DNA of 64,000 bases from Nakamurella sp. PAMC28650 (GTDB lineage Bacteria > Actinomycetota > Actinomycetes > Mycobacteriales > Nakamurellaceae), in contig NZ_CP060298.1 in the NCBI RefSeq assembly GCF_014303395.1, positions 1,612,001 through 1,676,000 on the forward strand, in the 5' to 3' direction. Of this stretch, positions 1 to 64,000 are shown in pieces; within the stretch, counting starts at the first letter, position 1; the number at the start of each line of letters is the position of its first letter. The notes beneath the pieces are model-generated. The model was given only the letters and a program-made list of their open reading frames with translations. It did no database searches and was not told the DNA's origin. The position numbers and the translations under genes are program-made.

Positions 1-46
1 CCCCAGGGCTTTCGGGTCCTGTGGCTGGGAGGCAAGGGATCTCAAG

Positions 47-400
47 GTGGTCCTGGAGGAGCGGTGGACCACGGTGGACATCGCTGTCTACGAGCGGGAG
101 TCGGCGCTGTTTCCCGATCCGGGGGCGTTGGTGACCACCGACGGGAAGGCGCTCCTGCGGACGTCCAAGCCCGCTGAGGTGCTCGCCGTCCTCGAGGCCA
201 TCCGCCGGGAGAAGCCGGACGAGCCGTTCTTCACCGGCCTGGTCTCCATCAGCCAGGCTGCGGGGGGAGTGCAACTCCAGTTCGCCGAGTCGCAGCGCCC
301 GGTGCTGCTGCCGATCGCGGCCGTCACCGGCCCGAGTCCCGCGTCGGTGGCCTGCCACCTCTTTTCTGCGTCGCCCACCCTGCATCGAGCGGATGCTTAA
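47..400 (+). CDS. Hypothetical protein, possibly 5'-truncated by window edge
   Basis: I do not recognise this protein. A GTG at 47 gives 117 residues, but the frame is open back to base 2, so the gene may begin outside the window. The product is soluble-looking, with no membrane segment or signal peptide, and has a short alternating hydrophobic/charged pattern that could be a small alpha/beta domain. The stop is about 80 bases before the next gene on the same strand. Nothing in the sequence indicates a function. Confidence 0.5.
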   Translation: MVLEERWTTVDIAVYERESALFPDPGALVTTDGKALLRTSKPAEVLAVLEAIRREKPDEPFFTGLVSISQAAGGVQLQFAESQRPVLLPIAAVTGPSPASVACHLFSASPTLHRADA

Positions 401-482
401 ACCGGGCCAAACGGACATAATTGGACGATAGCCAACCGATCGATCGTCAGGAGGCGAACCGGCGCCGCCCTATGGTGGTGCG

Positions 483-1604
483 GTGCAGTGCGACTACTTC
501 AGCGCCGGTCGATGCCGTTCGTGTTCACTCATGGGTGTGCCGTACCACCGGCAGCTGGCCGACAAGCAGTCCCTGGCGGCCCGGGCGCTGCGGCCCGTCG
601 CCCCGGACGTAGATTGGGCGGCGCCGTTCGCCAGCGCAGAGTCCGGTTATCGCAACAAGGCGAAGTGGGTGGTCGGCGGTGACGGGAAGAATCCGTCGAT
701 CGGGATCCTGGACGAGCACCGCGAGGGCATCGACCTGCGCCGGTGCGGGATCTGCGAGCCGGCGTTGGTCGACGCGTTCCCCCCGCTGGTCGAGTTCATC
801 GCCCGGACCGGATTGGTGCCCTATGACGTCAACCGCCGGGCCGGCGACATCAAGTACCTGATCGTCACGGCGTCACCGCAGGGCGAGTTGCTCGTCCGGT
901 TCGTCCTGCGGTCGCTCGACCGACTGCACGACATCCGGCGCCGACTGCCCGAGCTGCAGTCCGTGCTCCCCCAGCTCGCGGTCGCGTCGGTGAATCTGCA
1001 TCCGGAACACAAGGCGGTGATCGAAGGCGATCAGGAGATCGTGCTCACCGAGCAGAGCACATTGCTCATGCGTCTCGGGGACGTCAACCTGTACCTGGGG
1101 CCGCAGTCGTTCTTCCAGACCAACACCGCAGTCGCCGCGGGCCTCTATCGGCAGGCCGCCGCCTGGGCCGCCCGGATCGTGCCCGACTCGGTCCTCGACC
1201 TCTATTGCGGCGTAGGAGGTTTCGCCCTGCACTGCGCGCCCGCATCCGTCCGCAGCGTCCACGGTGTCGAGGTATCCGCGGACGCAGTGTCCGGCGCCAG
1301 ACGTAGCGCCGCCGACCTCCCGGACCCGGATCGCTTCACCTTCGACACCGATGACGCCGTGACCGGGCGGTCGGACGCCGATCTGGTGATCGTCAACCCG
1401 CCGCGCCGTGGGCTCGGCGCAACCCTCGCCGACCGGATCGACTCCGGCGCTGCCCGGCACGTCATCTACTCCAGCTGCAACCCGGCGACCCTCGCCGCCG
1501 ACCTGGGCCGGATGCCGTCGCTGCGGGCGGTCGAGGCCCGGCTTTTCGACATGTTCCCCCAGACCGCGCACGTCGAGGTGGCAGTTCTCCTGGAACGACG
1601 ATGA
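483..1604 (+). CDS. rlmC: RlmC/RumA-type 23S rRNA (uracil-5-)-methyltransferase
   Basis: SAM-dependent m5U methylase of the TrmA/RumA/RumB family, expected to methylate a uracil of 23S rRNA. The N-terminus has the Fe-S cysteines of the RumB type (C3, C11, C14 and a later CGIC), with no separate TRAM domain. This matches RlmC (about 375 residues; 373 here). The C-terminal half carries the Rossmann SAM motif DLYCGVGGFAL, the NPPRRG motif and the catalytic cysteine in SSCNPATL. The GTG start is supported because it lies just before the first cluster cysteine. Family assignment is firm; the choice of RlmC over another m5U methylase is inferred from length and the cysteine pattern. Confidence 0.88.
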   Translation: MQCDYFSAGRCRSCSLMGVPYHRQLADKQSLAARALRPVAPDVDWAAPFASAESGYRNKAKWVVGGDGKNPSIGILDEHREGIDLRRCGICEPALVDAFPPLVEFIARTGLVPYDVNRRAGDIKYLIVTASPQGELLVRFVLRSLDRLHDIRRRLPELQSVLPQLAVASVNLHPEHKAVIEGDQEIVLTEQSTLLMRLGDVNLYLGPQSFFQTNTAVAAGLYRQAAAWAARIVPDSVLDLYCGVGGFALHCAPASVRSVHGVEVSADAVSGARRSAADLPDPDRFTFDTDDAVTGRSDADLVIVNPPRRGLGATLADRIDSGAARHVIYSSCNPATLAADLGRMPSLRAVEARLFDMFPQTAHVEVAVLLERR

Positions 1605-1760
1605 CCTACGGGCCGCGCCTGGCCGAGCGGACCCGACTCGGCCTCGTGTGCCCTACGCCACCACGTCTGCCGGAATAGCCCACGGCGCCGGACCGCTGTG
1701 TCACAGGTCGGGCGCAGGACGCCCGACTGCCCGCGCTCCTACACACGCTTGGACATTCCC

Positions 1761-2834
1761 ATGGATCTGTTCTCTCCCGTCACCCTCGGCTCGTTGAACC
1801 TGCGCAACCGGATCGCGATGGCCCCTCTCACCCGGATGCGGTCGGGCGCGGACGGCGTCCCGGGCGAGCTGGTCGCCGAGCACTATGCCCAGCGCGCCGG
1901 TCTGGGACTGCTGGTCACCGAGGGCACCTACCCCAGCGCCGAGTCACGCGGGTACCCGGGCCAGCCGGGTATCGTCACCGCCGAGCAGGCCGCCGGCTGG
2001 GCAAGGGTCGCCCGTGCGGTGCACGACCGCGGCGGCGTCCTGGTGATGCAGCTGATGAACGCCGGCCGCGTCTCCCACCCCGAGGTCACCGGAACCGACC
2101 GGATCGTGGCCCCCAGCGCCATCGCCATCGACGGCGAAGTCCATACCCCGAATGGCAGCAAGCCCTACCCGGTGCCGCACGCCTTGACCACGGCCGAGCT
2201 GTCCACCGTCAGGCAGGAGTTCGTCGACGCAGCCCGTCGGGCGGTCGACGCCGGCCTGGACGGCGTGGAGATCCACTCTGCGAACGGCTACCTGCTGCAC
2301 GAGTTCCTGTCCCCGGCGTCGAACCAGCGCACGGACGGCTACGGCGGCAGTCCTGCCGAGCGGGCCCGGTTCGTGCTGGAGGTGACGGCTGCGGTGGCCG
2401 CCGAGGTCGGTGCCGGTCGCGTCGGCATCCGCATCTCCCCGGCCCACAACATCCAGGACGTCGCCGAGACCGACGCTGCGGATGTGGCGGCGACCTACGG
2501 TGCGCTCGTGGAAGGGCTGGCCCCGCTGGGTCTGGCCTACCTGAGCGTGCTGCACCGTGAACCGGAGTCCGAGCTCGTCCGGAGCCTGGCTGCAGCATTC
2601 GGTGGCCCGATGATGGTGAACACCGGGTTCCAGGCCATGACCACCCGTCAGGAGGCGCACCACCTCGTCGGTCAGGGGCTCGCCGACGTGGTGGCCGTGG
2701 GCCGACCGGCGATCGCCAACCCCGACCTGGTCGAGCGCTGGGCCGGTGGCCACCCGGAGAACGAGCCCGACGCGAGCACGTTCTACAGCGGTGGCGCCGA
2801 CGGCTACACCGACTACCCCCGGTTGACCGCCTGA
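1761..2834 (+). CDS. Old yellow enzyme family alkene reductase (NADH:flavin oxidoreductase)
   Basis: FMN-dependent TIM-barrel oxidoreductase that reduces activated C=C bonds such as enones with NAD(P)H. The start MDLFSPVTLGSLNLRNRI is the standard OYE N-terminus, so ATG 1761 is preferred over longer in-frame starts. The FMN/substrate region EIHSANGYLLHEFLSP and the DGYGGS motif are intact, and the C-terminal phosphate-binding ADVVAVGRPAIANPDL is present. The 357 residues match NemA/YqjM-class enzymes. It stands alone, convergent with the S4-domain gene, with a strong hairpin between them. The substrate is unknown. Confidence 0.92.
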   Translation: MDLFSPVTLGSLNLRNRIAMAPLTRMRSGADGVPGELVAEHYAQRAGLGLLVTEGTYPSAESRGYPGQPGIVTAEQAAGWARVARAVHDRGGVLVMQLMNAGRVSHPEVTGTDRIVAPSAIAIDGEVHTPNGSKPYPVPHALTTAELSTVRQEFVDAARRAVDAGLDGVEIHSANGYLLHEFLSPASNQRTDGYGGSPAERARFVLEVTAAVAAEVGAGRVGIRISPAHNIQDVAETDAADVAATYGALVEGLAPLGLAYLSVLHREPESELVRSLAAAFGGPMMVNTGFQAMTTRQEAHHLVGQGLADVVAVGRPAIANPDLVERWAGGHPENEPDASTFYSGGADGYTDYPRLTA

Positions 2835-2846
2835 CCGACTGACGGG

Positions 2847-2888
2847 CCTAAGCCCGATCGTGGCCGCCCCTCCGCGGTCGGGCTTGGG
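2847..2888. terminator. Bidirectional intrinsic terminator-like hairpin
   Basis: CCTAAGCCCGA (2847-2857) pairs with TCGGGCTTGGG (2878-2888), an 11-bp stem with one G-U pair. It sits between two convergent genes. There is no long T-run, which is common in high-GC actinobacteria. Confidence 0.7.
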
Positions 2889-2908
2889 TTCTGGTGCGTG
2901 TGAAGCGG

Positions 2909-3115
2909 TCACACGATCTGGACGCTGATGCCTTCCAGGGTGATCACGTCGCCGCGGTGCAACTGGCGGCCGCGGCGCGTCTCCACCTCGTCGTTGACGG
3001 TCACCAGACCGTCCTCGAGGAGCGGACGGACATCGGCGCCGGTATCCACCGCGCCGGCCAACTTCAGCAGTTGGCCGAGCCGGATCATGTCGCCGGTGAT
3101 GGGGATGTCGTGCAT
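2909..3115 (-). CDS. Small S4-domain RNA-binding protein
   Basis: A 68-residue protein that is essentially a single S4 domain, as in the YbcJ/YaaA/RlbA-type small RNA-binding proteins. Visible features are the helix IRLGQLLKLAG, then GLVTVNDEVETRRGRQL and HRGDVITLEG, the usual S4 order. The start ATG 3115 is preceded by GATGATGAGG at suitable distance. A much longer frame exists upstream but overlaps the acyl-CoA synthetase gene and is rejected. It follows that gene by 44 bases on the same strand and may be cotranscribed. The RNA target is not known. Confidence 0.85.
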   Translation of the reverse strand: MHDIPITGDMIRLGQLLKLAGAVDTGADVRPLLEDGLVTVNDEVETRRGRQLHRGDVITLEGISVQIV

Positions 3116-3159
3116 GGCCTCATCATCCACCAGGTCGGCCGGACCGGTGCCCGCTCGGG

Positions 3160-4788
3160 TCAGGCCGGCGGCGTAGCGGCCAGCTGGCGGCGCAGGTCGG
3201 CCTTGCGGATCTTGCCACTGGCCGTGCGTGGCAGCGCGTCGACGAATCGGACGCCCACCGGACATTTGAAGTGGGCCAGTCGTTCTCGGGCCCAGGTGAT
3301 GATCTCCTGTGCTGACGGTTCGGAGCCGGTCCTGGCCACCGCGATGGCGAACGGCGACTCCCCCCAGCGCTGCGACGGGACGCCGACGACCGCGATCTCG
3401 GCGACGTCGGGATGGCCGGACAGCACGCTCTCGACCTCGGCGGGGTAGATGTTCTCCGCGCCGGAGACGATCATGTCCTTGATCCGGTCGTGCAGGAACA
3501 GATACCCGTCCGCGTCGAGGGATCCGCCGTCGCCGGTCCGCAACCATCCGCCCGGCAGGATCGTGGCGAGAGTGGCCTCCGGCCGGCGCCAGTAGCCCTT
3601 CATCACCAGATCGCCGCCGATCAGTACCTCGCCGCGTTGCCCGGCGGGCAGTTCTTCCATGGTCACCGGGTCGACGATCCGGACCTGGCTGCCCGGCAGC
3701 GGGCGCCCGACGGACTGGAGTCGCTTCTCCAGCCCCGGCGCCGGCCGATGGTCCTGCGGCGTGAGAATGGTGATCCCGCCGGTGGATTCGGTGAGGCCGT
3801 AGCTCTGCACGAACGAGCAGCCGAAGATCTCGGTCGCCCTCGTCAGCACCGGGACGGGAATCGGGGCTGCGCCGTAGATCAGGTACTTCAACGCGGAGAA
3901 GTCCGCCCCGGCCACTCCCGGCACGTTGATCAGGACCTGCAGCACCGCGGGGACCACCACGGCGTGGGAGACCCGATGCCGTTGCCAGAGCTCGACGAGG
4001 TCCGGCAGGGACGCGGCGCTCTCCAGGAGCAGCGCCGACCCGTTCAGAGTCGCGACCAGCGCGAGCCCGATCCCGGCGATGTGGAAGAACGGGATCGGAG
4101 CCGTCGCGACGGAGCTCCGGTCGAGCTTGATGGTTTGCTGCAGTGGCGAGAGTGCGATGCCGATGTTCCGGCCGGTCAACTCGATTCCCTTGGCCGGCCC
4201 GGTGGTACCGGAGGTGTAGAAGATGACGGCGGTGTCGTCGACGTCCTGCCGGACGCCCGGGTCCGTGGTGGCGACGTCGAGAAGCCAGTCCGCCCAGGCG
4301 GTTGCGCCGGTCTGCTCGGAGGCGTCACCACCGGTGACGAGCCTGAGCAGACCGACCGTGGTCGCCGCCGCCGGCAGGTGTTGATCGTCGCCGGCACCCA
4401 TCACCACGACCGAAGGTTGCGCGTCGGCCAGGATGTGGGAGATCTCGGCCGGCGCGAGCCGGTTGTTGAGGGCGGTGGGGATCGCACCCATCTTGGCGGC
4501 CCCGTACAGCACCGCCAGGAAGGCCGGGGAATTGGACCCGAGAAACGCCACCCGATCGCCGGGCCGGACGCCATCCCGGGCCAGCGCGTTCGCGACACGG
4601 TTGGCCAGCCGGTCGAGCGCGGCGAAGCTGGTGACGGAGTCGGCCTCGATGATCGCCGGTGCATCGGGGGTGGCGGCGGCGTTGGCCCGCAGGACGTCCG
4701 CGATGCGGACCACCGGTCTGCCGTCGGGCAACCGCGCGAATTCACCGTGCTCGTCCTGCGCTACTCGCTCCTTGCCGGGCGCAACCAT
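3160..4788 (-). CDS. Acyl-CoA synthetase / AMP-dependent ligase
   Basis: ANL-superfamily enzyme that activates a carboxylate with ATP and transfers the acyl group to CoA. The P-loop-like motif FYTSGTTGPAKG, the YGLTES motif, the hinge LRTGDGG, SGAENIYPAEVE and the catalytic lysine in RTASGKIRKADL are all present, so it looks active. Length (about 542) fits medium/long-chain fatty acyl or benzoate/cinnamate-type ligases; the substrate cannot be read from sequence. GTG 4791 and ATG 4788 are adjacent candidate starts. No acyl carrier or beta-oxidation gene is adjacent. Confidence 0.88.
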   Translation of the reverse strand: MVAPGKERVAQDEHGEFARLPDGRPVVRIADVLRANAAATPDAPAIIEADSVTSFAALDRLANRVANALARDGVRPGDRVAFLGSNSPAFLAVLYGAAKMGAIPTALNNRLAPAEISHILADAQPSVVVMGAGDDQHLPAAATTVGLLRLVTGGDASEQTGATAWADWLLDVATTDPGVRQDVDDTAVIFYTSGTTGPAKGIELTGRNIGIALSPLQQTIKLDRSSVATAPIPFFHIAGIGLALVATLNGSALLLESAASLPDLVELWQRHRVSHAVVVPAVLQVLINVPGVAGADFSALKYLIYGAAPIPVPVLTRATEIFGCSFVQSYGLTESTGGITILTPQDHRPAPGLEKRLQSVGRPLPGSQVRIVDPVTMEELPAGQRGEVLIGGDLVMKGYWRRPEATLATILPGGWLRTGDGGSLDADGYLFLHDRIKDMIVSGAENIYPAEVESVLSGHPDVAEIAVVGVPSQRWGESPFAIAVARTGSEPSAQEIITWARERLAHFKCPVGVRFVDALPRTASGKIRKADLRRQLAATPPA

Positions 4789-4814
4789 CACGGAATCCTC
4801 TCCGGCACCCCAGA

Positions 4815-4834
4815 CCGGGGCGTCGGTGCCCCGG
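4815..4834. terminator. GC-rich hairpin, possible terminator
   Basis: CCGGGGC and GCCCCGG form a perfect 7-bp stem with a 6-base loop. It lies downstream of the conserved hypothetical gene at 4892-5302 and just upstream of the acyl-CoA synthetase, both on the minus strand. Confidence 0.4.
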
Positions 4835-4891
4835 GCCTGCGGATGCTACAACTGACAGAGTGACACGACGGTGTCCGGCTCGCAATGCGTT

Positions 4892-5302
4892 CTACAGTGC
4901 GCGCATTCGGTTGTTGCGGGGCTGATGTTCCAGTTCGGCCAGGCCCAGGGCCTCCATCAGCGGCGGAAGGTACATGCCGAAACGGCCGCGGTAGCCCTTG
5001 CGCAATCCGTACCAGCCGCCGATCGGATTCGTCCTGGACCGCCCCCAGGCCTCGATCGTGCCGTCCTTGGCGGGCTTGTTCTCCTCCGCGCTGCCGAGCG
5101 GTATCCAATCGCCGACGCTCTTGAGCATGGCATGCAGATCCTCGAGGCACCGCAGGTCGTAGTAGAGCGTCGTGGATCCGACGACGCACACCAGCCGCGG
5201 AGGATCGTTCGCCTCGTCGCGGTACATCGCGTAGTCGGAGGTCCCCGGTGGCGTACTGAGCTGCCACGGGTCTTCCTTGGTGCCATTGCCGATCGGCGTC
5301 AT
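4892..5302 (-). CDS. Conserved actinobacterial hypothetical protein (DUF6855-like)
   Basis: A 136-residue soluble protein. From memory it resembles a widely conserved actinobacterial family of unknown function whose members start near GTKEDPWQL and end near PPLMEALGLAELEHQPRNN; both segments are visible here. The start ATG 5302 gives MTPIGNGTKEDPWQL. There is no catalytic motif I can name. It lies between the acyl-CoA synthetase and a TetR gene, all minus strand. The DUF name is from memory and should be checked; the conservation claim is firmer than the name. Confidence 0.75.
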   Translation of the reverse strand: MTPIGNGTKEDPWQLSTPPGTSDYAMYRDEANDPPRLVCVVGSTTLYYDLRCLEDLHAMLKSVGDWIPLGSAEENKPAKDGTIEAWGRSRTNPIGGWYGLRKGYRGRFGMYLPPLMEALGLAELEHQPRNNRMRAL

Positions 5303-5456
5303 GGGGATTCCTCGGTGGTCGGGCAGGTGGTGTTCGCTGCCATCGTGGCCCCGCCCCGGGTCCGGCGCAAGACCGCCGTCTCCGGGGCTGCGCGGGCGGC
5401 CGTCAGGCGGATTTCCGGCGTCGGTCGCCGGCCGGGAGGGCCGAAGGCGCAAGGGG

Positions 5457-5996
5457 TCAGGAGCGGGGGACGAGGCGGTCGAACAACGCGGCCAGGACGG
5501 CCGGGTCGACGGGGGGCAGGCCGGTGAGAGCGGCGAAGTAGAGGCCGAAGCCGACGAGGCGGATGTTCTCGGCCCGTACGGGGTCGGCGACGGCCGCGCG
5601 CATCGGTTCCTCCCAGGCGCGGAAGATGTCCGCCAACAAGGTGGCGGCTCTGGCGTCGTTCTCCTCGCTGTCGGCGTTCTGTCCGGTGCGGACGGCGGCG
5701 ATCAGCGAGGTGAAGAAGCCGGGCTCGTCGTCCTCGGTCGGTTCCGAGTACTCGAGGAAGCCTCGGGCTGCGCCGGATCGCTGGACGGCGTCGGCCATGT
5801 CGGCGGTCACCGAATCCCGCACGTCGGCCAGCAGTCCGAGGTACATCTCCGACTTGGACGGGAAGTGATAGAGCAGGCCGCCCTTGGAGACTCCGGCTTC
5901 GACCGCGACCGCCTCCAGGGTCACCGAGGCGTTGCCGCTCCTGGCGAGGATGTCGCGGAGGGCGCGCAATATTCGCTGGCGGGTGTCGGTGGCCAT
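5457..5996 (-). CDS. TetR-family transcriptional repressor
   Basis: A 179-residue regulator. The N-terminal TetR HTH is clear: TRQRILRALRDILARSG, VTLEAVAVEAGVSKGGLLYHF and PSKSEMY. The C-terminal ligand domain resembles the TetR_C_33/C_6-like class. ATG 5996 is the only sensible start, because the HTH begins four residues later. It is divergent from an MFS transporter with 94 bases between, and a palindrome lies in that gap, so autoregulation and control of the efflux gene is the natural inference. The ligand is unknown. Confidence 0.9.
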   Translation of the reverse strand: MATDTRQRILRALRDILARSGNASVTLEAVAVEAGVSKGGLLYHFPSKSEMYLGLLADVRDSVTADMADAVQRSGAARGFLEYSEPTEDDEPGFFTSLIAAVRTGQNADSEENDARAATLLADIFRAWEEPMRAAVADPVRAENIRLVGFGLYFAALTGLPPVDPAVLAALFDRLVPRS

Positions 5997-6004
5997 GAGA
6001 TAGA

Positions 6005-6026
6005 CTGTACCGGCTGGACGGTAAAC
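6005..6026. promoter_or_regulatory. Putative TetR operator
   Basis: An inverted repeat centred at 6015/6016, with ACCG (6009-6012) against CGGT (6019-6022) and further matches outward (T6008/A6023, T6006/A6025). It lies between the divergent TetR and MFS starts, as expected for a TetR operator. Inferred from position and symmetry only. Confidence 0.5.
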
Positions 6027-6090
6027 AACCTGTTTCGGCCATGTCAGGCGCAGATCAACACATCCGCGCCCAGTAGAGGAGTGTGTTCCA

Positions 6091-7380
6091 GTGTTCGGCC
6101 CGTACCTCCAGGTCCTGCGGCGCCCCGGTGCCGCCCGCTTCTCGGCGGCCGGGATGCTCGCTCGCATGCAGATGTCCATGGCGGGCCTCGGCGCCGTCAT
6201 GCTGCTGTCGGCCGAACGCGGCTCGTTCGCGGTCGCCGGCACCGTCTCGTCCATCTATGCCCTGTCCGCCGCCGCCATCAGCCCGCAGATCTCCCGCTTG
6301 ATCGACGTCCGGGGTCAGCGCCGGGTGGTCCCCAAGCAGCTCATGCTGCACGTTCCGGCCATCGCCGCGATGATCGCCGTCGCGGTGTACACCGAGATGA
6401 CGTGGCCGATCTTCGTGCTGGCGTTCCTGGCCGGCGCGTCGCAGCCGATCATCGGCCCGCTCGTCCGCACCCGCTGGTCGACGATGCTCTCCGGCGACCC
6501 GGCCCTGCGCACGGCTTTCGCGTGGGAGTCGCTGATCGACGAGGCAGTGTTCATCATCGGTCCGCCGCTGGCCACTGTCATTGCGCTGCAGGTGTTCCCG
6601 GCGGCGGCTCTGATCCTGGCCACCACATTGCTGATCATCGGCACGCTGCTGCTGCTCACCCAGACGAGCACCGAGCCGGCACCGTCCGGCCGCAAGAGGG
6701 TGCGCGGCGACAAGCCGGCCATCCTGCTGCCCGGTGTCGCCGGCATCACCGCGATCTTCGCTCTGATGGGCGGCATCTTCGGTGCCTTCGAGGTGACGAC
6801 GGTCGCCTTCGCGAAGGAAGCAGGTCATTCGGGGATCGCCGGCCTGCTGCTCGCCCTCTACGCATTCGGCTCGCTGCTGGCCGGCCTGGTCTTCGGCGTC
6901 GCCAACATCAGGTCGTCCCTGCTGAAGCAGTTCGGAGTCTCCATCGCCCTGCTCGCGGTGGTGACGCTACCGATGCCGTTCCTGCCGAACGTGTGGTTCG
7001 TCGGTGGTGGTCTGATGCTGGCCGGTGTGGCGTGTTCGCCCGCTCTGATCTCGGGTATGAGCCTGGTCGAGCGGATCGTCCCGGCGCACCGGTTGACCGA
7101 GACGATGTCCTGGACCGGGTCGGGGATGGCCGTCGGCATCGCCACGGCGACCCCGCTGGCCGGCCTCATCATCGATGCGCGGGGCGCTTCGGACGCCTAC
7201 TGGGTCACTTCCGGGTGCGCGATCGGCGCCTTCGCCGTGGCCCTGCTGGTACTCCGCTCGCTCCGTCGTTCGATCGCCCTGGCGACGGCACTCGAGGCGG
7301 AACAGGTCGCCGGCCAGAGCGGCACCAGCGATCTGGTGCCGGCCGTGGTCACGCCCGATCGCGAACTGCTGACCACCTGA
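6091..7380 (+). CDS. MFS transporter, probable drug efflux permease
   Basis: A 429-residue integral membrane protein with about 12 hydrophobic segments in two halves. The loop RLIDVRGQRRVVPKQ after the second helix resembles the MFS motif-A region, and the charged central loop SGRKRVRGDKP separates the halves. GTG 6091 is preceded by GAGGAG at good spacing. It is divergent from the TetR gene and probably controlled by it. The likely role is proton-coupled export of a small hydrophobic compound; the substrate is not predictable. Confidence 0.88.
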   Translation: MFGPYLQVLRRPGAARFSAAGMLARMQMSMAGLGAVMLLSAERGSFAVAGTVSSIYALSAAAISPQISRLIDVRGQRRVVPKQLMLHVPAIAAMIAVAVYTEMTWPIFVLAFLAGASQPIIGPLVRTRWSTMLSGDPALRTAFAWESLIDEAVFIIGPPLATVIALQVFPAAALILATTLLIIGTLLLLTQTSTEPAPSGRKRVRGDKPAILLPGVAGITAIFALMGGIFGAFEVTTVAFAKEAGHSGIAGLLLALYAFGSLLAGLVFGVANIRSSLLKQFGVSIALLAVVTLPMPFLPNVWFVGGGLMLAGVACSPALISGMSLVERIVPAHRLTETMSWTGSGMAVGIATATPLAGLIIDARGASDAYWVTSGCAIGAFAVALLVLRSLRRSIALATALEAEQVAGQSGTSDLVPAVVTPDRELLTT

Positions 7381-7508
7381 CACGGCGGCAGGTCCGGGCT
7401 CAGGTCTCCGGGTAGAGCCTGCTGAACACCGAGTTCCCGTTCGCCGATCACGGCCGAAAAACGCTCACCGGCCGAAAACCGCCGAAAACCGTCTACCGGT
7501 CGGCTATG

Positions 7509-8546
7509 TCACGCGTCGACGTGAGTTCTTGCCCACTTCATCAGGCGTTCGAGCGGCCAGGTGTTGACGATCCGGTCCGCCGGGACGCCGACCTCGGCTG
7601 CTCGAGCACAGCCCAGGATCTGCCAGTCCAACTGCCCCGGAGCATGGGCGTCGGTGTCGATGCTGAACAGGCAGCCTGCCCGAAGAGCAAGGTCGATCAA
7701 CCGCTTCGGCGGGTCCAGGCGCTCCGGACGTGAGTTGATCTCGACGGCGACCCCGTTCTCGGCACACGCGTCGAAGATGATCTGCGCATCGAAGGAGCTC
7801 TCGGGGCGAGACGTCGGACGGCCGCGGGTCGGCCCGGCGGCCACCATCCGGCCGGTGCAGTGCCCGAGAACGTTGGTGTGCGGACTGCGCACCGCCGACA
7901 GCATCCTGGCCGTCATCTCCTTGGGCCCGGAGCGCAGCTTGGAATGCACGGAAGCCACCACAACGTCCAGCCTGCCGAGCATCTCGTCGGTCTGGTCCAG
8001 GGTCCCGTCCTCGTTGATATCGCACTCGATGCCGGACAGCAGGGTGAAGTCGGGGAGCGCCCCGTTGACGGCCGCGACGACCTGCAGTTGTTTCTCGAGC
8101 CGCTCCACCGTCAGGCCGTTGGCCACCGTCAGGCGAGGGGAGTGGTCGGTGAGCACCATGTACTCGTGGCCGATCCGCTGTCCGGTGATCGTCATCTCTT
8201 CGATCGGGCTGCCGCCGTCGCTCCACTCGCTGTGGGTGTGCAGGTCACCGCGGAGAGCGGCGCGCAGATCCTCACCCCCGACGGCCAGGGGCGCGACGTC
8301 CTTCTCCAGGTCGATCAGGTAGCCCGGTGTGACCCCGGCCAGAGCCTGCTCGACGACGAGTCCGGTTTTCGGTCCGATGCCGTTGAGCTTGGTCAGAGTG
8401 CCTGCCACCGAACGCTTTTCGATCTCCCCACCGGGGAGGGCGGCCAACGCCGACGCCGCCGTCCGGAAGGCCTTGACCCGGTAGGTGGGCGCCTGCCCGC
8501 GCTCCAGCAGAAAGGCGATGCGTCGCAGCGCCGCGATCGGGTCCAT
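7509..8546 (-). CDS. PHP-domain metal-dependent phosphoesterase
   Basis: A 345-residue protein with an N-terminal helix-hairpin-helix region (LNGIGPKTGLVVEQAL) followed by a PHP domain. PHP motifs are GDLHTHSEWSDG, LTDHSPRLTVANG, SGIECDINEDG, ASVHSKLRSG, LGHCTGR and DTDAHAPGQLDW, so the metal ligands are intact. The arrangement matches the C-terminal part of PolX-type proteins found as stand-alone genes in actinobacteria. The activity is likely phosphatase or 3' exonuclease on nucleic acid; the HhH region favours DNA. It is a single gene with no close partner. Confidence 0.87.
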   Translation of the reverse strand: MDPIAALRRIAFLLERGQAPTYRVKAFRTAASALAALPGGEIEKRSVAGTLTKLNGIGPKTGLVVEQALAGVTPGYLIDLEKDVAPLAVGGEDLRAALRGDLHTHSEWSDGGSPIEEMTITGQRIGHEYMVLTDHSPRLTVANGLTVERLEKQLQVVAAVNGALPDFTLLSGIECDINEDGTLDQTDEMLGRLDVVVASVHSKLRSGPKEMTARMLSAVRSPHTNVLGHCTGRMVAAGPTRGRPTSRPESSFDAQIIFDACAENGVAVEINSRPERLDPPKRLIDLALRAGCLFSIDTDAHAPGQLDWQILGCARAAEVGVPADRIVNTWPLERLMKWARTHVDA

Positions 8547-8657
8547 GTCGTGATCCTAGGGGCCGTCGCCCCAGGGTCGGAGTCCGGATCGATGCTGCCG
8601 GGCCCGACTGCGTAGCTCCGTCCGCCCGCACCCCGGCGGCGCGACGTACCGTCGGAT

Positions 8658-9473
8658 ATGGATCAAGATCGAGGAGTCTTCGGCCCGGACAGCGTCACCT
8701 GGCGGGTGCACGCAGATCCCACCTACGCCGTGGGTGGTCTGCGGGGTCTGCTGCTGCAGGCGCTCCACCCACAGGCGATGGCAGCGGTCGAACAGAACGG
8801 CGGCTTCGATGCGGACCCGTGGGGTCGCCTGACCAGGACCTCGCAGTACATCGCGACGATCACCTACGGCACCGAGGTCGAGGCGCTGCGGGCGGCCGCC
8901 CGGGTGCGGGGGATCCACCGCAAACTTCGCGGCACCGATCCGTTCAACGGCGAGGAATTCCGGCTCGATCGTCCCGATCTACTGCTGTGGGTTCATTGCT
9001 GCGAGGTCGATTCCCTGCTCTCGACGGCAGTGCGCGGCGGTCTCGAGCTGACCGACGTCGAGGCGGATGCCTATGTGGCAGAACAGATCAGATCAGCCGA
9101 GCTGGTCGGGCTGCAGGCCTCTGGCGTGCCGGCGACCAGGGCGGAGCTGGCCGAGTACTTCCTCCAGGTCAGACCCGAGTTGAAGCTGACGAAGGCGGCC
9201 CGCCGAGGGGCGCGTGGCCTCGTGACACCGCCGATGCCGGGCTGGGTGCAGCTGCTGACGCCGGCCCGGCCGGCGTGGGGTGGGCTCGCGGCGCTGTCCT
9301 TCGGTCTGCTCCCGGGCTGGGCCAGACGGATGTACCGGATGCCGGTGCTGGGTTTGACGGACATCACCTCGACCGCGGCACTGCGTACGCTTCGCAGCGG
9401 AGCGCTCGCGGTACCGGAGCGTTTCCGTCACGGGCCGACCCTGAAGGCGGCCAAGGCCCGCCTGACGGCCTGA
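8658..9473 (+). CDS. DUF2236 / MpaB-like oxygenase
   Basis: A 271-residue all-helical protein of the DUF2236 family, which includes latex-clearing-protein-like and MpaB-type oxygenases. The family features are GLRGLLLQALHPQAM near the N-terminus, WGRLTRTSQYIATITYG, then LLLWVHCCEVDSLL with the conserved His and Asp. It has no signal peptide. It is upstream of and close to the tautomerase gene (39 bases), so the two may be cotranscribed. A haem-dependent oxygenase role is known for some family members; for this one it is inferred. Confidence 0.85.
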   Translation: MDQDRGVFGPDSVTWRVHADPTYAVGGLRGLLLQALHPQAMAAVEQNGGFDADPWGRLTRTSQYIATITYGTEVEALRAAARVRGIHRKLRGTDPFNGEEFRLDRPDLLLWVHCCEVDSLLSTAVRGGLELTDVEADAYVAEQIRSAELVGLQASGVPATRAELAEYFLQVRPELKLTKAARRGARGLVTPPMPGWVQLLTPARPAWGGLAALSFGLLPGWARRMYRMPVLGLTDITSTAALRTLRSGALAVPERFRHGPTLKAAKARLTA

Positions 9474-9512
9474 TCGACCCCACGCGCTGCCGAGGAACAG
9501 AAGGGCCCCGAA

Positions 9513-9902
9513 ATGCCGCTCGTTCGGATCGACGTCCAAGAAGGACGAACGGCAGAGCAGTTGCGCCGGATCGCCGACGTCGTGCAGGAAGCGATGCTCG
9601 ACGTCTTCGCCGCGCCGGCGCGTGATCGCTACCAGATCATCACCGAGCATCCGGTCGGCCAGATCATCGTGCAGGACACCGGTCTCGGCATCGAGCGCAG
9701 TGACGGCGTGGTCGTGCTGCAGATCTTCGAGCAGGGTCGCGATGCGGAGCAGAAGCAGGCCGCCTACGCAGCGCTGTCCGAGCGATTGGAAGCCCGATGT
9801 GGCGTCCGGCCGGAGGATCTCATCGTGTCCATGACGGAGAACACCCCCGCCGACTGGTCTTTCGGCATGGGCCGGGCTCAATTCCTGACCGGCGAGCTCT
9901 GA
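9513..9902 (+). CDS. Tautomerase-superfamily protein
   Basis: A 129-residue protein that starts MPLVRIDVQEG, giving the N-terminal catalytic proline of the superfamily after Met removal. The size is that of the double-domain MSAD/cis-CaaD-like branch (about 130) rather than the short 4-OT type. The segment DRYQIITEHPVGQIIVQDTG fits malonate-semialdehyde-decarboxylase-like members. The reaction cannot be fixed; keto-enol tautomerisation or related hydration/decarboxylation is expected. Confidence 0.85.
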   Translation: MPLVRIDVQEGRTAEQLRRIADVVQEAMLDVFAAPARDRYQIITEHPVGQIIVQDTGLGIERSDGVVVLQIFEQGRDAEQKQAAYAALSERLEARCGVRPEDLIVSMTENTPADWSFGMGRAQFLTGEL

Positions 9903-10223
9903 GCCTCGGCGAATCGCCGGCTGAGCCGGCCTGATCTTGCCGCTGCTGCCGAATGTCGGCCCGATGGCGAAGAATCTTGCAGGGCGCGCGAAACAGGCCG
10001 GCGTCAGCGAGTCGCCCGTTTTCCGCGTGCTGGACGACACGTCGGCGCCCTGGGAACTCCCGAACGGGATCACCTGCGACGGCCGGCCGCCGGGTCGTGG
10101 CGCCACCGGCGCCGTCGCCGGCGGTGACGCTGGTCGGCGAAATGGCCTGACGAGCGGTATCAGGCGTGCTCCTGCGGTCTCCTGCAACTGACCTCACCAT
10201 GACGGTCCCGAACGGGAGAAACG
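9903..10223. other. Intergenic region without a supported gene
   Basis: About 320 bases. Short frames exist but show no family signature. The 3' end has GGGAGAAACG directly before the ATG at 10224, a ribosome binding site for the DUF4232 gene. I see no clear promoter or repeat. Confidence 0.5.
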
Positions 10224-10996
10224 ATGAACACACTGCTTTCTCGAATGACGGTCCTCGCGGCCTCCGGCGCTGTTGCCGTTGCAGGGCTGATGGCCACGGC
10301 CGCGCCCGCCGGCGCGTCAGCAACCCCGCCAGGGTGCGGGAACAGTTCGCTGGCGGTCACCCACACCCCTCTGGACGGCGCCACCGGACACGACTCGTTC
10401 GTGCTGCTGTACCGCAACGTCGGCCGGGGCACCTGCACGCTCTACGGCTATCCCGGGCTGGACGCGGTCAACGCCTCCGGACAAGTTCTGGCCCACGCCC
10501 GTCGCACGCTGCACGGTTTTGCCGGCGGCGCTCCCGCGGTGTCCCCGGTGGCCGTCGCCCCCGGCGGCTACGCCTCCGCGGTCGTCGAATGGACGAACTT
10601 CAATACGGCGACGGGCGGCGCCTGCGCGTTCTCCAGATCCGTGGCCACCACCCCGGCGAATACCTCGGACACAGTTCATTTTCCGGCCTCCGTCGGTGTC
10701 TGCAATCTCCAGGTCCACCCCACCGTCGCCGGGACGACTCGCAACGTCCGTTCGCCGCCGCCCAGCTGGCCTGGATCCAGGGAGCCGGCGCGTCGTCGGC
10801 CCGCCAGGGGCTCTACTGGGGTCGGGCGGTGGCCTCGCTCCAACTGGACGGCGCCGAGTACGCCAGCGAGATCAGCACGCTTCGGCAGCTGATCTCACTG
10901 CCGGACGCCGATCAGACACCGACCCAGAACGCCCACTACCGGCACGACATCGCCGCCCTCGACGACTTCTTCGGAACGGCCGGCCTCTACCGCTGA
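10224..10996 (+). pseudogene. Secreted DUF4232 protein, apparently frameshifted
   Basis: The first frame gives a signal peptide (MNTLLSRMTVLAASGAVAVA, cleaved near ASA) and a DUF4232 domain ending around HPTVAGTTRN. After about 10745 that frame becomes low-complexity R/P/S-rich sequence. The frame one base back continues with a sensible segment (PFAAAQLAWIQGAG, LDDFFGTAGLYR) up to 10996. This tail resembles the C-terminal extension I recall in other actinobacterial DUF4232 proteins. The simplest reading is one missing base between about 10735 and 10755. It may be a true lesion or a sequencing error. A good RBS precedes ATG 10224, and the 3' end overlaps the convergent gene by 10 bases. Confidence 0.7.
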
Positions 10997-12171
10997 ACCG
11001 TGCTCAGTTCCTTCTCCAGCGGCGTCCGGAAGCGCGGGATGAAGCGGAGTGCTCCGAGCCAGGTCGCGAGTTCCTGGCTGCGGGCTTCCACGGCATCCCG
11101 GCCGTCGGAGCCGATGTCCTCCAAGAGCTCCAGACGGATCTCGCCGTCGGCCCGCTGCGCCCACCCGCCGACTACGCGTCCCTGCCAGAGAATGGTCGGG
11201 CCGATATTGCCGGTGCGGTCGAACAATCGCTCCCGATGATCGCCGAGGAACCAGTCCCGCTGGACCCAGCCCATCGGCGTGGGGTCGAGGGCGGGGAGCA
11301 GCGCAGCGGCCGGTTCGGGTTCCGCGGTCCGGTCCAGATCGTCGGCCAGCACGAGCCCCGTCGTCCCGTCCAACTCGACCTCGACGGTGGCGATGGACTT
11401 GAGAGCGGTGCGGACCTGCCCCAGGGTCCAGCCGGTCCACCAGGTCAGATCCGCGATCGGCGCGGGTCCGAAGGCGGCGAGCCAGCGACGGACCAACTCC
11501 ATCCTGGCCTGTGCCGGGTCGAGGTCGCCGAAGCCGCCTGGCATCCAGCCGGCCGCGGGCCACCATTCGTTGCGGTTGGAGGTCCAGCCGCCCTGGGGAG
11601 CACCGCGGACGATCCTGCCTTCCAGTGCGAGAATCGTCAGGACCCGGCTGGTCACCTTCTGGGGCGCGGCGTAGGCCTTGTCAGGGGTCAGTTCCAGGGT
11701 GGCGTTCAGGCGGGGCTCGTCGGCGACCAGTTCGGTGGCGCCGGCGCGGCCCCGGCGCGTCAGCGCGGCCACCGTCGATGCGGAAACCTCGTCAAGCCAC
11801 CGTTCCGCGTCCTCGGTGATGTCGGCCTGCTCGAGGTGGGTCAGTAGCCGTTTGCGTTGCGTGACAGCCACTCCCAATGACGATGAAGCGTGTACGACCG
11901 GCGCCAGATCGGTGGCCACGACGAACATCGTCGGGCGCATTCCCATCATCCGGACGAGCCGCTTCTGCCTGTAGATCGCGTCAGCGATCGCTGGTTGGCC
12001 GCCGGTCGTCATCCGGGCCCAGGCCGACAGGTAGACCGTCGCAGGGTCGGTGGCGTGCAGCGCCACGACCGAGTCGGCGACGGTTGCGACGTCATTGCTT
12101 CGCCGGTCGGACGTCAGCCGGTGCCTGATCTGCAGCCGGCGCCGGCGTTCGGCGGTGTCCATCTTCTTCAT
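10987..12171 (-). CDS. Winged-helix DNA-binding (HTH_42, AlkZ-like) protein
   Basis: A 394-residue protein of the winged-helix HTH_42 family, whose best-known members (AlkZ, YcaQ) are DNA glycosylases that unhook crosslinks and act on alkylated bases. Visible family features are HATDPATVYLSAWAR near the N-terminus, the VTSRVLTILALEGRIVRG winged helix, LVRRWLAAFGPAPIADLTWWTGW and the C-terminal LPALDPTPMGW. ATG 12171 gives MKKMDTAERR. Longer starts would read through a 20-bp perfect inverted repeat and are rejected. No convincing RBS is visible. The glycosylase role is by family and unproven; many members are unstudied. Confidence 0.82.
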   Translation of the reverse strand: MKKMDTAERRRRLQIRHRLTSDRRSNDVATVADSVVALHATDPATVYLSAWARMTTGGQPAIADAIYRQKRLVRMMGMRPTMFVVATDLAPVVHASSSLGVAVTQRKRLLTHLEQADITEDAERWLDEVSASTVAALTRRGRAGATELVADEPRLNATLELTPDKAYAAPQKVTSRVLTILALEGRIVRGAPQGGWTSNRNEWWPAAGWMPGGFGDLDPAQARMELVRRWLAAFGPAPIADLTWWTGWTLGQVRTALKSIATVEVELDGTTGLVLADDLDRTAEPEPAAALLPALDPTPMGWVQRDWFLGDHRERLFDRTGNIGPTILWQGRVVGGWAQRADGEIRLELLEDIGSDGRDAVEARSQELATWLGALRFIPRFRTPLEKELSTVQR

Positions 12172-12177
12172 CACAAT

Positions 12178-12227
12178 GGTGAGTGTGCGCTCAGCAGTCG
12201 AATTCGCCTGCTGAGCGCACACTCACC
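12178..12227. repeat. Perfect 20-bp inverted repeat with 10-base spacer
   Basis: GGTGAGTGTGCGCTCAGCAG (12178-12197) and its exact complement (12208-12227) flank a 10-base spacer, itself partly palindromic (CGAATTCG). It ends 7 bases before the start of the AlkZ-like gene. It could be an operator, a 5' UTR hairpin that occludes the start, or the terminator for leuA upstream. The perfect match over 20 bp is unlikely by chance. Confidence 0.85.
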
Positions 12228-12253
12228 GGGATGACCATCGAGCCGGTACCGGT

Positions 12254-12335
12254 TGCATGGATCAACTTGGTGGATTTGGGACTGGAGGGACAGAAGTCGT
12301 CACTTTCGTCCATGCCTGCGAAGTTGATCCACGCC
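12254..12335. repeat. Dispersed ~80-bp intergenic element, copy D
   Basis: The most diverged of four copies in the window. It shares the GGGACAGAAGTCG core and the GAAGTTGATC end with the others. It lies 4 bases after the leuA stop. In the sense of that gene the GATCAACTTCG end comes first, as in the other copies. Confidence 0.6.
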
Positions 12336-12339
12336 GGGG

Positions 12340-14151
<1,812 letters not shown>

Positions 14152-14215
14152 TCAGGGGTCCCGGACACGACTTCAGCGGTCCGGGGGGAGGGGTTCGACC
14201 AGCAGCACGAAATCC

Positions 14216-14254
14216 CGCGACGGAGGAGCCAGTCTGGGATCAGGCTCCGTCGCG
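14216..14254 (-). promoter_or_regulatory. leuA attenuator hairpin
   Basis: In transcript sense CGCGACGGAGCC is followed by a 12-base loop and GGCTCCTCCGTCGCG, a long stem with one 3-base bulge. The 5' arm overlaps the last codons of the Leu leader peptide and the leader stop lies in the loop. Ribosome position on the leader would therefore decide whether the hairpin forms. A short TTTC follows rather than a T-run. Confidence 0.65.
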
Positions 14255-14275
14255 GCCGCTAAGGAGCAGGCTCAC
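14240..14275 (-). CDS. leuL: Leucine leader peptide (LeuL-like)
   Basis: A short frame reads GTG then Ser, three consecutive Leu codons (CTG CTC CTT), SGRDGA and TGA, 11 residues. It lies about 100 bases upstream of leuA and its end overlaps the 5' arm of a strong hairpin. This is the classic arrangement of ribosome-mediated attenuation. An in-frame GTG at 14308 would give 22 residues. No Shine-Dalgarno is obvious before either start, so the transcript may be leaderless or start nearby. Confidence 0.65.
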   Translation of the reverse strand: MSLLLSGRDGA

Positions 14276-14352
14276 GGCGCGAACGCCGGCCGCTGCGATG
14301 CACGCCACGGCAAGGACGATACCCCCGGACGATGGGGACCGCGCAGCGGCCC

Positions 14353-15372
14353 TCACTTGTCGGGGCGGTTGGCCAGGACTGCCAGCCGATCTGCTGCAGT
14401 CGCAATCGAGTAACCCGCCAAGCCGTGCTGGGGACTGACGAGCCGGTGGCAAACCCCGAGTTCCACGAGAGCCAGCGGTGTGGCGGTCTGGCTGTCGCCG
14501 GTGTAGGGAGGAGCCGGGGCCGGCTGGATCAGCAACCAGTCGACGGTGGGGCTCTGCATCGGATCGTTGGTCGGCGCGCAACCCGTCGGCGGGGTCGCCG
14601 ACACCTTCGCCACGGCGGACAGGAGTGGTTCGACGGCGTCCGACGCGTCGATGCCGGCCGTCACGAGCACACCCTGCTGATCACCGGTGCCGTGGTAGCG
14701 GCAGATGCTGACCGCCGCGGACTTCGGCAGCGCGGGAAAGCCCGAGGACCGGGAATTCGCGCCGCCCATCCAGATCGCTGGACTCTTGGCCCCCGTGCCG
14801 CACCCGGTCGTCACCTCCAGTTCGGTGGAGACCTGTTGGGTGCGCGTCGATTTCGAGGGTGCGATCGGCGGCTTGACGTCGAACGCGGCGAGCGAGTTCG
14901 TCTTCGGATGGCATCCGTCGCCCGGCACTCCTGGCCGGATCCGCGACCCGTCGGCCAGGGTCAGCACAAAGTCGGGAACCAGGGTCGACATCGCGGTGCA
15001 GGCTCCGTTCGGATCGCCCGCAGTGTCCTCCTGGGTGAGACCCGACACCAGGTCCGGGATCCGGTCGGCAGGCAGCGGCAGCAGATCGACGAAGTTCCAG
15101 ATCCCCTGTCCCTGGACATATCTCCGCTCTGAGGCGCACATGACGGCACCCACGACGTCGGCCGATCTGTCCAGAAGTCCCAGGCTCCCCGGCGCGGGAG
15201 CAGGTAACCCGTCACAGGTTCCGCTCTGCTGCTGATCCTTCGCCTGATATCCGGAGGCCGCGGGGGTGACCGAGGCGCACCCGGTCGCTGCGAGCGTGAT
15301 CAGGAGAACGGCCGCAGCCCAGCCGGATCCGCACGGGCCCGGGCGTCTGCGCGGGAGTCGGTCCGAGCGCAT
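14353..15372 (-). CDS. Putative lipoprotein, function unknown
   Basis: A 339-residue exported protein. The N-terminus has basic residues, a hydrophobic stretch AAAVLLITLAA and a lipobox ending TGC, so it is probably a lipoprotein anchored on the outer face of the membrane. The mature part is rich in Pro, Thr and Cys and has no catalytic motif I recognise. The general pattern (paired cysteines, ...CASERRY..., a C-terminal VELGVCHRLV) is reminiscent of the three membrane-anchored proteins nearby at 17141, 21724 and 23122, but I could not establish homology. Start ATG 15372; ATG 15381 is also possible. Confidence 0.75.
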   Translation of the reverse strand: MRSDRLPRRRPGPCGSGWAAAVLLITLAATGCASVTPAASGYQAKDQQQSGTCDGLPAPAPGSLGLLDRSADVVGAVMCASERRYVQGQGIWNFVDLLPLPADRIPDLVSGLTQEDTAGDPNGACTAMSTLVPDFVLTLADGSRIRPGVPGDGCHPKTNSLAAFDVKPPIAPSKSTRTQQVSTELEVTTGCGTGAKSPAIWMGGANSRSSGFPALPKSAAVSICRYHGTGDQQGVLVTAGIDASDAVEPLLSAVAKVSATPPTGCAPTNDPMQSPTVDWLLIQPAPAPPYTGDSQTATPLALVELGVCHRLVSPQHGLAGYSIATAADRLAVLANRPDK

Positions 15373-15439
15373 GAGCACCATCTCCCCATCGATCCTTCGG
15401 GACGAGCGTGCTGGTGATTCTCGCGCATCGTCCACCCTC

Positions 15440-15519
15440 GCGCTCATGAAGTCGTCGACTTGCGTCCCACGCATCCCAAATGGGCCATGTTGATGAGCGC
15501 CGTCGAAGTTGATCAGCGC
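15440..15519. repeat. Dispersed ~80-bp intergenic element, copy A
   Basis: Begins GCGCTCATGAAGTCG and ends GCCGTCGAAGTTGATCAGCG. The central TGCGTCCCACGCATCCC corresponds to the core of copy C. It lies 15 bases 3' of the hydrolase stop at 15535 (minus strand). The GCCGTCGAAGTTGATC segment is identical in copies A and B. Confidence 0.75.
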
Positions 15520-15534
15520 GACAGGGGCGGGAGG

Positions 15535-16440
15535 TCAGGCCAGGAAGTCCAGCAGGAGGGCCGTCAGTTCTGCCGGCGCCTGGGCCGGGATCCAGTGCGC
15601 ACCAGACACTTCCGCGAATCGCCAGGGTCCGTCGACCCAGCCGCCCGAGCCGGACATCTGCTCCCGGGAGAGGAACAGGTCGCCGGTGGACCAGATGCCG
15701 AGCACCGGGCACGACACCCGGGGAAGTACCGGCGCCGTCGGCAGGAAGTAGGTCTCGGGACGGATGTTGGCCCGGTACAGATTGAGCGTGGCCACCAGTG
15801 CGCCCGGCCGGGACAGATCGGCGATCTGCCGATCCAGTTCGGGGTCGTCGCCTCGCGCGGCACCGTTCCAGGCCCATTGGCGGAAGGCCGCCCAGTCATC
15901 TGCCGGCAGGACCGCCTCGGCCACGCCGACGTGCAGGAACCAGAGCATGTACCACGAGAGTTGCCGCTGCGTGAGACCCGCGGCGATGCTCGCCCCGGGA
16001 TGGCCCACCGACAGCACCGTCAGCCGTTCCACCATCTCCGGATGACGGAAGGTGAAGCTCCAGGCCAGGGCGGCGCCCCAGTCGTGGCCGACGACGGAGG
16101 TCCGTCCGATGCCGAAGTGGGCGAGAACCGCCAGGACGTCGCCGATCAGCAGTGGCATCCGGTACGCCGCAACGGCTTCCGGTCGGTCGGACGAACCGTG
16201 GCCACGCAGATCCGGTGCGATCACCCGGTATCCGTTGGCGGCCAGGGCCTGGATCTGCTTCTCCCAGAGGTGCCAGGAATCCGGAAATCCGTGCAGCAGC
16301 AACACCGGTCGGCCGGCGCCGGCCACCGCGACGTTGATGGCGACACCGCCGGAATCGACGATGTGTTCCTGGACGGGCTGCTCTTGGACGGGTTGTTCCT
16401 GGACGGGCTGCTCCTGGGCTGCGCCGGTGTCCATCGCCAT
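15535..16440 (-). CDS. Alpha/beta hydrolase, epoxide-hydrolase-like
   Basis: A 301-residue alpha/beta hydrolase. It has the oxyanion motif LLHGFPDSWHLW, the nucleophile elbow GHDWGAA with catalytic Asp, and the late HW (SGAHWIP) histidine. These match the soluble epoxide hydrolase / haloalkane dehalogenase branch. The N-terminus (residues 8-25) is a short repeat of QEQPV, three and a half times, encoded by a tandem DNA repeat and absent from family members I know. Its ATG overlaps the stop of the deaminase gene by one base (TGATG), so the two are translationally coupled. The substrate is unknown. Confidence 0.88.
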   Translation of the reverse strand: MAMDTGAAQEQPVQEQPVQEQPVQEHIVDSGGVAINVAVAGAGRPVLLLHGFPDSWHLWEKQIQALAANGYRVIAPDLRGHGSSDRPEAVAAYRMPLLIGDVLAVLAHFGIGRTSVVGHDWGAALAWSFTFRHPEMVERLTVLSVGHPGASIAAGLTQRQLSWYMLWFLHVGVAEAVLPADDWAAFRQWAWNGAARGDDPELDRQIADLSRPGALVATLNLYRANIRPETYFLPTAPVLPRVSCPVLGIWSTGDLFLSREQMSGSGGWVDGPWRFAEVSGAHWIPAQAPAELTALLLDFLA

Positions 16441-17036
16441 CACGCCCGACGGGCGTTGTAGACCAGCGCCCGGCTCTGTCCGTAGGAGGTGTAGGTCGCG
16501 ATGGCGCCGTCCCGCAACACGTCCTGCTCGACCTCGATGCCTCGCAGTCGGAGTTGCTCGGCCCAGTCCCGGACCACCGGACCTTCGTCGAAACCGGTCA
16601 GCCGCTCCAGTTCCGGACCGTCGCCGGCCACCACCAGGCGCTGCACACCGGACCAGAGCACCGCCCCGAGACACATCGCACAGGGACGCCAGTTGACGAC
16701 GAGCTCCAGACCCGGCCGGACGGTGGCGAGGTCCCAGGAACGGAGCGACGTCTGGGCCAGCGAGATGGCTGTGACCTCGGCATGCGCGCTGGACAGTCCG
16801 CTGGAGAGCACCACATTCACGCCCACCGAGATGATCTCGCCGGTCACCGGGTCGGCCACCACCGCGGCGAACGGGCCGCCGTTGCCCGCTACGTGGTTGC
16901 GGTCGGCCAGCGCATGAACGAGCGCCATCCGCTCCTCCGCGGTCGAGATCGGCGCGTCGTAACCCCGCACGAGCGGGAGCACCCAGTCCGGAAGGACGGC
17001 CGAGAAGCCGGTGGCGAGCGCATCGGTGTTGATCAT
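16440..17036 (-). CDS. CMP/dCMP-type deaminase (guanine/tRNA-adenosine deaminase family)
   Basis: A 198-residue zinc deaminase. Zinc ligands and the catalytic Glu are visible in SAHAEVTAISLA and WRPCAMCLGAVLWSG. The longer N-terminus and C-terminal tail resemble guanine deaminase-like or riboflavin-type nucleoside deaminases rather than TadA. It is the first gene of a two-gene unit with the downstream hydrolase. A hydrolase next to a deaminase suggests salvage or catabolism of a heterocycle, but this is inference. Confidence 0.87.
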   Translation of the reverse strand: MINTDALATGFSAVLPDWVLPLVRGYDAPISTAEERMALVHALADRNHVAGNGGPFAAVVADPVTGEIISVGVNVVLSSGLSSAHAEVTAISLAQTSLRSWDLATVRPGLELVVNWRPCAMCLGAVLWSGVQRLVVAGDGPELERLTGFDEGPVVRDWAEQLRLRGIEVEQDVLRDGAIATYTSYGQSRALVYNARRA

Positions 17037-17140
17037 GAAGGCGACTCCGGAGCGAGCAGGATTTTCCTGGAGCCTAGCGAGAGGCCGAATGCCGCCGCTG
17101 TCCGGATCGGTTCACAGCATGCCGGGTTAACCTCGGTCGG

Positions 17141-18058
17141 GTGGATCGCCGGGTTGCTGGACTGCTGCTGCTGGTCGTTGCGCTCGTCGCCGCCCTGGTC
17201 GTGCCGAACATCGCGGGCAAGCAGGTGCGGGGCGCGGCGCTGGCCGAAGTCATCTCCGCCCCACCGGCGGTCGGTTCGTGCATCGGAGCAATCGCCCCGA
17301 CGACCTCCGCGCCCGGTCCGTCCAACAGCCCGAACGCCGACGGAGCGGGGTCGGCCCGTGCGTTGCCGGTGGCGACCGTCGTGCCGTGCCGCGGCGCGGT
17401 GATCGGCGAGATCATCTCGGTGACGCCCACTTCGACCTCGACGGTGAGCACCCTGGGCGAGTACGACGCGGCGAACCCGAGCTGCCGCAGCAAGGTCGAG
17501 GGCTACCTCGGCACCCTGGCCACCACCGAGATCCGGGGCGTCCAGTGGAGCAAGAGCATCTACGTGAGCGCGGTCTCGGTCGGACCGGATGCTCATGACC
17601 GGGCGGCCGGCCGCACCTGGACGGCCTGCGTCCTGTCCGCGGTGAACCAGACCTACCCGGCCACCACCAGCCTGAAGTCCAGTTGGACCGCGGACACCCT
17701 GCCGTCCGTGTTCGGGCTCTGCTGGGCGACCGCAGTGGTGCAACGGGGGACACCGACCGCCTGCACGTCACCGCACACGACGCAGCAACTCGGCTACGGA
17801 CTGGTCGCGTCGGCCTCTGACTCCGGGACCTCGATCGTCTCGGCCGCCGACCCGGACCAGGTGGTCGCAGGCTGCCGGCAGCTGGCCGCCACGGTGATGA
17901 GGGTGACCGATCCGACCAGGGGCGGCGCGCTGTCGATCAAGGTGGTCAGTGCAAGGTCCGGTGCTCCCTACGTGCAGTGTGCGGTCGCCGTCGTCGGCTC
18001 GAGGAAGCTGAACGGCTCGCTGATCGGGCTGGGCGCCAGGGCTCTTCCGCTGGCCTGA
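17141..18058 (+). CDS. Membrane-anchored secreted protein, Septum_form-like family (paralogue 1)
   Basis: A 305-residue protein with a GTG start reading MDRRVAGLLLLVVALVAALVVP, one N-terminal anchor, and an extracytoplasmic region with about eight cysteines. It ends in a segment (QCAVAVVGSRKLNGSL) shared with the proteins at 21724-22614 and 23122-24099. The order of a Cys-rich start, a GEI/GEV motif, a central WTACVL and a C-terminal CAV.V.GS is common to all three. The pattern is reminiscent of the actinobacterial septum-formation-related domain (Septum_form), but that is a resemblance, not an established match. It is divergent from the deaminase gene. Confidence 0.75.
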   Translation: MDRRVAGLLLLVVALVAALVVPNIAGKQVRGAALAEVISAPPAVGSCIGAIAPTTSAPGPSNSPNADGAGSARALPVATVVPCRGAVIGEIISVTPTSTSTVSTLGEYDAANPSCRSKVEGYLGTLATTEIRGVQWSKSIYVSAVSVGPDAHDRAAGRTWTACVLSAVNQTYPATTSLKSSWTADTLPSVFGLCWATAVVQRGTPTACTSPHTTQQLGYGLVASASDSGTSIVSAADPDQVVAGCRQLAATVMRVTDPTRGGALSIKVVSARSGAPYVQCAVAVVGSRKLNGSLIGLGARALPLA

Positions 18059-18455
18059 CCCAGCCGTGCAGCCGCGGCCCTCGGCCGTGATCCGCCGGCC
18101 GTGGTCCGCCGGCCGGCCGGCCCCCCCGGACGCCAATTTGTTCCCCGTTGACCCGCCCCCGGCCCGTCATGCTCACCAGACCAGCGAGCTTGCCCCCTGA
18201 TCAACCTCGGAAAGGTGGATCTTGTCCTGGAAAGACGCCTCGGGCACAGGCTCTCCGGCCGTGGCCCCGGGCGGCTGAGGATCTTCCGTCATGTTCCTGC
18301 TGGCAAATCCGCAAGACCCTGACAGGTAATCTGAACACGGCCTTTCTCCGGGCGGTCCTCGGTCGGTGGAGAGAAGAAAGTGCCCTGTCTGCTCCGCGCA
18401 CAGGGGCACCGCTGCGGCGGGTACGCCGGACAATCAGAAGGGTGTGGGCAGGACA
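18059..18455. other. Long 5' region of ask with hairpins
   Basis: Nearly 400 bases without a supported gene. Just after the upstream stop is GC-rich sequence with repeated CCGCCGGCCG, able to form terminator-like stems. At 18380-18409 GTGCCCTGT pairs with ACAGGGGCAC (one bulge) about 47 bases before the ask start. I looked for a lysine riboswitch or amino-acid-rich leader peptide and did not find one. Confidence 0.5.
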
Positions 18456-21564
<3,109 letters not shown>

Positions 21565-21624
21565 CCTCCCGGCGCTTCTCCCCGGGCGCTTCCCCCGGCG
21601 GCGCACCCTTCCGCGCACCCTTCC

Positions 21625-21705
21625 GCGCATACAGGACTTCCCGGCGCTCTCCGATCTGCCCCCACATCGGGCGATTCCGTGCGCAACGGTCGGTTTTGTA
21701 TGCGC
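21625..21705. repeat. Spaced inverted repeat between convergent genes
   Basis: GCGCATACA (21625-21633) and its complement TGTATGCGC (21697-21705) flank 63 bases between the convergent DUF429 and paralogue-2 genes. Short direct repeats of CGCACCCTTCCG precede it. Probably part of a termination region; weak evidence. Confidence 0.35.
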
Positions 21706-21723
21706 CGAAAGCCGTGCGGCACC

Positions 21724-22614
21724 TCAGGCCCAGGGCAGCGCCTTCTCGGCGATGCCGAACAGAGAACCGGCCAACAACCGGGAGCCGAGGACGCGGACGG
21801 CGCAGACCCCCTCGGCATCCGGGTTCGTCAAGGCGTCGGGATAGCCGGGTCCAGCGTTGCCGGCCGAGTCCAGATGGAACGGTGTCGACGAGATCGACAG
21901 TGCACCGGCCGCAGACGGATCGGCGCGCCCGGTCGCGGCCCGCACGATCTTCCGGCAGTCCCGGTCCAACGTCCGCTGGTCGCGGAATCCGTTGGACAGC
22001 ATCGCGTAGGCGAACATCTCGTAGCGGTGCGGCTCTCGGCAGTCGATCACACCGGCCTGGTCGACCTCGATCGAGACATGGCAGCTGGCAAAGGCTGTCG
22101 GTAGCAGCCCGGTGCTCATCGCGTTCCGGATGGATCCGGAGTAGCTGGTTCCGGTGATCTGTGGGGTGACGACGCACGCCACCCAGTGCTGTCCGAAGGC
22201 AGCCTGCAGAGCGACCGGCACCATCTTGACGACCGACAGGGAGATGGGTTGCCAGCGAACATCTGTCGCCGAGGTGACGGGAGGTTTCCAACCCAGGTAG
22301 CCGGACAGATCAACGCACGGATCGACCGCGGCCGGGGCGGTGGAGTCCGGGGAAGCGGTGGGTGACTGGCTGATCCGGGCGACCTCGCCGTAGTGGGTCC
22401 CGGCGCAGCTGCCCAGCCGGTAGGACTGCTGGGCCGACACGAGTACCGCCGGGTCCGGCGGATTCTGCAGCAGGCACTGGCCGATGTGCGGGGGTAGCGG
22501 CACCGCACCCATGGACGCGCGCCCGGCCACGGCCTTCGGCTGCAGACTCGGTACCACCGCGGCAGTGAACAGCACCAGGGCCAGTATCAGCACACCCGTC
22601 GCGCGGCGATCCAC
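21724..22614 (-). CDS. Membrane-anchored secreted protein, Septum_form-like family (paralogue 2)
   Basis: A 296-residue protein beginning MDRRATGVLILALVLFTAAVVP, one membrane anchor, then an extracytoplasmic domain. It has HIGQCLLQ, GSCAGTHYGEVARI, CVDLSGYLGW, HWVACVV and ends VCAVRVLGSRLLAGSLFGI. The ordered Cys pairs and the HYGE motif match the paralogue at 23122-24099, and the ends match that at 17141-18058. It is cotranscribed with or follows the USP gene (37 bases). No enzyme motif is seen; a cell-envelope role is a guess. Confidence 0.75.
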   Translation of the reverse strand: MDRRATGVLILALVLFTAAVVPSLQPKAVAGRASMGAVPLPPHIGQCLLQNPPDPAVLVSAQQSYRLGSCAGTHYGEVARISQSPTASPDSTAPAAVDPCVDLSGYLGWKPPVTSATDVRWQPISLSVVKMVPVALQAAFGQHWVACVVTPQITGTSYSGSIRNAMSTGLLPTAFASCHVSIEVDQAGVIDCREPHRYEMFAYAMLSNGFRDQRTLDRDCRKIVRAATGRADPSAAGALSISSTPFHLDSAGNAGPGYPDALTNPDAEGVCAVRVLGSRLLAGSLFGIAEKALPWA

Positions 22615-22651
22615 CCGGTCACCGTAGCCGAGCAGGAAGCGGTGAGCGCGG

Positions 22652-23098
22652 CTACGGAACGACGGTGACGGGCCAGAGCCCGGCCCTGACCAGTCGGATC
22701 CCGATGGATCCCACGAGGCGGTGCCCCTGCGACGTGGAAGCCCCGACGATCACGGCGTCGGCGACGACCTTGGTGCAGACCTTGGAGATCTCGTTGAACG
22801 GATCGCCCTTGCGTTCGATGAATCGAGCGCGGATGCCCGCCTGGGCGGCCCCCGTCTCGACCTGGGCACGCAACTCGGTGGCGACGTCGTGCTGGGCCTC
22901 GTCGACCGCGGCCCCGGCCGCGGGGATGAAGTTGGCCATCGCCGATCCGCCGGCCACGTAGACCACCACCAGTTCGGCCCCCTGGCGACGGGCCAGTCCC
23001 GCCGCGTAGGACGCCGCCCGCAACGACGTGATCGAACCGTCGACCGCAGCCACGATGACCTTCGGCCCGTCGGTGCCCCGCTCGAATACCGATTCCAT
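22652..23098 (-). CDS. Universal stress protein (UspA family)
   Basis: A 148-residue single-domain Usp. The N-terminal strand VIVAAVDGSITSLRAASYAAGLA and the final LWPVTVVP strand are typical. The ATP-binding G-x2-G-x9-G-S/T signature is altered: the region reads VGASTSQGHRLVGSIG, lacking the first glycine pair. ATP binding is therefore doubtful. ATG 23098 is the natural start. It sits between two paralogous membrane-anchored proteins on the same strand, which suggests an operon. Confidence 0.85.
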   Translation of the reverse strand: MESVFERGTDGPKVIVAAVDGSITSLRAASYAAGLARRQGAELVVVYVAGGSAMANFIPAAGAAVDEAQHDVATELRAQVETGAAQAGIRARFIERKGDPFNEISKVCTKVVADAVIVGASTSQGHRLVGSIGIRLVRAGLWPVTVVP

Positions 23099-23121
23099 AA
23101 GCCCACTGTCCCCTTTGCCGG

Positions 23122-24099
23122 TCAGCCCAGCGGAACCGGGCCGTTGCCCAGGCCGAGCAGCGATCCGTGCAGCTTCGCACTGCCACTGGCATGGACGCCA
23201 CAGGTTCCGTACGCGGTGTCGCCCTCGGCCGACGGTCGGGCGGCGGGGACCTCTGCCCCGTCGGCGCTCAACCAGTCGAGGAACACTTCCAGCTGGAGCC
23301 GCCCACCTGCGGTGGGATCGGGCATCCTGGTGGTGCGGAGCGCGAGCGTGCGGCAGGCCTGCAGCTGGGCGGCGGGACTCGACCGGTCCGTGGTCAGGTT
23401 GGCCTGGCCCAGGATCTGGTACGTGTGCCAGTCGTCGCAGGGCTCGGGGGCCGAGGTCACCGACAGGCTGGCGGAGCAGCTGCCGAACAGGTCCGGGAGC
23501 CGGCCGGAGGCCCCTGCGTTCCGGAGCGGAGCGGCGAATCCGACCGCGGCGTTGTTGTCGACACCCGGGTTGGCCACGAGGACGCAGGCCCCCCAGGTCT
23601 GGCCGGCCGCCTTCTGTCGCGCATCTGGTCCGGCGAAGGCGAAGCTCGCATTCAGCGTCGGAGTCCAGGCGGCCGGGTCGGTCGCATTTCCGGGAGACGG
23701 GTCGGCCAGACCGACGTAGACCAGGGCTTGCTGCGGGCAATGGTTCAGTAGCTCCCAGCCGGCGCCTCGGGTGTCCGGCTCGATTACGCCGGGACCGTTC
23801 GACAACGGATTCTTCTGCGGTGGGAGGTTCGGTAGCACCGCGGTGATCTCGCCGTAGTGGCGCGCCGAGCAACTGCCGTACTGCATCGGCGGGAGCACCA
23901 CGTACTTGCTGCCCGAATCGTCGAAGATGGAGACTGGCGGAACGCTGGTGGTGCACGAACCGACGGCCGGTGGGCCCGGCACCGGAGTGGCCGTCGGGTG
24001 CCCGGATATCAGCTTCGTGGCGATGCGCGGAACGATGACGGCGGCCAGCAGCACCAGCACCAGCACCAGCATCACCACTCCGCCCGCCCTGCGGTCCAT
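23122..24099 (-). CDS. Membrane-anchored secreted protein, Septum_form-like family (paralogue 3)
   Basis: A 325-residue protein beginning MDRRAGGVVMLVLVLVLLAAVIVP, then an exported domain with PPAVGSCTTS, YGSCSARHYGEI, WGACVLV and a final GTCGVHASGSAKLHGSLLGL. Start ATG 24099 is preferred to GTG 24105 because it aligns with the MDRR starts of the two paralogues. It is 23 bases upstream of the USP gene and divergent from a lipoprotein gene. Confidence 0.75.
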   Translation of the reverse strand: MDRRAGGVVMLVLVLVLLAAVIVPRIATKLISGHPTATPVPGPPAVGSCTTSVPPVSIFDDSGSKYVVLPPMQYGSCSARHYGEITAVLPNLPPQKNPLSNGPGVIEPDTRGAGWELLNHCPQQALVYVGLADPSPGNATDPAAWTPTLNASFAFAGPDARQKAAGQTWGACVLVANPGVDNNAAVGFAAPLRNAGASGRLPDLFGSCSASLSVTSAPEPCDDWHTYQILGQANLTTDRSSPAAQLQACRTLALRTTRMPDPTAGGRLQLEVFLDWLSADGAEVPAARPSAEGDTAYGTCGVHASGSAKLHGSLLGLGNGPVPLG

Positions 24100-24164
24100 G
24101 GACACGAGGGTACGGCGTCGCCGCGCACGGCCCCGGACGCGGCGACTCGTACATTGAACCCATC

Positions 24165-25322
24165 ATGGGAGATATCAGGCCTGGCATCGCGGCCCGTTCG
24201 AGGCGGGGCGGATGGCCCGTCGCGCTGGTGGCGATCGCGCTGGCGGCCGGCTGCACCGTCGGCGGGACGGCCGTGATCGCACCGTATCGGAGTGTTCCCC
24301 TGGAAAGCCTCTCGGCCGGGCCGATCGTCGCGTCCGTCGCCGGCGTGCTGGCGCTGGCCCCCGGCGGCGACGCCGTCGCGGTGGCCGACCCGGTGCACGG
24401 TATCTGCATCGCGGCCGTGCGCTCCGGTCCGGCGCCGTTCTGTGCCAAGGTCGAGCTCCGCGGGAAACTACCGGTCAGCGCGGTCTTCTCGCCCGACGGC
24501 GGGACGATTGCCCTCGGTCAGGACGTGACGGCCCAGGGAGACGGTCATGTCTGGCTGGTGGACGCTCGCACCGGCGACGCCCGTCAGGTCCCTTCCCCGG
24601 ATGCGGCTGCGCCGACCGGGAGTGCGCCGGTCACGTCGCCCCGATCCTCCTACGTCTCGATGTTCTGGAATGGCGGAACGGGACATCTGCTGCTCGTCGC
24701 CAACGCCACCAACGCCATCGGCGCGACGACCCGACTGGTCGACGTCGATCCGGGATCGCTGGTCCCCAGGGTGGTGTCGCCTGCCACCGGTCCCTACGAG
24801 TTCCAGACGGGCAACATCGCCGGTGGTGGCCCGAGCGTGATCTTCACGGTGACCAGGGGAGACCAGATCCCGCCGAACCTGGTGGAGATCAACCTCGACA
24901 GCGGGATGCGCAGGGAGACGGGCCCTCTCGGGGCGGACGGAACGCAGTTGGTGCCGCTGGCGGTCTCCCCGGACGGATCGCAGGCGATCGTCGGCTCGGC
25001 CACCTACGGCGACGCCGGACCGCCTCGGCGTCTCGAGCTGGCGGCCCGAACCCTGACCGACATCGCCGGGCTCGTCGGGAACTTCGCGCTGGCCGGCTAT
25101 TCACCGAACGGCTCGCAGATCGCGATGGTGTCCACCACGCCCGGCGGGCTCGTGGTGCAGGTGGCGGCGGCCGGTGGGGGAGCCGCCCGGACCGTCGGCC
25201 GGCTACCCGGTGTGCTGACGCGCGGCAGCCGGTTGACGTGGTCGGGCGTGGACGCGCTGAGCATCTCCAGCCCGACGCCGCTGGCCGTCGGCGCGGTGCT
25301 GGGTTGGAAGCTCCGCGGCTGA
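24165..25322 (+). CDS. Putative beta-propeller lipoprotein
   Basis: A 385-residue exported protein. The N-terminus has Arg residues, a hydrophobic stretch ALVAIALAA and a lipobox ending AGC. The mature part contains repeated blades with SPDG/SPNG signatures (VFSPDGGTIAL, AVSPDGSQAIV, GYSPNGSQIAM), typical of WD40-like PD40/TolB beta-propellers. It is divergent from paralogue 3. A role as an envelope binding or scaffold protein is likely; the ligand is unknown. Confidence 0.78.
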   Translation: MGDIRPGIAARSRRGGWPVALVAIALAAGCTVGGTAVIAPYRSVPLESLSAGPIVASVAGVLALAPGGDAVAVADPVHGICIAAVRSGPAPFCAKVELRGKLPVSAVFSPDGGTIALGQDVTAQGDGHVWLVDARTGDARQVPSPDAAAPTGSAPVTSPRSSYVSMFWNGGTGHLLLVANATNAIGATTRLVDVDPGSLVPRVVSPATGPYEFQTGNIAGGGPSVIFTVTRGDQIPPNLVEINLDSGMRRETGPLGADGTQLVPLAVSPDGSQAIVGSATYGDAGPPRRLELAARTLTDIAGLVGNFALAGYSPNGSQIAMVSTTPGGLVVQVAAAGGGAARTVGRLPGVLTRGSRLTWSGVDALSISSPTPLAVGAVLGWKLRG

Positions 25323-25403
25323 CGGGGCGCGATCCGGGTCCGGCGGGCGTGATCATCCCGACCCGGGGCGGTTCCGGCAGCGACCGGCGGGCAGGATTGT
25401 GGC

Positions 25404-25964
25404 GTGAGCATCCAGGTAGTGGGCATCGGCGGGTCCGTCGACCCGGATTCGCAGTCGGAACGAGCATTGCGGGCGGTGCTGGCCGCCGCGAGGAAGCGAG
25501 GCGCGGTGACGGCGTCCTTCACCGGCCGTGCGCTGGACTTCGCGCCCTATCACTACGGCGCGGCGCTTCCCGAGACCGCCAGGGACTACATCGAAGCGGT
25601 ACGCACGGCCGATGCCGTCGTGATCGCCTCGCCCGGCTATCACGGGACCGTGTCCGGGCTCGTCAAGAACGCGCTGGACTACCTCGAGGAACTGCGGACC
25701 GACGCCCGCCCGTATCTCGACGGGCGGCCCGTCGGGGCGATCGCGGTGGCCAAGGGCTGGCAGGCCGCCAACGGCACGCTGTCGACCATCCGTCAGGTCA
25801 TCCATGCGCTGCGCGGTTGGCCGACGCCGCTGGGTCTGACGATCAACAGCGCGATGACCACGTTCGACGCGTCCGATGTCACCGAAGATCCTGGTGTGGC
25901 CACGTCCACCGACCTGCTCGCCGGGCAGTTGGTCGACTTCGTGCGCCGGGTGGCCCGCGACTGA
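25404..25964 (+). CDS. NADPH-dependent FMN reductase (flavodoxin-like)
   Basis: A 186-residue flavodoxin-fold reductase. The N-terminal GIGGSVDPDSQSERALRAVL and SPGYHGTVSGLVKNALDYLEEL segments are the FMN phosphate and isoalloxazine sites of the SsuE/azoreductase/ArsH-type family. GTG 25404 begins right at the first strand. Probably reduces FMN or quinones with NAD(P)H; a specific partner monooxygenase is not nearby. It precedes the broken acyl-CoA synthetase by 81 bases. Confidence 0.85.
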   Translation: MSIQVVGIGGSVDPDSQSERALRAVLAAARKRGAVTASFTGRALDFAPYHYGAALPETARDYIEAVRTADAVVIASPGYHGTVSGLVKNALDYLEELRTDARPYLDGRPVGAIAVAKGWQAANGTLSTIRQVIHALRGWPTPLGLTINSAMTTFDASDVTEDPGVATSTDLLAGQLVDFVRRVARD

Positions 25965-26045
25965 CGGCCGTGCGGGTGGGGCCGGGGCGGTCCGAGTGGC
26001 GTCGACGGCCAGGCCGGCCGTGGACCCGCGAGAGGACTCAAGACG

Positions 26046-27800
26046 ATGACGTCGGGCAGCACTTCACCAGGAATCACAGGTTCGCCCACCGAGTTGCTCC
26101 GAGCGGCCCGGGAGTTCCTGGTCGAGCACCGCACCGACTACCCGACGGCGGTTCGCGACTTCCGTTGGCCCCGGCCGGAATACTTCAACTTCGGCCTCGA
26201 CTGGTTCGACGTGATCGCTGCGGAGCACCCGTCGCGTCCAGCGTTGTCGATCGTCGAGGAGAACGGTGACTCCGGTTCCTGGACTTACGGCCGGATGTCG
26301 GCGAGGTCCGACCAGGTGGCCGCGTGGCTGCGCGGACTCGGGGTGCGGCGCGGGGACCGGATCATCCTGATGCTGGGCAACCAGGTCGAACTCTGGGAGG
26401 TGATCCTCGGTGCGATCAAGCTCGGAGCCGTCCTCATCCCGGCGTCCACCCTGCTGGCCACCGATGACCTGCGGGACCGGGTGGAGCGCGGGCAGGCGGC
26501 CTTCGTCGTCGCGCGGGACGCCGACACCGGGAAATTCGATGCCATTTCCGGTGATTTCGTTCGGATCGCGGTGGGCGAGGCCGTACCGGGTTGGATCGCC
26601 TACTCCGACAGCGCATCGGCACCGGGTGTTTTCGAGCCCGACGCCCTGACGAGGGCGGACGACACCTTGCTGCTCTACTTCACCTCGGGGACGACGGCAT
26701 TGCCGAAGCTGGTCGAGCACACCCACGTCTCGTACCCGATCGGGCACCTGACGACGATGTTCTGGTTGGGCCTCCGACCCGGCGACGTGCATCTGAACAT
26801 CTCCTCGCCCGGCGGGGCGAAACATGCCTGGTCCAACGTCTTCGCGCCCTGGATCGCCGGCGCGACCGTGTTCCTGTAGAACTACACGCGGTTCAACGCC
26901 GGCGAGTTGATGCGGGTGATGGGCGAGAACCACGTGACCACCTTCTGTGCGCCGCCGACGGTGTGGCGGATGCTGATCCAGGCCGATCTCTCGGCTCTGG
27001 CGACGCCTCCGCGTGAGGTGGTCGGAGCCGGTGAACCGCTGAACCCTGAGGTGATCGAGCAGGTCCGGCAGGCCTGGGGTGTGACCATCCGTGACGGTTT
27101 CGGCCAGACGGAAACCACCCTGGCCATCGGGAACTCACCGGGCCAGGCCGTCAAGGAGGGCTCGATGGGCCGCCCCATGCCAGGTTTCGCGGTCGCGCTC
27201 GTCGACGTGACCTCCGGCGTCGTCACGCCCGTCGACGGCTCGGCCGTCGGTGAGGGTGAGATCTGCCTGGACCTGGGCAGGCGGCCCGTGTCGCTGATGG
27301 CCGGTTACCACGGCGACGCCGACCGGACCGCCGAGGCGATGGCCCAGGGCTACTACCACACCGGCGATGTGGGCTCGGTGGACACCGACGGCTACATCAC
27401 CTACGTGGGCCGCGCCGACGACGTGTTCAAGGCCTCGGACTACCGGATCTCGCCGTTCGAGCTGGAATCGGTGCTGCTGGAGCATGAATCGGTCGCCGAG
27501 GCTGCGGTGGTACCGTCGCCGGATCCGCTCCGACTGGCCGTGCCGAAGGCCTACGTGGTGCTGGCGGGTGGCTCGCCACCGGACCGCGCGACCGCGGCGT
27601 CGATCTTCCAGTACTCGATGGATCACCTGTCCCCGTACAAGCGGATCCGCCGTCTCGAGTTCGCCGACCTGCCCAAGACCATCTCCGGCAAGATCCGCCG
27701 GGTCGAACTCCGCAGCCGGGAGGACCTGATCCACGCCGTCGGGGCCGTCGAACCCTCCACCGAGTTCCGGCTCGAGGACTTCCCGGAACTCCGCCCCTGA
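26046..27800 (+). pseudogene. Acyl-CoA synthetase interrupted by one in-frame TAG
   Basis: The frame from ATG 26046 encodes an ANL-type acyl-CoA synthetase of the medium-chain/acetoacetyl type (LLYFTSGTTALPKLVEHTH, TRFNAGELMRVM, GFGQTETT, YYHTGDVGSVD, KTISGKIRRVEL). It is broken by TAG at 26877-26879 inside ATVFL-stop-NYTRF, where relatives have an aromatic residue. The same frame continues unbroken to 27800 (584 codons), and every later catalytic motif is intact. So this is a single nonsense mutation in an otherwise complete gene, recent or a sequencing error. A second start at 26907 could give only the C-terminal half. Confidence 0.85.
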
Positions 27801-27833
27801 CGCCCCCCGCTCTGACCCCCGCGCGTAACCCTC

Positions 27834-27913
27834 GCGCTTATCAACTTCGACGGCGCTCATGAACGTCGCGACCTTGGGACGCAAGGGACAGAAATCGATC
27901 CGTTGATGAGCGC
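27834..27913. repeat. Dispersed ~80-bp intergenic element, copy C
   Basis: Opposite orientation to the other copies in the window. It begins GCGCTTATCAAC and ends GTTGATGAGCGC, a terminal inverted repeat with one mismatch, around GGGACGCAAGGGACAG. It is 33 bases 3' of the acyl-CoA synthetase stop (plus strand), in the same gene-relative orientation as the others. Confidence 0.75.
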
Positions 27914-27948
27914 GGCGCAATCCGGGAGCCACGCGACCCAGGCGGACG

Positions 27949-29892
27949 TCAGGCGCTCGGCATCCCGAGAGCCTGCCGGGTGAAGGAGATCTCGCAGGCC
28001 ACCTGACGAATGCGCTCCTGCACGACCATCGACCCGTGGCCGGCCTCGTACCGGTACTGGGCGTACCCGGGGGTATAGCTGCCGTCGGCGGCCCGCGAGG
28101 CGAGAGCGTCGAGGTAGGTGTCGATCTGACGGATCGGGCAACGCGGGTCGTTCTCCCCGGCCAGGATCAGCAACGGCGCGACCACCTGATCGACGTAGGT
28201 CAGCGGTGAGGAGTCGACGTAGGCCGATCGCACCTCGTCGGGCGAGCCGCCGAACAGCGCCCGGTCGTACGCCCGGAGCGGTTCCATCTCGTCTTCGTAG
28301 GCCTGCAGGTAGTCGGCCACCGGCACGCCGCCGATCCCCACGGCCCAACGCGACGGTTGGGTGCCGAGTCCGAGCAGCGTCAGGAACCCGCCCCAGGAGT
28401 AGCCGGCGAGGACCGAACGGGCCGGGTCGACGACGCCTGCCGCGACCAGGTGGTCGTGAACGGCGGCGACATCGGCCAACTCGACGTGGCCGATCCGTTC
28501 GGACAGGGCGTCGCGCCAGGCCGACCCGTAGCCGGTGGAGCCTCGGTAGTTGACGTGCACGACGGCGAAGCCGGCATCCAGCCAGGCCGCTCGTGTCGCG
28601 TCGTAGGAGTCCTCGTCGGCCGCCGCCGGGCCGCCGTGCAGGAAGAAGACCGTCGGCAGGGCGGTGTTGGACCGGTCGGGCTCGGCCGGTGCCCCCCAGC
28701 CGGCCGGTCGGGCGATCAGGGCGTGGATATCACCCCCGGGTCCCTTCACCCACAGATCGGAGACCGGCTGCGAACTGGGAGCCGTTCCACCGGGCGGCAG
28801 CAACAGGGACGAGTCGGAGGTGGCCGCCGGTGCGAGGCTGCGGAGTTGACCCGGCTGCTCGGAGCTCGACCAGCGGTACCAGATGGTGCCGTCCGGTCGG
28901 ACGAGCGCGCCGGAGATGACGCCGGGCGCCGCGGGTAGGTCCACCATCGATCCGTCGGCCAGATCGTAGTAGTGCATCGTGGTGCGGCCGGCACGCGTGT
29001 GCACGACCAGCAGCGACTGTCCGTCGGGGTAGAAATCACCCGAGATGTCTCCGGGCAGGTCGATCTCGAGCTCGGTGACCTCACCGGTGAGGACGTCCCA
29101 GATGAGCAGTTCGTCGCGTCCGTGACGTTCGTGCCCGACCAGCACCCGCTGGTCCCCGGGCACCGGGGAGAAGGTGATGGCCGACAGACCCTTGCCGGGA
29201 GAGTCGTCGAGTTCGGCGAGCACCCTGCCATCGGACACCGAGATCGCACGCAGGGCCGGGTATCGGGAGTCGCCGTGTTCGGAATGCGCAAGCAGCCAGA
29301 TGGTCTCGTCACGGGAGAGGCCGTCGACGCCGGCGTCACCGGCGTGTCGGTAGACGATCGCCGGCTGCCGGCCGTCGACCGAGAGGTGGATACGAGTGCC
29401 GTCGTCGTCGGAGAAGCCGGCGACCACGACGTTCCGTCCGACCTCCAGGCCGGCGGGGTAGCCGGGCGCCACCCCGGGCATGGCCGGCACGGCGGCGCCC
29501 GGGTCGCTGCCGAACGGCTGCTGCTGCCACTGACCGAACTCGTCCCCGTCGGTGTCGTCGAACCACAGCACACTGCTGCCGTCCGCCGAAAGGGTGCCGT
29601 GGGAGGTGCCGTCCGGCCGGTCGGTGGAGACCAAATGGGTTCCGGCCGCTATGTCCCAGCAGTACAGCTCATACCGGCCGTTGGCGTTGGAGACGTAGAC
29701 GGCGCGGTCCGGGACGTCTCGGGCGGGATCGGCGAGGCTGATCCGGGTGGCCGAGAAGCGTTGCTGCCAGGTTCGTTCGACGCCCTCGTCGCTGAAGAGC
29801 CGTGGCGGAACCACCGCACTCGGATGAGGTGGGCGGACACCGGTCGATCCCTGCGCAGGAGGGGCTCCACGGTCATCGGGGGCAGCGTTCAT
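27949..29892 (-). CDS. S9-family prolyl oligopeptidase-like serine peptidase
   Basis: A 647-residue cytoplasmic peptidase. The N-terminal two thirds is a beta-propeller with repeated strand patterns (LSADGSSVLWFDD, ITFSPVPGDQRVLV). The C-terminal alpha/beta-hydrolase domain has the oxyanion HGGPAAADEDSYD, the nucleophile in AGYSWGGFLTL, Asp in GENDPRCP and His in EAGHGSMV. This is the acylaminoacyl-peptidase/dipeptidyl-peptidase IV-like branch. Start ATG 29892 (MNAAPDDRGA) avoids overlap with the divergent gene. Confidence 0.9.
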   Translation of the reverse strand: MNAAPDDRGAPPAQGSTGVRPPHPSAVVPPRLFSDEGVERTWQQRFSATRISLADPARDVPDRAVYVSNANGRYELYCWDIAAGTHLVSTDRPDGTSHGTLSADGSSVLWFDDTDGDEFGQWQQQPFGSDPGAAVPAMPGVAPGYPAGLEVGRNVVVAGFSDDDGTRIHLSVDGRQPAIVYRHAGDAGVDGLSRDETIWLLAHSEHGDSRYPALRAISVSDGRVLAELDDSPGKGLSAITFSPVPGDQRVLVGHERHGRDELLIWDVLTGEVTELEIDLPGDISGDFYPDGQSLLVVHTRAGRTTMHYYDLADGSMVDLPAAPGVISGALVRPDGTIWYRWSSSEQPGQLRSLAPAATSDSSLLLPPGGTAPSSQPVSDLWVKGPGGDIHALIARPAGWGAPAEPDRSNTALPTVFFLHGGPAAADEDSYDATRAAWLDAGFAVVHVNYRGSTGYGSAWRDALSERIGHVELADVAAVHDHLVAAGVVDPARSVLAGYSWGGFLTLLGLGTQPSRWAVGIGGVPVADYLQAYEDEMEPLRAYDRALFGGSPDEVRSAYVDSSPLTYVDQVVAPLLILAGENDPRCPIRQIDTYLDALASRAADGSYTPGYAQYRYEAGHGSMVVQERIRQVACEISFTRQALGMPSA

Positions 29893-29961
29893 GGCCTCAT
29901 CCTGCCTGCTGTTCGCGCGTTCGCGTGCCATCGACGAGCTCGGGATGACAAACTCCTTCCC

Positions 29962-30822
29962 ATGGCTGCATCCGTGCCGGCCGGCTGGTACCCAGATCCC
30001 TCCGGCGCCCAGGCGCTCCTGCGCTGGTGGGACGGCAGCACCTGGACGGAGCACACCCAGCCGGTGCAGCCCACCCCGGCGGCCCAGCAGCAGCCGTACG
30101 GCCGGCCGGGCCAGCCGTCGGGGAGTTACCCCGCCACTGCGGCGACGAGCCAGGGACATACCTACGGTGACCAGACGTTCGGCGGGAACATGCAGGTGGG
30201 CGGCCCGGCGGCCGCCGGTTATCGCTCACCGATGACGGAACAGAACATCTTCGTCAGCCAGAAGCGCAAACTCATCGAGGTGACGGCCGAGTATGCCGTG
30301 TTCGCGCAGGACGGCGGCCAGATCGGCATGGTGACCGAGGTCGGTCAGAGCGCCGCCAAGAAGGCTATGCGAGTGCTGACGAGCTTCGACCAGTTCATGA
30401 CGCACCGGCTGGAGGTGCGGGACATGAACGGTCAGGTGCTCATCATGCTCACGCGTCCGGCGAAGGTCCTCAAGTCAACCTTGATCGTGCAACGCAGTGA
30501 CGGTTCCGAGGTCGGCCGTCTGGTGCAGCGCAACGTGTTCGGCAAGATCCGGTTCGGTCTGGAGTCCGCCGGCCAGGAGATCGGCTCGCTGAACGCCGAG
30601 AACTGGCGGGCCTGGAATTTCTCCATCCAGGATCACACCGGCGCCGAGGTCGCCAGGGTGACCAAGACCTGGGAAGGGTTGCTGACCACCATGTTCACGT
30701 CAGCCGACAAATACATGGTGCAGATCCACCGGCCGCTGTCGGATCCGATGCTTTCCCTGGTGGTGGCGGCTGCCCTGACCGTCGACACGGCACTGAAGCA
30801 GGATTCGCGTGGACTGAACTAG
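29962..30822 (+). CDS. DUF2510 and phospholipid-scramblase-like (LURP-one-related) protein
   Basis: A 286-residue protein. Residues 1-40 form a DUF2510 repeat (PAGWYPDPSG, RWWDGSTWTEHTQP), typical of actinobacteria. A Pro/Gln/Gly linker follows (40-90), then a ~190-residue beta-rich domain with FVSQKRKLIEVTAEYAVF, LTSFDQFMTHRLEVRD and VTKTWEGLLTTMFTSADKY. That domain matches the Tubby-like/scramblase (LURP-one-related) fold. A hydrophobic C-terminal stretch MLSLVVAAALTV could insert in the membrane. The role is likely membrane or lipid associated; not determined. Confidence 0.82.
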   Translation: MAASVPAGWYPDPSGAQALLRWWDGSTWTEHTQPVQPTPAAQQQPYGRPGQPSGSYPATAATSQGHTYGDQTFGGNMQVGGPAAAGYRSPMTEQNIFVSQKRKLIEVTAEYAVFAQDGGQIGMVTEVGQSAAKKAMRVLTSFDQFMTHRLEVRDMNGQVLIMLTRPAKVLKSTLIVQRSDGSEVGRLVQRNVFGKIRFGLESAGQEIGSLNAENWRAWNFSIQDHTGAEVARVTKTWEGLLTTMFTSADKYMVQIHRPLSDPMLSLVVAAALTVDTALKQDSRGLN

Positions 30823-30838
30823 CGGCCCCGTCATCGGG

Positions 30839-30888
30839 TCGGACTATGCAATTGCGTTGATCGAGTTTAAAGGCTCGGACTATGCAAT
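30839..30888. promoter_or_regulatory. Direct repeat in the CarH-like gene promoter region, possible operator
   Basis: TCGGACTATGCAAT occurs twice, at 30839-30852 and 30875-30888, 36 bases apart, 59-108 bases before the ATG at 30947. TTGATC at 30857 and TATGCA at 30881 (18-base spacer) could form a promoter whose -10 lies in the second repeat. A repressor at this site would block it. CarH/LitR proteins are known to bind promoter-overlapping direct repeats; the motif here is my own observation. Confidence 0.5.
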
Positions 30889-30946
30889 CGGGTCGACCGG
30901 AAAGTGATGCGAGTAAACCGACCGTCTGTGGGCGCAAACTGATGGC

Positions 30947-31984
30947 ATGAGCGAGGGCGCCCTTTCAGTCGACCAGCCTCCGGTCCCTGGACTGTCGGTC
31001 GGTGCAGTTGCCGCAGTGCTCGGCGTTGCCCCCGGCACGTTGCGCAGTTGGGGACGGAGGTATGGCCTGGTACCGGCCGGGCGTAGCGTCGGCGGCCACC
31101 GCCGCTATACCGAATCCGACACCCGGACCCTCGTCCGGATGCAGGCTCTGGTCAACGCAGGTGAGACGCCCTCCCGAGCGGCGAGCATCGTGCGCAGCGA
31201 CCCCGACCGGGGGTGGCGCAGCGGTGCGGAACTCGCATTGGTTCGGACGGCCGCTGCTCCCGAGCGGGGACATCGGAGCCCACGGCGGCAGGGCACCGGC
31301 CCACCCGGCGGCCCAGGGGGTCGGGTGTTGGCTGTCCCCGGTGCTTCCGCGCAGGTTCGAGGCCTTGCGCGGGCGGCGGGCAAGCTCGACACCCAGGCCG
31401 TCGCCACCATCATCGAGCACCATCTGCGGACCACAGGCGTGATCCCCACCTGCGACGATCTCCTGCGACCGGTGCTGGTGGCAGTGGGCGCCGCCTGGGC
31501 ACGAACCGGCGGGGGCATCGACGTCGAGCACGTCCTGAGCGAGGCGATCATGGACGCGCTGCGTGCGCACCGGGCCCGGCAGTTGCCACCGCGCGCCTCC
31601 GGTCCGGTGCTGCTGGCCGGATCGGCCGAGGAGATGCACGTGCTGCCGCTGCACGTGATCGGTGCCGCTCTGGCGGAGCACGGGCTGCCGACCGTCCTGC
31701 TCGGGGCGCGTGTCCCCACGGCAGCCCTGGCCTCGGCGGCGCGCCGCACGAGGGCCTCCGCGGTCTTCGTGTGGAGGGGACGAACGTCCGCCGACAAGAC
31801 CGACCTCCGGGAGCTGCCCCCGTTGCGACCTCGACTTCGAGTGGTCGTGGGAGGTCCGGGGTGGCAGGACGTGCCATTATCTGCCGACATTCATCGCGCC
31901 CATTCGCTCGCGGACGCGATGGCGAAACTCCAACACGGTTCCGGCGCTGAAAAACTTGTGCAAGTGGCCGCCGGTCAGAAATAG
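30947..31984 (+). CDS. CarH/LitR-like B12-dependent MerR-family light-sensing regulator
   Basis: A 345-residue regulator. An N-terminal MerR HTH (residues 16-55, VGAVAAVLGVAPGTLRSWGR and GGHRRYTESD) is followed by a Gly/Pro linker and a cobalamin-binding region. The region has W184 followed after nine residues by E194-H195, the W-x9-EH signature of AdoB12-binding CarH proteins. It also has E229-M-H231, corresponding to the ExH motif with the lower-ligand histidine. The usual glycine after that motif is replaced by Pro234. In the family, AdoB12 keeps a repressor tetramer on DNA in the dark and light releases it. It precedes the rhodopsin gene by 107 bases on the same strand. Confidence 0.85.
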   Translation: MSEGALSVDQPPVPGLSVGAVAAVLGVAPGTLRSWGRRYGLVPAGRSVGGHRRYTESDTRTLVRMQALVNAGETPSRAASIVRSDPDRGWRSGAELALVRTAAAPERGHRSPRRQGTGPPGGPGGRVLAVPGASAQVRGLARAAGKLDTQAVATIIEHHLRTTGVIPTCDDLLRPVLVAVGAAWARTGGGIDVEHVLSEAIMDALRAHRARQLPPRASGPVLLAGSAEEMHVLPLHVIGAALAEHGLPTVLLGARVPTAALASAARRTRASAVFVWRGRTSADKTDLRELPPLRPRLRVVVGGPGWQDVPLSADIHRAHSLADAMAKLQHGSGAEKLVQVAAGQK

Positions 31985-31995
31985 GTCTATAACAG
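31984..31995 (+). promoter_or_regulatory. Promoter/operator-like motif upstream of rhodopsin
   Basis: GGTCTATAACAG lies about 100 bases before the rhodopsin start and resembles the GGACTATGCAAT repeats upstream of the regulator gene. It contains the -10-like TATAAC. No good -35 is seen. A shared operator is a hypothesis only. Confidence 0.3.
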
Positions 31996-32091
31996 ATCTC
32001 ACGGCCAGCCGGTCCGTTCTCCACGCTTCTACCCCTGGCTTGCGGTGACCAAATGGTCGCCATCGCCTCCCTACAGAAAGGGTGCCCAGTC

Positions 32092-32943
32092 ATGTCTCTC
32101 GCCGCCGCGGTACATATCCAATCCTTGACCGCGAGCAACTTCTCCACCGTCTACAACCTGTTCTCCCTGGTGATCGCCAGCATGTTGTTCACCGCCATCT
32201 ACCTGCTCGCATCGCAGCGACGAGTAGCGCCCAGGTACCGGAACGCGATTGTGATCTCGGCGGTCGTCTGCGGGATCGCCGCCTACCACTACTTCAGGAT
32301 CTTCAACAACTTCGAAGCCACCTACCCGGCCGGTGCGACGGTGGACTCGGCGCACCAGATTTCCAATGTCGTCTTCAACGAGGCCTACCGGTACGTCGAC
32401 TGGCTGCTGACCGTTCCGCTGCTGCTGATCGAAACCGTCGCGGTGATGAGCCTGTCGCGCGGTGAGTCTCGCTCACTGCTGTTCAAACTGGTACCCGCTG
32501 CGGCGGTCATGATCGGGCTCGGTTACCCGGGTGAGGAGGCGTCTTCCACCGGCGGCCGTCTGCTGTGGGGCGGTCTGTCCACGCTGGCGTTCGTCTTCAT
32601 CGTCTACGTGATGTACACGGAACTGGCGCGCTCGGTGGTCAACCAGCCGGCTGAGGTGCAGCCGCTGATCAAGAGGCTCCGACTGGCACTCGTCGTGCTC
32701 TGGTGCGCGTACCCGATCGCGTTCCTGTTCCCCGTGTTCGGTGGATCGTTCTTCGGCGGCGAGGGAGGATTCGTCCTGCGTCAGGCGGGCTACTCCATCG
32801 CCGACATCCTGGCCAAGGCCGCATTCGGCCTGGTGATCTACCAGATCGCCAGGATCCGCAGTGGCTTGGAGGATCCGGCGTTCGAACTCGGTCATGGTGA
32901 CGCCCCGGTCAGCGCCCCGCGGAGTGCGACCCGCGCGGCGTGA
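32092..32943 (+). CDS. Proton-pumping rhodopsin (proteorhodopsin/actinorhodopsin-like)
   Basis: A 283-residue seven-helix retinal protein. Helix C contains RYVDWLLTVPLLLIE with D103, T107 and E114, the DTE motif of outward proton pumps (acceptor and donor both acidic). Helix G carries the retinal lysine K242 (IADILAKAAFGLVIY). H66 in helix B (AAYHYFRI) matches the conserved His that pairs with the acceptor Asp. ATG 32092 is chosen over the longer frame because GAAAGGGTG precedes it. It would convert light to proton-motive force. It lies between the CarH-like gene and a carotenoid oxygenase that could supply retinal. The Gly-Gly in LLWGGLS of helix E may allow an antenna carotenoid; this is speculative. 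Confidence 0.95.
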   Translation: MSLAAAVHIQSLTASNFSTVYNLFSLVIASMLFTAIYLLASQRRVAPRYRNAIVISAVVCGIAAYHYFRIFNNFEATYPAGATVDSAHQISNVVFNEAYRYVDWLLTVPLLLIETVAVMSLSRGESRSLLFKLVPAAAVMIGLGYPGEEASSTGGRLLWGGLSTLAFVFIVYVMYTELARSVVNQPAEVQPLIKRLRLALVVLWCAYPIAFLFPVFGGSFFGGEGGFVLRQAGYSIADILAKAAFGLVIYQIARIRSGLEDPAFELGHGDAPVSAPRSATRAA

Positions 32944-33044
32944 CCGACGAGTCCTGATCGACGAGTCCTGACCGACGCAGATCGGTGAGGTCGTTCATCC
33001 GGTAGACCGGGGCGTGTGCCCAAGAGGAAGAGGTGTTGCGGGCC

Positions 33045-34418
33045 ATGTCGACGAGCCCCTTCCTCCTGGGTGCATTCGCCCCGGTCTACCGGGAGAGCAC
33101 GGCCATCGCCTTTCCCGTCACGGGACGTATTCCGGAAGGTCTGGATGGCCTGTTCACCCAGATCGGACCGAATCCGATCAGGCCTCCCCGCCACACCGAT
33201 CTGCAGCGGTATCAATGGTTCGCACAGGACGGAATGGTCAGCGGAGTTCGCCTGCGCGGTGGGCGGGCGGAATGGTTCCGCAACCGTTGGATCCGTTCGA
33301 CCAGGGTGACCAGGGCGTTGGGAGAGCCGCGTACCCCCGGGCGCCGGAACTTCCCGATCGGCACGGTGCACACGAACGTCATCAGCCACGCGGGCATGTT
33401 GTTGGCCCTGGTCGAGACCGGTTGTACCGCAGTCCAACTCGATGACGAGCTGAAGACGGTCCGCTACACCGACCTCGGCGGGGCGCTTCCGCACGGTGCC
33501 GGGGCGCACCCGAAATATGACCCGGCAACGGGTGAGCTGCACGCTCTGGTCTACACGCCCCTGCGGACGTGGGCCGAATACACGGTGATGAACCAGGCCG
33601 GGGAGCTCCGGTCGTCGAGGCGCATCCGTCTCGGCGGTCGGCCGATGATGCACGACATCGCGCTGACGGTCAACCATGTCGTGATGTTCGACCTGCCTGT
33701 CCGGTTTCTCATGGGGTCGGCGGTTGCAGGCCGGTTCCCCTACCGGTGGGACGAGAACCATCAGAGTCGAATCGGTGTGATTCCCCGCGGCGGGAACGGG
33801 GACGTGCGCTGGTTCCCGATTTCCCCTTGCTTCGTCTTCCATACCGTTCATGCCGAGGAATCGGACGACCACATCCGCCTCCGCGCGGTGAGGTACCGGC
33901 GCCTGTTCGACTCGGGTGCCGCGGATCCGCTGACCCAGGCCGGTCAACTCTGGGAATGGACGATCGATCTCGCGGCCGGATCGGTGACCGAACGACAGGT
34001 CGACGATCATCTGCAGGAGCTTCCGCGGATCAACCCGGAGTACCTGACCGGGCCGTCGAGATTCCACTATGCGATCACCGCAGGACCCGATCGAATTGCC
34101 TCGCACAGTCCGGACTCGCTGCTCAAATACGACAGCATCGCCGGGTCGACGCAGGTTCGCCGTTCGGCGCCCGGCACCATTCCCACCGAGGCGCTCTTCG
34201 TACCCCGTCCGGTATCAGGGGAACCGCTGGATTCGACGGGCGAGGACGACGGCTGGATCCTGCACTTCTCGTTCGACGCACGACGAGGGGCCAGCGATCT
34301 CCACATCCTGAGTGCTAGAGACTTCACCGGCGAACCCGTCGCCATCGTCCATCTCCCGGTCAAGGTGCCCTTCGGGTTCCACTCCAGTTGGATCCCCGGG
34401 TCGGATCTCAGCCGCTGA
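33045..34418 (+). CDS. Carotenoid cleavage oxygenase (RPE65/ACO family), likely retinal-forming
   Basis: A 457-residue non-haem iron oxygenase. All four iron-ligand histidine motifs are present: GAHPKYDPATGELHAL, MMHDIALTVNH, CFVFHTVHAEE and PFGFHSSWIPG. Family members cleave carotenoids or apocarotenals; several bacterial ones make retinal. Its place directly after the rhodopsin (101 bases) suggests it supplies the chromophore. Start: ATG 33045, or GTG 33033 four codons earlier; AGAGG precedes both. No carotenoid backbone gene is in the window, so the substrate must be made elsewhere. Confidence 0.88.
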   Translation: MSTSPFLLGAFAPVYRESTAIAFPVTGRIPEGLDGLFTQIGPNPIRPPRHTDLQRYQWFAQDGMVSGVRLRGGRAEWFRNRWIRSTRVTRALGEPRTPGRRNFPIGTVHTNVISHAGMLLALVETGCTAVQLDDELKTVRYTDLGGALPHGAGAHPKYDPATGELHALVYTPLRTWAEYTVMNQAGELRSSRRIRLGGRPMMHDIALTVNHVVMFDLPVRFLMGSAVAGRFPYRWDENHQSRIGVIPRGGNGDVRWFPISPCFVFHTVHAEESDDHIRLRAVRYRRLFDSGAADPLTQAGQLWEWTIDLAAGSVTERQVDDHLQELPRINPEYLTGPSRFHYAITAGPDRIASHSPDSLLKYDSIAGSTQVRRSAPGTIPTEALFVPRPVSGEPLDSTGEDDGWILHFSFDARRGASDLHILSARDFTGEPVAIVHLPVKVPFGFHSSWIPGSDLSR

Positions 34419-34427
34419 CCGGTGGCT

Positions 34428-34508
34428 GCGCTGTTGAACGTGGCGGTTCTGGGGCTGGTGGGACGTGAGTCGACGAGTTCGTGAGCGCCGTCGAAGTTGA
34501 TCAGTGCG
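34428..34508. repeat. Dispersed ~80-bp intergenic element, copy B
   Basis: Ends GTGAGCGCCGTCGAAGTTGA, identical to copy A over GAGCGCCGTCGAAGTTGATCAG. It is followed by three imperfect ~19-base tandem units around TATCAGCG and ATCAGCG (34509-34560). It lies between the convergent carotenoid oxygenase and methyltransferase genes, 44 bases 3' of the latter's stop. Confidence 0.75.
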
Positions 34509-34552
34509 GAGGGGGTATCAGCGCAGAGGGGGTATCAGCGGGGAAGGGTCGA

Positions 34553-35359
34553 TCAGCGGGGAAGCAATCGTCCGATGACGACGGTCGCGTAGAGTTCGTC
34601 GGCGGTTCTGACCTCGGCGTCGAAACCGTTGTCGCGCATGATGTCCAGCGTCCCCGCGGCCAGGCTCTCGCCGGTCTCGATCATCAGTCGGCCGCCGGGC
34701 GCCATCCACGGTGGCGCGCCGGCGATCACGAGGCGCTGGACGTCCAGCCCGTCGGCGCCGCCGTCCAGAGCGACCCGCGGTTCGTACAGACGGGCCTCGG
34801 GCGGCATCATCGCGATGGAGTCGGTCGGCACGTAGGGCGCGTTGACCACCACGACATCGATCCGCCCGCGCAGACCGGCCGGGAGTGGCTGGTAGAGATC
34901 GCCCTCCCAGACGGAACCGCCGAGCGGCTCCACGTTGCCGCGGGCACTGCGCACGGCGGACGGTTCGACGTCACAGGCGTGCAGCTCGACCGGCATCCGG
35001 CGGGCAATGGCGGCTCCGATGGCCCCGCAGCCGCAGCACATGTCCAGGACGACCGGTACACGCGTCGGCGACGTCAGATCGCCCTGCAGAGATCGAACGG
35101 CGCAGTGCACGAGGAACTCGGTACGGCGGCGAGGCACGAACACGCCGTCGGCGACCCCGATCCGCAACCCGCAGAACTCCGCGAATCCCAGGATGTACTC
35201 GAGCGGGCGGCCCCCGACCCGTTCCCCGACCATCAGATCGAGTTCGGCGACGCACTGCGCCGCCGATATCAGCAGAGCCGCCTCCTGCTCCGCGAACACG
35301 CAACCGGCCGCACGAAGGGTGCCGACGACAGCCGTCACCGACGCGGGCGGGGCATGCAT
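34553..35359 (-). CDS. PrmC/HemK-related protein N5-glutamine methyltransferase
   Basis: A 268-residue class I SAM methyltransferase. Motifs are the PrmC-type FVPRRRTEFLV, the SAM site LDMCCGCGAIGAAIA and NAPYVPTDSI in place of NPPY. This is typical of the actinobacterial PrmC-related branch, distinct from the release-factor methylase PrmC. The N-terminal helical domain is present. Start ATG 35359 (MHAPPAS). It probably methylates a glutamine or another polar side chain on an unknown protein. Confidence 0.82.
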   Translation of the reverse strand: MHAPPASVTAVVGTLRAAGCVFAEQEAALLISAAQCVAELDLMVGERVGGRPLEYILGFAEFCGLRIGVADGVFVPRRRTEFLVHCAVRSLQGDLTSPTRVPVVLDMCCGCGAIGAAIARRMPVELHACDVEPSAVRSARGNVEPLGGSVWEGDLYQPLPAGLRGRIDVVVVNAPYVPTDSIAMMPPEARLYEPRVALDGGADGLDVQRLVIAGAPPWMAPGGRLMIETGESLAAGTLDIMRDNGFDAEVRTADELYATVVIGRLLPR

Positions 35360-35426
35360 CGGCAGGGACTCTCCTCGGGCGGGACGACGAACCTTGACGC
35401 CATCATCCCAGCCCGCGCCGACGAAG

Positions 35427-35458
35427 GGCCCCGCGCCCACTCGCGCGGGAACGGGGCC
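35427..35458. terminator. Hairpin, likely terminator of the alcohol dehydrogenase gene
   Basis: GGCCCCG (35427-35433) pairs with CGGGGCC (35452-35458), with a nested CGCG stem inside. It lies about 50 bases 3' of the dehydrogenase stop on the minus strand. Confidence 0.55.
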
Positions 35459-35507
35459 TACGAGCGTCAGACCGAAGGATCAGACGCGTGGCTCAGACCT
35501 CGAAGGA

Positions 35508-36548
35508 TCAGAACGAGGCGGTGTCGATGACGAACCGGTAGCGCACATCGCTGCCCACCACGCGGTCGTAGGCCTCGTCGATCTGATCGCCCGAGATGAC
35601 CTCGATCTCCGCCCCGAGGTGGTGCTCGGCGCAGAAATCGAGCATCTCCTGCGTCTGACGAATGCCGCCGATACCCGAGCCGGCCCAACTGCGGCGCTGT
35701 GACAGCAGCGAGAACACCGGAACCTCCATGGGTTCGCCCGGCGCACCGACGCTGACGATGGTGCCGTCCAGCCTCAGCAGCGAGAGGTAGTCGCCCATCG
35801 GCAGTGGGGCGGACACGGTGTTGATGATCAGGTCGAACGTACCCGCCAGGTCCTTGAAGGTCTGCTGGTCGCCGGTCGCGTAGAAGTGATCTGCACCCAG
35901 TTTCAGCCCGTCGTCCTTCTTCGACAGCGTCTGGGACAGCACGGTGACCTCGGCGCCGAGGGCGTGCGCGATCTTGACGCCCATGTGGCCGAGGCCACCC
36001 AGGCCGACGATCGCCACATTCTTGCCCGGTCCCGCACCCCAGTGCTTGAGCGGAGAGTAGAGCGTGATGCCGGCGCAGAGCAGGGGTGCTGCGACGTCGA
36101 GGGCGACGCCCTCCGGGATGGCCAGGACGAAGTCTTGGTCGACGACGATGTGGCTGCTGTAGCCGCCGTCGGTGGGCCGGCCGTCCTTGCCGATCGAGTT
36201 GTAGGTGCCGGTGTTGCCCTTCAGGCAGTACTGCTCCTCGCCGGCCAGGCAGTTCTCGCACTCGCGGCAGGAGTCGACCATGCATCCGACACCGACCCGG
36301 TCACCGACCGAGTACTTGCCGACGGCCGAGCCGACCTCTTCGACGGTGCCCGCGATCTCGTGCCCGGGGACGAGGGGGAAGTGTGCTGTGCCCCACTCCT
36401 CGCGGGCGGTGTGGATGTCCGAGTGGCAGATGCCCGCGAAGGCAACCTTGATCAGGACGTCGTTCGGCCCCAGATCACGGCGCTCGATGGTGGTCTTGGC
36501 GAATGGTTCCTTCGCTGCGGGGGTGGCGTAGGCGGTGACAGAACGCAC
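35508..36548 (-). CDS. Zinc-dependent NAD(P) alcohol dehydrogenase (cinnamyl/YahK-type)
   Basis: A 346-residue medium-chain dehydrogenase. Catalytic zinc ligands are in [15 protein letters not shown] and [10 protein letters not shown]. The four structural-zinc cysteines lie in [15 protein letters not shown]. The cofactor motif is [13 protein letters not shown], and [14 protein letters not shown] precedes it. The length and ends fit YahK/AdhC-type NADPH aldehyde reductases. GTG 36548 is preceded by AGGAG at 8 bases, a strong RBS. A palindrome lies about 35-50 bases upstream of the start. Confidence 0.92.
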
Positions 36549-36582
36549 GAAATGTTCTCCTTGTTCGGTGCCGACCTGACGC

Positions 36583-36599
36583 GACCCGAGTCTCGGGTC
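36583..36599. promoter_or_regulatory. Palindrome upstream of the alcohol dehydrogenase
   Basis: GACCCGAG and CTCGGGTC flank one base, a perfect 8-bp inverted repeat 35 bases 5' of the start codon. It could be an operator. The remaining 36600-36945 contains tandem GATCGGCACCACC-like units (about 36770-36810) and no supported gene. Confidence 0.4.
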
Positions 36600-36945
36600 G
36601 GTCGGTCGACGGTGTGATCGGACGGGTCCGACGGACCGCCCTGGATGGGGGGTCCTCGTGACGGGCGGCGGATGCTGCACCGCCGGCCGCGAGGCGCCTG
36701 CGTCGTTGCAGAGCGAAGCCGACATACCCGGTACCCGGCCGGGGAGGCTGCAAAACCCGGGGACCGGCACCACCGGAGATCGATACCACCGGGATCGGCA
36801 CCACCCGGCAGGCGTTGTTACGGCTCGGTGACAGCTCGTCCCACCACGGCGCGGCGCGCGGCGGCTCGAGCGCGGACCCGAATAGCTTTTGACCTGTCCA
36901 CCCGCGTTCATCCTTCTGGATGGCCGCCAGCCTTGGGAGATCGAG

Positions 36946-37227
36946 ATGACCATCCGCATCCAGCAACAGGATCCGACCGCAGCGAAGGTCCAGTTCGTGC
37001 TGCCAGATGACGTCCATGACGGTGCCGTGTCCGTCGTCGGCTCGTTCAACGGCTGGCGGCCCGGGGCTCACCGACTGATCAGGCGCAGCAACGGAACTCG
37101 CAGCGTCAGCGTCGCCATCCCGCTCGGCCAGGAGGTGCGTTTCCGCTACCTCGGGGTCGGCGGTGTCTGGTTCGACGACCCCGACGCCCACGAGATCACC
37201 GGTGAGGGTTCACTGCTCCGGGTGTGA
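36946..37227 (+). CDS. Small CBM48-like / isoamylase N-terminal domain protein
   Basis: A 93-residue protein that is one beta-sandwich domain related to CBM48/AMPK-beta glycogen-binding domains. The pattern [23 protein letters not shown] and a late [12 protein letters not shown] is typical; relatives are often annotated isoamylase early set domain proteins. A fair RBS (GGGAGATCGAG) precedes ATG 36946. It probably binds an alpha-glucan. It is convergent with the GH5 gene and close to the polysaccharide operon; a functional link is inferred. Confidence 0.78.
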
Positions 37228-37240
37228 TGAGAGGGGTGCG

Positions 37241-38506
37241 CTACTTCAGCAGAGATTGCAGCGCAGTCACCTTGGCCCCCACGGGGGTCGACCAGTCGTC
37301 TTCGACCAGACCCCCGGTGTTGCCCTCCGGATTGAAGGCCCAGTAGCCGAAGCTCATCTTGTTCTGGTCCAGATAGCTGACCAGGGCACCCATCCACTGC
37401 CGGTCCGAGGTGCTCTCCAGCTTCGTACCGAATTCGCCGAGCAGCACGGGGGCCAGGTTGTTCTTCTGGAGATAGCCGAAGTTCCTGTCCCACATGCCCG
37501 GAAGGTTCGCGGGGTAGTTCTTCGCGGTGAACCACGGATGCATGTTGACACTGGACGGGAAATCGTGCGGGGAGTACACCAGCTGGTGCGCCACGCCCAG
37601 CACGACGGGATGGGCCGCAACGTCCTGCAGCTCGCCGCCCCACTGCGCGTAGGTTCCTGCGGCCGACTTCTCTATGCCCTCGACGATGATCAGCAGGTGC
37701 GGGTCGGCCGCACCGACGGCGTCACCGGCTCTCTTCGCAGCCGCGGCCCAGTCTCGCGCGGCCACCCCGCATCCCCAGCAGGCGCTGCCGTGCGGCTCGT
37801 TGTCCAGGTCGGCACCGACGACGGCCGGGTCGTTGCGGTAGCGCTTGGCGAGCATGACCCAGTCGGCGATCCACGTGCTCTCGGGATAGGCGGCGGTGTA
37901 CCAGAGTTCTGACTGTGCAGCCGAATCCGGCCGATGCCGATCGAGGATCACCCGCAGTCCATGGGACCTGGCCGAGGCCACGACGGCATCCATGATCTGC
38001 AGTGGTGTCTTCTTCTGCAGGTCCGGGTTCCTGGTCGCGTCGATACCAGTGGCGGGGGTGCGCTGCTGGAGGCACTGGCTGGAGTAGGGCAGCCGTATCG
38101 TGTTGAAGCCGAGACCGGCGATCGTCGTCATTCCGCCGTCGAGGCTGATCTTCCACAGACCGTCGGGGGCGCAACTGGCCGTTTCCAGCCCGAACCAGTT
38201 GGCGGCCCTGATGCGAAACGGCGTTCCGGCTGCATCGAGGATCCGGGATCCGGAGGTATGCAGCCGGGTCAGCGGTGGGCCGGTCACCATTGTCGCGGTG
38301 GACGCGGACGTGGTTTTGGCACCCGATGGCACTGGGATCGTCTGCGATCCGGTCGTGAACTGCTGCGCCGCATCGACGAGGAACTGCGGGCGGCGGGTGT
38401 CTACTCGCGCGGGCGATTCGGCGGATGGCGCTACGAGTCGTGCAACCAGGACTACAGCTCTAATGCACCGGATCGTGATGGCTGCGGTGCGCTGCAGAAA
38501 TGGCAT
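37241..38506 (-). CDS. Glycoside hydrolase family 5 (cellulase-like)
   Basis: A 421-residue secreted glycanase. The N-terminus is basic with a hydrophobic stretch (AVVLVARLVAPSA), a weak signal or anchor. The GH5 barrel contains RIRAANWFGLE, IRLPYSSQCL, VILDRHRPD, the acid/base Glu in DLDNEPHGSA and the nucleophile Glu in LLGEFGTKLE. It is homologous to endo-beta-1,4-glucanases. It is divergent from the cellulose-synthase-like gene, and a glycanase beside a GT2 synthase is the usual arrangement for trimming or releasing the polymer. Start: MPFLQRTA at 38506; a longer start up to 38569 is possible. Confidence 0.88.
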   Translation of the reverse strand: MPFLQRTAAITIRCIRAVVLVARLVAPSAESPARVDTRRPQFLVDAAQQFTTGSQTIPVPSGAKTTSASTATMVTGPPLTRLHTSGSRILDAAGTPFRIRAANWFGLETASCAPDGLWKISLDGGMTTIAGLGFNTIRLPYSSQCLQQRTPATGIDATRNPDLQKKTPLQIMDAVVASARSHGLRVILDRHRPDSAAQSELWYTAAYPESTWIADWVMLAKRYRNDPAVVGADLDNEPHGSACWGCGVAARDWAAAAKRAGDAVGAADPHLLIIVEGIEKSAAGTYAQWGGELQDVAAHPVVLGVAHQLVYSPHDFPSSVNMHPWFTAKNYPANLPGMWDRNFGYLQKNNLAPVLLGEFGTKLESTSDRQWMGALVSYLDQNKMSFGYWAFNPEGNTGGLVEDDWSTPVGAKVTALQSLLK

Positions 38507-38669
38507 CGTGAGTGTCAGGTCGGACGCCGACCACCGTATCCAAGGCCCGGCCATGGCGCGGGACATCACACCGGGTAGTCGGAATCATCCCATCAGGCAT
38601 ACCGGGGGCGCATTGGGATGAGAGGGGCTTCCAGGCGCCGGTGTTCGTCGATTCCGCACGTAACTTTAA

Positions 38670-38753
38670 ATGGTGACCACCACTGGAACCGAAGGCTCCC
38701 GCGCGACTCCGGTCGCGCCTGAGGTCTTGTACCGTAGGGGACCTCGGCCTTGA
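38670..38753 (+). other. Short frame that may be the true N-terminus of the GT2 synthase
   Basis: ATG 38670 opens a 27-codon frame reading MVTTTGTEGS and ending LYRRGPRP then TGA at 38751-38753. It stops exactly where the synthase frame starts (TTG 38750), overlapping it by two bases. Read through with a one-base shift, RGPRP would join LTRLFGIRVL, a sensible basic cytoplasmic start before the first membrane helix. So either the gene has a one-base lesion here or this is a translationally coupled mini-ORF. Confidence 0.5.
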
Positions 38754-40702
38754 CGCGGCTGTTCGGCATCCGCGTCCTCATCGTCGTCACGCTGGCCTTC
38801 GGCATCGACTACGTCGTGTGGCGGTGGTTCTTCTCGGTGAACTGGTCGCAGTGGTGGATCGCCGTGCCGTTGGTGATCGTCGAGACCTACAGCCTGATCG
38901 ACTGCATGCTCTTCGGCCTGACCATGTGGAAGCTCAAGGAGCGACCCGAACCCGGACCGCCGCCGGACGACGTCAGCGTCGACGTGTTCATCACCACCTA
39001 CAACGAGCCCATCGACCTGGTGATGAACACCGCGATGGCGGCCAAGGCGATCACCTACCGGCACAAGACCTGGGTGCTGGACGACGGCAACCGGCCGGAG
39101 ATGCGCGCCGCCGCCGAAGCCGAGGGAATCGGCTACATCACGCGCTCTGAAGAGTGGGTCGGGCACTCCCGACATGCCAAGGCGGGCAACCTGAACAACG
39201 CCCTCGGGGCCACCGACGGCGAGTTCATCCTGATCCTGGACGCCGACCAGGTGCCGAAGCCGACCATCCTGGACCGCACTCTGGGCTACTTCTCCGACCC
39301 GGCCGTCGCGCTCGTCCAAACCCAGCAGTTCTTCATCAACGTGCCCACCGAAGACCCACTCGGCAGTCAGGCGCCATTGTTCTACGGCCCCATCCAGCAG
39401 GGCAAGGACGGGTGGAACGCAGCCTTCTTCTGCGGCTCCAACGCAGTGCTGCGCCGCGAGGCGATGATGCAGATGGGCGTCCGTGGTTACGTGAAAGAGG
39501 TCGAGCAGTCGATTCGAAAGGCCCTCAAAGCCGCGGACCAGGTGCTCACCAAGGCCCGCAGGCGGGGCGCCGCGACACCGGGCGAGGCCACCGCAATCAA
39601 TCGGGTGTCGGCGGCCGTCGGAGTGGCCAACCAGCAACTGGCCAGGGGCGAGCTGCTCGCTGAGATCACCTTCGACTTCCAGCTGGCGGTCGATGACGCC
39701 ACCCATGACGTGGTGTCAGCGGACCTGGCCGCGCTGGAGGCCGATCTGGCCGAGATCAACCGGCTGTCAGGCGGTTCGGATCACCCGGGCGGTCTGCTGG
39801 TCGACGACGCCGCGGTCGAGGCGCTGGCGCGTCGGGACTGGTCGCCGCTGGGCGCCCTCGAATCGGTGCGGGCACTGGTCAAGACCATCGACGTCGACCG
39901 GTTCGACGAAGCCCAGCCGGTGATGCCGATGGCCACCATCTCGGTCACCGAGGACATGGCCACCGCGATGCGGCTCCATTCGCACGGTTGGAAGACGGTC
40001 TACCACCACGAGTCCCTCGCCGACGGCCTCGCCCCCGAGGACCTCAACACGATGTTGACGCAGCGGCTGCGCTGGGCGCAGGGCACCATGCAGGTGATGA
40101 TGCGCGAGAACCCCCTGACGCAGAAGGGTCTCAGCACGCCGCAGCGGTTGATGTACTTCGCCACCATGTGGAGTTACCTGTCGGGCTTCGCCGCCCTGGT
40201 GTACATCGCCGCCCCGATCGTCTACCTCTGCTTCGGTGTCCTTCCGGTGCATGCCTTCAGCCTGGACTTCTTCATCCGGTTGATCCCGTTCCTGCTCTGC
40301 AACCAACTGCTCTTCGTCGTCATCGCGAGGGGGATACGCACCTGGCGGGGCATGCAGTACAGCCTGGCGCTGTTCCCGGTGTGGATCAAGGCCTTCACCA
40401 CCGCTTTCGGCAATGTGCACTTCGGCAAGAGCCTCGGTTTCGCCGTCACCCCCAAGACCAAGCAGGAATGGTCGCCGCAGTGGGGTCTGATCCGGCCGCA
40501 GTTGATCGCGATGTCGGCGCTGTTCATCGCCTGCATCGTCGGTGTCATCCGGATGTTCGAAGGTCACGCAGCCGTCAGCAGCACCCTGATCAACATCGCC
40601 TGGGTCGGCTTCGACCTGCTGTTGCTCGGAACCGTCATCACCGCCGCCAGGTACCGCGGCTTCGTCGCCCATGAACCGAGTGAGAAAGGTGTGTCCGTCT
40701 GA
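38750..40702 (+). CDS. Cellulose-synthase-like GT2 glycosyltransferase with large insertion
   Basis: A 650-residue inner-membrane processive glycosyltransferase. Catalytic motifs are LDDG (110-113), LDAD (163-166), TED (400-402) and QRLRW (438-442), all intact. Transmembrane helices lie at about 8-60 and 465-640. Compared with BcsA it has about 155 extra residues (roughly 242-396) between the CGSNAVLRR and TED motifs, rich in Ala/Leu and predicted helical or coiled coil (ADLAALEADLAEINRL). It ends after the last helix with no PilZ domain, so direct c-di-GMP activation is not expected. The listed start is TTG; see the short frame just upstream. Its stop overlaps the STAS gene by one base. The polymer is likely a beta-glucan or beta-linked amino-sugar. 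Confidence 0.9.
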   Translation: MTRLFGIRVLIVVTLAFGIDYVVWRWFFSVNWSQWWIAVPLVIVETYSLIDCMLFGLTMWKLKERPEPGPPPDDVSVDVFITTYNEPIDLVMNTAMAAKAITYRHKTWVLDDGNRPEMRAAAEAEGIGYITRSEEWVGHSRHAKAGNLNNALGATDGEFILILDADQVPKPTILDRTLGYFSDPAVALVQTQQFFINVPTEDPLGSQAPLFYGPIQQGKDGWNAAFFCGSNAVLRREAMMQMGVRGYVKEVEQSIRKALKAADQVLTKARRRGAATPGEATAINRVSAAVGVANQQLARGELLAEITFDFQLAVDDATHDVVSADLAALEADLAEINRLSGGSDHPGGLLVDDAAVEALARRDWSPLGALESVRALVKTIDVDRFDEAQPVMPMATISVTEDMATAMRLHSHGWKTVYHHESLADGLAPEDLNTMLTQRLRWAQGTMQVMMRENPLTQKGLSTPQRLMYFATMWSYLSGFAALVYIAAPIVYLCFGVLPVHAFSLDFFIRLIPFLLCNQLLFVVIARGIRTWRGMQYSLALFPVWIKAFTTAFGNVHFGKSLGFAVTPKTKQEWSPQWGLIRPQLIAMSALFIACIVGVIRMFEGHAAVSSTLINIAWVGFDLLLLGTVITAARYRGFVAHEPSEKGVSV

Positions 40703-41034
40703 TGATCTTCGACGTCGAGTATCCGCAGGAGGGCGCAGCCGTGATCACCGCGAACGGCCGGCTGAACATGGTGGCGGCGCCCAGGCTCCGTGAGCTGATC
40801 ACCGTCACCGTCAACGACAAGGGTTGCTCCCGGGTGGTGGTCGACCTCAACGACACGGAGTTCATCGACTCGTCCGGGCTCGGCGCGCTGATCGCCGGTC
40901 TGAAGACGGCGCGGACCGCGGGCGGGGACCTGCGCATCGCCCGTCCCCAGGAGCAGATCACCACGGTGTTGGAACTGACCAACATGCATCGGGTGCTCCG
41001 GTCCTACGCCAGTGTGGCCGAAAGCCTCGCGTGA
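40702..41034 (+). CDS. STAS-domain anti-sigma-factor antagonist-like protein
   Basis: A 110-residue single STAS domain. The phosphorylatable serine motif is FIDSSGLGALIAG, as in SpoIIAA/RsbV/SypA proteins. Its ATG overlaps the synthase stop by one base and its stop overlaps the next start (GTGA), so all three are coupled. In the family an RsbW-like kinase phosphorylates the serine and a PP2C phosphatase removes the phosphate. Both activities are predicted in the next gene. The target (sigma factor system, synthase or another partner) is unknown. Confidence 0.92.
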   Translation: MIFDVEYPQEGAAVITANGRLNMVAAPRLRELITVTVNDKGCSRVVVDLNDTEFIDSSGLGALIAGLKTARTAGGDLRIARPQEQITTVLELTNMHRVLRSYASVAESLA

Positions 41035-42764
41035 GCGCGGCCACCACCCTGGAACGCACCCTGCAGCACTGCGTGCAGCCGGCCGACCTGGACCGGATCC
41101 ACGAGTTGCTCGCCGACTTGTTCAGCGATGCAGGGGATGTCGACGGGCGGGACCGGATCGGCTTCGAGTTGGCCGTGATCGAGGTGGCCGGCAACATCGC
41201 CGAGCACAGCAGCCGCAGCCCGGGCTTCACCTGCGATCTGGTGATACGGATCCAGCCGGACCGGCTCGAGGCGGAGTTCCGCGACAGCGGCGAGGAGATC
41301 ACGGTGGATCTCGATGACGCACAGCTGCCGGACGACCTCGCCGAGAGCGGTCGCGGGCTGGCCATCGCACGGGCCGCCGTGAGCGAGTTGACCTACCTGC
41401 GCGAGGGGTCGGAGAACACCTGGCGGATCCGGCGTGACCGCACGGTCGTCGAGCCTGCTCCGAGCGTCGCCAACCCCCGCCGTCTGAAGGCGGCACAGAC
41501 CGCGGCGCCCCGACCCGGCATCGTGCTGGTGGTGGAGGACGACCCGGACCTGGGTGGTTTCCTGCGTGCCGCGCTGGAGCGGAAGGTGGACCGGAAGGTC
41601 CGGCTGGCCGAGAACGCGCTCCTGGCCATGAAGATCCTCTCCGAGGAGTCGGTGGACGTCCTGCTGACCGACATCCAGATGCCCGGGATGACCGGTCTGG
41701 AGATGGTCAGCAAGGTCCGTCAGAGTTTTCCGGCCCTGCCGATCATCATGATGACGGCGCATGCAAGTGTCGACTACGCCATCTCCGCGTTGCGTCATCA
41801 GGTGGACGAGTTCCTGGTCAAGCCGGTCTCGGCTGCGCAGTTGGTGCCCAAGGTCAAGGACCTGGCCGCTCGCGGCGCCGCCGCCCGCCAGACCGCCCGC
41901 GCGCTGGCGAACGCGGATCCGGCGGCGACCGCCGAGGCGGAGATGGTGCGCCTCGAGCGGGAGATGCTCCAGGACCTCGCGAACACGATGGGCCTGCAGA
42001 CCAGCCTGTCGCAGCAGCTGGAGCAGGCCGCGAAGGTGCAGCGAGACCTGTTGCCGCGCAAAGCTCCGGTGCTGGCGGGCTGGGATCTGGCCGGTACCTG
42101 CGTGCCGTCCTTCGCCATCGGCGGCGATTTCTACGACTGGTACCCGCGGGCCGGGGGGGTCGAGTTCGTCGTCGCCGATGTGATGGGCAAGGGCATCCCG
42201 GCGGCGCTCGTCACGGCCACCGTCCGCGCGGTGATGCGCGGTATCGATCTCTCGGCCGGCCCGGGGCAGTCGATGCGGACGGCAGCCGCCCTGCTCACCC
42301 ACGACCTGGAGGAGACCGGCACCTTCGTCACGATGTTCCTGGGTCAGTTGGACGGCGCCAGTGGAACGCTTCGGTACGCCGATGCCGGGCACGGGCTCAG
42401 CCTGCACGTCAGGGCCGACGGTTCGGTCGGCCAGTTGGTCAGCGACGACCTACCGCTCGGCGTCGAAACCGGTGTCCCCGGGGTGATGTCGCGGGGGGAG
42501 CGCGAGATCACCCTCGGGCCGGGGGACAGCCTGGTGTCCTTCAGCGACGGCCTCTTCGATCTGCTCGGCGGTGATCGCCAGGCCATCGACGAGATCGCGG
42601 CGATCATCTCCGGTGCCCGGTCCTGCACCGACATCATCGACCGGGTCACCGCTCTGGCGTCCGGGAACACCCTGATCGACGACGTCACCGTGGTCGCGCT
42701 GAGACGGGACAGCTCGGTCCCCGCGCTGACGACCACTGTTCCCATCGTCACGGAGGAATCATGA
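41031..42764 (+). CDS. HATPase-REC-PP2C three-domain regulator (SypE-like)
   Basis: A 577-residue switch protein. Residues 1-140 are an RsbW-like serine kinase ATPase domain with N-box ELAVIEVAGNIAEHS, FRDSG and GRGLAIA. Residues 163-280 are a receiver with D214 (LLTDIQMPG) and K264 (FLVKP). A coiled region (about 300-340) leads to a PP2C phosphatase (345-560) with metal Asp in GGDFYDW, VADVMGKG, SDGLFD and DDVT. The order kinase-REC-PP2C is that of Vibrio SypE, which controls the STAS protein SypA. Here a STAS gene directly precedes it, and phosphorylation of D214 should set the kinase/phosphatase balance on that protein. Start GTG 41031 overlaps the STAS stop. Confidence 0.93.
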   Translation: MSAATTLERTLQHCVQPADLDRIHELLADLFSDAGDVDGRDRIGFELAVIEVAGNIAEHSSRSPGFTCDLVIRIQPDRLEAEFRDSGEEITVDLDDAQLPDDLAESGRGLAIARAAVSELTYLREGSENTWRIRRDRTVVEPAPSVANPRRLKAAQTAAPRPGIVLVVEDDPDLGGFLRAALERKVDRKVRLAENALLAMKILSEESVDVLLTDIQMPGMTGLEMVSKVRQSFPALPIIMMTAHASVDYAISALRHQVDEFLVKPVSAAQLVPKVKDLAARGAAARQTARALANADPAATAEAEMVRLEREMLQDLANTMGLQTSLSQQLEQAAKVQRDLLPRKAPVLAGWDLAGTCVPSFAIGGDFYDWYPRAGGVEFVVADVMGKGIPAALVTATVRAVMRGIDLSAGPGQSMRTAAALLTHDLEETGTFVTMFLGQLDGASGTLRYADAGHGLSLHVRADGSVGQLVSDDLPLGVETGVPGVMSRGEREITLGPGDSLVSFSDGLFDLLGGDRQAIDEIAAIISGARSCTDIIDRVTALASGNTLIDDVTVVALRRDSSVPALTTTVPIVTEES

Positions 42765-43819
42765 CCACGCCGTACCACGTGCTGGTGGTCGAGGACGATC
42801 CGGACGTCGCCGAGTTCGTCAAGCTCGTTCTGATCAAGCGGGCCGGGATGGTCGTGCAGATGGCCAACAACGCGAACCTCGCCTTCGAACTGTTGCAGCA
42901 GCACGAGTTCGATGCCCTGATCACTGATATCGAGATGCCCGGCGCCTCGGGTCTCGACCTGGTGGCCAGGGTGCGGCAGCTCCGCCCACAGCTTCCCATC
43001 GTGGTGATGACGGCGCACGCATCGGTCGACTACGCCGTCACCGCCCTGCGTCACGCCGCCGACGAGTTCCTCACCAAGCCGATCGCCTCCGCCTACCTGG
43101 CGGCGCGGATGACAGCCCTGGCCGAGCGGGGCAGGGCCGACCGCATCGCCGCAGCCGGTCAGGTGATCCTGGCCATCGGCGCCCACCCCGACGATGTCGA
43201 GATCGGTGTCGGTGGCCTGCTCGCCGCGCACCGGGCCGGCGGCGACTCGATCGTCATCCTCACCATGTCCAGGGGCGATCGGGGCGGTGACCCCAACGAC
43301 CGACAGCACGAATCACTGGCGTCCGCCGACCTTCTCGATGCCCGGCTGTTCCTGGAGGATCTGGTGGACACCAAGATCGGCCCGGCCGACCCGACCGTCT
43401 CGATCATCGAGCGGGTGGTCGCCGAGGTGGCGCCGAGCATCGTCTACACGCACTCGTCGCACGATCGTCACCAGGATCATCGGGCCGTCCATCAGGCGAC
43501 GACGGTGGCCACCCGTCGGGTGCCCACCGTCGCGTGCTACCAGAGTCCCTCCGCCACCGTCGATTACCAACCCAACAGATTCGTCCCGATCGACGGGTTC
43601 ACCGATGCGAAGATGGCTCTGCTGGCGTGCTTCGCCTCGCAGAGCGACGTCCGCGCCTACCTGGAGCCGGACTTCGTGCTGGCCACCGCCAGGTACTGGT
43701 CGCGATTCGGCGGCGGCCGCAGTTGCGAGCCGCTCGAGGTCATCCGCGACACCTCCGGGATCGGGCAGGTCGGCACACCGTCCCGGCGGGTCGCGGCTCC
43801 TCTGCCCGGTCTGGTCTGA
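42761..43819 (+). CDS. Response regulator fused to PIG-L/LmbE deacetylase
   Basis: A 352-residue protein. Residues 5-125 are a receiver (EDDPDVAEF, D56 in LITDIEMPG, K106 in FLTKP). Residues 134-340 are a PIG-L zinc de-N-acetylase, with AIGAHPDDVEIGVGG (H142, D145) and the second ligand region HSSHDRHQDHRAVHQ intact. PIG-L enzymes deacetylate GlcNAc-type substrates. A receiver as the input domain suggests phosphorylation controls the deacetylase. It starts 4 bases inside the upstream stop (ATGA). It lacks a signal peptide, so it acts on a cytoplasmic precursor or nucleotide sugar rather than the exported polymer. Confidence 0.92.
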   Translation: MTTPYHVLVVEDDPDVAEFVKLVLIKRAGMVVQMANNANLAFELLQQHEFDALITDIEMPGASGLDLVARVRQLRPQLPIVVMTAHASVDYAVTALRHAADEFLTKPIASAYLAARMTALAERGRADRIAAAGQVILAIGAHPDDVEIGVGGLLAAHRAGGDSIVILTMSRGDRGGDPNDRQHESLASADLLDARLFLEDLVDTKIGPADPTVSIIERVVAEVAPSIVYTHSSHDRHQDHRAVHQATTVATRRVPTVACYQSPSATVDYQPNRFVPIDGFTDAKMALLACFASQSDVRAYLEPDFVLATARYWSRFGGGRSCEPLEVIRDTSGIGQVGTPSRRVAAPLPGLV

Positions 43820-43823
43820 GCAG

Positions 43824-44258
43824 ATGACTTCCCTCCCGACCGAATCCCCCACTCCCACCGCCGGCCCGGCGCCCGCCCCGGACATCGCGCCGCCGGCCGG
43901 TCCTGATCCGACCGTGCTGATCGTCGACGACGAACCAGACCAGTTGGGACTGCTGACCGCGTATTTCACGCGGGCCGGCTGCACCGTCATCGCACTGTCC
44001 ACCGGTGAACAGGCGCTCGCGCTGCCGAGTGCGATCCCGCTGGACCTGATGCTGCTGGACCTCCTGCTGCCGCGGATCAACGGCTGGGAACTGACCAAGC
44101 GGCTGCGCGAGCGCCACCCCGGCTGCCCGATCGCCATCACCTCGATCCTCGAGCCCGAGCACTACCCACAGGCGGACGCCGTCCTGCCCAAACCCGTGAC
44201 CAAGGCGCAGATCCGACAGTTGCTCGCGACGACGATCCCGAGATGGGAACCGAGATGA
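43824..44258 (+). CDS. Single-domain response regulator
   Basis: A 144-residue protein with a Pro/Thr/Ala-rich N-terminus (1-30) and one receiver: IVDDEPDQLGLL, the phospho-Asp in LLDLLLPRING and the Lys in VLPKP. It has no output domain. It probably acts by protein contact or as a phosphate sink/shuttle from the histidine kinase encoded two genes downstream. Coupled to the next gene by an ATGA overlap. Confidence 0.88.
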   Translation: MTSLPTESPTPTAGPAPAPDIAPPAGPDPTVLIVDDEPDQLGLLTAYFTRAGCTVIALSTGEQALALPSAIPLDLMLLDLLLPRINGWELTKRLRERHPGCPIAITSILEPEHYPQADAVLPKPVTKAQIRQLLATTIPRWEPR

Positions 44259-44677
44259 CAGTGGTAGCAGAGCAGTTGGGCGACGCCCCGCACGTCCCGT
44301 TGGTGGTGATCGCCGATGACGACGCAGACATCCGCCGGCTCGTGGAGGTGGCGGCCGGCCGGGCCGGCGCGATCGTCGGAGCCAACGTCGCCGATGGCCT
44401 CGCCGCCCTCGAGGCGATCCGGGAGCTGCGTCCGGACCTGGCGATCCTGGACGTCTCGATGCCGGGCATGGACGGACTGGATGTCTGCCGAGCTGTCCGG
44501 GCGGAGGATGGCATGCGGGGCACCAAGATTCTGCTGCTGTCCGCTGCCGTTCATCCGGAGGCGATCAAGGCCGGCCGCCTGGCCGGTGCAGACCTCTACG
44601 GACAGAAACCATTTCGGCTCAAAGTACTGCAGGAACAGATTCTCGGGCTGTTGAGCATCCAGTTGTCGGCGCGATGA
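44255..44677 (+). CDS. Single-domain response regulator
   Basis: A 140-residue receiver: VIADDDADIRRL, phospho-Asp in LAILDVSMPGMDGLDV, Ser in LLLSAAV and Lys in GQKPF. It has no output domain. ATG 44255 (overlapping the previous stop) is preferred to ATG 44243. It overlaps the histidine kinase start by 4 bases, so the two are probably a cognate pair. Confidence 0.88.
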   Translation: MTVVAEQLGDAPHVPLVVIADDDADIRRLVEVAAGRAGAIVGANVADGLAALEAIRELRPDLAILDVSMPGMDGLDVCRAVRAEDGMRGTKILLLSAAVHPEAIKAGRLAGADLYGQKPFRLKVLQEQILGLLSIQLSAR

Positions 44678-46482
44678 GCGGGGCCGGGCTCCTCCAGCGG
44701 CCGGCCGCCCTGACCACCGGACGGCCGAAGCAGAACGACATGGTGCGTCACCTCCACCGGCTCGCGTCCGACCCGAACTCGGTGCTGGAAAGGCAGCTGT
44801 CCATCGCGGTCGTCTTCGCGTTGTCGTTGTCGGTGCTGGCGCTTCCGTTCTCCCGCGGGGCGAGCAGTGCCGGGGTGTTGGTGGCCGCGGTGTTGATGGC
44901 CGCGAGCACCGCGGCCGCCTTCGTCCTCCACCGGCCGGCCTACCACTGGCGAACGGCGGCCATCGTGCCCCTGGTCGACATCCTGGCGGTCGGATTCCTG
45001 CGCGCCGCGACCGGCGGGCCCTCCTCGGTGTTCGGAATCATGCTGGTGCTGCCGGTGATCTCGCTCGGCGTGGAGCCGGGCCGACTGCCGCTGCTGTTCG
45101 GCGGAATCGTCACCGTCGGCGCCATGATGCTGCCGCTGGCCTTCAATTCGGCCGCTTTCGCCGGGGGCCAGTGGATCAGGGTCTTCTTCACGCCGATCAT
45201 GCTGGGTCTGACGTGCGTCTTCGTCAGCGTGCTGACCAGGCGCCTTCGCTCTCGGGTCCGGGCCGTCGAGCAACTGCGCGGTGACCAGGAGATCCTGCTC
45301 GCTGCGGCCCAGGATCACGCCGATGCCAGTGCCTCGGCCTCTGCGTTGCTCCGCGAGTCGGCCAATCAGCTGTCCAGCATCATCGACGGCGTGACCGAGC
45401 AGGCCATCATCGCCACCGATCCCGCCGGGCGCATCGAGATGTTCAACTCGGGCGCCCAGAAGATGCTCCGCGTGGCGGCCCACGACGTGATCGGTCGCTC
45501 CATCATCGACCTGGACTGGGCGCGGGAGCCGGCCCAATCCGGCGATCAGCCACGGACACCGTCGACGGCCGGCCGGTTCGCGGCGCTGGTCGCCGGCGTC
45601 CGCCCCGGTCGGCCGCAGCTCGGTGATCACACCTATCAGGCGAACGGCCGCCCGCCCATGCAGATCCAGGTGGCGATCACCGCCCGCCGCGATGCCGCCG
45701 GTGACATCGACGGATTCCTCTTCGTCGGCACCGACGTCACCGTCGATCGTGAGGCGGCCAAGATGAAGGACGAGTTTGTCAACCTGATCTCGCACGAATT
45801 GCGGACTCCGCTGAGTTCCATTCTCGGCTACCTCGAACTGATCGCCGACGACGACGACAATCCGTTGTCGGACGAGCAGCTGAAGTATCTGGCGACCGTC
45901 GACCGAAATGCGAACCGGCTGCTGCGACTGGTCTCCGATCTTCTGTTCACGGCTCAGGTCGAATCCGGTCGTTTTCATCTGCAGAAGGAATCGGTTGACC
46001 TGCAGGCACTGGTGGTGGCGGCGCTGGAAACGGCCACTCCGGGTGCAACTGCGCGCAACGTGGCGTTGCGGATGTCCGTCCCGCCGGAGGCCGTGGACGT
46101 CTGGGGCGATCCCGGCCGGCTCGGGCAGGCGGTGGACAACCTCATCTCCAACGCGGTCAAGTTCACGCCGGCCGGTGGCCGGGTCGTCGTCACCCTCGGC
46201 ACCACCGACGAACCGGAGCCGAGGGCGCTGATCGGCGTCACCGATACCGGTATGGGCATTCCGCCGGACGAGGTGGACAGATTGTTCTCGAGGTTCTTCC
46301 GGGCCTCCACCGCGACCGCCAATGCCGTTCCCGGTGTGGGATTGGGCCTGACCATCACCAAGGCGATCGCCTCTGCACACGGCGGCGAGATCCGGGTGGC
46401 CAGCACGGTGGGGGAGGGAACCATCTTCGTCCTGGACCTGCCGAGGATGGCGAAGGCACCCATTCCCGTGCCGGCGTCCTGA
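44674..46482 (+). CDS. Membrane sensor histidine kinase with PAS domain
   Basis: A 602-residue kinase. The N-terminus has about five to six membrane helices (residues 40-190) with almost no periplasmic loop, so it may sense the membrane or an intramembrane signal. A coiled linker is followed by PAS (about 240-355), then HisKA with H374 (LISHELRTPLSSILG). The ATPase domain has DNLISNAVKF, DTGMGIP and GVGLGLTI. No receiver is attached. It is the last gene of the overlapping set and the natural phosphodonor for the four receivers in the operon. Confidence 0.93.
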   Translation: MSGAGLLQRPAALTTGRPKQNDMVRHLHRLASDPNSVLERQLSIAVVFALSLSVLALPFSRGASSAGVLVAAVLMAASTAAAFVLHRPAYHWRTAAIVPLVDILAVGFLRAATGGPSSVFGIMLVLPVISLGVEPGRLPLLFGGIVTVGAMMLPLAFNSAAFAGGQWIRVFFTPIMLGLTCVFVSVLTRRLRSRVRAVEQLRGDQEILLAAAQDHADASASASALLRESANQLSSIIDGVTEQAIIATDPAGRIEMFNSGAQKMLRVAAHDVIGRSIIDLDWAREPAQSGDQPRTPSTAGRFAALVAGVRPGRPQLGDHTYQANGRPPMQIQVAITARRDAAGDIDGFLFVGTDVTVDREAAKMKDEFVNLISHELRTPLSSILGYLELIADDDDNPLSDEQLKYLATVDRNANRLLRLVSDLLFTAQVESGRFHLQKESVDLQALVVAALETATPGATARNVALRMSVPPEAVDVWGDPGRLGQAVDNLISNAVKFTPAGGRVVVTLGTTDEPEPRALIGVTDTGMGIPPDEVDRLFSRFFRASTATANAVPGVGLGLTITKAIASAHGGEIRVASTVGEGTIFVLDLPRMAKAPIPVPAS

Positions 46483-46591
46483 GGTTTTCGCGCGATAGAC
46501 GCCCCGATCGAAATGGATCGGCTTTTCGGACGAGGGGTGGGGCGATGTCGGCGATGACTCGTCAGGTGGGTAGCAGTGCAGTGATGGCCGG

Positions 46592-47865
46592 ATGAAGCTC
46601 CATTCGGCCATGACCGGCGATCTGACGGCCGGGGCGCCACCGGCGGACGTCGGGTCGATCGTGTCCGCAGGTCGGGTCCGAACTCTCTTCCAGCCGATCG
46701 TGGACCTCGAGTCCGGTGCGGTCGTCGGCTACGAGCCGTTGAGCCGGGGACCCTCCGGGCCGCTGGAGGCACCGGACCTGCTGTTCGCCGCCGCCCGGGA
46801 GGCGGACCTCCTGCAGGAACTCGACGAGCTCTGTCGCGCAACGCGCTGGGCACCGCCAGGTCGGCCGGGATCGGTGATCCGATGACGCTGTTCGTCAACG
46901 TCGAACCCGAGACGGTCAGCGAACTGTTCCTGGAACGCCTGGTCGCTTCGGCGCAGGAGGTCGACCCGTGCCTGCAGCTGGTGCTGGAGATCACCGAACG
47001 TGCCCTGGACTCCCGGCCCGCCGAGTTGCTGCGGATCATCCGCCGGTTGCGCAGGGCGGGCTGGCGGATCGCGATGGACGACGTCGGCGCCGACGACCTG
47101 TCGTTGGCCTTCATGTCGCTGCTGCAACCCGACATCATCAAACTGGACATGTCCCTGGTGCAGGGCCGGCCGACCCAGGGCGGCGCCCAGATCATGAACG
47201 CCGTCAACGCCTATGCCGAGCGGACCGGCTGCCTCATCCTGGCCGAAGGCATCGAGACGGCCACTCATCTGGAGATGGCACGCGCCCTGGGGGCCCGGCT
47301 GGGTCAGGGCTGGATGTTCGGTCGTCCGACCCGGGTGGTGCCACCGGCCGCGGCGGTCCGACGGCTCGGTTTCCGGGCGCAGATCGTTCCGGAAGCGGTC
47401 TACTCGCCGTTCGAGGACCTGACGACCGGCTTGACCGTCCGTCGATCGACCAAGCTGCTGCTGGTCCAGGTCAGCAAGACGCTGGAGGCCGAGGCGGCGC
47501 TGCTGGGTACGACCGCCCTGGTGCTGTCGACGTTCCAGGAGGCCAAGAACTTCACCACGGCAACGGCGGACCGCTACCGGAGGCTGGCGCAGAAGGTCGG
47601 CTTCGTTGCGGTGTTCGGCCGTGGGGTCACCGCGGAGCCCACGGCGGGTGTGCGCGGAGGCGACCTGCACCCCGACGACCCGATCGTCGGTGAGTATGAC
47701 ATCGCTGTGCTGTCACCACATTTCGGCGCCGCGCTGCTGGCCCGCGACATCGGTGACGCCGGACACGACGAGGCGCGCCTGTTCGAGTTCGTCGTGACCT
47801 ACGACCGCAGGATCGTCGAGCGGGTGGCCGAGACGCTCCTGACCCGCATCCGCCCCGCCAGGTGA
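46592..47865 (+). pseudogene. EAL-DICT c-di-GMP phosphodiesterase, frameshifted
   Basis: Two frames together encode an EAL domain and a C-terminal DICT sensory domain. The first (46592-46885) has LFQPIVDLESGAVVGYEPLSRG, the EAL start. The second (46882-47865) has TLFVNVEPET, LEITERAL, MDDVGADD, IKLDMSLV, LAEGIET and QGWMFGRP, so all EAL catalytic residues exist across the pair. At about 46830 the coding moves one base back: after LCR the continuing sequence is NALGTARSAGIGDPMTLF. The ATGA overlap at 46882 could allow reinitiation, but splitting an EAL barrel there would be unusual. A missing base, real or by sequencing, is more likely. Confidence 0.82.
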
Positions 47866-47895
47866 TCCACGGTTGATCAACGGCTGCCCGACGGG

Positions 47896-48654
47896 TCAGC
47901 GGGTCCGGACCCGTTCGGGCATCGGGGGAGTCCGGACCATCGAATCCCGCCGCGCCGACCCGGCGCCGGCGGCGGTCGCGAGTCGGTCGTCCAGCGGTGC
48001 CAGGGTGGTGGCCAGGTGTCGGCGGCGGAGGGCGGCCAGGATGAGGTGGTCGGCCAGGGCGGGGTTGTTCGGCAGGACCGGCCCGTGCAGGTTGGTGCCG
48101 ATCGCGTGGGCGTGGATGGCTCCTTCGTGCTGGCGGCGGGCGTTGTTGCCGTAGCCCTGCAGGACCTGGCCCAGTGGGGTCTGGCCGGGGGCCAGGATGG
48201 TGTCGCCGGAGTGGTTCTCGAAGCCGACGATCTGGCCGAAGGGGGTGTCGATGACGGCGTTGCCGGTCATCCGGGTGGTGGATCCTCTGGTGACGGCCTG
48301 GAACACTCCGATGCCGGGCATCTCCTGTCCGGTGTGGGTGGTGAAGCCTTGGCCCAGGAGTTGGTAGAGGCCGCAGACGGCCAGCAGTGGCAGGCCGTCT
48401 TCGATGGCTGCGTGCAGTGCGGGGCCGCGGGTGAGCAGGTCGTGGGCGACGCGGAGCTGTCCGGAGTCCTGGCCGCCGCCTCCGACGACGATGTCGGCGT
48501 CGGCGAAGTCGTAGGGTCGGCCGGGTTCGATGCCGACGACCTGGACGTCGTAGCCGCGCCATTGCAGTCGTTTGCGCAGGGCGAGGACGTTGCCGGAGTC
48601 ACCGTAGATGTTCAGCTCGGCCGGATACAGGTGGACGATCGTGACTACGGTCAT
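47896..48654 (-). CDS. gatD: GatD-like glutamine amidotransferase (lipid II isoglutaminyl synthase subunit)
   Basis: A 252-residue class I (CobB/CobQ-type) amidotransferase. The nucleophile Cys is in LLAVCGLYQLLG and the His in GTNLHGPVLP. The N-terminus TVVTIVHLYPAELNIYGDSGN is typical of GatD, which with MurT amidates the D-Glu of peptidoglycan stem peptides. In most actinobacteria murT is adjacent. Here no murT is visible on either side; the 3' neighbour is the convergent EAL gene and the 5' side is decayed sequence. It may have separated from murT by rearrangement. The assignment to GatD rather than another CobQ-like enzyme is inferred from size and motifs. Confidence 0.75.
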   Translation of the reverse strand: MTVVTIVHLYPAELNIYGDSGNVLALRKRLQWRGYDVQVVGIEPGRPYDFADADIVVGGGGQDSGQLRVAHDLLTRGPALHAAIEDGLPLLAVCGLYQLLGQGFTTHTGQEMPGIGVFQAVTRGSTTRMTGNAVIDTPFGQIVGFENHSGDTILAPGQTPLGQVLQGYGNNARRQHEGAIHAHAIGTNLHGPVLPNNPALADHLILAALRRRHLATTLAPLDDRLATAAGAGSARRDSMVRTPPMPERVRTR

Positions 48655-48920
48655 CGAGGCCCACGGGCGAGCCGGGGAGATGTGGTCGGGCGATGCCACG
48701 ACGGTCTCTCGTCGTGAACGCAGCCGACACCGCTGGTTCTCGTTCGGTTCCTCATGATTCCCACAGTTCCCCTCGTACATCAGGAAAAGGCCAGAGCCGA
48801 TCGGATGGAACCTGGCCGGGCGCACCCGGCCGATGAGCCAGGCGAACGCTCGCGGAGCGGGTCGGGGCCGTGGAGGACGACGGCCAGTGCAGCATAAGGG
48901 CCCGGCGTCCTACCGTTGGA

Positions 48921-48992
48921 AACCGGGCCTCACCGTCGGAGCGCTGGTCGGGGTGACAGGACTCGAACCTGCGATCTCTTCGTCCCGAACGA
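48921..48992. repeat. Partial tRNA-Pro duplicate, probable att remnant
   Basis: This segment repeats 49809-49880. The last 45 bases match the 3' half of the tRNA-Pro gene (acceptor, T arm and anticodon arm) with 3 mismatches. The first 15 bases match the tRNA downstream flank (AACCGGGCCTCACCG), with the same 12-base spacing. The D arm and 5' acceptor strand are absent, so it is not a working tRNA. Such a tRNA 3' duplicate is the usual mark of integrase-mediated insertion. Confidence 0.75.
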
Positions 48993-49089
48993 CGTCGAGG
49001 CACCCTCTCGAGCTGCGCGTACGTTCGATTCATGATCGCTGCGCTGGGCTTGTTCACCACAGTGCGTCACCCCGCAGGGTGACTCCGAC

Positions 49090-49420
49090 GGGAAGCCCGA
49101 GCTGGATGATCTGGCCGGGGTCAGCCGAGCGATCTGGGCGGTCGAGGTGCCCGCCCTGAACCAGCTGGCCCGACTCTCGCCCTTTCCGATCTTGTCGGCG
49201 ACGAGCCGTCCTACGCGGCCTGCCAACAGGAAGCGCGAACGCTCCGGCTGTTGGGCGAGACCTGCGTGGTCGCACCGTCTGCGGCCGTGAAGTCTGGTGG
49301 AGGCGGCCGGATGGACCGTGGACAAGGGCGAGTACCGAGCTGCACCACGTGACGGCATGGTGTTGGTCACTTTCGGGCCGCCGTCACGAGCTGTTGAGGG
49401 CTGGCAGGCGGCGGTGGAAG
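49090..49420 (+). pseudogene. Decayed cargo gene, possibly RES-domain-like
   Basis: Pieces in different frames read DLAGVSRAIWAVEVPALN, YAACQQEARTLRLLGE, TCVVAPSAAV and GMVLVTFGPPS. The order (Cys-Gln-Ala... Val-x-x-Pro-Ser-Ala-Ala... Val-x-Phe-Gly) resembles the C-terminal part of RES-type toxins/NAD phosphorylases. The similarity is weak and the sequence has at least one frameshift and no start. Confidence 0.35.
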
Positions 49421-49532
49421 GGTTGGTGCGGTCAATCTGGAACGCCGCCGGCTTGACTTGCACGAGGCGGTCGCCGAGGTGAGCGGTCGGCAGGTCCTCG
49501 GCTGGGTGAAGAACCACTTGTTGAGCGGTCCC

Positions 49533-49760
49533 AGAGTGCGGATCCGATCGTTCCGACCATCACTCCGCACGACCTGCGCCACACCGCGACCTCTCTCGCG
49601 ATATCCGCCGGGGCCAACCCGAGGGTGTCCAGACGATGCTCGGGCACGCCTCCGCGGCGATGACCCTCCATACGGGCGCAGAGCCGTTCGAGATGACCTT
49701 GACGCCATTTCGTTGGACTTGAGGGCCACACGTTCCCAGAAGATTGGGGGCAAAAATGAA
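49533..49760 (+). pseudogene. Remnant of tyrosine integrase C-terminus
   Basis: ITPHDLRHTATSLAISAGAN (from 49559) is the catalytic HxLRH box of a phage-type tyrosine recombinase. After a frame change near 49625, VQTMLGHASAAMTLHT follows (the second His box). After another change, DDLDAISLDLRATRS is the C-terminus. No upstream catalytic domain survives. It directly precedes the tRNA-Pro attachment site, as in integrative elements. Confidence 0.82.
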
Positions 49761-49834
49761 AAAGAAGAAAACCCTCAGGAACCAGAAGACCCGGCCTCAG
49801 ATGCTGAGAACCGGGCCTCACCGCCAGTAACACC

Positions 49835-49909
<75 letters not shown>

Positions 49910-49976
49910 GTGAACCGTGAAAAGTCTATCCGATCGGTTCGGGTGGTCGGAACCATCCGGTCCACGGGCGCCGGCT

Positions 49977-50873
49977 TCAGGCGCGGGGAACCATGGTGAT
50001 CAGGGTCGCTTCCGGGCGGCAGCAGAACCGGATCGGCATGTAGGGCGAGTTGCCGAGACCGGCCGAGACGTTGAGCCACATGTGGCTGCCCCAGCGGGAG
50101 AGCCCACGGCACCGTGATCGATCGATGCCGGCGTTCGTCACGATCGCTCCGACGCCGGGCAACCGGACCTGGCCCCCGTGCGTGTGGCCGGCGAGCACCA
50201 GGTCGTACCCGTCGGCGGCGAAGTCGTCCAGGACGCGGGGTTCGGGGGAGTGGGCCACCCCGATCCGGACGACCGCCTCGCCGTCGGCGGCTCCAGCGAT
50301 CTTCTGGTAGCGATCGCGGTGCAGATGGGGATCGTCGACGCCGGCCAGTGCGATCCGCTGACCGCGCACCGACACCACCTGCTTGCGGTTGGACAGGTCG
50401 ATCCACCCGCGCTCGGCCTGGGCCGCTCGCAGGTCCCGCCAGGGCAGAGGCGGGCTGGTGGGCAGCTTCTCGCCCTTGACGAAGTAGCGGTGCGGCGACT
50501 TCCGGACCGGTGTGTAGAAGTCGTTGTTCCCGAAGACGAAAGCGCCCGGCACGTCCAGCAACGCCCCGAAGGCCTTGATCGCGATCGGGACGGCCCTGGC
50601 GTGCGAGAGGGTGTCGCCGGTGTTGATCACGAGGTCCGGCCGCAGGTCCGCCAGGGCGCTGACCCAGGCCGCCTTGTGGTGGTGATCGGGCGTGATGTGC
50701 AGGTCGGACAGGTGCAGCAGCCGGATCGGCCACGCCCCGGTGTCCAGCACCGGTACCTCGATGCGGCGCAGTGCATACCAACGACGTTCGACCACGGTGG
50801 CGTAGAACAGCGTGGCCGCCGCGACGGCCGCTCCGAGCGCGGCCACCTGGCCCGGCCGGCGGCGATCACCCAC
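49977..50873 (-). CDS. Membrane-anchored metallophosphoesterase
   Basis: A 298-residue calcineurin-like phosphoesterase. One N-terminal hydrophobic segment (AALGAAVAAATLFYATVV) precedes the catalytic domain with LSDLHITPDHHH, NTGDTLS, VFGNNDF and LAGHTHGGQVRLPG, so the metal site is complete. Relatives include YkuE/UDP-sugar-type lipid phosphatases. It overlaps the PBP gene by 8 bases and is cotranscribed; Mycobacterium has the same pair (Rv3683-ponA2). A role in cell-wall metabolism is inferred from this. Confidence 0.9.
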   Translation of the reverse strand: MGDRRRPGQVAALGAAVAAATLFYATVVERRWYALRRIEVPVLDTGAWPIRLLHLSDLHITPDHHHKAAWVSALADLRPDLVINTGDTLSHARAVPIAIKAFGALLDVPGAFVFGNNDFYTPVRKSPHRYFVKGEKLPTSPPLPWRDLRAAQAERGWIDLSNRKQVVSVRGQRIALAGVDDPHLHRDRYQKIAGAADGEAVVRIGVAHSPEPRVLDDFAADGYDLVLAGHTHGGQVRLPGVGAIVTNAGIDRSRCRGLSRWGSHMWLNVSAGLGNSPYMPIRFCCRPEATLITMVPRA

Positions 50874-53265
50874 CGCTGCTGCTCCGGCCCGGGGAGATGG
50901 AGATGGTCACCGTGCTGCCGGGCAACGCGCTCTGCCCGGCCGGCGGGTCCTGGCGGGTGACGGTGTTGATGGGCGCCGACGTGCCCGTGCTGTCGATCTT
51001 GGTCACCGGCTTGAAGCCGGCAGACGTCAGGGTGCTGATGGCCGCGTCGACGGTCGGGGAGCCGGTCGTCACGTCCGGAACGATGGTGTCCGGGTTGCCC
51101 TGCAATGCATTGGGGTCATCCGCCGGTGGGAACAGCAGCGAGGTCGGTTGGATCCCCTTCATGGCCTCGAACCAGGTGGCCGCTGGGACCGAACCGCCTG
51201 ACATGCCGGCGATCTGGGCCTTGGGATTGGCCTCGGCGCTCTTGGCCTGCGCAAGGGGACAGCTACCGGTCAGGGACAGCGGCGTGGCCGCCGGGTTGGT
51301 GGGCTGCGGGGCATTGGTGCAGATCGACTGCGGCTTCGGGAGGTAGTCCCAGGTCAGTGTCGACGTGCTGTAACTCGGGCTGTAACCGAGGAACGCGGAC
51401 GACTTGTAGTCGCCGGTGGTACCGGTCTTCCCGGCGGAGGTGCCCTGCGTCAGATCCCACTTGGCGGCGACCGCCGACTGGTGGGCGGTGCCCTTCGTGC
51501 TGTCGATGTCGCTGCCCATGGCGGCCGTCAGGGCATTCGCGACGCCCTTCGTCACGGCCTGCACGCAGGGCGCGGCGGCCTTGAGCGTGACGACCTTGCC
51601 GTTCCGGTCGGCGACGTTGCCGATCGGGGTCGGCGGGCACCAGAGCCCGTCGGCCGACAGCGTGGCGCCGACGTTGGCCAGTTCCAGCGGGCTGACCGGC
51701 GTCACCCCGAGGGTGAACGAGGCCACCTTCTGCGTGACCAGTTCCTGGGCGTAGGTGTTGGTGCTACCGGTGAAGGCCGGGTCGACGGCGCCAGCGTTGA
51801 GCGAATAGCCCTTCATGCCCAGTGCCACCGCCATGTCGATGACGTTGGCCAGGCCGAGGTCGTCCTCGAGCTTGACGAAGGCGGTGTTGGGAGAGGTGGC
51901 CATCGCATCTCCCAAGGTCACGGTCGGAGCGAACTTCTCGCCGAAGTCGGTGTTGTTGTGGAAGGGGTGGGCCGGAGAGATCGTGCTCGTGTACGGGTCC
52001 GGGTTCTGGATCACCGAACTCGTTCCGAGGCCGGCCGTCATGGCGGCCGCCGCGGTGAAGATCTTGAAGGTCGACCCGGCTCCGAGGGGGGCGAAGGTGG
52101 TCGGCAGCTTCTGCACCGTCTGGCCCCTGGTGGCATCCAGGCCGTAGGGCCGGTTGGCGGTCAACGCCAGCACCTGCCGCGACGAGTCGGGCTTGACGAC
52201 GGCGAGCACGTTGGCGATGCGGGGGTTGGCGGTCGGCGACACCTGGTCGATCGCCGCCTGGTGGGCCTGTTTCATCACGGCCGGGTCCAGCGTCGTCTTG
52301 ATGGTGTAGCCGCCGTTGGCGATCTGGTCCGACGTCAGGCCCGCGTTGGCGAGGTAGTCCAGCGCGTACTGGCAGAAGTAGCCGTTGGTGGCCGCGCCCT
52401 GGGCCGGCACGCAGCCGCTGCGGATGGAGCTGCCGTTGTCGATGCCGAGGTCGGTCGCGCTGTACGTCTTGTACTGCGCGGCGGTGATCGAACCGCTCTG
52501 CGAGAGCAGCTTGAGCACCAGGTTGCGGCGCAGCAGTGCGTCACCCCGGTGGTCGGGGTTCGTCGGGTCGTACTTGTTCGGGTTGTTGACCATGCCGGCC
52601 ATCAGGGCCGCCTGCGGCACCGTCAGGTTGGCGGCCGAGGTCCTGAACAGGCGCTGGGCGGTGGCCTCCGCGCCATAGGTGCTGGGCAGGAAGGCGACCA
52701 GGTTCAGGTAGCCGTCGAGGATGTCCTGCTTGGTCTCCTTCTGTTCCAGGGTCAACGCGAGCTTGGCCTCGCGGAGCTTGCGGCCAGGGGTGGAGGCGAT
52801 GGCGTCGGCCCGCTGGGCGTCGGTCTTGGCCTGGACGAGGAAGAGGTAGTTCTTGACGTACTGCTGGGTCAGGGTGGAGCCGCCCTGCTGGCCGCCACCC
52901 GCAGAGGCGTTGCTGAGCAGGGCGCGGACGGTCCCGCGCCAGTCGACACCGTGGTGATAGATGAACCGCTTGTCCTCCACGGTGGTGATGGCCACCTTGA
53001 GGTTCTGCGAGATCTCCTCGTCCGGCACGACCACCCGGTTCTGGTTGTACACGTAGGCGATCGGGTTGCCCCGGTTGTCGGTGACCGTGCTGCGCTGGGG
53101 GAACGGGGCGTTGAGGGGATTGTCCGGGGTGGCCGCCAGGGCGTTGGTGATCTTGTTGGAGGCCAGTCCCAGACCCAGCGAATAGGGCAGCAGGAGGCCC
53201 GCGACCAGCACCCCTGCCAACAGGGTTGCGATCGTCAATCGGCCGAGACCACCTAGTACACGCAC
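50866..53265 (-). CDS. ponA2: Class A penicillin-binding protein with PASTA domain (PonA2-like)
   Basis: A 799-residue bifunctional peptidoglycan synthase. An N-terminal membrane helix is followed by the GT51 domain (EDKRFIYHHGVDWRG, GGSTLTQQYVKN) and the transpeptidase with GSTFKIF, TSPNTAF and GKTGTTGDYKS. A C-terminal PASTA domain (about 720-790, with IVPDVT and VTRQDPPAGQSALPGS) follows. GTG 53265 is chosen because it precedes the membrane helix; longer frames add unlikely sequence. It is divergent from whiB4, as in Mycobacterium (Rv3682). Confidence 0.95.
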   Translation of the reverse strand: MRVLGGLGRLTIATLLAGVLVAGLLLPYSLGLGLASNKITNALAATPDNPLNAPFPQRSTVTDNRGNPIAYVYNQNRVVVPDEEISQNLKVAITTVEDKRFIYHHGVDWRGTVRALLSNASAGGGQQGGSTLTQQYVKNYLFLVQAKTDAQRADAIASTPGRKLREAKLALTLEQKETKQDILDGYLNLVAFLPSTYGAEATAQRLFRTSAANLTVPQAALMAGMVNNPNKYDPTNPDHRGDALLRRNLVLKLLSQSGSITAAQYKTYSATDLGIDNGSSIRSGCVPAQGAATNGYFCQYALDYLANAGLTSDQIANGGYTIKTTLDPAVMKQAHQAAIDQVSPTANPRIANVLAVVKPDSSRQVLALTANRPYGLDATRGQTVQKLPTTFAPLGAGSTFKIFTAAAAMTAGLGTSSVIQNPDPYTSTISPAHPFHNNTDFGEKFAPTVTLGDAMATSPNTAFVKLEDDLGLANVIDMAVALGMKGYSLNAGAVDPAFTGSTNTYAQELVTQKVASFTLGVTPVSPLELANVGATLSADGLWCPPTPIGNVADRNGKVVTLKAAAPCVQAVTKGVANALTAAMGSDIDSTKGTAHQSAVAAKWDLTQGTSAGKTGTTGDYKSSAFLGYSPSYSTSTLTWDYLPKPQSICTNAPQPTNPAATPLSLTGSCPLAQAKSAEANPKAQIAGMSGGSVPAATWFEAMKGIQPTSLLFPPADDPNALQGNPDTIVPDVTTGSPTVDAAISTLTSAGFKPVTKIDSTGTSAPINTVTRQDPPAGQSALPGSTVTISISPGRSSSGG

Positions 53266-53566
53266 GTCGGCAAGGTTACCGGGGCCGGGGCCGGGGTGAG
53301 GTCGAGGTTTCCTGACCCGTGCGCAAAATTCCCCCGGATGAGACGTATCTGGCCGGGAACCTCGCCGCTCTTGGTGAGGGAACGCGACCGCGACCGGCTG
53401 CGTCACAACTTCCGAGTCCGCAGGGCCACCCTCGCCGGGTGTCGTTGCGAACGACTACCGGGGGGACTGACCGTGAGCTTGCCGCACTGTCGAGCGTTCT
53501 CGCTGGTCTTTCGCGAATGTGAACGTGGCTCCGCCTACGGAGCCCTGGAAAGGGGATGTGGTCAGG
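53266..53566. other. Divergent intergenic region ponA2-whiB4
   Basis: About 300 bases. Expected to hold both promoters. It contains GGGGCCGGGGCCGGGG-type low-complexity sequence near 53282. I cannot assign a confident promoter or WhiB site. The WhiB start may lie at GTG 53519 rather than 53567. Confidence 0.4.
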
Positions 53567-53986
53567 ATGGTCAGGCCCACACTGAGCGTTGTGCCGGAGC
53601 AGGGCGTTGTGCCGGAGCAGAACGTCGTGCCGGAGCAGGGCGTCGTACGGCACACGACGGACGAATTCTGCGTCGACCCACCCTCGGACGTCTTGTCGAT
53701 CGGTAGTGCCGAGTGGACCCTGCGCGCCGTGTGCGTCGGCGTCGACCCGGATGCCCTGTTCGTGACGGGGGCGGCTCAGCGCGATGCGGCGAAGGTGTGC
53801 CAGGCATGCCCCGTGCGCCTGGAGTGCCTGGCCGATGCCCTTGACAACCAGATCGAGTACGGGGTGTGGGGCGGCATGACCGAACGCCAGCGCCGCGCGG
53901 TGCTGAAGAAGTCGCCAGAGGTCCTCAGCTGGCGCTTGGTCCTGGAAGAGGCGAGAGCGTCCGCCACCCAGGAAGCCGCCAGCTGA
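53567..53986 (+). CDS. whiB4: WhiB-family Fe-S transcription factor (WhiB4-like)
   Basis: About 139 residues. The four cluster cysteines are C (in AVCVGVDPDALF) and the VCQACPVRLECL group, plus the N-terminal FCVDPP. The GVWGGMTERQRR turn and basic C-terminus are typical Wbl features. Near the N-terminus VVPEQG/VVPEQN/VVPEQG is a triplet repeat encoded by an 18-bp DNA repeat (about 53589-53646), not known in other WhiB4. WhiB4 in Mycobacterium is a redox sensor that represses ponA2-region and antioxidant genes. Position (divergent from ponA2, next to ArsA genes) supports the WhiB4 name. Confidence 0.88.
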   Translation: MVRPTLSVVPEQGVVPEQNVVPEQGVVRHTTDEFCVDPPSDVLSIGSAEWTLRAVCVGVDPDALFVTGAAQRDAAKVCQACPVRLECLADALDNQIEYGVWGGMTERQRRAVLKKSPEVLSWRLVLEEARASATQEAAS

Positions 53987-54017
53987 ACCTGCCGGCCAGG
54001 AACCTGCCGGGGCGGGG

Positions 54018-55166
54018 TCAGACCGACTTGGTGAGCTGCTCCGCGATCGTGCGCAGCGCGACCACGTCGTGCGCGTCGAACGGGAGCGCCGGCACCTCCA
54101 CCACAGCGAGGTCCGGGTGCGCCCGGTCCAGCCTGGCTCTCATCCGCAATTCCTTGGCCCGCACCGTCAGCCGGTCGGCATGCACGCCCAGCGCCGCCGC
54201 CGCGAGCGGTGACGAACCGGTGATGTCGGCGATGGCCGCCTGGGTGGCGGCGATCGTGAGGTCGGCCAGCGGGGGATGGGTGCGGTTGAGCACCAGCCCG
54301 GCCAGTGGCATCCGTTCGGACCGCAACCGATCCGCGAAGTAGGAGGCCTCCCGCAGTGCGTCCGGCTCGGGGACCGCGACCACCACGAAGGCGGCATGTG
54401 ACGAGCGCAGCAGGTCGTACGTGGCCTGTGCCCGCTCCCGGAAGCCGCCGAACATACCCTCGATGAGCTGGATGAACGTGGCGGCGTCGGCCAGCATCTG
54501 GCCGCCGATCACGGAGGTCACCGCCTTGGTGAACAGCTGGAAACCGGCCCCCACGATGCGCATCACCCCGCGGCTCGGCGACCCGAGCAGGCGGATCATC
54601 CGCCCGTCCAGGAATGACGAGAGCCTCTGCGGTGCATCCAGGAAGTCCAGGGCCGAGCGGCTGGGCGGGGTGTCGACGACGATGAGGTCGTACTCGTCGG
54701 TGGCCGCCAGCTGGCTCAGCTTCTGCATGGCCATGTACTCAGCGGTACCGGAGAACGAGGTCGAGATCGTGTTGTAGAACGGGTTGGCCAGGATCTTCTG
54801 GGCGTGCTCGGGCGTCGCGTTCGAGGAGACCATCTCGTCGAAGGTGCGGCTGGTGTCGAGCATCATCGCCCACAGCTCGCCCCTTGGTTCCGCGTCACCC
54901 GTGGTCCCGGGGTCGGTGCCGAGCGCGGCGACGCCGTGGAAATCGACGCGGCGGGGAACGTTGTCGAGCTCGCCGAGCCCCAGCGACTGGGCCAGCCGGC
55001 GGGCCGGGTCGATCGTCAGGACCGCGACCTTCCGGCCCTGGTCGGCCGCGTAGAGCGCCATCGCGGCGGCGGTCGTCGTCTTGCCGACGCCACCGGAGCC
55101 ACAGGTCACCACCACCCGGATGGACGGATTGGTCAGGACCGCCTGCAGATCCAACGGCGGCTTCAT
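54018..55166 (-). CDS. ArsA/GET3-type ATPase (Rv3680-like)
   Basis: A 382-residue ArsA-family ATPase. The deviant Walker A is GSGGVGKTT; the switch regions DPARRL and VVDTPPSRSAL are present. It lies with a second ArsA-type ATPase in a coupled pair (4-base overlap). The mycobacterial pair Rv3679-Rv3680 is known to form a complex tied to envelope and redox function. No ArsB or tail-anchored substrate is nearby, so arsenite transport is not indicated. Confidence 0.9.
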   Translation of the reverse strand: MKPPLDLQAVLTNPSIRVVVTCGSGGVGKTTTAAAMALYAADQGRKVAVLTIDPARRLAQSLGLGELDNVPRRVDFHGVAALGTDPGTTGDAEPRGELWAMMLDTSRTFDEMVSSNATPEHAQKILANPFYNTISTSFSGTAEYMAMQKLSQLAATDEYDLIVVDTPPSRSALDFLDAPQRLSSFLDGRMIRLLGSPSRGVMRIVGAGFQLFTKAVTSVIGGQMLADAATFIQLIEGMFGGFRERAQATYDLLRSSHAAFVVVAVPEPDALREASYFADRLRSERMPLAGLVLNRTHPPLADLTIAATQAAIADITGSSPLAAAALGVHADRLTVRAKELRMRARLDRAHPDLAVVEVPALPFDAHDVVALRTIAEQLTKSV

Positions 55167-56176
55167 CGCCCCGCCCCCTGATCGGCCAGGTGGTCGGCGA
55201 GTTCGTAGACGCCTCCGAGGTCGGCGCCGTCGACCAGTCGCGGCAGTTGCAGCATCGGGACACCTGCCTCCTCGAGCTGTTGGCGGCACTCCTGTTCGGC
55301 CAGCACCCGGAAGGCGTGATCGGCGCTCTCCTGGGACAGCGCGGCCAGCAGCTCCGGGTCGGGATCGATGCCGGCCATCGCCAGTCCCGACCCGAGACGT
55401 CCGGTGTCGAGCCGATTCTCGGCGGCGGGTTTGAGCGAGGCCGCCCCGAAGTGGGAGACGGTGGCGGCGTTCACGATGATCGAGCCGACCGGGAGGTGCT
55501 GGGCCTTGAGATCCGCGATGGCCTCGAGGGTCTCGGTGACGGGCATGTCCTCCAGCAGGGTCACCAGGTGGACGACCGTGTCGGCGGAGTGCAGCAGTTC
55601 CACCACACCGTCGGCCTGATTCCTGATGGGACCCCGCTTGGCGAGATCGGCCATCGCCACGGTGACGTTGAGGAAGGTCACGATGCGGCCGGTCGGCGGC
55701 GCGTCCATGACCACTGCGTCGTACACGGGTCGGGAATCGCCACCGCGCCGGGTAACGGTTTCCTTGACCTTCCCCGTCAGCAGAACGTCCCGCAGGCCGG
55801 GCGCCAGCGTGGTGGCGAACTCGACCGCACCCATCCGCTTGAGCGTGCGGCCTGCGAATCCGAGGTTGTAGAACATCGCGAAGTACTCGAGCAGGGCGGC
55901 CTCGATGTCGACGGCGAGTGCCCGCACCTCGCCTCCGCCGGACGCCACGGCGATCTTGCGTTCCTCGTACGGCAGCGGCGGAACGTCGAACAACCGGGCG
56001 ATCCCCTGACGCTCCTCGACCTCGGCCAGCAGCACCCGCCGCCCGTCGGCCGCCAGGGCCAGGGCCAGGGCCGCGGCGACGGTGGTCTTCCCGGTGCCGC
56101 CCTTGCCCGTGACGACATGCAACCGTGCGCGCCGGGCCGACGCCGGCCAGGGCGAGGGTGGTACGTCAGGACTCAT
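55163..56176 (-). CDS. ArsA/GET3-type ATPase (Rv3679-like)
   Basis: A 337-residue ATPase, partner of the one encoded downstream. Walker A GKGGTGKTTVAAALA is the deviant form. VVMDAPPTGRIVTFLNV and IVNAATVSHFG are later family segments. ATG 56176 (MSPDVPPSPW) is the start with the best fit; a longer in-frame start exists. The two ATPases are of different length and not close duplicates, as in Mycobacterium. Confidence 0.9.
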   Translation of the reverse strand: MSPDVPPSPWPASARRARLHVVTGKGGTGKTTVAAALALALAADGRRVLLAEVEERQGIARLFDVPPLPYEERKIAVASGGGEVRALAVDIEAALLEYFAMFYNLGFAGRTLKRMGAVEFATTLAPGLRDVLLTGKVKETVTRRGGDSRPVYDAVVMDAPPTGRIVTFLNVTVAMADLAKRGPIRNQADGVVELLHSADTVVHLVTLLEDMPVTETLEAIADLKAQHLPVGSIIVNAATVSHFGAASLKPAAENRLDTGRLGSGLAMAGIDPDPELLAALSQESADHAFRVLAEQECRQQLEEAGVPMLQLPRLVDGADLGGVYELADHLADQGAGR

Positions 56177-56187
56177 TGCTGCGCCTT

Positions 56188-56475
56188 TCAACTTGCCAAC
56201 GCCATCACGCCCACAGCGACCGCAGGAATGGCGATCAGTATCAGGCCCGACCACAACGGGACGAGCAGCACCACGACGGAGCCGACCGGGATGACCCCTG
56301 CCAGCTTGCCAGCCGATCGCGTGGCCTGCCGGAGGGTCCGGCCGGGGCGGTCCCGGAGGGTGTCGTAGCGCAGGAGCACCAGGACGATCAGCAGGAGCGC
56401 CTCTACGCCCGCCGCGGCCCAGTGCCAGCCGTCCAGGACAGCCACTTTGCCGTTCACACGAGCCACAGTAGACAA
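56188..56475 (-). CDS. Small membrane protein, unknown function
   Basis: About 90 residues with two membrane helices (WAAAGVEALLLIVLVLL and VVVLLVPLWSGLILIAIP) and a basic loop between. The start is unclear: the first frame codon is TTG 56475, with GTG at 56466 and 56457 as alternatives. It is 11 bases upstream of the ArsA pair and probably cotranscribed. I know no function. Confidence 0.65.
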   Translation of the reverse strand: MSTVARVNGKVAVLDGWHWAAAGVEALLLIVLVLLRYDTLRDRPGRTLRQATRSAGKLAGVIPVGSVVVLLVPLWSGLILIAIPAVAVGVMALAS

Positions 56476-56553
56476 GAGCCGCCGCGGCCCTGGGCCACCG
56501 TCGAACCGAGCGGACGTCGATCAGCCTGTGATCGACGCCCTAGAGTTGTCGCC

Positions 56554-56727
56554 ATGACCTCACCCTCCGCCCGGCGGACGTTCGAATACGCCACCGTGCC
56601 GCTCATCACGCACGCCACCAAGGCCATCCTCGACACCTGGGGGGAGGACGGCTGGGAACTCGTCCAGGTCGTACCCGGGCCCAATCCCGAGCAGTTGGTG
56701 GCCTACCTGAAGCGGGAACGCTCGTGA
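56554..56727 (+). CDS. DUF4177 small protein
   Basis: A 57-residue protein of the DUF4177 type, with FEYATVPLITHATKAIL and the WGEDGWELVQVV core. It is divergent from the small membrane protein and its stop overlaps the RidA start (GTGA). The same DUF4177-RidA pair is found in Mycobacterium (Rv3678A, Rv3678c). Function unknown. Confidence 0.85.
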   Translation: MTSPSARRTFEYATVPLITHATKAILDTWGEDGWELVQVVPGPNPEQLVAYLKRERS

Positions 56728-57179
56728 CCGTTCTGGACCGTCTGGCCGAGCTCGGTATCGAGCTGCCGACGCCGGCCGCCGCGGCCGGGTCCTACATCCC
56801 TACGGTTCGGAGCGGGTCGCTGCTGTTCACCTCCGGGCAACTGCCGTTCGTGGACGGCAAGCTCCCCGCCACCGGGAAGGTGGGCGCCGAGGTCAGTCCC
56901 GAGGACGCCAAGGGCTACGCCCGGCTCGCTGCGCTCAACGTCCTGGCCGCCGCTCATGCCGCGGTCGGCCTCGATCACATCGTCCGAGTCGTCAAGGTGG
57001 TGGGGTTCGTCGCGTCCGCGCCTGGCTTCACCGCTCAGCCGGGCGTCATCAACGGCGCCTCTGATCTGTTCGTGGAAGTGCTGGGCGAGATCGGCCGGCA
57101 TGCCCGTTCGGCGGTCGGCGTCGCGGAGTTGCCGTTGGGCACTCCGGTCGAGGTGGAAGCGATCTTCGAGGTTCGCTGA
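56724..57179 (+). CDS. RidA/YjgF-family protein
   Basis: A 151-residue RidA-family protein that begins with an unusual ERLAELGIELPTP-like N-terminus and has the YIPTVRSGSLLFTSGQLPF and GVAELPLGTPVEVEAIFEV segments. Length and ends match the Rv3678c subgroup rather than canonical RidA (about 128). The catalytic Arg of true enamine deaminases is not in the usual place, so the role is uncertain. GTG 56724 overlaps the previous stop. Confidence 0.87.
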   Translation: MTVLDRLAELGIELPTPAAAAGSYIPTVRSGSLLFTSGQLPFVDGKLPATGKVGAEVSPEDAKGYARLAALNVLAAAHAAVGLDHIVRVVKVVGFVASAPGFTAQPGVINGASDLFVEVLGEIGRHARSAVGVAELPLGTPVEVEAIFEVR

Positions 57180-57254
57180 TTTGCCGCTGCCCCGACGACC
57201 GCGATTCGAGCGTTCGCGCGCCTGACGTACCCGATGGACCGGTCCCGGCCGTCG

Positions 57255-58007
57255 TCACCGACCACGGCAGGCGAGGTTCGCTGCGTGGGCCTGCGCCATC
57301 CCGCGGTGCCCGAGGCGCTCGTCATCGACCGGCCGGAGATGCAGCAGCGCGTCCAGGTAGTGACGGTCGGCTGCCCAGCGGTCCATCGGGGTGGTGGTGG
57401 GGTGGCCGTGGCCGGGCACCAGCACGGCGGCCTGCCGGACGTAGGGAAGCACGATGTCAAGGGCCTCGTCGTAGGCGCCCAAGCCGGTCTCCTCGGCCAG
57501 CGGAAGTTCGACGTCGCTGAGCATGTCACCGGCCAGCAACACGCCGGACGTCGGCAGCCACACGGCGCCATGGCCGATGGAATGTCCGTCGTGCACGATG
57601 ATCTCGGCCGTCCGGCCCGGCCAGGGGATGCTGCCGCCGGTCAGCGGACGTACCTGCCCGACCAGGGGCGTGAGCTGCCGTGGCCAGTCGGGTCCGAGCA
57701 GCTCCACGAGTTCACCCCGGTGCTCGGCGACCGTCTCGGCCGCGACGGCAGAGGTCCACCGGGGCGCCCCGCCGAAGCCGGGATGCCAGAGGAGGTGGTC
57801 ATGGTGCGCATGGGTGGAGTAGCCGGCCGCCACCGTCAGGCCTGCTTCTTCCAGCCAATCTGCTAGTGCTTCCAGTTCGTCCGGTTCCCAGGCCGGATCC
57901 ACCAGCAGCGTGGTGCCACCATCGACGATGACCGTCGACGTGGTGATGTCCCGCCGACTGGTCGCCACCAGGACGCCGGGTGCGACCTCGACCAGCACTC
58001 TGGACAT
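57255..58007 (-). CDS. Metallo-beta-lactamase-fold hydrolase
   Basis: A 250-residue MBL-fold protein. The metal motif is STHAHHDHLLWHPGF, with later His in IVHDGHSIGHGAVW, Asp in LLAGDMLSD and His in VLVPGHGHP. These are all the usual ligands. Substrate unknown. Start ATG 58007 (MSRVLVEVAPG). It is divergent from the Nudix gene, with tandem repeats between. Confidence 0.88.
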   Translation of the reverse strand: MSRVLVEVAPGVLVATSRRDITTSTVIVDGGTTLLVDPAWEPDELEALADWLEEAGLTVAAGYSTHAHHDHLLWHPGFGGAPRWTSAVAAETVAEHRGELVELLGPDWPRQLTPLVGQVRPLTGGSIPWPGRTAEIIVHDGHSIGHGAVWLPTSGVLLAGDMLSDVELPLAEETGLGAYDEALDIVLPYVRQAAVLVPGHGHPTTTPMDRWAADRHYLDALLHLRPVDDERLGHRGMAQAHAANLACRGR

Positions 58008-58019
58008 GCTTGGAGTGTC

Positions 58020-58075
58020 GCAGGTGCGGGGCGGCAGGTGCGGGGTGGCAGGTGCCGGGTGGCAGGTGCGGGCAC
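58020..58075. repeat. Four tandem 14-bp repeats
   Basis: Units of GCAGGTGCGGGGYG, four in a row with 1-4 differences. They lie between divergent MBL and Nudix genes, just outside the MBL start, and could vary in copy number. No function can be assigned. Confidence 0.8.
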
Positions 58076-58126
58076 CGATATGCCCCACCGTAGGGGGCCG
58101 GCCGTCCGGCGGGTTAGCGTGATCCG

Positions 58127-58906
58127 GTGGTATCCGACAATTCCGGCCCGGTCGCAGACGCGGGTCCCGCGATCAGGCCGGCCTCGACGGTCATGCTGTT
58201 GCGGGAAGGCGTCTCCGGGCTCGAGGTCTTCGTCATGCACCGGGTCGCCGGCATGGCGTTCGCACCATCGGTGACCGTGTTCCCCGGCGGCGGGGTCGAT
58301 CCGAGCGACCATCTCCCGCCGGCCTGGTCGGGGCCGAACAGCAGTTGGTGGGCAACGGCTCTCGGGAAGGAACCTGCTCAGGCCTCCGCGCTGGTGGTGG
58401 CGGCCGTTCGCGAACTGTTCGAGGAGACCGGCGTGCTGCTGGCGGACGGACCGGTCGGCGAACCGGCCCGGCTCGCCGTCGCCGAGCATCGCAGCAGCCT
58501 GCGGGACGTGATGGCCGCGCACGAACTCGAGTTGAGGTCAGAACTCCTGCGGCCGTGGGCGAACTGGATCACCCCGCCCGGAAATCCCCGGCGCTACGAC
58601 ACCTTTTTCTTCCTGGCCGCCCAGCCGGAGGGGCAGCAGGCGCAGATGCTCACCACCGAGGCCGAGTCGGGCCGGTGGGCGCGGCCCGTCGACCTGCTCG
58701 CCGAACACGAGGCCGGTCGACTTGCGATGATGCCTCCGACCCTGGCCATGCTGATCGACCTGCAGCGGGCCGGCACCGTCCAGTGGGCGATGAGCCAGAG
58801 CCGGACCGTCACGCCGCTGACGCCGGTGATGAGCAGCAGGCCGGGCGAGCCGATCGAGGTCGAGGTCGCAGGACGGGTCTACCGGTTGCGCAGACAAGGA
58901 CAGTGA
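58127..58906 (+). CDS. Nudix hydrolase
   Basis: A 259-residue Nudix protein. The Nudix box GGGVDPSD...AAVRELFEETGVLL has an insertion of about 25 residues between the glycine and Arg/Glu parts, as in the NUDT7/8/19-like branch that cleaves CoA or other diphosphates. A trailing helical domain and an R-rich end (VYRLRRQGQ) follow. GTG start. It overlaps the MBL gene by one base and is part of the RlmA operon. Confidence 0.85.
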   Translation: MVSDNSGPVADAGPAIRPASTVMLLREGVSGLEVFVMHRVAGMAFAPSVTVFPGGGVDPSDHLPPAWSGPNSSWWATALGKEPAQASALVVAAVRELFEETGVLLADGPVGEPARLAVAEHRSSLRDVMAAHELELRSELLRPWANWITPPGNPRRYDTFFFLAAQPEGQQAQMLTTEAESGRWARPVDLLAEHEAGRLAMMPPTLAMLIDLQRAGTVQWAMSQSRTVTPLTPVMSSRPGEPIEVEVAGRVYRLRRQGQ

Positions 58907-59757
58907 TGGACAGCCCACCCCACGACACAGCCGCGCCGCAGCCGACACCGCAGCCGATACCGACCGGACCTGGACGCGTTCGCGGGGTGACCTCCGGCGT
59001 CAGCGTGCTGCTGGCCGACAATCCCGGTCCGATGACCCTGGACGGCACCAACTCCTATCTATTGGCCGGACCGCGTTCGATCGGCTTCGTCGTGGTCGAT
59101 CCAGGGCCGGATGACGAGGCCCATCTCCAGGCGCTGGCCGGCGAGGGTCCGGTCGAACTGATCCTGATCACGCATCGTCACGCCGACCACACGGCGGGGG
59201 CCCGGAGGTTCGCCGACATCACCGGGGCGCCCGTCCGAGCCCTCGACCCGACCCACTGCCACGGCGGCCCGCCACTGGTCCCCGGCGAGCAGATCGAGGC
59301 GGCCGGAATGGTCGTCAGGGTCATCGCAACCCCGGGGCATACCGGCGATTCCGTTTGCTTCCACCTACCGGGGTTCTCCGACGGAGAGCCGGGCGGCCCC
59401 GATGCGGTGCTCACCGGCGACACCATCCTGGGCCGCGGCACCACCGTGATCGCCCATCCGGACGGCGATCTGGGCTCCTACCTGGAGTCGCTGGACACGC
59501 TCGCCGGTCTCGGGGCCGTCATGGTGCTGCCGGCCCACGGCCCGGCGTTGCCCGATCTGGCCGCCGTCTGTCACCAGTACCGCGAACACCGGCAGCAACG
59601 TCTGGAATCCGTTCGGGCGGCCCTTCTGGTGCTCGGAGACGGTGCGACGGTCGGGCAGGTCACCGACCTCGTCTACACCGACATCGATGCCACGGTGCGG
59701 CCGGCGGCCGAACTCTCGGTGGCCGCGCAGCTGCAGTATCTGCGCGGACGGGGGTGA
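58906..59757 (+). CDS. MBL-fold hydrolase (Rv3677c-like, LACTB2-related)
   Basis: A 283-residue protein. The active-site motif is LITHRHADHTAGA, with later H in ATPGHTGDS, D in VLTGDTILG and H in LPAHGPAL; all ligands are intact. The C-terminal helical domain (REHRQQRLESV to AQLQYL) is that of LACTB2-like endoribonuclease relatives. Start ATG 58906 overlaps the previous stop. The same gene lies next to crp in Mycobacterium. Confidence 0.9.
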   Translation: MDSPPHDTAAPQPTPQPIPTGPGRVRGVTSGVSVLLADNPGPMTLDGTNSYLLAGPRSIGFVVVDPGPDDEAHLQALAGEGPVELILITHRHADHTAGARRFADITGAPVRALDPTHCHGGPPLVPGEQIEAAGMVVRVIATPGHTGDSVCFHLPGFSDGEPGGPDAVLTGDTILGRGTTVIAHPDGDLGSYLESLDTLAGLGAVMVLPAHGPALPDLAAVCHQYREHRQQRLESVRAALLVLGDGATVGQVTDLVYTDIDATVRPAAELSVAAQLQYLRGRG

Positions 59758-60707
59758 AGCCGGGTCGCGTCCGGCCGTCGGCCCTGCATCACCCGACGGT
59801 GCGGGAACACCTGTTTCCACCGGCCGCACTGCAGGCGCTGGCCTGTCCGCATTGCGGGTCGCATCTCGTCGGGCGCGACGGGACGCTGATCTGCGCCTCC
59901 GGTCACCCCTTCGACGTCGCGCGAGCGGGATACGTCGCCCTGCTCGGCCCTCGGGCCCGCACCGACACGGGGGACACCGCCGACATGGTCTCGGCCCGGA
60001 TCGACTTCCTCGGAAGCGGGCACTACGCCCCGATCGCCGGTGCGGTCGGCGCGGCTGCGGTCGGCGCGGCTGCGGTCGGCGGGGGTGCGGTCGGCGGGTG
60101 GGAGGACGGCGCTGGTCATCCCGGACCGGTACTGGAGATCGGGGCCGGCACCGGCTACTACCTGCGGGCCGCGCTCGGGCCCCCGACCGGGACCATCATC
60201 GGCGCGGCCGGCATCGCTCTGGACTCGTCGAGGTACGCGGCCCGCCGGGCTGCGGCAGACCCCAGGGTGCTGAGCGTCCTGGCTGACGCGTGGTCCGTCC
60301 TGCCGTTGCAGACGGCATCGGTGGCAACGGTGCTGAGCGTGTTCGCGCCGCGCGATCCGGCCGAGATCGCCAGGGTGCTGGTACCGGGCGGAAGGTTGGT
60401 GGCGGTGACGCCGACCCCCTCGCATCTGGTGGAGCTGCGACCCAAACTGGATCTGCTGGCGGTGGACGAAGGGAAGGCCGAGCGACTGGCCGAGAGCTTC
60501 ACGGGTCTGCTCGCGCCGGTCGATCGACAGGATGTCTCGTTCCGGATGGATCTGGCCGTGGCCGACGTGTCCGCGCTCGTCAGGATGGGTCCCAGCGTCC
60601 GTCACCTGACACCTGAGGCTCTGCAGGACCAGATCGCCGGCCTGGACGAGATCGAGACCGTCACCGGCGAGGTGACGGTCTCGATCTTCGAGAAGCAGAT
60701 GGTCTAG
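59754..60707 (+). CDS. RlmA-like 23S rRNA (guanine-N1)-methyltransferase
   Basis: A 317-residue methyltransferase. The N-terminal zinc ribbon is [15 protein letters not shown] and [10 protein letters not shown], typical of RlmA(I/II), followed by SAM motif [12 protein letters not shown]. Position 745/748 of 23S rRNA is the usual target; the tylosin-type RlmA(II) methylates 748. Residues about 97-115 hold an extra [18 protein letters not shown] segment encoded by a 15-bp tandem repeat, which is probably a loop. It overlaps the MBL gene (GTGA), and its 3' end overlaps crp by 4 bases (convergent). Confidence 0.85.
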
Positions 60708-61378
60708 CGAGCCCGGCGGGACAGCCTCTCGGCGTCCAGGATGACGACACTCTTGCCTTCCAGCCGCAACCAGCCGCGGTGGCCGAAATCGGCCAGCGCC
60801 TTGTTGACCGTCTCGCGCGAGGCTCCGACCAGCTGCGCCAGCTCTTCCTGCGTCAGATCGTGGGTGACCCGCAGGTGACTACCCTCCTGCTGACCGAACT
60901 GCCGGGCCAGCTGCAGCAGCGCCTTGGCCACCCGTCCAGGCACGTCGGTGAAGATGAGGTCGGCCAGGTTGTTGTTGGTCCGGCGCAGCCTGCGGGCCAG
61001 CACGCGGAGCAGCTGCTCGGCGATCTCCGGACGCTTGCCGATCCATTCCCGCAGCGCAGCCCGATCCATGGTGGCCAGCCGCACATCGGTGACGGCGGTC
61101 GCGCTCGAGGTGCGCGGACCCGGGTCGAAGACGGAGAGCTCGCCGAACATGTCGGAAGGCCCCATGATGGCGAGCAGGTTCTCCCGGCCGTCAGGTGAGT
61201 TGCGGCCCAGTTTGACCTTGCCGGAAAGGATCACGTACAACCGATCACCCAGTTCTCCGACCGAGAAGATCGAGCTTCCGCGTGGGTATTCCACCGATTC
61301 CAGCTGCGACCCGAGGGCGAGCGCCGAATCGGGGTCGACCCCCTGGAAGATGCCGGCCCTGGCAAGGGTTTCCTCCAC
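60704..61378 (-). CDS. crp: Crp/Fnr-family transcriptional regulator
   Basis: A 224-residue CRP protein. The cyclic-nucleotide domain has the [18 protein letters not shown] phosphate-binding cassette, where R and S/T contact cAMP. The C-terminal HTH is [20 protein letters not shown]. Closely similar to mycobacterial Crp (Rv3676, 224 residues). GTG start. It should bind a TGTGA-N6-TCACA-like site, but I saw no good copy in its own upstream region. Confidence 0.93.
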
Positions 61379-61427
61379 GTGTCCTCCTGGTCAGCAATTG
61401 CGTGCGTCACATTCCACCACGACAGAG

Positions 61428-61450
61428 GCCCCCCAACACACTCTGGGGGC
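61428..61450. terminator. Hairpin between crp and the membrane-protein gene
   Basis: GCCCCC (61428-61433) and GGGGGC (61445-61450) form a 6-bp GC stem. On the minus strand it lies between the small membrane-protein stop and the crp start, so it may terminate the former. Confidence 0.4.
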
Positions 61451-61487
61451 TGTTTGCGTAGTGCGTGGCGCACGGCCCGCGACCGGG

Positions 61488-61724
61488 TCAGCTCTTGCGC
61501 ACCTTTCTTGCCCGTGGCCTGCGGCGGAGTCGGAAGCGGGCCAGGGCCCCCGTCCAACCCTCCCTGATCAGGGTATTGACCTCTTCCGGGCGGGCCTGAT
61601 CCAGAAATTCGCCGACCTCGTCCTCGGTCACGACGGCGGGCCGGAGGCCGTCCTCGACCCGGCTCATCAGCAGGGCGAACACCATCAGCAACAGTGGGAA
61701 CAGGAGCACCAGGAAGACCGTCAT
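61488..61724 (-). CDS. Small single-span membrane protein
   Basis: A 78-residue protein with an N-terminal membrane helix ([18 protein letters not shown]) and a basic tail ([12 protein letters not shown]). The middle is acidic and helical ([21 protein letters not shown]). It lies between crp and nth as Rv3675 does in Mycobacterium. Function unknown. Confidence 0.75.
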
Positions 61725-61814
61725 GATCGGACCATCATCGCACCCTGCCTGCCGTCCGTCGGGGAAGACTGGTCAGGACGGTGGTCGTCGGTGTGCTGTG
61801 GGAGTCTGACTCCT

Positions 61815-62687
61815 GTGTCGAGCACAGCGAACGATCCAACCGTCGGGGCCGCGGACAGGACGGGAAAGCCGCCCACGGACGATCTGCCGACGGGCAAGCC
61901 CGCGTCGGGCCGGCCGGCCACGGGCAAGCCGGCGAGGGTCAAGAGGGCGACCGCCCCGCTCACGCCGTTGGCCCGCACCCGGCGGGCGCGCAAGCTCGCT
62001 GCGCAACTGGCGCTGGAGTTCCCCGACGCGGTCTGCGAGCTGGACTTCACCACGCCGCTGGACCTGGCGGTGGCCACCATCCTCGCCGCGCAGTGCACCG
62101 ACGTGCGGGTCAACATGGTCACCCCGGCGTTGTTCGCCCGTTACCGGAGCCCGGCCGACTACGCGGGCGCCGATCGGGCCGAGCTCGAGGAGATGATCAG
62201 GACGACGGGCTTCTTCCGGAACAAGGCGAACTCGATCATCGGTCTCGGTCGGGGCGTGCTGGAGCGGTTCGACGGCGAGCTTCCCGGCAATCTGGATGAC
62301 CTCGTGACGTTGCCGGGAATCGGACGGAAGACGGCGAACGTGGTGCTGGGTAACGCTTTCGGCGTCCCTGGCATCACGGTCGACACGCATCTGGGCCGGC
62401 TGGTGCGACGCTGGGGTCTGACCAGCCAGACCGACCCGGTGAAGGTGGAGCTGGAACTGAACGCGATGCTCCCGCCGGCCGACTGGACGATGTTCTCCCA
62501 CCGGGCGATCTATCACGGCCGCCGCGTCTGCCACGCCAAGAAGCCGGCCTGCGCTGCGTGCTTCCTTGCCGACCTGTGTCCCTCGGTGGGGTCGGGGCCG
62601 ATGGAGCCGACCCTCGCGGCCAAGCTGGTGGCCGGTCAGGAACGGCCCCATCTGCTGGCCATGGTGGGACTGGCGGAGGCCGAGTGA
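61815..62687 (+). CDS. nth: Endonuclease III (DNA glycosylase/AP lyase)
   Basis: Excises oxidised pyrimidines. The 290-residue protein has the HhH motif [17 protein letters not shown] with catalytic Lys, the Asp in VDTHLGRL, and the 4Fe-4S ligands C-x6-C-x2-C-x5-C ([17 protein letters not shown]). The first about 50 residues are an added Thr/Gly/Pro/Lys tail with three TGKP-like repeats (TGKPPTD, TGKPASG, TGKPARV), longer than in most relatives. GTG 61815 is the earliest good start. It overlaps the next gene by 4 bases. Confidence 0.96.
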
Positions 62688-63502
62688 CCGCGGGCGCCGA
62701 CGAGGGATTCCGCCGGACCGGGCGGAGATTGGCGCCGGACGAGGCCATGCCGGCCTGGATGGCCCGGATGGTCGGCCGGATCGACGAGGCCACCATCGAG
62801 GATCTGCTGCCCCGTCCCGCGCTCAGCGCCCCGCAGGTGGCCCGGCGGAGCGCCGTGCTGATGCTGTTCGGCGATGGTGCCTCGGGCCCGGATCTGCTCT
62901 TGACGGCCAGGGCTTCGACCCTGCGGTCGCACGCCGGCCAGCCGGCCTTCCCCGGTGGCAAGCAGGACGGTGACGAGGATCCGGTGGCGACGGCACTGCG
63001 GGAGGGCAACGAGGAGACCGGTCTCGATCCCTCCTCGGTCACCCCGGCGGCATTGTTCCCGGATCTGTTCCTGGGGGTCACCGGGTTTCTCGTGTCTCCG
63101 GTGCTGGCCTACTGGCGAGTGCCAGGGCCGGTCGGTCCGGTCGACCTGGCCGAGACGGCTTCGGTGGCGCGGGTTCCGGTGGCGGAGCTGGCCGATCCGG
63201 CCCGGCGGGGCCGGGTGCGTCATCCCAGTGGCTACGTCGGCCCCGCCTTCGAGGTGGCCGACATGGTGGTCTGGGGGTTCACGGCCGGGCTCGTCGAGGT
63301 GCTGTTGGATCTGGGTGACTGGTCCGTGCCGTGGGACCCGCACCGCTACATCGACCTACCGGACCTCTCCGAATCGCTTCCCGATCCGGAAGCCGGCCAT
63401 CTGGGCGACGACGACGACCGGCCGCCCCCGGTCGGAAGCGGGCCGCCCCAGGCGCCGGAAACCGCCGTGCAGGGAACGAAACGGCCGATGGGGAGTCCTT
63501 GA
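62684..63502 (+). CDS. Nudix CoA-pyrophosphatase-like hydrolase
   Basis: A 272-residue Nudix protein. The CoA motif is [18 protein letters not shown] and the Nudix box [24 protein letters not shown]; the residue after Arg-Glu is Gly rather than Val, but the catalytic REGNEE glutamates are intact. It resembles NudL/Rv3672c. The C-terminal tail (residues 235-272) is Asp/Pro-rich and unstructured. GTG start overlapping nth. Confidence 0.88.
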
Positions 63503-63506
63503 GAAC

Positions 63507-64000
63507 GTGAACTTCGTCGACGCCCTCGTGATCGTCCTCCTGCTGGGAGCGGCGTGGTCGGGGTTCCGTCGTGGGTTGGTCAACTCGACGTTCGCCCTGA
63601 TCGGCGCAGTCGGTGGTGCCGTCATCGGTATCAAGATCGCGCCCCTGCTGATGAGTCACGTCAGCGACAGCACCGCAAAGGTGGCGATCGGTATCGCCTG
63701 CGTGATCCTCGGGGTCGGGATCGGCGAGATCGCCGGCGCCACGGTCGGTCGGGCCCTCTCGGACCGGGTCACCTGGCGGCCCGCGAAGGCCGTCGACCGG
63801 GGGCTCGGCCTGGTCGGCCACACCCTGGCCGTCCTGGTGGTGACCTGGATGATAGCGCTGCCGCTCGGCTCGGTTCCGTTTCCCTGGCTCGCCTCGGCCG
63901 TGCGTTCGTCGACGGTCCTGGCCCGCGTCGACAAGGTGATGCCCAGCGGCGTGCGGGACGTCTCCACCCGCATGCGCCAACTGTTCGACGACTCCGGGTT
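63507..64000 (+). CDS. marP: MarP-like membrane serine protease, N-terminal part (cut by window)
   Basis: The first 164 codons of a gene that runs off the window. It begins MNFVDALVIVLLLGAAWSGF, the CvpA/colicin-V-type membrane domain, with four helices visible (AFALIGAVGGAVIG, VAIGIACVILGVGIG, LAVLVVTWMIALP). In Mycobacterium the gene after nth-Nudix is marP (Rv3671c), a periplasmic acid-resistance protease with this N-terminus. The protease domain lies outside, so the name is from order and the N-terminal domain. Confidence 0.8.
   Translation, partial: MNFVDALVIVLLLGAAWSGFRRGLVNSTFALIGAVGGAVIGIKIAPLLMSHVSDSTAKVAIGIACVILGVGIGEIAGATVGRALSDRVTWRPAKAVDRGLGLVGHTLAVLVVTWMIALPLGSVPFPWLASAVRSSTVLARVDKVMPSGVRDVSTRMRQLFDDSG

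Follow-up and report, generated by a model that had tools for sequence, protein, structure and literature searches.

The window, i.e., the whole 64,000-nucleotide stretch of Nakamurella sp. PAMC28650 DNA analysed here, carries at 38750-46482 a run of seven genes, all on the forward strand, whose features are as follows:

38750..40702, + strand: GT2 processive synthase, BcsA-like, without PilZ; 650 aa, TTG start
39485..39940, + strand: inserted, predicted helical bundle, GT2 residues 246-397, between FFCGS and TED; candidate switch receiver
40702..41034, + strand: STAS-only protein of anti-sigma-factor-antagonist type (Pfam, NCBIfam); candidate phosphosite Ser57 in FIDSSG
41031..42764, + strand: fusion of HATPase_c_2 (RsbW-like kinase), REC and SpoIIE/PP2C phosphatase (Pfam)
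42761..43819, + strand: REC and PIG-L N-deacetylase (Pfam); part of a second, genus-level module
43824..44258, + strand: single receiver domain, REC1 (Pfam); second module
44243..44677, + strand: single receiver domain, REC2 (Pfam); second module
44674..46482, + strand: membrane histidine kinase with a six-helix PilS-like membrane region (6TM), PAS, HisKA and HATPase_c (Pfam); second module

The first-pass annotation had described these genes as overlapping or abutting, and both the coordinates and the domains were borne out by Pfam and the translations: the GT2 and STAS genes share a TGATG overlap, the STAS gene overlaps that of the HATPase-REC-PP2C fusion by 4 bases, and a gap of 4 separates REC-PIG-L from REC1. 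Such an operon is far above chance, because its domains exceed the Pfam cut-offs and the set of GT2, STAS, HATPase and PP2C recurs across many genera. The seven-gene operon is real, yet it is made of two joined modules, and the earlier view of it as one conserved unit was not supported, since the PIG-L/kinase half is located apart in other Nakamurella. The unit that is conserved across genera comprises the first three genes only (GT2, STAS and HATPase/PP2C).

The remaining four genes (REC-PIG-L, REC, REC and histidine kinase) are a separate Nakamurella module, which in other members of the genus has its own location, in three of them beside a different GT2, and homologues of REC1 and REC2 adjoin the kinase there as well. 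The PIG-L domain was clearly identified (PF02585, 72.9 bits against a cut-off of 28.2), and the translation contains HPDD and HDRHQDH, which we take to be the PIG-L metal motifs. The receivers of the PP2C fusion and of the PIG-L protein are 52% identical, a resemblance that is consistent with a shared input to the phosphatase and the deacetylase. It had been proposed that one kinase serves several of these receivers; this identity and the relative genome G011, in which the kinase and both single receivers lie beside the switch, lend the idea some weight, and phosphotransfer itself stands as its prediction.

The synthase shares with BcsA of E. coli and Rhodobacter the core fold and the FFCGS, TED, QxxRW and FxVTxK motifs; it has a GT-A core with the D, DxD, TED and QxxRW residues, together with a transmembrane channel, and it scored 349.8 bits on the NCBIfam CelA model (TIGR03030), below the cut-off of 699.1. 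FFCGS is the acceptor site, and TED provides the catalytic base at the tip of the finger helix. BcsA differs in having a C-terminal PilZ domain that binds c-di-GMP. As previously noted for the window, the synthase has no Pfam match to PilZ, and its alignment to the solved BcsA stops at residue 634 of 650. In the same alignment, a stretch of approximately 152 residues lies between FFCGS and TED, immediately before TED, where BcsA has a single residue, and structure models predict it to be a plain helical bundle (helices 236-271, 277-298, 303-340, 353-362 and 366-379). This insert had escaped the first-pass annotation. Searches with the GT2 of genomes sampled by class (394 genomes), family (17 genomes) and one genus (147 genomes) yielded 52 full-length genes of this kind, 24 from the class and family samples and 28 new ones from the genus sample, which contained 37 insert-bearing genes, 9 of them counted already. 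Their FFCGS-to-TED spacing was 172-194 throughout; in the 47 distinct weaker GT2 matches from these samples and a phylum sample (396 genomes), it was exactly 23 in every case. A tree built from core columns only placed the insert-bearing genes in one clade (support 1.0), so the association of insert and switch cassette reflects one origin rather than many independent ones.

The genes next to this synthase are those of a partner switch: a STAS protein, an RsbW-like HATPase and a SpoIIE phosphatase, with the active-site motifs of the RsbU/RsbV/RsbW type. The STAS protein scored 75.5 bits on TIGR00377 (cut-off 53.45), and its DSSG columns are conserved at 95% or more both in 81 synthase-linked STAS rows and in 24 rows from loci without GT2. 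It is the only match to the PF01740 profile in this genome, and 41031..42764 is the only SpoIIE phosphatase match. Within the fusion, HATPase_c_2 occupies residues 17-134, REC 165-275 and SpoIIE 375-559. The N-box Glu/Asn and the E-x-GRG box of the HATPase are kept, and the window protein has no second Gly in the G1 box. The DxG box is absent at the aligned place in 58 of 106 HATPase rows, including those of Arthrobacter, G011 and the cassette-bearing genome G545, which fits poorly with a classical kinase in those proteins.

Linkage of the synthase to the switch was almost invariable. Both STAS and HATPase adjoin the synthase in 51 of the 52 full-length clade genes (23 of 24 in the class and family samples, and 28 of 28 newly counted in the genus sample, of which 26 also had PP2C), the single exception lying at a contig end. 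Around the 47 weaker GT2s, no HATPase or PP2C was found within about 5 kb on each side (less at contig ends), and a lone STAS match, on the opposite strand, was seen near one of them. Among 92 insert-bearing entries, many of which came from a switch-based scan, STAS lies directly downstream of the synthase on the same strand in 80, and these keep the order GT2-STAS-HATPase, with PP2C found on either the upstream or the downstream side. The first-pass annotation would have fallen had no relative shared the gene order; relatives in many genera do, which supports its central claim of a partner switch tied to a PilZ-less synthase. When 30 loci (two of them without gene calls) were clustered, only GT2, STAS and the merged HATPase/PP2C clusters reached at least five genus-level groups, and the flanks otherwise vary between genera. 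The cassette is patchily distributed, occurring in 3 of 17 genomes of Nakamurella, in 22 of 394 from the class and in 2 of 396 from the phylum, and at 21 of 80 gathered loci STAS, HATPase and PP2C are present without GT2. Twenty genomes whose switch locus lacks the GT2 or is incomplete were searched for an insert-bearing synthase; 9 of them gave none (four of the nine being MAGs), so the switch can probably serve another target too. Ten insert-bearing entries, from genomes selected for a switch elsewhere, have no switch gene within 1.5 kb and likewise weigh against control of the synthase by the switch. We recognised no published description of the cassette from titles and the starts of abstracts, in a search that most subscription journals lay outside.

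Some of the parts are familiar from elsewhere. SypE and SypA of Vibrio fischeri, acting with RscS, likewise pair an STAS-only protein bearing a DSSG serine with a kinase, REC and phosphatase in that order, in a gene set for the control of biofilm polysaccharide with a sensor kinase upstream, according to the portions of the sources available (PMC10120452, PMC8256260). Pfam finds the same order in the single window protein, and kinship with SypE had been suggested on that account. In that form it was not supported: among the best 120 homologues listed, 5 have the fusion, one of them being the window protein, and it is local to a few Nakamurella-like proteins; it is split into separate HATPase and REC-PP2C genes in G011, and in several other genera the phosphatase has a GAF domain as its input. 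For these reasons the SypE-like arrangement, compared by domain order and not by SypE sequence, is probably convergent. The phosphatase input thus varies (REC or GAF), while synthase, STAS and HATPase are constant, i.e., a variable input feeds a fixed output. In the sections available, HmpU/HmpV/HmpW of Nostoc punctiforme are also described as a partner switch, encoded in a locus for motility and polysaccharide, and the target on which HmpV is believed to act is given as unknown (PMC10120452, PMC8256260); by that description, in which an insert-bearing synthase is not mentioned, the two systems differ. Anabaena all4160, again compared by its description in the part available, carries a STAS domain at the N-terminus of a glycosyltransferase (PMC8256260), i.e., the two are fused in one protein, whereas the STAS protein here is separate.

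Many soil actinobacteria have a cellulose-synthase-like enzyme with an extra helical domain near its active site, almost always beside the switch genes, and this proximity suggests direct on-off control of the enzyme by the switch. We favour, at a probability of roughly 0.55, post-translational control of the synthase by the switch, with STAS (or the HATPase) most likely docking on the insert. The synthase would extrude a polymer, presumably beta-glucan-like; the HATPase would phosphorylate STAS on Ser57, and the phosphatase, gated by its own receiver domain, would remove the phosphate. The phosphorylation state of STAS would then set synthase activity after translation, with STAS, or HATPase released by it, docking on the helical bundle just before TED, a position from which it could restrain or release the finger helix; by analogy with SypA, unphosphorylated STAS would be the active form. 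In this operon, the histidine kinase at 44674-46482 probably phosphorylates the PP2C receiver and probably also controls the receiver-PIG-L deacetylase. The fuller version, in which the insert beside the finger helix reads STAS phosphorylation and replaces control by c-di-GMP and PilZ across many actinobacterial genera, is tentative, and we hold it at slightly under even odds. A co-evolution test on 40 pairs favoured insert with STAS (bootstrap 0.002), and a larger set requiring a nearby PP2C gave weaker values (0.088 and 0.34), with PP2C showing a like preference (0.028). Leaving out 3 to 6 divergent lineages abolished the insert-STAS signal (0.18 to 0.70), and this support for the pairing is not robust.

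Partner switches of this phosphorylation type normally control gene expression, and the parts here (STAS, RsbW-like HATPase, SpoIIE phosphatase and their conserved motifs) are those of RsbU/RsbV/RsbW and of SpoIIE/SpoIIAA/SpoIIAB. The HATPase could therefore be an anti-sigma factor and STAS its antagonist, with a SigB/F/G-type sigma factor transcribing the synthase operon and the insert having some other role. A SigB/F/G match above the cut-off is present in 14 of 24 cassette genomes, and this genome has one SigB/F/G-like factor, at G000:C1:51282-51932, which at 193.1 bits stays below the cut-off; no HATPase_c_2 match was found near it, and it gives a sigma output some weight here. That factor, however, lies far from the cassette (C1:51 kb vs C1:1,651 kb), and G545 carries the cassette with only principal-sigma-level matches (best 131.8 bits against 234.35). 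In departure from the classical switches, the genetic output here is a polysaccharide synthase, and a sigma factor would account neither for linkage to one synthase clade nor for the insert; we consider it unlikely, and the synthase the probable target.

The insert might instead be a domain for oligomerisation or for a partner subunit, with the switch acting elsewhere on the pathway. Plant cellulose synthases have two insertions in the catalytic region, P-CR and CSR, which in the part of the source available are thought to affect oligomerisation (PMC6821405), and a helical bundle as plain as that predicted here would suit such a role. Oligomerisation alone, though, needs no link to a switch, and the insert is in every one of the 52 genes sampled from the switch-linked clade and in none of the 47 weaker, cassette-less GT2s, an argument limited by the single origin of the insert; this explanation too appears rather improbable. 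Least probable, in our estimation, is that the four genes spread together as a mobile or selfish unit and that the switch makes no direct regulatory contact with the synthase. The patchy distribution and differing flanks would fit such a cluster, but the order GT2-STAS-HATPase is kept despite the shifting side of PP2C, and ten insert-bearing entries, from genomes selected for having the switch elsewhere, have no switch gene within 1.5 kb, i.e., synthase and switch are both present though split apart. In the favoured reading, by contrast, the insert would be the contact site and would receive the signal in place of PilZ and c-di-GMP.

The wider relevance of the cassette lies in the output of such switches. 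The targets of SypA and HmpV are described as unknown in the portions of the sources available (PMC8256260, PMC10120452), and here an insert-bearing synthase is linked to the switch in many genera, so that the genetics points to a target and to a domain within it, which makes the question testable with three small proteins. If the proposed control is correct, it would be c-di-GMP-independent gating of a BcsA-like processive polysaccharide synthase. The FFCGS-TED spacing offers a simple way of looking for such synthases in the sequence of any genome.

Seven plus-strand genes, each overlapping or abutting the next, make up the operon, and a check of the gene coordinates agreed with the first-pass annotation in this. 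The Pfam domains run in the following order:

38750-46482, plus strand: GT2/cellulose-synthase-like; STAS; HATPase_c_2-REC-SpoIIE; REC-PIG-L; REC (REC1); REC (REC2); 6TM-PAS-HisKA-HATPase kinase

The closest named relatives of the GT2 synthase are in Nakamurella sp. UYEF19 (90%), GG22, N. endophytica and N. panacisegetis. Within the source genome, a single contig of 5.63 Mb, PF01740 STAS and the SpoIIE phosphatase (PP2C) each have one match, the operon's own, and the operon's HATPase_c_2 is the highest-scoring of 21, the remaining 20 lying in open frames of 433-898 aa; the partners of the STAS protein are thus probably the adjoining domains. Two neighbours of the operon were also observed:

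37241-38569, minus strand: GH5 cellulase, divergent from the synthase and with no match among the other loci searched
46592-46885 and 46882-47865, plus strand: directly 3' of the kinase, an EAL domain divided between two frames (Pfam positions 9-66 in the first; 86-236, together with a DICT domain, in the second); the gene is probably broken or frame-shifted

Because sampling by the switch genes was to be avoided, linkage was assessed with GT2 as the query. Full-length close GT2 genes numbered two in the phylum sample of 396 genomes (that of the window and one in genome G230), 22 in the class sample of 394 (these two included, all at E 5.7e-239 or better, with one broken copy besides), and two further in the family sample of 17. 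STAS and HATPase adjoin GT2 in 23 of these 24, and in the last (L186) the contig stops right after GT2, with PP2C upstream. PP2C lay inside the short flank in 21 of the 24; that of G011 was found on a longer stretch, none was seen in 20 kb in G005, and the contig of G575 ends before any is seen. Among 147 genomes of Nocardioides (the genus of G576) were 37 full-length GT2 genes bearing an insert, a helical bundle between FFCGS and TED (~152 residues in the window's synthase); nine were already counted, and the other 28 had STAS and HATPase in every case and PP2C in 26, giving a combined total of 51 of 52 with STAS and HATPase adjoining. As a control, 47 distinct weaker GT2 matches (E 5.9e-54 to 7.3e-31) from the same phylum, class, family and genus searches were all inspected over about 5 kb per side, less near contig ends: none of these stretches held HATPase or PP2C, and one (L305) held a single STAS match, on the opposite strand and about 2.4 kb away.

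From the switch side, named genomes were scanned with HATPase-REC-PP2C as the query, and 80 loci were retained: 55 with GT2, STAS, HATPase and PP2C, 21 with the latter three and no GT2, two with PP2C only, one with HATPase and PP2C, and one, on a short contig, with GT2 and PP2C. PP2C varies in position: most entries have it upstream of GT2, others downstream of HATPase. Of 92 entries with the insert-bearing synthase, 80 have STAS following it on the same strand, and in 79 of these only 5-46 nt separate the last GT2 codon from the start of the STAS domain match, so the two genes overlap or almost do; of the remaining 12, ten had no switch gene in the flank, one, on a short contig, had PP2C alone, and G011 was divergently arranged. 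When 30 loci from the switch scan and other fetches were clustered by gene (two yielded no gene calls), the only clusters to reach at least five genus-level groups were GT2, STAS and a merged HATPase/PP2C; a histidine-kinase cluster reached four and others three. The arrangement noticed in the first-pass annotation is real and conserved, and its Vibrio fischeri SypE/SypA analogy is the right one, but its seven-gene unit was drawn too wide.

DSSG stands at 95% or more in the STAS alignment, and through this motif Ser57 of the window protein corresponds to SypA Ser56; the HATPases keep the N-box Glu and Asn and the E-x-GRG box, and the SpoIIE motifs that we take to be metal-binding are kept, some at 70-95% in rows lacking GT2. 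DxG is missing at its aligned place in 58 of 106 HATPase rows, including Arthrobacter, G011 and G545, and retained in 48; the window protein has DSG and lacks the second glycine. The 58 rows without it, from Arthrobacter and certain further cassettes (e.g., L188 3721-4200), still have N-box and E-x-GRG. In the proteins scanned, the phosphatase input domain is REC in Nakamurella, Cellulomonas and Arthrobacter, and GAF in Mycobacterium, Nocardioides, Auraticoccus, Cryobacterium, Microcella, Herbiconiux and three further genera.

REC-PIG-L, with REC1, REC2 and the kinase to varying completeness, lies elsewhere than the cassette in other Nakamurella genomes, near a NodC/PgaC-like GT2 in G005 and near such a GT2 and an ATP-grasp gene in G011 and G012; in G011 the kinase, REC2 and REC1 adjoin the switch, with PIG-L at another place. 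The phosphatase receiver shares 52% identity with the receiver of REC-PIG-L; with REC1, REC2 and two Arthrobacter receivers it shares about 30% at most. On the simplest reading, one kinase serves two output receivers, and Nakamurella uses the kinase module with two different synthases. At three loci in other Nakamurella genomes, a receiver-gated PIG-L has single receivers and a NodC/PgaC-like GT2 in its neighbourhood, which may form a system for a chitosan-like polymer under two-component control:

L121 10017-17065: kinase also nearby
L123 2943-10440: kinase also nearby
L129 10085-14987

Could the switch act on a sigma factor instead? The source genome's one SigB/F/G-like factor (G000:C1:51282-51932, L133), the best in that genome, falls under the curated cut-off and has no HATPase_c_2 match near it; the gene beside it appears GAF-ANTAR-like from its sequence. 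Matches above the cut-off occur in 14 of 24 cassette genomes, and G545 has nothing above the level of a principal sigma factor, so that a sigma output is possible in some genomes and not needed for the cassette. A further 21 genomes were searched for the synthase: 20 whose switch locus is partial or lacks GT2, and the genome of L081, where both occur. An insert-bearing GT2 was present in 12 of the 21; nine, of which four are labelled MAGs (L044, L045, L046, L100), yielded none, and the switch can thus probably operate without this synthase. In a group that includes Arthrobacter agilis, the insert-bearing synthase is encoded at a different place from the switch in the same genome (L246-L253 and L260; loci L049, L050, L059, L061, L062, L066, L068 and L083).

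The insert, overlooked in the first-pass annotation, is the strongest clue to mechanism. A co-evolution comparison, by contrast, gave a preference that did not hold up across data sets. Over 40 pairs, STAS distances correlated more closely with the insert than with the core, taken as its 152 most variable columns (Spearman 0.53 vs 0.30; bootstrap share not above zero, 0.002), and HATPase distances had no such preference. Once Nocardioides was included and PP2C had to lie nearby, the STAS preference drops to 0.67 vs 0.61 (0.088) and PP2C has a similar one, 0.57 vs 0.48 (0.028); without the PP2C requirement the STAS values are 0.64 vs 0.52 (0.012), and the preference is gone once four divergent STAS lineages are removed (0.63 vs 0.59; 0.182).

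In Nocardioides, in a genus related to it and in Arthrobacter, the neighbourhood of the cassette encodes large proteins that carry an OpgC acyltransferase domain at the C terminus:

L237 4701-7634, minus strand
L242 11243-14143, plus strand
L075 14464-16986, minus strand

They hint at a decorated glucan. In our judgement, the probability that the cassette of GT2, STAS, HATPase and PP2C is a functional unit is about 0.9; it is likely that the switch controls the synthase, and we would put even odds on the insert being the receiver of the switch.
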